In this document: positions 1 through 29,844 of the stretch, one piece after another
Position numbering within the stretch: the first letter of the stretch is position 1
Layout: every line of letters begins with the position of its first letter
Assembly (NCBI GenBank): GCA_001789205.1
Contig: MFYT01000086.1
Span: 1-29,844, forward strand
Source of the DNA: Candidatus Raymondbacteria bacterium RIFOXYA2_FULL_49_16
Lineage (GTDB): Bacteria; Fibrobacterota; OXYB2-FULL-49-7; XYB2-FULL-49-35
Direction of reading: 5' to 3'
Length of the DNA stretch: 29,844 nucleotides
Position numbers and translations under genes: made by a program
The notes under the pieces: generated by a model
The model's input: the letters and a program-made list of their open reading frames with translations, nothing else
What the model was told of the DNA's origin: nothing
Database searches by the model: none

Positions 1-344
1 CTCCCAAGCGCTACCGAGTGATTCGGCTAAATCTTGCTCGGGGAAACCTCCTTGTCTCCTTGATGATGACTCATTGCCAGGTTAACCATTTTCCCGCTCC
101 TTTTTAATATTAATTTATGATTCATGAAATCTAGGCATATTTTATATGGATTATTCCCCAATTAAGATAATGCAACTTCTCTGAAATTGATATAAATATA
201 GTCGTTCAGGGTCTATTCTATCCCAATAAATATCTAAACTAAATGATATGTGGTAAATGGGCATAAAAGGCATTCAACACATTGCCGTAAGAGGAGATAC
301 GCCTGGACAAGTGAAATATGTCGAAGTGACGAATTATTAAACAT
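1..344. other. no gene recognised; upstream region of arsR remnant
   Basis: I see no supportable gene here. The stretch from about 100 to 340 is AT-rich and has the look of a non-coding upstream region. Short reading frames on the minus strand carry no recognisable motif. An arsR gene is normally autoregulated from just upstream, so operator and promoter may lie at 150-340, but I cannot identify a clear -35/-10 pair or a convincing dyad. Confidence 0.4.
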
Positions 345-665
345 ATGAAAAATCCAGGAACAAACATGAAGGGAATAGTTTTAATCGCCAAAGCTTTGTC
401 TGATAAAAATAGAATCAAGGCCCTGATGGTGCTCTGTGGCCGCGAGGTGTGCGTTTGCCAGCTAGTAGAGTTCCTGAAGCTTGCGCCTTCTACCGTCTCC
501 AAACACATGAGTATACTTAAGGCAGCGGGTTTAGTAGAAAGCCGCAGGGATGAAAAATGGATTTATTTTTCTTGTCATGTTTTTCGGGTCACTTTTGTTG
601 ACCAGAAAGCTCAGGATTTCCTATGGAGCAGCCGTGAGTCTCTTGTTTACCGCGGCCAGCAATAA
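345..665 (+). pseudogene. arsR: ArsR-family repressor, C-terminus replaced by out-of-frame acr3 sequence
   Basis: The first ~75 residues form a typical ArsR/SmtB winged helix: ALSDKNRIKALMVL (helix 1-2), a VCVCQL segment with the CxC-type metalloid-binding cysteines at the start of the recognition region, then APSTVSKHMSILKAAGLV and the wing ending in KWIYFSC. ArsR proteins repress arsenic operons and release DNA on binding As(III). After about base 570 the reading frame no longer encodes ArsR sequence: the last ~28 residues are the acr3 gene read in the wrong frame. The usual C-terminal helix is therefore lost. A start at the second ATG (366) is also possible. The HTH and metal site are intact, so some DNA binding could remain, but I treat the gene as broken. 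Confidence 0.75.
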
Positions 666-819
666 TTTCGAGCTGGCCATTGCCGTTGCCGTTGGCGTGT
701 TCGGCATTGCCTCACAGGAGGCGTTTGCGGCTGTGGTGGGGCCGCTCATTGAAGTGCCGGTCATGATTGCATTAGTGAATGTTGCCCTGAGAATGAAAAA
801 GAATTTTTCCAGTGTTTGA
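571..819 (+). pseudogene. acr3: C-terminal fragment of an ACR3-type arsenite exporter
   Basis: In frame 1 this stretch encodes [10 protein letters not shown], then [20 protein letters not shown] and [20 protein letters not shown], the last two membrane helices of ACR3 (Bile acid:Na+ symporter superfamily) arsenite efflux permeases, ending in a natural stop at 817-819. The roughly 250 preceding codons that an ACR3 protein needs are absent; sequence upstream of ~571 belongs to arsR in a different frame. ArsR-acr3 is the standard gene order of arsenic operons, so a deletion running from the 3' end of arsR into acr3 explains the arrangement. An ATG at 550 opens the frame, but a protein made from it would have only two membrane segments and no arsenite site. 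An assembly error at this point is the alternative. Confidence 0.8.
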
Positions 820-843
820 CAAGCATATTACTATCTTTTTAAC

Positions 844-1701
844 ATGAATAAAATACGTCCTGTCAAAGAAGTGCTTCACAGCAAGCCTACAATGGAAGGC
901 GCGGGAGTGCGTCTTAACAGGGTCTTCGGGTATCATGAGGTCCCGCGGCTCGATCCTTTTTTGCTTCTCGACCATTTTGGGTCCGACAACCCTGACGATT
1001 ACATGGCCGGGTTTCCCTGGCACCCGCACCGGGGCATCGAAACTGTTACCTATATGCTCAGCGGAAGAGTGGAACACGGCGACAGCATGGGCAACAGCGG
1101 TGTCATTGGCAGCGGTGATGTGCAGTGGATGACCGCGGGAAGTGGCATTGTACACCAGGAAATGCCTAAGCAGGAAGAGGGGTTCATGCAGGGCTTTCAG
1201 CTTTGGGTCAACCTACCTGCGGCAAAGAAGATGATGGCGCCCCGGTATCGCGATGTGAACCACGATACCATTCCGGAAGTTACGCTCGATAATGGCATAC
1301 AAATCAAGATTGTTTCAGGATCCATTGGCAACAGCAATGGCCCTGTAAAAGACATTGTCGTTGACCCGTCGTTTTTTGATATCTCCATTCCCCCCAAAGC
1401 CCTTTTTACCCATCATTTTCCTAAAGAGCATACTGTTATCGCTTATATCTATGATGGGAAAGGCAATTTTGACTTTGAAAAAGAGGCGTTGTTCGGCAAG
1501 GGTCAAGCCATTCTTTTTGGCCATGACGACAGCGTTTCAATATACGCTGGCGCCGAAACACTCAGGTTTCTGCTTATTGCCGGGAAACCCATTAACGAGC
1601 CTGTTGCCTGGTATGGGCCCATTGTCATGAATACGCAGGAAGAGCTGGACCTGGCGTTCAGGGAGTATGAGGATAGTACGTTTCTGAAAAAAAGCGCCTG
1701 A
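844..1701 (+). CDS. pirin family protein (bicupin, metal-binding)
   Basis: 285 residues, normal length for a pirin. The N-terminal cupin is clear: RLDPFLLLDHFG, then FPWHPHRGIETVTYMLSG and SGIVHQEMP. H60 and H62 of HPHRG with H104 and E106 match the iron-binding 3-His/1-Glu set of pirins (H56, H58, H101, E103 in human pirin). The C-terminal cupin half follows from about residue 170. Pirins are cytoplasmic; some bacterial members have quercetin 2,3-dioxygenase activity, others act as redox or stress regulators, and the sequence does not decide between these. It starts 24 bases after the acr3 remnant and has no clear Shine-Dalgarno sequence. It probably owed its position to the ars operon or is a separate unit. 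Convergent with the next gene. Confidence 0.9.
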   Translation: MNKIRPVKEVLHSKPTMEGAGVRLNRVFGYHEVPRLDPFLLLDHFGSDNPDDYMAGFPWHPHRGIETVTYMLSGRVEHGDSMGNSGVIGSGDVQWMTAGSGIVHQEMPKQEEGFMQGFQLWVNLPAAKKMMAPRYRDVNHDTIPEVTLDNGIQIKIVSGSIGNSNGPVKDIVVDPSFFDISIPPKALFTHHFPKEHTVIAYIYDGKGNFDFEKEALFGKGQAILFGHDDSVSIYAGAETLRFLLIAGKPINEPVAWYGPIVMNTQEELDLAFREYEDSTFLKKSA

Positions 1702-1730
1702 CGTCTTTTTTTTTATTTCTCGCGGAAACC

Positions 1731-2360
1731 CTAACATATTTCCCCAGGGGCTAGCAATTCGTCGGGCATTTCTATCCTATAAATGCTGATATGCGCATGG
1801 CGGTAGGAGATAAGGAAACGGAGGTTGAGCTGCTGCACCATGCCGCAGAATTCATTAAACACGGCGTCAGGGTTTTTCTCATAGCAGTGCCGCGCAACTG
1901 TGTCAGCGGAGAGATAGTGCAGGAGCGTGCACTTTATCCTGATATTGTAAAAGACCGTGGTAAACTGCGGATTCGCGTTCAGGCTGTTTTCAACCGCGAT
2001 TTTCTGGTCAAACGTGCCTGTAATCCGAATATGTGACACATGGGCGTCGTTATGCACTTCAAATGCCTGGTCAAAATCCGCTTTCAGGCTTATCAGGGAA
2101 AAGGTGATATGGTTTTCAACCGCGGCCGTGAGGTCTTTTACCTCTGCCTCCAGTTTTTGGAAATGGGAGCCTGCACAGCCAATCGCTTCCGGCACGTGCA
2201 GGTCAAAATCGGCCAGCGAGAGTTTGTGGTTCAACAACCCGCTAAAATCCCGTGCCTGGGAAAAGACCCCATTGTTCAGTTGCATGGAAAATGAATTCTG
2301 AAAGAGGTTCTTGAACTTGTCCTTGAAATAAATATTCGTCAGCACTGAATAAGAAAACAT
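1731..2360 (-). CDS. hypothetical protein, 209 aa
   Basis: I do not recognise the family. The start at 2360 is chosen because a strong AGGAGG lies 5 bases upstream of that ATG; an ATG 14 codons earlier at 2402 has no such site. The protein has no signal peptide and no obvious membrane segment. The alternation of polar and hydrophobic residues suggests a mixed alpha/beta soluble fold; phrases such as VENHITFSLISLKADFDQAF and VHNDAHVSHIRITGTFDQ may be strands of a PilZ- or cupin-like barrel, but that is a guess. The upstream gene on the same strand is the radical SAM enzyme, 204 bases away, so co-transcription is possible. Confidence 0.6.
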   Translation of the reverse strand: MFSYSVLTNIYFKDKFKNLFQNSFSMQLNNGVFSQARDFSGLLNHKLSLADFDLHVPEAIGCAGSHFQKLEAEVKDLTAAVENHITFSLISLKADFDQAFEVHNDAHVSHIRITGTFDQKIAVENSLNANPQFTTVFYNIRIKCTLLHYLSADTVARHCYEKNPDAVFNEFCGMVQQLNLRFLISYRHAHISIYRIEMPDELLAPGEIC

Positions 2361-2564
2361 GTAGTCCTCCTGGAAAGGCCCCTTGTCAAAAAAGGTATGC
2401 AATTAGTGTGCCTTTTAAAAACTCGTTTGAAAATATTCCACGAAAGTGAAAGCTTGCGGCAAAAGGTTGAGCAGGATTAAATGTAGTGTCAACGTACGGT
2501 CAATGCTAACAAAAAACAAGGCGCAGAGCAGGCAATGCAATGGGAAAAATCTGCCTCCTGTCCT

Positions 2565-3698
2565 TCAGGGGCACGATGGATGCAAGGGACTTTTTTCCGC
2601 ATCAACCAGCGATGCCACCCATTCCCGCTCCCGCCACAGCGCGCAGCCACCTTCAGTTTCCCTGAGGCTGGCATGGCCATTGCGGATTTTTTCAAACAAC
2701 GGAGAACGCAGCGCATTTTCCAGGGAACCCTGCGCAAGGCTGCGGTCTGAAAAAGGCGCGAACGGGCAGGGTTCGAGGTCGCCTGATGCGTTGATATGAA
2801 TAAATCCCCTGCCAGCGGCAAGACATCCGCCATATTCAGCCTCGTCTCCGGGAAAAACAATGAAAAGGGCGTTGTATTGTCTATGCAATGCGGCAGCAGT
2901 TGTTGCCAACCGGGTCCTTTGTTCAATGGTTATGGCCTTGGCAGAGGCTGAATTATCGACAGGGACATATTCCACAAACACAAAAAACCGGCATCCCTCG
3001 CTATACATGGCCGATATCCAGGTAGAATTGATTGTTTCAGAAAAATTTTCACGATCTACTGTAACAGAACACCCGAATAACAGTGAGTTTTTTTTGCACA
3101 GGGCAATGGCGGATTTGCAGGCATCGTAGACCCCGCTGCCTCTGCGCGCATCAGTCGCTGTTTTGTGTCCTTCAAGACTGATGATGGGCACCACATGACG
3201 GTGGTGTCGTAATTCGCGAACCTTCTCCTCGTCCAGCAATGTGCCGTTGGTAAAAAGCGCAAAGCCCAGTGAAGGAAACTTCCTGGTCATGGAAAGAAGA
3301 TCGGGGCGGGTGAGCGGTTCGCCGCCGGCAAGAAGGACCGAAGAGACCCCCAACTTATGCGCCTCGGAGAGCAGTTCCACGAGCCGTTCCGTTTTAAGCG
3401 ACTCTTTCTTAGCAGGATGCAGCGCCTTTGCGTAACATCCGGCGCATTTCAAATTACATTTGTCGGTTACGCTCAGGATCATAAACGGCGGGACCATGAT
3501 TCCTTTTTTCTGTGATGCCAGTCTTTTTCGGGCTGATTGTATCTGTGAAATCAGGAGGAAAAAAGTTGCGCGCCACCAGGAGGGATGGAAGAGGGAAATT
3601 TTGACAATATCCTTAAAAAAGTGAAAAACGCCTTTATCCAGGAGCGTGCGCCAGTTTTCTTTCATGGGCTGTTTTTGAATTTCCGTTGATGGCTGCAT
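2565..3698 (-). CDS. radical SAM protein with C-terminal SPASM-like cysteines
   Basis: Residues ~74-92 contain the [4Fe-4S]-SAM motif CNLKCAGC (C81, C85, C88 from the ATG at 3698), preceded by the usual MILSVTDK strand; LLAGGEPLTRPDL is the GGE motif that holds SAM. The C-terminal part has GGCLAAGRGFIHINASGDLE, PCPFAP and a later GGC, the layout of a SPASM/twitch auxiliary-cluster domain. Such enzymes modify peptides, mature enzymes, or act on small molecules; the substrate cannot be told here. The N-terminal ~70 residues include an amphipathic/hydrophobic stretch (WWRATFFLLISQIQ), possibly membrane-associating. An in-frame TTG at 3725 could extend it by 9 residues; 3698 is preferred as the first ATG. 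No peptide precursor gene was seen next to it. Confidence 0.88.
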   Translation of the reverse strand: MQPSTEIQKQPMKENWRTLLDKGVFHFFKDIVKISLFHPSWWRATFFLLISQIQSARKRLASQKKGIMVPPFMILSVTDKCNLKCAGCYAKALHPAKKESLKTERLVELLSEAHKLGVSSVLLAGGEPLTRPDLLSMTRKFPSLGFALFTNGTLLDEEKVRELRHHRHVVPIISLEGHKTATDARRGSGVYDACKSAIALCKKNSLLFGCSVTVDRENFSETINSTWISAMYSEGCRFFVFVEYVPVDNSASAKAITIEQRTRLATTAAALHRQYNALFIVFPGDEAEYGGCLAAGRGFIHINASGDLEPCPFAPFSDRSLAQGSLENALRSPLFEKIRNGHASLRETEGGCALWREREWVASLVDAEKSPLHPSCP

Positions 3699-3815
3699 AG
3701 GGGTTATTTTCTTTCTTAATAACAAAACATCACTGCATTTTCCATGCCAATGTGTAATTCGCAGAATTATCAGGGAAAATCTTTTTTCCTGCTTTCTACA
3801 GTCTAAAATATATCG

Positions 3816-3842
3816 TTTTGATATATCAAAAGTATCTATAAT
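3816..3842 (+). promoter_or_regulatory. 16-bp perfect palindrome and -10-like hexamer upstream of the 3860 gene
   Basis: TTTTGATATATCAAAA (3816-3831) is a perfect inverted repeat, followed at 3837-3842 by TATAAT. The -10-like element ends 17 bases before the ATG at 3860. The palindrome overlaps where a -35 would be, as expected for a repressor operator, and lies in the divergent spacer with the radical SAM gene. Which protein binds is unknown. Confidence 0.4.
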
Positions 3843-3859
3843 GTATATTATTCACTATT

Positions 3860-4219
3860 ATGGGTATATTCAACAGTCTAAAGGCTACAGCCGTTGGCCT
3901 CAAGGATACGGCAGTTTCAATGGCCGCAAAAAAGGTCTTTCAGGACATGATGAGGGACTTTGGCGAAGTGCGGGAGTGTGTCATTGATTCCCAAAGCAAG
4001 CGCGTGGTGGTTTCGCTGCACCTGAAAGGGGAGGCTGAGTCATGGGATATTACGCTTGGGGACTATGAGATCAGGACCAGTGACGGGAAGACCTACATTA
4101 GGTTTAATTCCATTGAAGCGTCCCGCGAGTGGATACGGCTTGTGTTTGAACGGTTTCTCCGCATGCGCAGTTTTGAGATACCAGGGGAATACGCTTCGCT
4201 GATAGAAAAACTGGTCTAA
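3860..4219 (+). CDS. hypothetical protein, 119 aa; its 3' end is duplicated at 6126-6204
   Basis: Unknown family. The N-terminal ~35 residues are predicted helical (LKATAVGLKDTAVSMAAKKV), the middle is beta-rich (RVVVSLHLKGEAESWDITLGDYEIRT) and the end returns to helix (REWIRLVFERFLRMRSFEIP). No signal peptide. The centre resembles a small lipid- or ligand-binding sheet, but I name no function. Its last 26 codons recur almost base for base 2 kb downstream, on the far side of the AbiE toxin-antitoxin pair, as the end of a truncated second copy. Base composition is nearer to the core genes than to the AT-rich island. It converges with the toxin gene 8 bases later. Confidence 0.65.
   Translation: MGIFNSLKATAVGLKDTAVSMAAKKVFQDMMRDFGEVRECVIDSQSKRVVVSLHLKGEAESWDITLGDYEIRTSDGKTYIRFNSIEASREWIRLVFERFLRMRSFEIPGEYASLIEKLV
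4130..4208 (+). repeat. direct repeat, left copy (3' end of the 3860 gene)
   Basis: This 79-bp stretch matches 6126-6204 in the same orientation and the same reading frame with 4 mismatches, including 44 identical bases in a row (4136-4179 versus 6132-6175). The two copies bracket the AbiE module. Homologous recombination between them would remove about 2 kb and leave an intact open reading frame. Confidence 0.9.
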
Positions 4220-4227
4220 GTCTTTTT

Positions 4228-5154
4228 TCATTGTGGATATAGCAATTCCATTAGTTTTCTCAAAGCTATTTGATGCTTATCCTTTGGCATCCTACTCAAG
4301 TTTTCAAGTTTCCATCTTACGGCTGGCATGTCCTTGACTCCCGGGACTTTAAGAAATTCCCATTGAGGATCGCCTTTCTTGAAGGAAATTAGGAACTGTT
4401 TCTGTTCATCCGTTATGTGACCGTGCATTTCAAGAACAAGATTCTGTCGGGCTTGTTCCAGCATGTGGGCTGAAACCGGATAAGCAGTCATTTTTTGGAA
4501 TTCCATAATAGCAGTTGGCCTCAAAGGCAGCTGTTTTGGAGCTAAAAGCTCGGCAATAGGACGGTCGTCGCTGATTAAATAAACCAGAAACGCCCCCCAT
4601 GTTTTTTCGTCTATGCCTTCGTTTTTCAACAGTAAGTCAATATCAAAGAGATCGCGGGGGTTTTGCCTGTGCAATGCAGCGCATATTTTGCCCGCATATA
4701 AATCGGCAAACGAAACGACCTGCATAGAAACAAAACCGAATTGCTCTTTTGCCGCTGCACTCATTTCCAGGATACGGCAGGGATGCACTGTTCCTCGTAT
4801 GACCGGAGAGACCTCGATTTTCACCTGCGCGTTCTGTGCGTACACCACTTTTTTAACGCAATGCTGTAGCGAATCGCGCAGGGGAAGCGAATCAACTCTG
4901 GCCGAGGGAATGTCGCGGCATATCCGTTGTTCAATACGAAGCAATGCCTGTGAGATATTGCTCAGCGTTTCAACCCTTGTCTTAAGTGGTAAATACACAA
5001 GATCAATATCCACGGATAGACGCGGCATGTTCCGAACAAATAGATTAATCGCCGTACCGCCTTTAAGCGCGAATTCTTTTTCTTCGGAAATATACGGAAG
5101 CAGACGCACTAGAAGTTGAACCTGCTGGAAGTAGCCAGAGTTTTCAAGCGCCAT
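4228..5154 (-). CDS. abiEii: AbiEii/AbiGii-type nucleotidyltransferase toxin
   Basis: 308 residues. The nucleotidyltransferase signature is near the start: LKGGTAINLF (about 30-39) followed by RLSVDIDLVY, where the two aspartates of DID (49 and 51) are the metal ligands of the DNA polymerase beta-like fold. Family members act as toxins of type IV or related TA systems; characterised relatives (MenT, AbiEii) transfer nucleotides, and some block tRNA acceptor ends. The start at 5154 is chosen because AGGAG precedes this ATG by a suitable distance and it overlaps the last codons of the antitoxin gene by 11 bases, the usual antitoxin-then-toxin arrangement with translational coupling. No frameshift or internal stop; the pair appears functional. 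Confidence 0.88.
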   Translation of the reverse strand: MALENSGYFQQVQLLVRLLPYISEEKEFALKGGTAINLFVRNMPRLSVDIDLVYLPLKTRVETLSNISQALLRIEQRICRDIPSARVDSLPLRDSLQHCVKKVVYAQNAQVKIEVSPVIRGTVHPCRILEMSAAAKEQFGFVSMQVVSFADLYAGKICAALHRQNPRDLFDIDLLLKNEGIDEKTWGAFLVYLISDDRPIAELLAPKQLPLRPTAIMEFQKMTAYPVSAHMLEQARQNLVLEMHGHITDEQKQFLISFKKGDPQWEFLKVPGVKDMPAVRWKLENLSRMPKDKHQIALRKLMELLYPQ

Positions 5155-5917
5155 TGTGCTGCTCCTGTACGACAATCTGGTATTTCGAATCGAGGTGTCC
5201 GCCCTTTTCAATGACACGCTTCCCTTTCCCTAGATTAACGGATTCAATTTTCAGTTTTTCAAACCACGGCAAACCAGTCTTTTCCGCCAGATATAAAAAG
5301 AGACGTTTGGTCCGTATATTATTGCAGGCAAGCAGCAACTCCGTCAACCGGTCCGGCCTCAGTAGTGTAGCGCCTTCCATAATTCGACTGGCATGTTCAA
5401 CGGTAACTGTTTTTGGAACCAGGCTCACCAATTCGAGCATTGCACGCTCTATTACAGAGACGTGCAATGGCCATGGAAGTTTTGGCCAGTCCCAGTCTTG
5501 GATGTATTCTTGGGAGACATTCTTGAGGAACAATGTGTTTGGCCATATTTTTAAAGTTGCCGCAAGATCCAATTTGTTAAACCAGACATTAGTTTTTTGA
5601 ACATTACTCACATACAGGACCACGTCGGGCTTTTCAGTCATAGGGATATAGTGGGCAAAACCTTGCAGTTGCAGTGAGGTAAGCCCTCCCACATGCAATT
5701 CAAGGCCCCCGAAATGGCTGGCTGAAACTACCGCGTCCTGCCATTGAGGCAGCCTTCCTGGACGTCTGTAGACGCCGCGAGATATACTGTTAAGCCAGCT
5801 GTTTTTTACATACTGGGTTACTAACGAGGCCGAATACCCTTGGTTGCGGAGCCATTTTGCGCCAACAACAGCTCCTTCAGGCAAAGCTAATGTTAATTGG
5901 TTTAGCTTATTCTTCAT
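5144..5917 (-). CDS. abiEi: AbiEi-family antitoxin / transcriptional autorepressor
   Basis: 257 residues. The N-terminal ~55 residues form a winged helix (GAVVGAKWLRNQGYSASLVT, SISRGVYRRPG), the DNA-binding domain of AbiEi antitoxins; the central and C-terminal part (VGGLTSLQLQGFAHYI, RAMLELV, KRLFLYLAEK) is the antitoxicity domain of the family. AbiEi represses its own operon by binding inverted repeats upstream and neutralises AbiEii without, as far as is known, forming a stable complex. It is the first gene of the operon and overlaps the toxin. The promoter region carries a perfect 15-bp palindrome (5984-5998). Confidence 0.88.
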   Translation of the reverse strand: MKNKLNQLTLALPEGAVVGAKWLRNQGYSASLVTQYVKNSWLNSISRGVYRRPGRLPQWQDAVVSASHFGGLELHVGGLTSLQLQGFAHYIPMTEKPDVVLYVSNVQKTNVWFNKLDLAATLKIWPNTLFLKNVSQEYIQDWDWPKLPWPLHVSVIERAMLELVSLVPKTVTVEHASRIMEGATLLRPDRLTELLLACNNIRTKRLFLYLAEKTGLPWFEKLKIESVNLGKGKRVIEKGGHLDSKYQIVVQEQHNGA

Positions 5918-5937
5918 TAGGACAGTAGAAATACTCT

Positions 5938-6030
5938 ATTATAAACATAATTAAACCATAACAATTCAATAATTCATTTTTATGATAGTTAAACTATCTT
6001 ATATAAAATATAATTAAACCGATATGGTTT
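5938..6030 (-). promoter_or_regulatory. AbiE operon promoter with candidate AbiEi operators
   Basis: On the minus strand a TATAAT (plus 5938-5943) lies 20 bases before the antitoxin ATG. Upstream are a perfect palindrome GATAGTTAAACTATC (5984-5998), an 11-base direct repeat ATAATTAAACC (5947-5957 and 6010-6020), and an imperfect dyad AAACC-GATAT-GGTTT (6016-6030). Known AbiEi proteins bind paired inverted repeats in this position, so these are the likely autoregulation sites. No obvious Shine-Dalgarno precedes the antitoxin; with a start point near 5931 the leader would be very short. Confidence 0.5.
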
Positions 6031-6062
6031 CTCAAGCTAAATTTTCCGTAGGCTATAGCTAG

Positions 6063-6215
6063 GCGCCTGGAGATTATGAGGTAAGAACCAACATAGACAT
6101 CAAAGCCAATAAAGCGCCACGGGAATGGATGCGGCTTGTGTTTGAACGGTTTCTCCGCATGCGCAGTTTTGAGATCCCAGGGGAACATGCTTCGCTGATA
6201 GAAAGGATTGTTTAA
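6063..6215 (+). pseudogene. 3' fragment of a paralogue of the 3860 gene
   Basis: The reading frame from 6063 gives GDYEVRT, a divergent stretch five residues shorter than in the full gene, then PREWMRLVFERFLRMRSFEI and PGEHASLIERIV before a stop at 6213-6215. This parallels GDYEIRT ... REWIRLVFERFLRMRSFEIP ... EYASLIEKLV of the 3860 gene. A TAG at 6060-6062 closes the frame immediately upstream and no start codon is available. The first half of the gene is missing. The att-like repeat of the tRNA-Leu island begins inside its stop codon. Confidence 0.85.
6126..6204 (+). repeat. direct repeat, right copy
   Basis: Matches 4130-4208 at 75 of 79 positions. Outside this block the two gene copies are clearly diverged, so the near-identity of this block suggests either a recent recombination/gene-conversion patch or a replaced gene end brought in by an inserting element. 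Confidence 0.88.
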
Positions 6216-6228
6216 AACTGCGGAAGGG
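6214..6228 (+). repeat. att-like direct repeat, distal copy of the tRNA-Leu 3' end
   Basis: AAAACTGCGGAAGGG is identical to 11017-11031, where it spans the 3' end of tRNA-Leu and a few bases beyond. The tRNA is on the minus strand with its 3' end facing this site, so the orientation is the one expected for an element integrated at a tRNA 3' end. Confidence 0.6.
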
Positions 6229-6237
6229 AAAGTCATT

Positions 6238-6753
6238 TTAGCGTCTTTTTGCAGGTTTACCATTTTTGACTGATTCGCCTGCTTCAATGAAACAATCCAT
6301 TACGACTTTGGCTGCGCGAATACAGTATTCATTTGCTTGGGAAAATGTGTCAAACCCGTGTTCGTTCATATAGCCGAGGACAAATGCTGTTACGAATTTA
6401 TTAGGACTGTTTAACATTGCTTTCCCAATCAACCGATTGCCTTCATATGCTCCTTCCTTGTCCAAATATTGTAACATAGCTGTGGTGTTGGCGTTCGCTT
6501 TATCAATCATTCTCTGGGAAACCTTTGGGATCTTCAACCCGCTCCGATTGTGGAAAGCATCATAAAGAACAAAGAGAATGTGTAATACTTCTCCTAATTT
6601 ATCCATTGGGACATCAAGCCTTGAAAGACAAAGAACCACGGATAACAGGTTTGGTTGTTTTATGAAAATATCATCCGAAAGCCTTTCCTTGCCACACAGG
6701 TCAAGCGACTCAACATAACGGATACTTTGTGCAAGAATCGCGGCTGAAATCAT
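6238..6753 (-). CDS. hypothetical helical protein, 171 aa
   Basis: Unknown family. Almost entirely alpha-helical by composition, with no membrane segment or signal peptide; the last residues (KNGKPAKRR) are basic. AAAGGA about 8 bases before the ATG at 6753 supports the start. The upstream gene on the same strand is the 458-residue helical protein, 158 bases away, so the two could form one transcription unit. The protein looks complete. A four-helix or immunity-protein-like fold is possible but not shown. Confidence 0.6.
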   Translation of the reverse strand: MISAAILAQSIRYVESLDLCGKERLSDDIFIKQPNLLSVVLCLSRLDVPMDKLGEVLHILFVLYDAFHNRSGLKIPKVSQRMIDKANANTTAMLQYLDKEGAYEGNRLIGKAMLNSPNKFVTAFVLGYMNEHGFDTFSQANEYCIRAAKVVMDCFIEAGESVKNGKPAKRR

Positions 6754-6911
6754 TACCAGAATCCTTTAAGCTTTTTCTTCCTCATACGGCACGATTTTCC
6801 AGATTTCAGGTTTTATCATTACCTGGGAAGTCCAAATTCTCGGCATCCATAATATATAGAACGCCCTGCATAAATTCCAAGGACCAAGGTATCAAATTGT
6901 TTGCCCATTAC

Positions 6912-8288
6912 CTACGCGACCTGTGGAAGGAATTCTGAAAAGCCTTTCTTATCACGGAATATCTGGTTCAATTCACCAAGATAATTGTGCCATTCTTGAA
7001 GTTTGCATAATTTCAAATACAAAGGCTTTATTTTTCTAAGATGTTCAGCACCACCTTCAAACCACCCTTCTTGTGCTACACTCAATGCTGACTCTGCCGA
7101 CCATTTCCAGAGTTTTATAGCCCATTCAGGATGCGTTTCTTCAAGGGCTGGCGCATACCAACTGAATGGAAGGTTTCTGGGTTGCGATGATATTTCCCAG
7201 CGTTGGAGCCAATAAACCATTTCGTCTGGTTTTTCATCATCACTGGAAATCATAAACAAGGCTTTGTAGAAGGGCAGTTCAGGCGTCTCTCCGTTGGGCG
7301 GCAAACTTAGACCGCTATATTTTAATGGCTCTGGCAGGCGTTCGGGCAGTTTTCCAGAAACGCGGTATTCCACTATCACAGGTTTCATAATTTCCCAAAC
7401 CCCAGCTTTTTTACATAGGCCTATTAAATGGCTTGAGAAAGGACTTCCTCCATATTCCAGATAGTCGTCCAGTTCAATCGGGACAGCCTCAAGCAAAGTT
7501 CCCTTTTTAATCAGGTATTCTTTTAAAATACTACGGCAACAACCAGCTTGCCTTAATTTTTCTTTATCTTTGGATTGGGCTATTTTCTGGACCCATTTTC
7601 GCGCATCTTCATACTGGTCATTTTTTAATAAAAATTCAACAAGGCGATGGTATTGATTGTTTTCTTCAGCCTCCCTGATGCAGAATGGGAGCAGCCTTTC
7701 TTTCATACCGGCTTGTTCCATTAATTCATAATCCCATTGGGCATATTTATATCGGGTAAAACCGTATTTCTTACCCTTTTCTTTTTGAATGCGGGTTTCA
7801 AGTCCAGCCAGCACTGCCTCCAATTCAGACGGGGTTAATGGTCTTTTTTTAATATAGCTTTTCAACCCCAACCATTCATTATGACCAGTTCTATCTCTTA
7901 AAAAGGTGTCTATCAGCCAGAGCATTTGGTCACTTTTCGATAAGGTTGATTTCTTTAGGTAATGGATAGCTATGCGTATAGCCGCATGTATTTCCCACCA
8001 AACATCGTTATCCTCAAAAACATCCATGATGTTGTTTCCTTTATCGAGCATAGCTTCAAGAATCCGCAAAAGGGCATCATAACACCGCTTACGCCCAAGT
8101 TTTCTCATTCCCTTGACAGCCAATGCATAATTTGGATAGCGATTGACAGTTTTACGCTTATCAATATCTCCGTCTGTTTTCCGTGGGTAATCAATCAGCT
8201 TTAAAATGGTTTTTTCAAGGGCTTCCTTGTCGTCAGAAAGGGTAGCGCGAACCTTGTGGACTTTTAATTTTTTGGGTTTTAATGACAT
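6912..8288 (-). CDS. alpha-solenoid protein, 458 aa, resembling the C-terminal region of SWIM zinc-finger proteins
   Basis: Start at 8288 is supported by GGGAG just upstream. The sequence is a run of amphipathic helices with repeat-like units (RLVEFLLKNDQYEDARKWVQ, HPEWAIKLWKWSAESAL, LYLKLCKLQEWHNYLGELN), typical of TPR-like helical arrays. The general layout recalls the long C-terminal helical part of bacterial SWIM zinc-finger proteins, but the CxCx(n)CxH SWIM motif itself is absent, so it is either a truncated relative or a free-standing solenoid. No enzyme motif is visible. A basic N-terminus (KPKKLKVHKVR) precedes the helices. It lies in the island, leading the pair with the 171-residue protein. 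Confidence 0.55.
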   Translation of the reverse strand: MSLKPKKLKVHKVRATLSDDKEALEKTILKLIDYPRKTDGDIDKRKTVNRYPNYALAVKGMRKLGRKRCYDALLRILEAMLDKGNNIMDVFEDNDVWWEIHAAIRIAIHYLKKSTLSKSDQMLWLIDTFLRDRTGHNEWLGLKSYIKKRPLTPSELEAVLAGLETRIQKEKGKKYGFTRYKYAQWDYELMEQAGMKERLLPFCIREAEENNQYHRLVEFLLKNDQYEDARKWVQKIAQSKDKEKLRQAGCCRSILKEYLIKKGTLLEAVPIELDDYLEYGGSPFSSHLIGLCKKAGVWEIMKPVIVEYRVSGKLPERLPEPLKYSGLSLPPNGETPELPFYKALFMISSDDEKPDEMVYWLQRWEISSQPRNLPFSWYAPALEETHPEWAIKLWKWSAESALSVAQEGWFEGGAEHLRKIKPLYLKLCKLQEWHNYLGELNQIFRDKKGFSEFLPQVA

Positions 8289-8369
8289 ATGACTCCCGTG
8301 GATATGGATGGTTTTCTATTCCATCACCTTTTTCAAACTGAACTTGAATTCCCGTTCCAGATAGGCACC

Positions 8370-8648
8370 CTATAAATATGCGGCAACCAAGTCCCCTTCA
8401 TTTAATCCAAGCATTGTATCCTGCGAGCGTTTTTCCTGGCCTGCAGAGATGAAACTATATTTTATGTAATCATCCCAGTTCTGATGACGGCTTTCCCCAA
8501 CATTATAATAGTAGAACCCATTCTGAAAATCGAATTCGGGTAATTCACGGTGCAGGGTGTTATGGGGGTGGAATTTATCAGCAAAATGCCCTGTGGCAAT
8601 ATTTGTTGTCCATTTTCCCAGTTTCCAGAGAAGGTTTTTTTCAACCAT
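8370..8648 (-). pseudogene. fragment with a PUA/EVE-like 'SAGQ ... GDLVAAYL' module, ended by an in-frame stop
   Basis: The translated stretch contains FYYYNVGESRHQNWDDYIKY, SFISAGQ and LNEGDLVAAYL. This is the opening of a small domain that I associate with nuclease- or PUA/EVE-related proteins, where it normally continues with a KGxGYVGxGxV segment. Here a TAG at the expected lysine position stops the frame, and the next codons encode GAYLEREF rather than the expected glycine-rich strand. The N-terminal side overlaps a different frame (8462-8905). I read it as the decayed end of a restriction/defence-type gene; family assignment is from memory of the motif and moderately uncertain. Confidence 0.45.
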
Positions 8649-8905
8649 GTCGGAACAACCATCCAGACAGCCAAAGCAAAATTATTAAATATTATTTGTG
8701 GGAGAATATCTATGGGCTTTTTCTCATTAATGATTCCCCAAGTGTCGCAAAGATTTATATCTATTTTATTACATTCCCTTATGGAGCTATCAATGGACTT
8801 CATATTTAAATTTATCGGCTTAACTTTCTGTATTACAAAATAATCAGAAATTATGAAATATTGAACTGGACTATTAAAATTGAACATCGGAGTGAAATAT
8901 TGCAT
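8462..8905 (-). CDS. hypothetical protein, N-terminal part likely genuine, probably broken
   Basis: GAGG six bases before the ATG at 8905 argues for real translation initiation. The first ~85 residues (SPVQYFIISDYFVIQKVKPI, CDTWGIINEKKP, IIFNNFALAVWMVVPT) look like a genuine protein, but I do not recognise it. From about base 8600 downward the frame overlaps the PUA-like fragment in another frame, and one of the two must be non-coding there. A frameshift joining the two, or two unrelated gene pieces abutted by deletion, would both fit. Confidence 0.35.
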   Translation of the reverse strand: MQYFTPMFNFNSPVQYFIISDYFVIQKVKPINLNMKSIDSSIRECNKIDINLCDTWGIINEKKPIDILPQIIFNNFALAVWMVVPTWLKKTFSGNWENGQQILPQGILLINSTPITPCTVNYPNSIFRMGSTIIMLGKAVIRTGMIT

Positions 8906-9034
8906 TACAATCCTCTATATTGAAGATAATTTATTTGCTGGCTTTGTGTTAAGAAAACCGGGCATTGGTCAAGGAAATAAGGTATTTTTCTATATGAAAG
9001 TCTTTATCTCTATTCTTTTTGTATGGAGATTTGT

Positions 9035-9676
9035 ATGAATACAACTGAATTATATTCAAAAAGATTTGCTGAATTATTCGAGGTTGGCAGTAAAATAACG
9101 CCGCAGAATAATGGTGATGGCCCCGTTGTTGATTCTGAGATATTTCAAGAATGGGCTGTAAGCGTTTTAAATTTATTTTCAATCGCATTCGGAGAAAACA
9201 ACACACATTTTCGTGCATTTAAATATCATTATGACAATTTTCATGGTTGGGCTGGAGGTTTTTCTAAATGTTGGGGGGTCTTTAAAGCGGCTAAAAATGA
9301 TTTTGAGGGAGGTTACGTATTGTCCGTTGAAAGAACGATTTCAGGGGAAGTTTTAGGAGATTTTATTTTACTTGCCAAAAACGCCTTGAAAAGTAACAAT
9401 GTATATGTAGCAGCTGTTTTAGCTTGTGCAGCTCTTGAAGATGCGTTAAAACGCTATGCGAGAGCCAATAGCTTAAATGTTGATGAAAAACCAATGCAAG
9501 AAGTGGTGTCGGCATTAAAAGCCAAGGGTCTTGTTTCTGGCGCATCAAAAACCTTATTAGACACAATGCCTAAAATACGAGATTATGCTTTGCATGCAAA
9601 TTGGGAGAAAATATCACCGCCAGATGTTAGTAGTGTGATTGGTTTTGTTGAACAATTTCTTCAAGAAAATTTCTAA
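9035..9676 (+). CDS. HEPN-like domain protein, 213 aa
   Basis: The C-terminal ~95 residues (VYVAAVLACAALEDALKRYA, then MPKIRDYALHANWE and DVSSVIGFVEQFLQ) have the helical layout of DUF4145/HEPN domains, with R182-DYAL-H187 matching the R-x4-6-H motif of HEPN ribonucleases. The N-terminal half (Trp-rich FHGWAGGFSKCWGVF) is unassigned. HEPN proteins are common RNA-cleaving effectors or partners in toxin-antitoxin and abortive-infection systems. Start at 9035 rather than 9023 because GGAG (9025-9028) is well placed for it. No nucleotidyltransferase (MNT) partner is adjacent, so if it is a toxin its antitoxin is not obvious; a non-toxic scaffold role is equally possible. Confidence 0.6.
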   Translation: MNTTELYSKRFAELFEVGSKITPQNNGDGPVVDSEIFQEWAVSVLNLFSIAFGENNTHFRAFKYHYDNFHGWAGGFSKCWGVFKAAKNDFEGGYVLSVERTISGEVLGDFILLAKNALKSNNVYVAAVLACAALEDALKRYARANSLNVDEKPMQEVVSALKAKGLVSGASKTLLDTMPKIRDYALHANWEKISPPDVSSVIGFVEQFLQENF

Positions 9677-9713
9677 ACAGCCTGCCTATCCTTATCAACC
9701 GATTAATTTCTTT

Positions 9714-9902
9714 TCACGCCCCTTCAACCAACCTGACAATATCGTTCCCGCATACCTTACAGAAGCCCTGTAATATAAGGTCAGGTTTTTTAAAGACAAG
9801 CGTGAAGTTTTCTATCGTGACTGCCTTCATACAGCTACCGCACCAACAAGACTCGATAACACCTTTTTTCCCGTGTTCAGGCATCTTCTTCCAAAATTCC
9901 AT
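9714..9902 (-). CDS. small zinc-ribbon-like protein, 62 aa
   Basis: Two cysteine pairs, CWCGSC and CKVCG, about 27 residues apart form a likely treble-clef or zinc-ribbon site; the segment between them (VTIENFTLVFKKPDLILQGF) reads as two strands. The N-terminus MEFWKKMPEHGKKGVIESC is helical. Small proteins of this type are found as stand-alone conserved hypotheticals; the function is unknown. The Shine-Dalgarno site is weak. It converges with the HEPN gene and is complete. Confidence 0.55.
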   Translation of the reverse strand: MEFWKKMPEHGKKGVIESCWCGSCMKAVTIENFTLVFKKPDLILQGFCKVCGNDIVRLVEGA

Positions 9903-10119
9903 TGCTTCGATTCTCGTCCATCAGAAGTAGTTGATGTTAATGTTTTACACTCAGAAAGGCCGTCAGAGAGTATGATATAAAGCTATGAAAAGGGGGAAGT
10001 CGCCCCCCCCCTGTTGATGGCAAGTTAACCATGTTCCAGTGGACAGGCCTACCTCTTCCCAGTCAAGAGCGGGGCTATGAAAGGAATAGAAGATGGAAAA
10101 ACCACATCTTGCCTAATTC

Positions 10120-10158
10120 AAATTATCGGCAATACATTGTATTTATTGCCGATAATTT
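10120..10158 (+). promoter_or_regulatory. 15-bp perfect inverted repeat, operator of the second AbiE locus
   Basis: AAATTATCGGCAATA (10120-10134) and its exact complement (10144-10158) are separated by 9 bases and end 16 bases before the antitoxin ATG at 10175. A very similar inverted repeat recurs at 10887-10924 in front of the toxin remnant. Self-binding by the winged-helix antitoxin is the simplest explanation. Confidence 0.65.
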
Positions 10159-10174
10159 GTATATTTAGCCTATC

Positions 10175-10906
10175 ATGAAACAACTCAATAAAGAAAACCT
10201 TCTTGCCGAGTTTGATAAAACTGACTCGTTCACTACGGATAATGTTTTCAATTTCTATAAGTCTCTGAACCCTGCAGTCAAAAGAAAAACAGTGAATTGG
10301 AGAATTTATGAATTTATCCAGAATGGGATTTTGGGGAGAATTGGTCGGGGTGTATACACGATTAATTTAAAGGGGGGCTTTAAAATCATTCCGGGGAAGA
10401 AAGAAAAATCAATTTCCTTGGCAATCAAAAAGAAATTCCCGTTTGTTTCATACTGCGTATGGCACACCTCTATTTTAAAGGAATTTCATCACCATATGAC
10501 AAACTTGGAATTCATAATTGTTGAGGTTGAACACGAAGCAGCCCAGCCTGTCTTTCACCACCTTAAAGAAGCATATAAAAACACATTCTTGGAACCCTCT
10601 AAGACGCTTTTTAACGATTTTATTTCTGGCACAAAAGATGCAGTGATTGTCAAGACTCTGATAAGCGAAGCACCGCTTCAGAAAATTGAGGGTTTTTCCA
10701 TTCCTGTCTTGGAAAAGGTATTAGTCGATTTGTATGCGGATAGCGATATATTCTTTTTTATTCAGGGAAACGAATTCCTGAATATTTTAAGTAACGCCGT
10801 TGAAAAATATTCCATTAATTATGATAAGTTATTACGCTATGCCGCACGAAGAGGAAAAAGAGAAGAACTTAAAAAGATTTTGAATCAAATTACCGGCAAT
10901 AAATGA
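10175..10906 (+). CDS. AbiEi-like antitoxin (DUF6577 type), orphaned
   Basis: 243 residues. The N-terminus is a winged helix (FTTDNVFNFYKSL, KRKTVNWRIYEFIQNGILGR, GRGVYTI) as in AbiEi-type antitoxins; the rest (FVSYCVWHTSILKEFHHHM, EGFSIPVLEKVLVDLYAD, LLRYAARRGKREELKKIL) matches the DUF6577 group. It is expected to repress its operon and to neutralise a nucleotidyltransferase toxin encoded just downstream. That toxin is reduced to 26 codons by the island boundary, so the antitoxin is an orphan. The gene itself is intact and has a strong dyad at its promoter. It could still protect against related toxins supplied from outside. Confidence 0.75.
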   Translation: MKQLNKENLLAEFDKTDSFTTDNVFNFYKSLNPAVKRKTVNWRIYEFIQNGILGRIGRGVYTINLKGGFKIIPGKKEKSISLAIKKKFPFVSYCVWHTSILKEFHHHMTNLEFIIVEVEHEAAQPVFHHLKEAYKNTFLEPSKTLFNDFISGTKDAVIVKTLISEAPLQKIEGFSIPVLEKVLVDLYADSDIFFFIQGNEFLNILSNAVEKYSINYDKLLRYAARRGKREELKKILNQITGNK

Positions 10907-10924
10907 TTCTGTTGCCGATAATTT
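10887..10924 (+). promoter_or_regulatory. second copy of the operator-like inverted repeat, at the antitoxin/toxin junction
   Basis: AAATTACCGGCAATA (10887-10901) and TGTTGCCGATAATTT (10910-10924) differ from the promoter copy by one base in each arm, with an 8-base spacer. It covers the antitoxin stop codon (10904-10906) and lies 12 bases before the toxin ATG, so the antitoxin may control the toxin at a second point. Confidence 0.6.
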
Positions 10925-10936
10925 GGAACGGGAACT

Positions 10937-11017
10937 ATGATTTCACAAGAAACATTACAATTCGATTGGATAAAGAAAACAGCCAGCACAAACCATAATG
11001 CTGATAAAATAAATTAA
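10937..11017 (+). pseudogene. N-terminal remnant of an AbiEii-type toxin, cut at the att repeat
   Basis: After GGAAC, an ATG opens a 26-codon frame starting MISQETLQFDWIKK and ending NADKIN before a TAA at 11015-11017. The MISxExL...WI...DK start is the typical beginning of nucleotidyltransferase toxins paired with AbiEi/DUF6577 antitoxins; the following GGT and DxD motifs should come about 25 residues later and are absent. The stop codon overlaps the first base of the repeat that runs into tRNA-Leu, so the rest of the gene was lost when this junction formed. Confidence 0.65.
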
Positions 11018-11031
11018 AAACTGCGGAAGGG
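11017..11031 (+). repeat. att-like direct repeat, proximal copy, overlapping tRNA-Leu 3' end
   Basis: AAAACTGCGGAAGGG, identical to 6214-6228. Ten of its bases (11022-11031) are the 3' end of the tRNA: the acceptor 3' strand and the beginning of the T-stem. This is the classical position of a phage or island attachment site. Confidence 0.6.
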
Positions 11032-11102
11032 GGGACTTGAACCCCCACGCGATTAAGCACAAGATCCTAAGTCTTGCGTGTCTGCCATTCCACCACATCC
11101 GC
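11022..11102 (-). tRNA. tRNA-Leu, anticodon UAG
   Basis: The minus strand folds as a class II tRNA: acceptor GCGGATG/CTTCCGC, D-stem GTG/CAC with GG in the loop, anticodon stem CAAGA/TCTTG with loop CTTAGGA (anticodon TAG), a long variable region, T-stem GGGGG/CCCCC with loop TTCAAGT, and discriminator A. CCA is not encoded; a T-rich tract follows. Oddity: position 6-67 is a U-U mismatch in the acceptor stem, falling inside the part shared with the att repeat, so it could be a scar from integration replacing the 3' end. The D-loop is also one base shorter than in the fragment upstream. Confidence 0.9.
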
Positions 11103-11137
11103 AATAATTAATTTCAAAATATCCTAAGTCTTGCGTG

Positions 11138-11194
11138 CTTGCCTCGCCTCGCCTTGGAGTCCTGTGGTTATTGTACGAGTCAAGGCGAGGCGGG
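11138..11194 (-). repeat. palindromic insertion 1 in tRNA-Leu remnant (57 bp)
   Basis: Begins CTTGCCTCGCC and ends GGCGGG. Contains a perfect 12-bp inverted repeat, CGCCTCGCCTTG (11145-11156) with CAAGGCGAGGCG (11181-11192), around a 24-base loop. It interrupts the D-arm/anticodon-arm junction of the tRNA copy. Shares its ends with insertion 2. Confidence 0.65.
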
Positions 11195-11208
11195 TCTGCC
11201 AATTCCAC

Positions 11209-11233
11209 TTGCCTCGCCCTGACAGGGGCGGGC
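11209..11233 (-). repeat. palindromic insertion 2 in tRNA-Leu remnant (25 bp)
   Basis: Begins TTGCCTCGCC (preceded by C) and ends GGGGCGGGC, with an imperfect dyad CGCCCTG/CAGGGGCG around a single base. It interrupts the D-stem of the tRNA copy. The start and end match insertion 1, so both appear to be members of one short palindromic repeat family. Confidence 0.6.
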
Positions 11234-11255
11234 CACATCCGCGAGGGATATAATA

Positions 11256-12173
11256 TTACTTTGGCGTTGCACCAAAATCAAACTTCACATACATACCAGC
11301 GACCCAATCGTCAGAATACCGCGTCAGCCCCTTTTCCACGTTTAATGTCAGATGGATGGTCCCCAGCGTACGGGTCGCCTGCGTCCTGAAGACGGAATAA
11401 TGCGCCATGGGCGTTGATTCCAAAATCCCATACATGCCCGCAACCTCATTTTTCAGGGTCCAATGATCATTTACATTAGTTTCCAGCGATATTCCATAAG
11501 GTATTTCATCGGCCTGTGACGATCCCATGAACGGAAGAGAGGTATCGCCTATTGTGGGATCGCCCATGGGCAACAGGCCACAACGCGCATGGATAAAATT
11601 CCTGGTTGTCAAATGTTTTGACGCTGTTATCAGCAGCAGGTAATCGGCAACGCCAGTTCCAGGCCCGGCAAGGCCATTACTTTCATCATAGTTATGTCTG
11701 CGGGTCCAGATATTAAACGGTTTTGCGCTTGAAAAAGTGACGCCCACGGTCAGCGCAAGCGCGGGAACATATGGTTTCTCGTCCAGCAGCTTAATTTTTG
11801 TCCGGAACCTGGGCGAATTGCCGCCAATGCTGTGGTGCAGCACTGGATGGCGTGGAAATTCCGCAATTGCGTCTGAATTGATCTGCAGGGCAATGTTGTC
11901 GCTTGGGAATATTTCAAACCCAAACGGAACCTGAAGAAACAACCTCTCCTGCCAGTCAGGATTTGTCACCCGTGGGACCTTTTCAGTATAGAACGAAACA
12001 AATCCGGTTTCGAACGACCATGCGCCCCTGTTTTTAAAATAGGCATTATCGGTTCTTGAATAGAGATACCCGCTCTGGAGGGCAAAGTTAAAGTCATTTT
12101 TAGATATGGTATTACCTGTTTGGGACCAAAGGGAACTAAAAACAAGGCAGATGAGTATTATACACGTTTTCAT
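11256..12173 (-). CDS. predicted outer-membrane beta-barrel protein
   Basis: 305 residues from the ATG at 12173, giving a clean signal peptide (KTCIILICLVFSSLWSQ). An earlier in-frame ATG at 12233 would place 20 extra residues before the signal and is not used. The mature protein is a series of alternating polar/hydrophobic strands (FALQSGYLYSRT, VALQINSDAIAE-like, FRTKIKLLD, ALALTVGVTFSS, TLGTIHLTLNVEKG) ending in the aromatic-terminated strand VAGMYVKFDFGA, as in outer-membrane barrels of the phenol-degradation/transporter-like group. Substrate unknown. It lies downstream of tRNA-Leu remnants and is divergent from the dihydrouridine synthase gene; overlapping palindromes fill the shared upstream region. 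Confidence 0.7.
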   Translation of the reverse strand: MKTCIILICLVFSSLWSQTGNTISKNDFNFALQSGYLYSRTDNAYFKNRGAWSFETGFVSFYTEKVPRVTNPDWQERLFLQVPFGFEIFPSDNIALQINSDAIAEFPRHPVLHHSIGGNSPRFRTKIKLLDEKPYVPALALTVGVTFSSAKPFNIWTRRHNYDESNGLAGPGTGVADYLLLITASKHLTTRNFIHARCGLLPMGDPTIGDTSLPFMGSSQADEIPYGISLETNVNDHWTLKNEVAGMYGILESTPMAHYSVFRTQATRTLGTIHLTLNVEKGLTRYSDDWVAGMYVKFDFGATPK

Positions 12174-12230
12174 AAGTAATAGAGAGCTATATAAAAATGT
12201 TTCATTATAATGTAATACTACACAAAATAA

Positions 12231-12259
12231 CATAATATGTTATATTATGTTATAACATA
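12231..12259. promoter_or_regulatory. overlapping palindromes in the divergent spacer
   Basis: CATAATA-TGTTA-TATTATG (12231-12249) overlaps a perfect 14-bp palindrome TATGTTATAACATA (12246-12259). They sit between the minus-strand barrel gene and the plus-strand dihydrouridine synthase gene, the position expected for a shared operator. The AT-only composition makes chance more likely than for a GC-containing dyad. Confidence 0.35.
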
Positions 12260-12345
12260 TTCTAAACTAAAGAAACGGGATCAGGCACACGCATATCATT
12301 GATTTTCTTCTCAACTGAAAATATCTAAACAAAGGGATTGCACGG

Positions 12346-13356
12346 GTGTTTTCCACTGGGTTTCCATTTTATCTGGCACCAATGGACGATATCACCAATC
12401 CCGTGCTCAGGGCTTTGATTGCACAGACCCTGCCGAAAGATGTTTCCATGGTATTTTTCAGCCCTGCGATAAACCCTAATTCAATAGTGAACAGGCACCA
12501 TGCGCGCGATGAGGACGTTCCCATTAATCCGGGTGAGAAGCTTATCTATAATATAATGAGCGGGGAATCAGACCTGATCCTCAAGGCAATGGATCTGTTG
12601 CTGAAGAACAATCCCGCGGGATTTAACCTGAACTGCGGCTGTCCGCGCGGCAAAATTCAGACTGCGGGCAGAAATCCCTGCGGTGTAGCGCTTATGGAAA
12701 GGCCTGACCTTGTGGCGCAGATTATCCGTGAAGCGAAAAAAGTCTTTCCTTGTATACATTTCAGCGTAAAAATCAGGATTGGCGTAAAAAGAGATATTCC
12801 AAAATTGCTTTCATTTTGCGGCATGGTCCAGGAACAGGGGGCTGACGCATTAATTTTACATCCTCGGACAGGAGAGGAGCAGTTTACCAGACCCGTGGAT
12901 AATGGATTGTATAATCAGGTGCGACAAACACTTACAATTCCCTTGGTTGGAAACGGCGATGTGCTCGATGATGAAGAGGCATTGGCACTCAAACAGCGCT
13001 ATGGACTTAACGGGGTCATGATCGGCAGGGGCGCGCTTGCCCATCCCTGTATTTTCAGGGCAATTGCCTTACGGTTACAAGGAGAACGCACGCGTTCATT
13101 TCTTGAAGAGCCCATGATGACCTGGGACGAACGTCGGGATTTTCTGTTGCAGTATCTGACTGGCCTTAACGAACGCTATGGTGAAGCGCTTACCCTCAAA
13201 CGGTTCAGGCTCTTTTGCGAATGGTTTCGGCGGGGCATGGAATTCGGCCTTGTTTTGCGCGGGCCATTGGTCAAAGCGAAGAGCTTGCATGAAATGCAGG
13301 ACGCAATACAGAAGTTTTTTTTCACAAATAAAAAACAGATACTCAGCCTGGTTTAA
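12346..13356 (+). CDS. tRNA-dihydrouridine synthase family protein
   Basis: 336 residues of the FMN-dependent TIM-barrel Dus family, which reduces uridines in the D-loop of tRNA using NADPH. Visible motifs in order: FYLAPMDDITNPVLR (strand 1, FMN phosphate side), FNLNCGCPRGKI with the catalytic cysteine (C99), SVKIRIGV (lysine, FMN N1), ALILHPRTGEEQF (histidine and arginine), PLVGNGDVLD and GVMIGRGALAHP (FMN phosphate binding), then the C-terminal helical RNA-binding domain. The start is GTG at 12346, with AAAGGGA upstream. The segment after GCP (QTAGRNPCGVALM) differs from the usual GxGxALL, with an extra cysteine. Its position beside a tRNA gene is probably coincidental. Confidence 0.9.
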   Translation: MFSTGFPFYLAPMDDITNPVLRALIAQTLPKDVSMVFFSPAINPNSIVNRHHARDEDVPINPGEKLIYNIMSGESDLILKAMDLLLKNNPAGFNLNCGCPRGKIQTAGRNPCGVALMERPDLVAQIIREAKKVFPCIHFSVKIRIGVKRDIPKLLSFCGMVQEQGADALILHPRTGEEQFTRPVDNGLYNQVRQTLTIPLVGNGDVLDDEEALALKQRYGLNGVMIGRGALAHPCIFRAIALRLQGERTRSFLEEPMMTWDERRDFLLQYLTGLNERYGEALTLKRFRLFCEWFRRGMEFGLVLRGPLVKAKSLHEMQDAIQKFFFTNKKQILSLV

Positions 13357-13407
13357 AAATATATTTTTATATTTATAACTGAACATACCCAGAAAAGGAG
13401 CATATCC

Positions 13408-14982
13408 ATGAAATATTTGTTGTGTTTCGCCCTGATTGCCGCTGTTTTTGGCACCTCGTATTCGTATGTAACCGCTGATAACAAACAAGTACCCGCCCTG
13501 CCAATCCCGGCTGGCGCAACAGTGTACCCATGCTCAAACTTCGTCAGTTTATATATGAACATCAGGAACCACATGGCGCCCAATACCTGTTTTCTGATAA
13601 AGGACGGAACCTATGCGTTCAATACCATAACGGTAAATATTTCAGCGGATCATGTGTATTTTATCGGCGAATCAGGAGACCCTTCCAAGGTAATACTCAC
13701 GAGCAATGGCTTTTTCGCCGACGAAGCGCCGGATTTTGACTTCTTTCACATTGCAAACAACGCCCACCATGTCATTTTTGCCAATATCACCATTTCCGAG
13801 ACCCGGCAATACGCGGTAAAATTCAACGGCCTTACCAACATGGGCAATATCCTTTGGCATAATGTGCGATTCATCAATAATGCCACACGCGATATTAAAG
13901 GCGTAGGATTAATGGAGGCTCCCGCCTGCACGGTCCGGTATTGTCATTTTGAGAACACAAAAATCCCTCTAATCACCCGCTGCTCCGACGGATCGTGCGC
14001 GTCAGACGGGGACTACATTGCGGGCATGGACATCATGAGCGCGGACTCGTGGGCCATCCACGATAGCTATTTCAAAAACATCCTTGGCGCAAGCGGCGGC
14101 GGCCGCGCCGGGGTATTTATGTGGAACTTGTGCAGGAACGTCTGGACCGAAAGGAACACGTTTGTCAACTGCGACCGGAGCGTTGCGTACGGCAACTACA
14201 GCAGTGGGGAAATTTCCCACGATTCATCGTATATTATGAATAACTTCATTTTACCAGGCGCGGGAAACGCCATTGAATTGTATTATACGCGGCGCGTCAG
14301 GGTCTTCAACAATACGCTGTATGGCGCTACCACAACCGGATCAATAATATATGGCAACGCATCGGGGGGCGGGGCAAACACCTATGGTGAAATTAAAAAC
14401 AACATTCTGAACGGCTCCATATCCAATCAAAACGCCACAGCGCCGGACACCGCAACGAATATCCTGGTCAGCAGGGGCAACGCGGCAATCCTTGCGCGCT
14501 GGTTCCCGAATGCAGCTACTGGAGACTTCCATTTTTCGTCTGATACCTGCAGGCCGCTGAACCGGGGGACCGCGCTTGCCCAGGTCACGCTGGACTGGGA
14601 CAATGCACCGCGTATCGGAACGCTTGATATTGGCGCGGACGAGTACAATAACAATACGCCTATCCAATTCATGCCCGAGGAAATAACAACCATACAAGAG
14701 GCATATCTCTCGCCCGCCTCCCCCAACCCCTTTAACCCGGTCACCTGCGTCCGCTATGGCATTGCCACCGCGGAAGCGGGAACACCGTGTGAAATCGCCA
14801 TTCTTTCCCTGGAGGGCCGGCTGATTCGCACATTAAGGAGCGGCCCAGCGTTTCCTGGCACCTATGCAATCCAATGGGACGCAAAAGATGATAACGGTTT
14901 CCAGGTTGCAAGCGGCGCATATCTGATCAGGTTAACGGTTGGCTCAAAAGGCAGCACCACGCGCGCGGTTTTCATGAAATAG
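13408..14982 (+). CDS. secreted right-handed beta-helix protein with FlgD-like/T9SS C-terminal domain
   Basis: 524 residues. A strong AAAGGAG lies 7 bases before the ATG. Residues 1-20 are a signal peptide (YLLCFALIAAVFGTSYS). From ~45 to ~400 the chain has the irregular Asn-rich repeats of a pectate-lyase-like parallel beta-helix (VIFANITISETRQYAVKF, ILWHNVRFINN, VRVFNNTLYG, GEIKNNILNG). The last ~85 residues begin SPNPFNPVT and end GAYLIRLTVGSKGSTTRAVF, the FlgD-like / Por-type domain used for type IX secretion in FCB bacteria. It may bind or cleave an extracellular polysaccharide; I see no definite catalytic set. Several cysteine pairs suggest disulphides. Converges with the URO-D gene 42 bases later. 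Confidence 0.82.
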   Translation: MKYLLCFALIAAVFGTSYSYVTADNKQVPALPIPAGATVYPCSNFVSLYMNIRNHMAPNTCFLIKDGTYAFNTITVNISADHVYFIGESGDPSKVILTSNGFFADEAPDFDFFHIANNAHHVIFANITISETRQYAVKFNGLTNMGNILWHNVRFINNATRDIKGVGLMEAPACTVRYCHFENTKIPLITRCSDGSCASDGDYIAGMDIMSADSWAIHDSYFKNILGASGGGRAGVFMWNLCRNVWTERNTFVNCDRSVAYGNYSSGEISHDSSYIMNNFILPGAGNAIELYYTRRVRVFNNTLYGATTTGSIIYGNASGGGANTYGEIKNNILNGSISNQNATAPDTATNILVSRGNAAILARWFPNAATGDFHFSSDTCRPLNRGTALAQVTLDWDNAPRIGTLDIGADEYNNNTPIQFMPEEITTIQEAYLSPASPNPFNPVTCVRYGIATAEAGTPCEIAILSLEGRLIRTLRSGPAFPGTYAIQWDAKDDNGFQVASGAYLIRLTVGSKGSTTRAVFMK

Positions 14983-15024
14983 CGCATATCCGGCTTGGCC
15001 CTTGTCCGGGGCCCTTGTGTGCGG

Positions 15025-16083
15025 CTACTTGTAAAATCCCGATATTTTGTTAATATAGGCCTCGCCTTCTTCAACAGTACGAGTGTTGAAGCCATAGATG
15101 ACCCCTTCCGCGGGCAGCGCGCGGCACAGGGTATCAATCTCCGGAGGTTCTGGTGTCAGGACAAGCGTCCGGCCCGACCGCAGTATTTTTTTAAAATCAT
15201 CGAGAAATTCTTCGTGAAGTGGATTTTGAGGATCAAGGCTGACCTGCACGCCTTTGATCTCCGGAAGGCTTAGAATAGCATCAAGAGTGTGCATGCCCGC
15301 TGTATGGAGGTGAAAGACCGCGTAGGGAATGCCAGCGATCGCTTTTTTTATCGAAGGAATAATGAGCTTGTGCACACTTTCCGGATCCATCATTACCGTG
15401 CAATCTTCACCGATGGTGTATCCTTTGCCGGGAAAGAGCAAGTTGAGCCAATCTGAATAAATTTCATTTCCGGTAACAGCGTTGTCAATGGCCCAGAAAT
15501 ATGAGCGGACCATGTCCGCGGTCCGGTCGATGAGCGCCTTCAGGGCCTCCTCTTCGAGCAGCGTGCTTTCAAGGAATTTCTGCGTGCCCAGAATGTTGGT
15601 CACAGCGTCGCCAGGGCCGCCGATATCGCAGTGCGCGGGAAAAAACCTGTCCCGGTCAAGGAGCGAACGGGCGCTGTAAAGACCCATCAGTTTCCGCGAA
15701 AAACCGGTATTCAGGTCGAACGCCGGCAGGGGCGCGTCCGCGATGTTTTCCACAAAAGGGTGGAACCAGGACGTTGTCTTGTCAAACTCCGGTTCTCGTC
15801 CAAAGAGCGCCGTTCCCAGGATAGGACCAAGGGTGTACCAGGCCATATGAAATCCTTCGCCAAGGCATTTCTGGTTGCGGTACTGGTGTTCCTGGTGTGC
15901 AATGAAATAATCAGGGGAAAACCAGCGTTCCGCCATTGATGCGTATGGCAACAGGAGGTTGAATTCTGGCGTGCGCGCGAATATCTGGACAAGAGGCGTT
16001 TTGTTGGACAACCGCCAGAACTGATTGAACCGGTCGACGATCTCCTCCCAGGGAGTATGCGTGTTGTTGTATTTGAATGACAT
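15025..16083 (-). CDS. uroporphyrinogen decarboxylase (URO-D) superfamily protein, second paralogue
   Basis: 352 residues from the ATG at 16083, 5 bases after the deoC stop codon; an earlier in-frame ATG at 16143 lies inside deoC. The fold signature is seen in the C-terminal half: PYAVFHLHTAGMHTLDAIL, IKGVQVSLDPQNP, RTLVLTPEPPE. This group includes HemE but also methyl-transferring MtaA/CmuA-like enzymes and many uncharacterised catabolic proteins. The HxC zinc motif of MtaA-type enzymes is replaced by HLHTAG, and the rest diverges strongly from HemE, so I would not call it either. Last gene of the sulfatase operon. Its distance from the other paralogue (16765-17838) suggests different substrates or a heteromer. 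Confidence 0.75.
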   Translation of the reverse strand: MSFKYNNTHTPWEEIVDRFNQFWRLSNKTPLVQIFARTPEFNLLLPYASMAERWFSPDYFIAHQEHQYRNQKCLGEGFHMAWYTLGPILGTALFGREPEFDKTTSWFHPFVENIADAPLPAFDLNTGFSRKLMGLYSARSLLDRDRFFPAHCDIGGPGDAVTNILGTQKFLESTLLEEEALKALIDRTADMVRSYFWAIDNAVTGNEIYSDWLNLLFPGKGYTIGEDCTVMMDPESVHKLIIPSIKKAIAGIPYAVFHLHTAGMHTLDAILSLPEIKGVQVSLDPQNPLHEEFLDDFKKILRSGRTLVLTPEPPEIDTLCRALPAEGVIYGFNTRTVEEGEAYINKISGFYK

Positions 16084-16088
16084 ACCAG

Positions 16089-16754
16089 TTATTTTAACCT
16101 GTCGAGGATCGCGGCCGTTGCTGTGCAGCCAAAGCGGGTGCAACCCAGGGCTTTCACCTCAATGGCGCGTTCGAGGGTGCGGACCCCACCCGCGGCCTTT
16201 ACCTGGATGTGCGGGGCAGCGTGGCTGCGCATGAGCGTAAGATCCTTGTCCTCAGCGCCGCCTGTGCCATACCCGGTTGATGTTTTGACAAAATCAGCGC
16301 CAATCTCATTGCATATGGTGCAGGTGGCAATTTTTTCCTCATCAGAAAGATAGCAGTTTTCAAAGATGACCTTCACAATGACCTTGCGAGCGTGGCAGGC
16401 TTTTATCACCGCGGCAAGATCGTCTTTAACATATGCATGGTCCCCTGATTTAAGTTTGCCGATGTTCAACACCACGTCAAGCTCAACCGCGCCATTGTCC
16501 ATGGCTTCTTTTGCTTCAGTCACTTTGGTACGTGTGGTGGTGGTGCCATGGGGAAAGCCGATGACCGTAGTGACCAGCACAGGACTATCTTTGAGCATCT
16601 TTTTTGCGAGTATAACGTCAGCAGGACGAACGCAGACAGTCGCCACCTTATACGCGTGCGCTAATCGGCAGCCCGCTTCTATTTCCGTGTCGGTCAGCGT
16701 GGGCTTGAGCAAAGAGTGGTCAATCATTTTCGCGATTTCTTCGTACGTTGGCAT
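16089..16754 (-). CDS. deoC: deoxyribose-phosphate aldolase
   Basis: 221 residues. DeoC converts 2-deoxyribose 5-phosphate to acetaldehyde and glyceraldehyde 3-phosphate through a lysine Schiff base. The motifs are complete: IDHSLLKPT near the start, VIGFPHG, ELDVVLNIG with catalytic D93, VIVKVIFENC, DFVKTSTGYGTGGA with Schiff-base K157, and VKAAGGVRT with K186. The ATG at 16754 follows AAGGAG; a longer in-frame start at 16781 lies within the preceding gene. It sits between the two URO-D-family genes, with 10- and 5-base gaps, so the three are surely co-transcribed. In this context it may act on a sugar-catabolism intermediate rather than in nucleoside breakdown; no other deo gene is near. 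Confidence 0.93.
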   Translation of the reverse strand: MPTYEEIAKMIDHSLLKPTLTDTEIEAGCRLAHAYKVATVCVRPADVILAKKMLKDSPVLVTTVIGFPHGTTTTRTKVTEAKEAMDNGAVELDVVLNIGKLKSGDHAYVKDDLAAVIKACHARKVIVKVIFENCYLSDEEKIATCTICNEIGADFVKTSTGYGTGGAEDKDLTLMRSHAAPHIQVKAAGGVRTLERAIEVKALGCTRFGCTATAAILDRLK

Positions 16755-16764
16755 GATGGGCTCC

Positions 16765-17838
16765 TTAGAATGGCTTTTCAATCAGCGCTTTGATCGCGTT
16801 CAGGTTTTCAACGCTTGTTCCCTGGGGAACAGCATCGCCGCTTCCCAGGAAAAAACAACGGGTATCGGGAATCGAAGAAACAAGCGAACGCACTTCCGAT
16901 ACAAGGGCATCGGGTTTCAGGTGCGCGAACATGGTGCATTCAATGCCGCCGGTAAGCACCTTTCCTTGCGCCCCCAGGGTGCGTACAGCAGCGGGCAGGT
17001 CGCAATCGCCTGTTGGCGGCGGCGCGACATCCACAATGCCGTCGAACAATGCGGCAGCGATCTGGTCAACCACCATGTTTATATGGCCGCACATGTGGAC
17101 CAGCAGCTTTTTCCCATGGTCATGCATAATGCGGGCATAATCATTCAGCATGGGAATCTCAAACTGTTTAATCCATTCAGGCGATGAATTGGCGGTGTTG
17201 GTGTTTTCATAACAGATAATGACCTCTGCTGGCCCCTGGGCGGTGATCGCGGCCTCGCGCTCACGTTTCTGTTTGAGGATGGCCATGGTCTCCTCAATCA
17301 GCGCGGTATGGTCGTAATAGAGATAGACGAATTTTTCCACGCCACTATGGTGCGCGAGCATATCTTCAAACGCCGTGGACATGATTCCTGTAGCAACAAC
17401 AATGTTCGAATTTTTTTTTAGGGCATCTTCGAGCTCTTTATAATCCGGAACACACGACGTATGTTCCGTCAGATAATTGAATGTTTCCAGGTCTTCAGCT
17501 GTTTTTATCAAATGTTCGGCGGGAAAGGGGATGTTGGGCGACTCTTTCGTAAAGGTTTCAGTTTTTTGGAGCGTGCCCACGGGCGTTAGATAGCGCGTTA
17601 TGATTGAACCGTTGACTCTTTTTTCTTCGATCCGGATGGTGCTATCATATTGTTCCTTATAGCACCAAGGGCCGCGTACCATGTCCGCGCCAAACGCCTT
17701 TTGCACGTTGATGATGTCCATGGACCTGTATGGCTCAGGCAATCCTGACCGCGTATAGTTATCGATGCAGGGGGTATAGGGACGCCGGTCCGGTTGTGCG
17801 CCGTTTAGCGCGGACATGACACGTTCTTTGCTATTCAT
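16765..17838 (-). CDS. URO-D superfamily protein, first paralogue (MtaA-like layout)
   Basis: 357 residues. Begins MNSKERVMSALNG, the typical start of MtaA/CmuA/URO-D family proteins, and carries DPVGTLQK-type segment TPVGTLQKTETF and the strand GKKLLVHMCGH. H248 and C250 of this HMC match the first two zinc ligands of MtaA-type methylcobamide:thiol methyltransferases, but the third cysteine (normally in a GC dipeptide near the C-terminus) appears as SGD in FLGSGDAVPQGT. So zinc methyl transfer is uncertain. HemE-specific N-terminal arginines are not evident. Second gene of the sulfatase operon, 44 bases after the sulfatase; followed by deoC. No corrinoid protein gene is nearby. Confidence 0.78.
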   Translation of the reverse strand: MNSKERVMSALNGAQPDRRPYTPCIDNYTRSGLPEPYRSMDIINVQKAFGADMVRGPWCYKEQYDSTIRIEEKRVNGSIITRYLTPVGTLQKTETFTKESPNIPFPAEHLIKTAEDLETFNYLTEHTSCVPDYKELEDALKKNSNIVVATGIMSTAFEDMLAHHSGVEKFVYLYYDHTALIEETMAILKQKREREAAITAQGPAEVIICYENTNTANSSPEWIKQFEIPMLNDYARIMHDHGKKLLVHMCGHINMVVDQIAAALFDGIVDVAPPPTGDCDLPAAVRTLGAQGKVLTGGIECTMFAHLKPDALVSEVRSLVSSIPDTRCFFLGSGDAVPQGTSVENLNAIKALIEKPF

Positions 17839-17882
17839 ACCATGGGACCTTGGGGTTTCCGTTCATGCCATCTCATTATGCA

Positions 17883-19352
17883 TTATCCTCTTTTGCCCGG
17901 AGGACGGACGCCGCGGCCAGTACGTTTTGTCAAGGTGTCGCCTAGTTCTCCGCGGGCCTGCTCAACAAGGACGTTGAGCCGCTCAACTACGCCGGGATGT
18001 TCGGCCGCGATGTTCGTGGTTTCACCTATGTCTTTTTCCAGGTCATACAACGCAAGCCCTGTTGTGCCTGTCGCATACGAGCCCGGATAGCCGTCCTTGC
18101 CGGGTTCAACACCGCGATATGAACGGTATGAATGAGGTACGTGAAGCTTCCATGCGCCTTGTCTAACAGCATGCAGCTCACCATCGTAATAAAAATAAAA
18201 AGAATCGCGAGGATGTGCGTTTTTCTTTCCTTCCATAAGCGGCAGCATGTTCACACCGTCGATCGGTTTTTCCGGCAACGAGGTATTGACAATCGCGGCA
18301 ATAGTGGGCAATAGGTCGATAGTTGAGGCGATTTTATTACAGGTTGTTCCCGCGGGAATCCGGCCAGGCCACCGCATTATGCAGGGAACGCGCGCCCCGC
18401 CCTCCCACATCGCTCCTTTGCCTTCACGGAGCGGACCGGCGGAACCGCTATGATTGCCAAAGTTCAGCCACGGGCCATTGTCGCTCACGAACACGACAAG
18501 CGTGTTTTTGTCCAGTCCGTTAGCGCTCAATGCTTTCATGATTTCACTCATGGACCAGTCAATCTCCATCATGACGTCGCCGTACAGCCCTTGCGTGCTT
18601 TTTCCCTTGAATTTCCCTGAGACACCCAATGGCACGTGCGGCATGGAATGAGGAACATACAGAAGGAATGGCGTGTTTTTATTCTTTGTAATGAATCGCA
18701 CGGCCCGCTCGGTATACATTGTGGTAAGTTTTGACTGGTCGTCGAGCGACCGTATTTCAGACACTGGTTCATTGCCCTCCATCAGCATGAGCGGGGGATA
18801 TTTGGATTGTTTTTTGTCCGCTGCCGCGGGTGTGCCGTCGTAATCTACTGGCCACATGTCATTGGAATACGGCAATCCGAAAAATTCGTCGAAGCCGTGC
18901 TGCAACGGCAGGAATTCCTTGTAGTCCCCAAGATGCCATTTGCCGAATATTCCCGTAGCATATCCCTTTTTTTTGAGCATTTGAGCAATGGTCTCCTCGT
19001 CTGGACTAAGGCCAATGTTCGAGAACGGCCGAAGCGCTCCATGGATGCCTACTCTCTCCGCATAGCATCCGGTCAGAAGAGACGCGCGCGAGGCACTGCA
19101 GACCGCCTGGGAAACGTAAAAATTAGTGAATCTCACTCCTTCAGACGCCATCCGGTCGAGGGTGGGGGTCTCAAATCCTTTCGCCCCATAACACCCCACG
19201 TCAGCATATCCTTGATCATCCGTAAGAACAATGACAATGTTAGGCGGACGGTCTGAATATTTCTGAAAATCCGCGTTTGAAAAAGCCAGCGCCGATGCGC
19301 CCAGGCCTATTGTTTTGATAAATGCACGTCGCGTGTGGTTATTAGTTTCCAT
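17883..19352 (-). CDS. exported sulfatase (type I, formylglycine-dependent)
   Basis: 489 residues. The N-terminus HTRRAFIKTIGLGASALAF has the RR-x-F-x-K and hydrophobic stretch of a Tat signal. Sulfatase motifs: NIVIVLTDDQGYADVG (D45/D46 metal ligands), C85-S-A-S-R89 (CxAxR, cysteine oxidised to formylglycine), GKWHLGD, and VFVSDNGPW. It removes sulfate from a sulfated sugar or aryl ester outside the cytoplasm. GAAAGGA precedes the ATG. It heads a four-gene operon with URO-D-family genes and deoC, divergent from an AraC regulator. A formylglycine-generating or anaerobic maturase gene is not adjacent (the radical SAM protein at 2.6-3.7 kb is far away and lacks an obvious link). Confidence 0.93.
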   Translation of the reverse strand: METNNHTRRAFIKTIGLGASALAFSNADFQKYSDRPPNIVIVLTDDQGYADVGCYGAKGFETPTLDRMASEGVRFTNFYVSQAVCSASRASLLTGCYAERVGIHGALRPFSNIGLSPDEETIAQMLKKKGYATGIFGKWHLGDYKEFLPLQHGFDEFFGLPYSNDMWPVDYDGTPAAADKKQSKYPPLMLMEGNEPVSEIRSLDDQSKLTTMYTERAVRFITKNKNTPFLLYVPHSMPHVPLGVSGKFKGKSTQGLYGDVMMEIDWSMSEIMKALSANGLDKNTLVVFVSDNGPWLNFGNHSGSAGPLREGKGAMWEGGARVPCIMRWPGRIPAGTTCNKIASTIDLLPTIAAIVNTSLPEKPIDGVNMLPLMEGKKNAHPRDSFYFYYDGELHAVRQGAWKLHVPHSYRSYRGVEPGKDGYPGSYATGTTGLALYDLEKDIGETTNIAAEHPGVVERLNVLVEQARGELGDTLTKRTGRGVRPPGKRG

Positions 19353-19409
19353 TTCGTCCTTTCTCTATTACGAGTATAAATATATATGCACACAAAGAGG
19401 TTTAACATA

Positions 19410-19423
19410 GATAAAAGTGACAT
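19410..19423 (+). promoter_or_regulatory. candidate AraC-type site, upstream direct repeat
   Basis: GATAAAAGTGACAT; repeated with 12 of 14 matches at 19464-19477, same orientation, 54 bases apart. Located 58 bases upstream of the sulfatase start on the other strand, a plausible activation position. Confidence 0.45.
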
Positions 19424-19463
19424 TGTATGGCTGGTAAAACTGCCATTAACCTATATTTTAATG

Positions 19464-19477
19464 GATAAAAACGACAT
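19464..19477 (+). promoter_or_regulatory. candidate AraC-type site, downstream direct repeat
   Basis: GATAAAAACGACAT ends 5 bases before the AraC-family gene's ATG, where binding would block its own transcription or translation start. Pair of the site at 19410-19423. No Shine-Dalgarno sequence is visible in front of this ATG. Confidence 0.45.
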
Positions 19478-19482
19478 AATAT

Positions 19483-20364
19483 ATGAATAAGTTCCTGTTT
19501 GACTTCAGAAATCCACTACGCATGAACGTGCGCGTGTCCCTTCCGGGAATCCGCATTGATTTCCACGAAATGCAGTTTGGCGACATTGATTTTATCATTC
19601 CTGACCACACCCATTCATATTTTGAGACCAGCTATATTGCGGATGGCAGCGGGCTTTTTTCCTATATCCAGGACAGCGGGTTTGAGAAAAAGCGTGTGAC
19701 AATACAATATGGCCCTGGGACGCTCATCCAGACCGGGCCTGGCCTGGTCCACAATATTAAACCCGTGACGAAAAGCCGGGTCATATACTGGACTTGGGAA
19801 GCGGTTTCCGGTCCCTTGTGCCGGGCCATCAAACCAATCGAATGCTCCTCGGACGCGAAACAGGCGGTATATCCCTTTATCCAGGCCATTATCAACGAAT
19901 GCATCAGGCCCTGGAAAGACAGCGCGCGCGCGGTGCGGAGCCTCATCACTCACCTGTTGAGGGCCGAATGCGGTCTTTTTCACTGTGCCGAGGTGCGCGT
20001 TCCTTTGGTGGGCCGCATTCCGCACAGCGGGCTTGCGCACAAGGCACTCACCTTTATCAGGGACAATTTTTTCCAGGACCTCTCGCTTGCAGACCTGGCC
20101 CGGCAGTTTCGGGTGGGCACGCGCCAGATGATACGCATCCTAAAAAGCCATGAACCTCCCCTACGGTTTTGTGAGGAATTGCGCAGGGCGCGCGTGCAGG
20201 CCGCGTGCCAGCTGTTTATCCGCAATAGGTCGCTAAAGGTCAAAGAGGCGGCGCGGCAATGCGGTTTTGGCGACGAATACTATTTTTCCAGGACATTTAA
20301 ACGAATGACCGGTGTTTCGCCGGAGCAATTCAGACGCGCACCAGTTAAAAAGGAGACTTCATGA
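19483..20364 (+). CDS. AraC-family transcriptional regulator
   Basis: 293 residues. The N-terminal ~110 residues are a cupin sensor domain (PDHTHSYFETSYIADGSG, GPGTLIQTGPGLVHNI). The C-terminal ~100 residues carry the two AraC helix-turn-helices: LSLADLARQFRVGTRQMIRI, and VKEAARQCGFGDEYYFSRTF followed by KRMTGVSPEQFRR. It probably senses a sugar or related ligand and controls the divergent sulfatase/URO-D/deoC operon and itself. Its stop overlaps the ATG of the downstream reductase (ATGA), so the two are translationally coupled. Confidence 0.92.
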   Translation: MNKFLFDFRNPLRMNVRVSLPGIRIDFHEMQFGDIDFIIPDHTHSYFETSYIADGSGLFSYIQDSGFEKKRVTIQYGPGTLIQTGPGLVHNIKPVTKSRVIYWTWEAVSGPLCRAIKPIECSSDAKQAVYPFIQAIINECIRPWKDSARAVRSLITHLLRAECGLFHCAEVRVPLVGRIPHSGLAHKALTFIRDNFFQDLSLADLARQFRVGTRQMIRILKSHEPPLRFCEELRRARVQAACQLFIRNRSLKVKEAARQCGFGDEYYFSRTFKRMTGVSPEQFRRAPVKKETS

Positions 20365-22031
20365 GCAAGAAAATCGTCATCATAGGAGGTGTGGCAGGAG
20401 GCGCTTCAGCTGCGTCCAGACTTCGGCGGAACGATGAACACGCTGACATCGTCATTCTTGAACGGGGGCCGTATATATCGTTCGCCAATTGCGGCCTGCC
20501 GTATTATATCGGGGGTGTTATACAGGAGCGTGACGCGCTTCTAGTGCAGACACCAGAGGGCTTTAAAAACCGGTTCAACATTGATGTGCGGGTGAACACC
20601 GAGGTGGTTGCCATTGACCGTACAAAAAAAGAAATAGCAATCAAAAATCGTCTAACCAGCGAGACGGCCACAATGGGTTATGACACACTCATCCTTTCTC
20701 CCGGCGCATATCCGGTAAAACCGCTGATTCCAGGCATCGAATCATCCAGAATATTCACCCTCAAGACCATACCCGACATGGATGCGATCAACGCGGCAAT
20801 CAGCAAAGGCGCGAAAAGCGTTGTGGTTGTGGGCGGCGGGTTTATCGGCGTTGAGGCTGCGGAAAATCTCAGGCAACGAGGCCTTACCGTGACCCTGGTG
20901 GAGGCATTGGACCAGATATTGCCCCCCTTTGACCCGGAGATGACATCCCCTCTTATCCGGGAATTGCGGCTCAACAATGTTTCTGTGGTTCTGGGAAGTC
21001 CCGTGGCTTCGTTTCAGGAGAGCGGCGCCACCCTGGTCTGCACGCTCAAGGACGGCGTAAAAATAGAGGTTGATTTTGCGGTGCTATGCATTGGCGTCAA
21101 ACCTGAGACCGCACTGGCACAGGGAGCGGGGCTTGCCCTGGGCGAACGCGGTGGCATTGTTGTCGATGAGCATATGCGGACAAGCGATCCGGACATATAT
21201 GCTGCGGGCGATGCGATCGAAGTGCGCGACTTTATCACGTCGAGCCCGTCGCTGGTCCCCCTTGCTGGACCGGCGAACAGGCAGGGACGCGTTGCGGCTG
21301 ACGCAGTGTGCGGTACAGACGCCGCGTTTGGCTCTGTGCTGGGGACGGCCATTGTCAAAGTATTTTCTCTGGGCGCGGGCAGCGTGGGCATGAATGAGAA
21401 GACGCTGAGGGCCAAAAACCTGCCGTGTCAAAAAATATTCCTACACCCGCTTGATCATGCGGGATATTATCCCGGCGCCACGCAGCTCTCAATCAAGCTC
21501 CTGTTCAATCCCCAAAGCGGCGCCGTGTATGGGGCGCAGGCCATTGGCGCACAAGGCGTGGCGCGGCGCATTGACGTCATTGCCATGGCGATGCAGGCGG
21601 GCATGACGGTCTTTGACCTGGAAAACGCGGAATTGTCGTATGCGCCGCCCTATGGTTCGGCAAAAGACCCCATTAATCAGGCCGGCTTTATTGCCGCAAA
21701 CCACATCAGGGGGACCCATCCCTTGTTCAGCTTTGAGGACCTGCAGCGGTTCGATCCAGGCCGCCAGGTTTTGATCGACGTGCGAACAAAAAGGGAATTT
21801 TCCGTGGGACATATCCCTGGCGCAATGAACGTGCCGGTTGACGATCTTAGGACGTTATTGGACGCTCTTCCCCGCGACAAGGAACTGCTCATCTATTGCC
21901 AAGTGGGATTGCGCGGGTATATCGCGGTACGCATTCTTTCGCAGAATGGTTTTGCGGCAAGGAATTTATCGGGCGGCTACAAGACCTGGAGCGCGTACGA
22001 GGCTTTGCGCAATCGCGTCACTGGTTCTTGA
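20361..22031 (+). CDS. CoA-disulfide reductase-like flavoprotein with C-terminal rhodanese domain
   Basis: 556 residues. The N-terminal FAD motif KIVIIGGVAGGASAASRLRR, the active-site SFANCGLPYYIGG with redox cysteine C44, the NADPH motif VVVGGGFIGVEAAENLR and the FAD segment DIYAAGDAIEV identify the single-cysteine pyridine nucleotide-disulfide oxidoreductase group (CoADR, Npsr). The last ~100 residues are a rhodanese domain (RQVLIDVRTKREFSVGHIPG, C513 in CQVGLRGY). CoADR-Rhd fusions reduce CoA-disulfide, CoA-persulfide or polysulfide. Cytoplasmic. Start ATG overlaps the AraC gene stop by 4 bases. A role in handling sulfur released by, or redox stress linked to, the neighbouring sulfatase pathway is only inference. 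Convergent with the RND pump gene. Confidence 0.92.
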   Translation: MSKKIVIIGGVAGGASAASRLRRNDEHADIVILERGPYISFANCGLPYYIGGVIQERDALLVQTPEGFKNRFNIDVRVNTEVVAIDRTKKEIAIKNRLTSETATMGYDTLILSPGAYPVKPLIPGIESSRIFTLKTIPDMDAINAAISKGAKSVVVVGGGFIGVEAAENLRQRGLTVTLVEALDQILPPFDPEMTSPLIRELRLNNVSVVLGSPVASFQESGATLVCTLKDGVKIEVDFAVLCIGVKPETALAQGAGLALGERGGIVVDEHMRTSDPDIYAAGDAIEVRDFITSSPSLVPLAGPANRQGRVAADAVCGTDAAFGSVLGTAIVKVFSLGAGSVGMNEKTLRAKNLPCQKIFLHPLDHAGYYPGATQLSIKLLFNPQSGAVYGAQAIGAQGVARRIDVIAMAMQAGMTVFDLENAELSYAPPYGSAKDPINQAGFIAANHIRGTHPLFSFEDLQRFDPGRQVLIDVRTKREFSVGHIPGAMNVPVDDLRTLLDALPRDKELLIYCQVGLRGYIAVRILSQNGFAARNLSGGYKTWSAYEALRNRVTGS

Positions 22032-22092
22032 GAGGCGCGGAACAGCCAGCGTTACCAATGGGGCCAAGGGCATAGCCAAGACCCGTTGCCAT

Positions 22093-25000
22093 TCATGGAT
22101 TGCTGTAGGAATGGCCAGCGGTTTCTTTTCCAGCGAGAAACGAATACATTGCCGGAATAACGAACAGCGACAGGATCAGCGAAAAGGCGAGACCGCCAAT
22201 GATCGCGATGCCCATGGACATGCGGCTTTTAGCGCCCGATCCAAGCGCGAGCGCAATGGGCAACGACCCGAGCATGACCGTAAGGCTGGTCATCACAATG
22301 GGCCTGAAGCGCGAGACCGCGCCTTCGATGATCGCCGAAGCCGCCGCCATGCCAGCGCGCCTGCGCTGGTTGGTGAATTCAACGATTAGGATGCCGTTTT
22401 TAGTCACCAAACCAATGAGCATAATGATGCCGATCTGTGAGAATATATTGAGACTCTGGTTAAAATACCAGAGCGTGAACAGCGCGCCCGCGATGGCCAT
22501 GGGCACGGTGAACATGACGATTAAGGGGTGCCGGAAGCTTTCGAACTGGGCCGCGAGCACCAGAAAGACCAATACCAAGGCGAAGAGAAAGGCGAAGACA
22601 ATACTGGAACCGCTCTCTGAAAAGTCGCGCGAGGTGCCGGCAAGCGCGGTCTGGAAGCGGTCGTCGAGTGTCTTTTTCGCAATGGCCCGCATGACCGTAA
22701 TGCCTTCGCCCATGGTCCTGCCCTCGGCAAGGCTGGCCGAAACCGTTGCCGCTGAAAAGCGGTTGAACCGGTAGAGTTGGGGAGGGCTGCTGGTCTCGGT
22801 CAGGGTAACCATATTATCCAGCTGCACAAAGCCGCCTGTTTTGCTGCGCACAAACGCCGAGGTGAGGTCAAGGGGCCGCGCCCGGTTTTCACGTGAAAAC
22901 TGGCCGATGATCTGGTATTGCTTGCCATTGCGGATATAGTAGCCATACCGGCTGCCGCTCATGGCCAATTGGAGCGATTGCGCGATGTCGCGCGCCGAGA
23001 CGCCAAGGTCGCGCGCTTTTTCCCGGTCTATTGAGAGCCGCAGCTCGGGTTTGTTGAATTTCATGTTTGCGTCAACAGCCTGGAAACAGGGATCCTTGGA
23101 CGCCTCTTGCAGGAAAAGCGGCAATTTTTCCTTTAAATCGTCAAGTTCAGGGGCTTGTATGACGAACTGCACGGGGAGACCCGCGCGCCTGCCGCCAATG
23201 GTCTGTTCCTGAGACACAATGGCGCGTGCGCCGCTAAGGCCCTGCATGGCCTTTGCGAGCCGGTTCACTATCTCCTGCTGCGACGCCTTGCGTTTGGCAG
23301 GGTCAACAAGCAGCAGGGTCACGGACCCTGAATTGCCACCTGGAGTGCGGGTGAGGGCCGCGTCCTTTTCGGGCACAGTCTTGTTTATAAGGACATCCAC
23401 TTTGTCCATGTAATCGCGCATGTATTCAAACGTACGTCCTTCGGACGCAGTAGCATTTATAAAAACACGGCTGCGGTCTTCGAAGGGCGCTAGTTCCGTG
23501 GGCAGAATAGTGAAGAAAAGAGCGATAAGGCAAAGTGAAAAGACGATAACAACAAAGGCCAGGAACCGACGATGCATAAACCGTTCAAGCGTGCGGCGGT
23601 AGGCGGTAATGAGCGCCTCGAAATAGGGTTCGGTGCGCGAATAGAGCGAACGGTCAGATGAAATGTGGTGCTTTAAAAAACGGGTGCAGAGCATGGGAGT
23701 GATAGAGAGCGACACAATGGCCGAGAGAAAGACTGACCCGGACAAAACGCCGCCGAATTCCTTGAACAGCTTTCCGGTAACGCCTTGCAACAGAATGACC
23801 GGAAAGAGCACCGCGACCAGGGCCATGGTGGTGGCTATGATAGCAAAGAAGATTTCAGACGAGCCTGAATGGCCCGCCTCGAGCGGCGGCACGCCGCGTT
23901 CTATTTTGTTGTAAATGTTTTCAAGGACCACAATGGCATCGTCAACCACCAGGCCCGTTGCCAGCACCAGGGCCAGCAGCGTGAGGATATTGACCGAGAA
24001 GCCAAAAATATACATAATGAAAAACGCGCCGGTGAGTGAGATGGGCATGGCGAGCATGGGAATCATTGTTGCGCGCCAGTTGCGAAAAAAGGTGAAGATG
24101 ACCAGCACTACCAGCATAAAAGCCAGGGCAATGGTCTCAACCACCTCGACAATGGAGGTGCGGATGTTTTTCGTGACATCGTATCCGATTTCAAGGAGAA
24201 CGTCAGCCGGTTTGTCCCGTTCAATGTTCTTGAGTCTGAGGTAGAACTCATCGGCAATGGCGATATGGTTCGCCCCAGGCTGGGGAATGATGGCAACACC
24301 CACCATGGGAACGCCATTACGTTTCATAATGGTGCGGTCGTTCTCCGCTTCTTCAACAGCCTCGCCAATGTCCCTGAAACGGACTACAGTACCGTTAGTC
24401 TCGCTGATGACCATGGTGTTGAATTCATCGGCAGTGCGCATGCCGCTCATGGTACGGATGGAGAGTTCGGTGGTTGCGCCCGCAATGCTGCCCGATGGCA
24501 GCTCTACATTTTCACGGTCAATGGCATTCTTCACGTCCTGGGGCGTCACCGCACGGGCGGCCATTTTCGCCGGGTCCATCCATAATCGCATGGCATAGCG
24601 CCGTTCGCCCCAGATCCGGACTTCGCTTACGCCAGCAATGGTCTGGAGCCGCTCTTTAAGCACATTCGCGGAATAGTCGGTAAGATCGAGCAGGTTGCGC
24701 GTATCGCTACGCACAGTGACCATGATGACCGGGGAAGAGTTTGCGTCGGCCTTGGTGACCACGGGCGTGTTTGCGTCGGGCGGCAGGTTGCGCATGGCGC
24801 GCGACACGCGGTCGCGCACGTCGTTTGCCGCTGCCTCAAGATCCGTCCCCAAGGTGAATTCGACGGTGATGCTGCTTGAGCCGTCGGCACTTGACGAGGT
24901 AATGGTCCTGATGCCTGCCACGCCATTGATCGACTCTTCCAGGGGTTCGGTGATCTGGGTTTCAATAACATCGGCGCTAGCGCCGCTATACGATGTTGAC

Positions 25001-25140
25001 ACGCTTATAACAGGCGGGTCAACGTCCGGATAATCGCGCACGCCCATGCGCGATATGCCGATGAAGCCGAAAAGCATGATGGCGACGTTCACCACAATGC
25101 TGAGGACCGGACGGTTGATGAATAGGGATGAGAGGCGCAT
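22093..25140 (-). CDS. RND efflux pump, HAE1 (AcrB/MexF-like) subunit
   Basis: 1015 residues, slightly shorter than AcrB. Inner-membrane proton-driven exporter of drugs and other amphiphiles. It begins LFINRPVLSIVVNVAIMLFG (TM1) and YPDVDPPVISVSTSYSGASA; GLVVDDAIVVLENIYNKIERG in TM4 holds the two proton-relay aspartates; ITPMLCTRFL and the second-half TM7 (RRFLAFVVIVFSLCLIALFF) and TM10-12 (IGIIMLIGLVTKNGILIVEF, ILSLFVIPAMYSF) are all present. The two periplasmic porter halves are intact. Follows the adaptor gene by 9 bases. No outer-membrane TolC-like gene is in the operon; the CsgG-like repeat protein upstream is the only envelope protein. Confidence 0.95.
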   Translation of the reverse strand: MRLSSLFINRPVLSIVVNVAIMLFGFIGISRMGVRDYPDVDPPVISVSTSYSGASADVIETQITEPLEESINGVAGIRTITSSSADGSSSITVEFTLGTDLEAAANDVRDRVSRAMRNLPPDANTPVVTKADANSSPVIMVTVRSDTRNLLDLTDYSANVLKERLQTIAGVSEVRIWGERRYAMRLWMDPAKMAARAVTPQDVKNAIDRENVELPSGSIAGATTELSIRTMSGMRTADEFNTMVISETNGTVVRFRDIGEAVEEAENDRTIMKRNGVPMVGVAIIPQPGANHIAIADEFYLRLKNIERDKPADVLLEIGYDVTKNIRTSIVEVVETIALAFMLVVLVIFTFFRNWRATMIPMLAMPISLTGAFFIMYIFGFSVNILTLLALVLATGLVVDDAIVVLENIYNKIERGVPPLEAGHSGSSEIFFAIIATTMALVAVLFPVILLQGVTGKLFKEFGGVLSGSVFLSAIVSLSITPMLCTRFLKHHISSDRSLYSRTEPYFEALITAYRRTLERFMHRRFLAFVVIVFSLCLIALFFTILPTELAPFEDRSRVFINATASEGRTFEYMRDYMDKVDVLINKTVPEKDAALTRTPGGNSGSVTLLLVDPAKRKASQQEIVNRLAKAMQGLSGARAIVSQEQTIGGRRAGLPVQFVIQAPELDDLKEKLPLFLQEASKDPCFQAVDANMKFNKPELRLSIDREKARDLGVSARDIAQSLQLAMSGSRYGYYIRNGKQYQIIGQFSRENRARPLDLTSAFVRSKTGGFVQLDNMVTLTETSSPPQLYRFNRFSAATVSASLAEGRTMGEGITVMRAIAKKTLDDRFQTALAGTSRDFSESGSSIVFAFLFALVLVFLVLAAQFESFRHPLIVMFTVPMAIAGALFTLWYFNQSLNIFSQIGIIMLIGLVTKNGILIVEFTNQRRRAGMAAASAIIEGAVSRFRPIVMTSLTVMLGSLPIALALGSGAKSRMSMGIAIIGGLAFSLILSLFVIPAMYSFLAGKETAGHSYSNP

Positions 25141-25149
25141 GGGTTTCTT

Positions 25150-26220
25150 TTAGTCCGCGCCAGAGATCCTGACCAGCGCTCCGGGTTGGAGCATGAGCAC
25201 GCCTGACGCCACAACAGTGTCGCCTGCGGCCAGGCCGGCGTTTATCTCGACACGCGCGGCCTCGCGGGTACCAATAGTGATTGGGACCAGGGTCGCCATG
25301 CCGGCCTTTATAACATAGAGGTTTTGGCCGTTAATAGTGGGTACCAGGGCCTCGCTTGGCACCAGGAGGGCCTTTTTTTTATCGCCCAGGGCTATTTCAA
25401 CCTTAGCAAAGGCGCCTGAGGGAATTTTATTTCCAGGATTGGGACAAAGCGCGCGGAAGCGCACGGAGCGGGTCGCTTCGTCCACCTTGGGTTCGCCCGC
25501 GTAGATAGAACCAGTAAAAGGTGTCTCTATCCCTTGTATGGTGTACGAAAGCGCGGTGCCTGTTGTAATGCGGGAAAAATACTGTTCCGGGACCGCGAAT
25601 TCGAGCCGCAAGGGGTTGGTGCTTACGCACGAGGCGATCATGGTGCCCACGGGCAGGTAGGAGCCTTCACTTACGTACCGCAGGCCTATTTTTCCGTTAA
25701 AGGGAGCGCGGATCTCGGTCTTTTCTATTTGCGCGTTCAGCAGCGCCACGTCGGCCCGCGCGGAAGCCAAATCACGCACGGTTGATTCGTACATTTCCCT
25801 GCTGATCGCGGCTTGCTCGAGCAGAACTTTCTGGCGCGCCTCTTTGTCATTGGCAACAACGAGGTTTGCCGTTGCCTTTTGCAGCTGTGCCTGCAAGTCA
25901 GCGTCGTTTATCTTCACCAAAAGCGCACCTTTTTGTACTGCGCTCCCTTCCGTAAAACTGATACGTGCCACGCGGCCGGAAATCTCGTTCATAAGTTCCA
26001 CGTTTTCAGAGGGAAGCAGGGTGCCGGTGGTCACTACTTTTTCCTGCATTGATTCGGGTTTCGCGACGATTATAGACACAGTAACAGGACCTGATAACCG
26101 TTTGTCTTTTCGTGCGCCCGGAGCAGCGGGACGGTCCATGAGCAGTTTGGGAATGGCAAGGGCAATGATAACGGCGGCAGCCAGAACAATTTTGCCTTTA
26201 GTTGTGCGGATGAAGTTCAC
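25150..26220 (-). CDS. RND efflux periplasmic adaptor (membrane fusion protein)
   Basis: 356 residues from a GTG at 26220, chosen because GAGG lies five bases upstream; a TTG at 26238 would add six residues. N-terminal membrane anchor KIVLAAAVIIALAIPKLLM, then barrel-sandwich half-motifs (GRVARISFTEGSAVQKGALLVKI), a coiled-coil hairpin (LQAQLQKATANLVVAND ... DLASARADVALLNAQIEKTE), the second lipoyl half (IRAPFNGKIGLRYVSEGSYL), and beta-barrel and membrane-proximal domains ending GDTVVASGVLMLQPGALV. Couples the pump to an outer-membrane channel. Starts 42 bases after the DUF1638 gene and precedes the pump gene. Confidence 0.92.
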   Translation of the reverse strand: MNFIRTTKGKIVLAAAVIIALAIPKLLMDRPAAPGARKDKRLSGPVTVSIIVAKPESMQEKVVTTGTLLPSENVELMNEISGRVARISFTEGSAVQKGALLVKINDADLQAQLQKATANLVVANDKEARQKVLLEQAAISREMYESTVRDLASARADVALLNAQIEKTEIRAPFNGKIGLRYVSEGSYLPVGTMIASCVSTNPLRLEFAVPEQYFSRITTGTALSYTIQGIETPFTGSIYAGEPKVDEATRSVRFRALCPNPGNKIPSGAFAKVEIALGDKKKALLVPSEALVPTINGQNLYVIKAGMATLVPITIGTREAARVEINAGLAAGDTVVASGVLMLQPGALVRISGAD

Positions 26221-26262
26221 AAGATCCTCGTGATCCAAAATATACTATTTATACGGGGAAAT

Positions 26263-27012
26263 TTACGCTGATAAGCCGATGATACCCTCATCGTATGCGG
26301 GAATAATGCTTTTGCAGGGTGGCACGACCAGAAAACTTTCATTGGGCCATTCGCCATTCACCAACCGCAGCAGCAGGTTTGTGTTGCCGCGCAGCTCCTC
26401 GAATGCCCAGCCTTTTTCGCGCGCCAGTTCCCTTGTCTGGTCCCGGTATTCAGGGAAATCGCCGATACCAGTGTCGAGATACGCCATTTTTGTATAATTC
26501 TTTGTCCAGTCTCCAAGGGTTTCCATGAGATACGTCGCGTTTTCCTCGCCGTATCGGTCAACATACTCCTGATATGTCCGGTGCATGCCAAGCTGGGAGG
26601 TAATGCTTTGGCTGTTTGTATCGCATCCTGTGTCGCGTTCAATCCAGCCGGTTGACTTGAAATATGTTCCCGGATTATTCTTGAAATATTCAGCATATTT
26701 CTCTTTTGAACCTAAAAGCAGCGTGATGCAGTCGTGTGCGCGCGGCACAACAAGCGGCAGGCGCGCAGCATGCAGCCCGCGGATACCGTTGTTGCACAAG
26801 CCATAGGCCAGAAGGATGGCATCGTATTTTGCCGTGTCAATTTTGTCGACCTCTTCCTGCAGGCGGCCGGCCATCTTTGCTTCGCCCATGTCGTGCAGGC
26901 CTTTTTCCATGAAGGTAACATCAACAATGGTTTTGCATTGTGAAAGACAAAAGCAAATTTCGCGATAGAGGATTTCACAGGCAATGAGCTTGTAGCGCGC
27001 GGGAAGGCTCAT
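26263..27012 (-). CDS. DUF1638 domain protein
   Basis: 249 residues. The features of the family are clear: YKLIACEILYREIC at the start, DAILLAYGLCNNGIRGL, LVVPRAHDCITLLLGSKEKY, PGTYFKSTGWIERD, and GWAFEELRGNTNLLLRLVNG with a C-terminal FLVVPPCKSI. DUF1638 proteins are often encoded beside corrinoid methyltransferase and URO-D/MtaA-type genes; their reaction is not known to me. Here it is the second gene of the RND operon, 3 bases after the CsgG-like gene, which is an unusual setting. Conserved Cys/His residues (C52-type NGLC, PRAHDC, PPC) suggest a metal or cofactor site. Confidence 0.8.
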   Translation of the reverse strand: MSLPARYKLIACEILYREICFCLSQCKTIVDVTFMEKGLHDMGEAKMAGRLQEEVDKIDTAKYDAILLAYGLCNNGIRGLHAARLPLVVPRAHDCITLLLGSKEKYAEYFKNNPGTYFKSTGWIERDTGCDTNSQSITSQLGMHRTYQEYVDRYGEENATYLMETLGDWTKNYTKMAYLDTGIGDFPEYRDQTRELAREKGWAFEELRGNTNLLLRLVNGEWPNESFLVVPPCKSIIPAYDEGIIGLSA

Positions 27013-27015
27013 AAA

Positions 27016-27957
27016 TCAGAACCCAAAGTTGATAATGGGCATAAAGGGCGCGCCCGGGCCTTCGCGGCTCACATTGACCAGACCAATCTGCAATCCATAC
27101 AACCGTTTTGCCACATTGACCAGGCCTGCCTGAAGTCCGAACATGGAACCTGTCACATTCACCAGACCTGCCTGCAGGATGCCGTTGGTTTTGCCGATAT
27201 TGATCAAACCCGCTTCAATGCCGATCATACGCAGGTCTGTTCTGTTGATAAGCCCTGCGTCAACTCCGTATACAGACCGGTTGTGGCCATAAATAAGGTC
27301 GATACGCAGGCCGATAATCGTTGTTTTTGAGTTGATAAGATGGGCAGGAGAGGCAAAGGCGATCTGAAAAGGGAAGACCGGCACACGCAAGCCGCGTTCC
27401 ACAGTCGTAGTATCTTTTGCTTCAGGTGGCGGTACAGAGTGTTTTTGCGCAAAGGGCACGGCAATGGGCGGCCGCGGCGGTATGGGTACGGAGTCGGCGT
27501 TCCGGACCTGCGTCAGTTGTGCGACAAGACCGGGGACATGCTTTAGCAGACCGTCGATAATCCCTGACTGGTCAACCGATACCATGGAAATGATACGTCC
27601 TGTGGCAACATCCACGCGTCTGAGCATAAGGGAATAGGTGAAGCTAAGTTTGCTTACTGTTCCTGTGATTATCTGCTCTACTCCCGCTAGTTTGCCCATT
27701 TGGACAATGCATTCATCGGACACGCACCCGCTTTGCTGAAATCCTTGTTCCTTCAGTATCTCATCCAGGGCCTCGCGCTCCACCAGCACGAATTGGCCGG
27801 TTTTAAAGAGCTCGGCACTCACCCGGCTGGTAATGATGTCCGCGTCGTCCTGGCTTACGCCCTTGGCATCGAGGCGGTTTATGGCAATGTGGATAGAGTC
27901 CTGGGAAAAAGCAGCGCTGCAGAGGGCAATGATCAGCAGAAAAGATAAAGCGTGCAT
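27016..27957 (-). CDS. secreted CsgG-like protein with LA_2272-type surface repeats
   Basis: 313 residues. Signal peptide HALSFLLIIALCSAAFS. Residues ~20-150 follow the CsgG/penicillin-binding lipoprotein LpoB-like pattern (IAINRLDAKGVSQDDADIIT, ELFKTGQFVLVEREALDEIL, QIITGTVSKL). A Pro-rich linker (VPIPPRPPIAV) leads to a C-terminal domain of five ~22-residue repeats of the form GxxAGLxN (VYGVDAGLIN, MIGIEAGLIN, GILQAGLVNV, MFGLQAGLVNV, LYGLQIGLVNV), the LA_2272 surface repeat, closing with PFMPIINFGF. It has no lipobox cysteine. First gene of the operon that continues with DUF1638 and the RND pump. No Shine-Dalgarno was found. It may form or stabilise an outer-membrane structure. Confidence 0.78.
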   Translation of the reverse strand: MHALSFLLIIALCSAAFSQDSIHIAINRLDAKGVSQDDADIITSRVSAELFKTGQFVLVEREALDEILKEQGFQQSGCVSDECIVQMGKLAGVEQIITGTVSKLSFTYSLMLRRVDVATGRIISMVSVDQSGIIDGLLKHVPGLVAQLTQVRNADSVPIPPRPPIAVPFAQKHSVPPPEAKDTTTVERGLRVPVFPFQIAFASPAHLINSKTTIIGLRIDLIYGHNRSVYGVDAGLINRTDLRMIGIEAGLINIGKTNGILQAGLVNVTGSMFGLQAGLVNVAKRLYGLQIGLVNVSREGPGAPFMPIINFGF

Positions 27958-28102
27958 GTGAATAAAAGATACATTTGCGGGTTGGTGGCCTGAAAGGGTT
28001 TTGGGCGGGGGAACACACGGTGTCCCGACGTTAATTTAAAAAAAATAACGGATGAATGGTTGGACATTATTTCTGAGAAAAATTGTCTTCGAAGAATAAA
28101 TT

Positions 28103-28297
28103 TTAATCCCGATCTTCGATCTCATCATCATCTGATTCATCACTATCGATATCATCAATTTCTTTTGGTTCGATTTCGATCTCATCATCATCTTCTTCGT
28201 CAGAGTCTAAAAGAATTGCGTTCAGGTTGCTTTCGTCCAAGAGGTCACCCGCTGGGGTAAAGGGACTTTTTTCGTGCTCATGATTGGAAATGGACAT
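28103..28297 (-). CDS. very acidic small protein, 64 aa
   Basis: Real translation is supported by AAGGAGG (28306-28312) at good distance from the ATG. The N-terminal 30 residues are ordinary (SPFTPAGDLLDESNLNAIL); the C-terminal 34 residues contain 23 Asp/Glu. An 18-base stretch is repeated exactly 60 bases apart (28116-28133 and 28176-28193), so the tail seems to have grown by duplication of a 20-codon unit. No signal peptide or cysteine. Such tails occur in chaperone-like, nucleic-acid-mimic or metal-buffering proteins, and in the termini of RNA polymerase or ribosome partners; nothing here decides. It stands alone between the RND operon and the GntR-type regulator. Confidence 0.6.
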   Translation of the reverse strand: MSISNHEHEKSPFTPAGDLLDESNLNAILLDSDEEDDDEIEIEPKEIDDIDSDESDDDEIEDRD

Positions 28298-28424
28298 GTT
28301 TGGGCCCTCCTTTTAAACCGTCTTTGCACCAAAAACTAATATTATGCATCCGGCATGGCAATATAATTTATAGGCCTGAAAACACACCTTTGCGGATGCG
28401 TCATCGCATAAGGATCGAAAACGC

Positions 28425-28453
28425 TTGTAATTCAATAAAAAATAGATTACATT
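28425..28453 (+). promoter_or_regulatory. possible sigma-70-type promoter of the GntR/LacI regulator
   Basis: TTGTAA (28425-28430), 17-base spacer, TACATT (28448-28453), ending 45 bases before the regulator ATG. Matches are partial and the region is AT-rich. Confidence 0.3.
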
Positions 28454-28498
28454 ATTATGGTAGGCAACTAGTCATTTTAACAAATATCAGGCGGTTTT

Positions 28499-29548
28499 AT
28501 GGTTCATTTCATAGAAAAGGAAGAAGAGGGCCTTGGTAAGCGACTTCAGATTAGGGGATGGTTTCTCGAAAAAATACGCTCCGGCGCTTTCAAGCCCGGG
28601 GAAGCAGTCCCTACACGCCATGACCTTTCCAATATTTTTTCCTGTTCACGCGCCACGGCTGATTTTGTCATCAATGGGCTTGTTCGTGAAAAGGTCCTTT
28701 CAGCTTGCCGGGGAAAAGGGACCTTTTTACTGCCTCCCGGTGGCAGGACCGTGGTAGACGCCTTTGCCCTTGTTAATTGCAATCCCCTTTTCCTTTGGTC
28801 CATGGAGATTGAAGAGGAATTGACCAAAACAGTGGGGCGCAAGGCGCGCCTGGTCAGGTTTACGCCTGAACAGATACGGTTCCCCGCTGAATGGGAGGCG
28901 TGCAAAAGCCATAAACTTGTGGCCTTTATCATGCCTGAAGCTGAGCATGCCTCTTTTCTCCGGGATGTTCTCAAAAATGAGATTCCTCATTTGGTTCTAT
29001 ATCGTGACCCTCCTGAATCGCCGTTTATAAATATCGACCACCGTGCGGCAGGCAGGGCTATTGTGGCCGCGCTCAAGGAAAAAGGATGCCGCCGTCTTGC
29101 CTGGGTGAGCCGGACCGAAAGCCGATTTAAGACGCCGGAGGAGCGGTATGCGGGTTTTTTAGAGGGACTTTTGGAACAGGGTCTGCCTTTCAAACGGGAA
29201 TGGGGAGAGTTTGTGCTGCCAGGTATGGAGGTTTCGTATTTGCTGTCGCTTTTTTCCGCTTCTGAGAGACCCGATGCCCTTGTTGTGGCCCAGGCGCCCA
29301 TGGGGCAGGTTTTGCACGCAGTGCAAGAGGCCGCATTAACGCCTGGTAAGGACATCATTATCGCCAGTCTTGATGAATTGGAACCAGCGCAATACCCTTA
29401 TCCAATCCTTTGCGCTCAGCGTTTAACCCGTCAGATCGGGAGAAAAGCAGGGCGTTTTTTGTTGCACTACGGAACAATGACCGAGGGTGCGCCTTTACGG
29501 TGTTTCCTTGCACCAAAAATAGTAACTGTCCGGAACAGGAGAGTGTGA
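28499..29548 (+). CDS. GntR-type HTH fused to a LacI-type ligand-binding domain
   Basis: 349 residues. N-terminal GntR winged helix: LQIRGWFLEKIRSGAFKPGE, VPTRHDLSNIFSCSRATADF, GLVREKVLSACRGKGTFL. From about residue 85 a periplasmic-binding-protein fold of the LacI/GalR type follows (VAFIMPEAEHASFLRDVLKN, SPFINIDHRAAGRAIVAALK, RRLAWVSRTESRFKTPEERYAGF, DALVVAQAPMGQVL, DIIIASLDELEP). This AraR-like architecture senses sugars. The last base of its TGA is the first base of the next ATG (TGATG), so it probably regulates its own operon with the secreted protein that follows. Confidence 0.88.
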   Translation: MVHFIEKEEEGLGKRLQIRGWFLEKIRSGAFKPGEAVPTRHDLSNIFSCSRATADFVINGLVREKVLSACRGKGTFLLPPGGRTVVDAFALVNCNPLFLWSMEIEEELTKTVGRKARLVRFTPEQIRFPAEWEACKSHKLVAFIMPEAEHASFLRDVLKNEIPHLVLYRDPPESPFINIDHRAAGRAIVAALKEKGCRRLAWVSRTESRFKTPEERYAGFLEGLLEQGLPFKREWGEFVLPGMEVSYLLSLFSASERPDALVVAQAPMGQVLHAVQEAALTPGKDIIIASLDELEPAQYPYPILCAQRLTRQIGRKAGRFLLHYGTMTEGAPLRCFLAPKIVTVRNRRV

Positions 29549-29844
29549 TGAAAGAAAAAATATTTCATTCGTTCATTATTACTGTAATTTCCGCTGCTTT
29601 GGTTTCAGGCGCTGTGGGATCCGACGTTACGCCCATCTCTTGGGACCGCCCCCTTGGCGAAATTCCTTCAGACTCTTTTTCCATAAAAGCGGTTCAGCTT
29701 CATCGTACTTCCCTTAAATATGTCCTGAACTACGAATTAGACAGCTTGAAAACTGCGGCAGATAGCTGCTTTGTTTTCAATAAATTCTCCATTGAAGAGT
29801 ATAATATACGGCCTTCGGCGCACGAGGCGTGGTCACTTGCCATT
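29548..29844 (+). CDS. secreted protein, 5' part only
   Basis: Starts at an ATG sharing a base with the preceding stop codon; AGGAGAG lies just upstream. The 99 visible codons show a signal peptide (KEKIFHSFIITVISAALVSG) and then an exported chain with WDRPLGEIPSDSFSIKAVQL and LDSLKTAADSCFVFNKFSIE. The reading frame is open to the window end. No domain is recognisable in what is visible. Coupling to a sugar-type regulator suggests a carbohydrate-related exported protein, which is inference. Confidence 0.65.
   Translation, partial: MKEKIFHSFIITVISAALVSGAVGSDVTPISWDRPLGEIPSDSFSIKAVQLHRTSLKYVLNYELDSLKTAADSCFVFNKFSIEEYNIRPSAHEAWSLAI

Follow-up and report, generated by a model that had tools for sequence, protein, structure and literature searches.

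A near-identical repeat around an AbiE operon in Candidatus Raymondbacteria, read as gene conversion between tandem paralogues

In Candidatus Raymondbacteria bacterium RIFOXYA2_FULL_49_16, an AbiE toxin-antitoxin operon lies between an intact gene, here called X or X1, and a truncated second copy, psi-X2, and the two copies share an almost identical block in direct orientation. The arrangement most probably (about 0.7) arose from a tandem pair X1-X2: insertion of the AbiE operon cost X2 its 5' part, and what remained was converted with X1. The repeat is then best read as a by-product, not as machinery. The analysed window was the entire contig C86 (MFYT01000086.1, 29,844 nucleotides) of a genome of 5.43 Mb in 112 contigs. 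The features of the locus are listed in Table 1.

Table 1. Coordinates of the AbiE operon, the two X copies and the shared block in the window
Feature	Position	Strand	Description
Gene X (X1)	3860..4219	+	119 aa, intact; belongs to a phylum-wide family
Near-identical block, copy 1	4130..4208	+	79 bp, 4 mismatches; 44 bp identical (4136-4179)
AbiEii nucleotidyltransferase toxin	4228..5217	-	GTG start at 5217, or ATG at 5154; motifs, Pfam, PADLOC
AbiEi antitoxin/autorepressor	5144..5917	-	AbiEi_3_N and AbiEi_3; Pfam, PADLOC
abiE promoter region, A+T-rich	5918..6063	-	candidate AbiEi operator: imperfect inverted repeat 5953-5973/6010-6030
psi-X2, second X copy	about 6064..6215	+	diverged, 5'-truncated, without start codon
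Near-identical block, copy 2	6126..6204	+	gene-conversion tract about 6132-6204

The AbiE operon

The AbiEi and AbiEii genes are neighbours in one operon. It runs on the minus strand and is convergent with X; the two stops, of X and of AbiEii, are separated by 8 bp. The first-pass annotation had placed such an operon between X and a truncated X copy. Its coordinates were correct, and both genes were confirmed by Pfam (E = 1.6e-38 and 7.4e-36) and PADLOC (1.1e-80 and 1.4e-111). AbiEii carries hGGx15DhD with Arg in motif II, K and R in motif III and D in motif IV (KGGTAINLFVRNMPRLSVDID, LYAGKICAALHRQNPRDLFDID), and mutation of these motifs abolishes toxicity in the characterised system (PMC3985639). 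Ahead of AbiEi, an A+T-rich stretch of 146 bp, with a GC content of 23% over 5918-6056, contains the imperfect inverted repeat that is the candidate AbiEi operator. AbiEi is known to repress its own promoter, and an A+T-rich region with an inverted repeat is as expected if it does so here (PMC7319586).

The operon resembles type IV AbiE systems (PF11459/PF17194; PF08843) in its two-gene order, antitoxin first and toxin second, in the catalytic motifs of AbiEii and in the A+T-rich promoter with an inverted repeat (PMC3985639, PMC7319586). No notable difference was seen in the operon itself. By analogy with the published systems, AbiEi presumably acts both as repressor of its own promoter and as antidote to AbiEii, and AbiEii is presumably a nucleotidyltransferase-like toxin with a bacteriostatic effect, active in phage defence or maintenance. 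The operon is thus ordinary; only its position between two X copies is unusual, but explicable.

The genome contains nine matches to the AbiEii family. At the other eight loci, the search for flanking direct repeats gave only short matches at chance level. Three related AbiE operons elsewhere in the phylum had both flanks at least partly present, and flanking repeats were absent at two of the three. At the third (genome G153, with a left flank of 658 bp), a 36-bp flanking repeat was rejected as an interspersed repeat: the pattern TTTCGTGCAAAACTRTATCGACTGTATCGATG occurs at 17 places in that genome, compared with 0 for the reversed control pattern. Two of its copies (294-329 and 5244-5279 of locus L107) flank a 5-kb stretch with the AbiE operon, a NUDIX gene and a NAD synthase gene.

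Elsewhere in the window, a second AbiEi-type gene was observed at 10175-10906 on the plus strand (DUF6577; PADLOC AbiEi, E = 4.5e-83). It has no AbiEii beside it, is preceded by a near-perfect hairpin at 10116-10162 and adjoins the 3' end of a tRNA-Leu gene (11103-11021, minus strand; region 11021-11240). In front of this tRNA gene lies a degenerate tandem duplicate of its own 5' part, in which 11115-11143 matches 11058-11086 at 86%; G+C-rich palindromic pieces (GGCGAGGCAAG / GCCTCGCC) appear to interrupt the duplicate. The region 6238-11000, which runs up to the 3' end of the tRNA-Leu gene, has the appearance of an acquired island: its GC content is 35-42%, compared with about 52% beyond 11100, and its genes are mostly without a named family. 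No integrase was seen in this stretch.

The repeat block and the second X copy

The blocks at 4130-4208 and 6126-6204 were recomputed and differ at exactly 4 of 79 positions; 44 consecutive bases are identical (4136-4179 and 6132-6175), and strand and frame are the same in both copies. These values agree fully with those of the first-pass annotation. The full ungapped match between X1 and psi-X2 covers 129 nt at 81% identity with a spacing of 1996, a length that lies far outside what chance would give within a few kb. No third copy of X or of the block was found in the 5.43-Mb genome at the DNA or protein level. Searches of GTDB contigs and viral contigs with X and with the 11-residue core peptide of the block gave no matches.

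Outside the block, the copies had been described simply as diverged. The divergence is real, but this description understated what remains, since homology in frame continues on both sides. Upstream, it reaches about 6064 and includes a 15-bp deletion in psi-X2 (GDYE-RT...A-REW); in the codon alignment psi-X2 reads GDYEVRT(-5 aa)NIDIKANKAPREWM, compared with GDYEIRTSDGKTYIRFNSIEASREWI in X1. Downstream, the final codons are homologous yet diverged, with RIV-stop in psi-X2 and KLV-stop in X1 and the Val codons GTC/GTT. The same alignment gave matches at 70/73 sites within the block and at 53/79 outside it. Where both copies encode the same residue, the codons differ synonymously in 6/12 cases upstream and in 1/22 within the block (Fisher p = 0.004, a somewhat optimistic value because the block edges were picked from the same data). 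A run of 44 identities was attained in 45 of 100,000 site shuffles.

Protein selection does not account for the block, because the family shows no higher conservation in this region than in the middle of the protein (mean match to X of 0.17 and 0.30, respectively). Diverged in-frame homology on both sides, also at synonymous sites, therefore points to a gene-conversion tract between paralogues and not to the core of an attachment site.

psi-X2 has no usable start codon, a TAG lies just upstream, and the genome no longer contains its 5' part; it is thus a pseudogene remnant. Its unconverted part comprises only about 25 codons, which is too short for a tree. The shorter hairpin of psi-X2 is also present in the second tandem copy of one relative (locus L063).

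The X family in the phylum

A profile search placed members of the X family in 103/167 genomes of the phylum. X has relatives in the phylum at 23-29% identity, and the genomes compared are related to that of the window at the phylum level. In 18 of the phylum's genomes (17 of one genus and 1 of another), two X copies are adjacent on the same strand. Eleven of these tandem loci were read, and the gap between the copies is 12-22 bp with no cargo in any of them (one start is uncertain). Capture between tandem paralogues, one of the two origins proposed in the first-pass annotation, is supported by these cargo-free pairs. They also go most of the way towards what that annotation had named as refuting evidence, namely ancestral tandem paralogues in related genomes without variable cargo between them or empty sites.

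In the best-sampled family of relatives, X mostly has methionine aminopeptidase and DEAD-box helicase genes near one end and an EcsC-like gene near the other. The tandem pairs (loci L060-L070) likewise lie next to these three genes, a setting conserved across the genus. The neighbours of X in the genome of the window differ from those of the relatives and include a divergent radical SAM gene upstream. No AbiE genes were found near X in 20 loci read from relatives, and X is there mostly beside housekeeping genes, so the suggested link between X and the AbiE system is not seen elsewhere.

X gave no matches to Pfam or NCBIfam families. Its AlphaFold model (pLDDT 81) consists of a helix, a four-stranded sheet and two helices, and comparison of the model with the PDB gave no significant match (best E = 0.033, TM = 0.33). 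Searches of phage and plasmid records and of viral contigs gave no relative of X.

Origin of the arrangement

The proposed starting state is a pair of tandem paralogues X1-X2, as recurs in the X family. The AbiE operon would have entered between them, probably by an illegitimate event, with loss of the 5' part and the start of X2. After or during this insertion, a stretch of about 73 bp in the 3' remnant of X2 would have been homogenised with X1. We infer this order of events and this mode of entry, and also conversion of the RecA type because the divergence pattern is two-sided. No IS element or target-site duplication was noticed at the AbiE insertion. The expected marks of gene-converted tandem paralogues were both found, namely cargo-free tandem copies (at the phylum level) and a tract of low synonymous divergence with diverged flanks. 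As in known gene conversion between tandem paralogues, a tract of near-identity that extends to synonymous sites lies inside otherwise diverged paralogues; the difference here is that the pair includes a truncated pseudogene and that the copies stand apart by 2 kb of cargo. Our literature search found no specific precedent for exactly such an arrangement. The tandem pairs of the relatives, which are related at the phylum level, sit in another gene neighbourhood; this speaks against the proposed origin, and these pairs may be independent duplications.

The closest rival is a single-crossover (Campbell-type) capture, in which AbiE would have arrived on circular or incoming DNA together with part of a diverged X-like gene, and a crossover within the 3' end of the chromosomal X would have taken this DNA up. 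Conversion around the crossover would leave a hybrid gene as the left copy and mostly donor sequence as the right copy. The same geometry is obtained, with an intact left copy, a right copy diverged upstream and near-identity around the crossover. However, a donor with a partial X is required, and no relative of X turned up in the phage, plasmid and viral sequences searched. A second copy is more simply explained by tandem pairs; we regard this capture as unlikely. Another reading, in which AbiE moves without a recombinase as a small circle that carries the operon with a partial host gene and enters the 3' end of that gene by homologous recombination, appears quite improbable. If true, such entry would keep the host gene whole and the module excisable.

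The other origin proposed in the first-pass annotation, an element that targets the vicinity of a gene end and brings along a replacement for it, is not supported. Taken here as site-specific insertion close to the 3' end of X, so that X would stay whole, it is judged still less probable. The locus resembles integrative elements that use a gene 3' end as attB, where the repeat arises by duplication of the attachment core, in that the end of a gene is directly repeated, cargo lies between the copies and excision would leave a whole gene. Such a core would border unrelated DNA on the element side, but at this locus diverged homology passes beyond the repeat on both sides. In addition, the 2 kb between the repeats contain no integrase or other recombinase ORF, the block has no further copy in the genome or in the viral and genome collections, and repeats of this kind are absent from the other AbiE loci. 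Formally, a recombinase could act in trans. Two defining tests of such an element, an encoded recombinase and identity confined to the core, both failed. Recombination between the repeats would indeed leave one full-length gene, as had been pointed out; this is geometrically true but is not evidence that it has occurred.

The least probable explanation is an assembly artefact, by which two separate X loci would have been joined via the repeat. The genome is a draft in 112 contigs, but the exact identity extends over merely 44 bp and the word lengths usual in assembly exceed this length. A misjoin would also have to give the copies a common orientation on the two sides of a single operon.

Under the preferred origin from tandem paralogues, deletion between the 44-bp identities could occur at a low rate through ordinary recombination. 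The analysis sets aside a tempting claim of a mobile element and illustrates how a gene-conversion tract between paralogues can mimic the duplication of an attachment site. The simple check that separates the two is whether homology goes on, diverged and in frame, on both sides of the identical block. The X family itself, single or in tandem and without a family name in Pfam or NCBIfam, is worth cataloguing.
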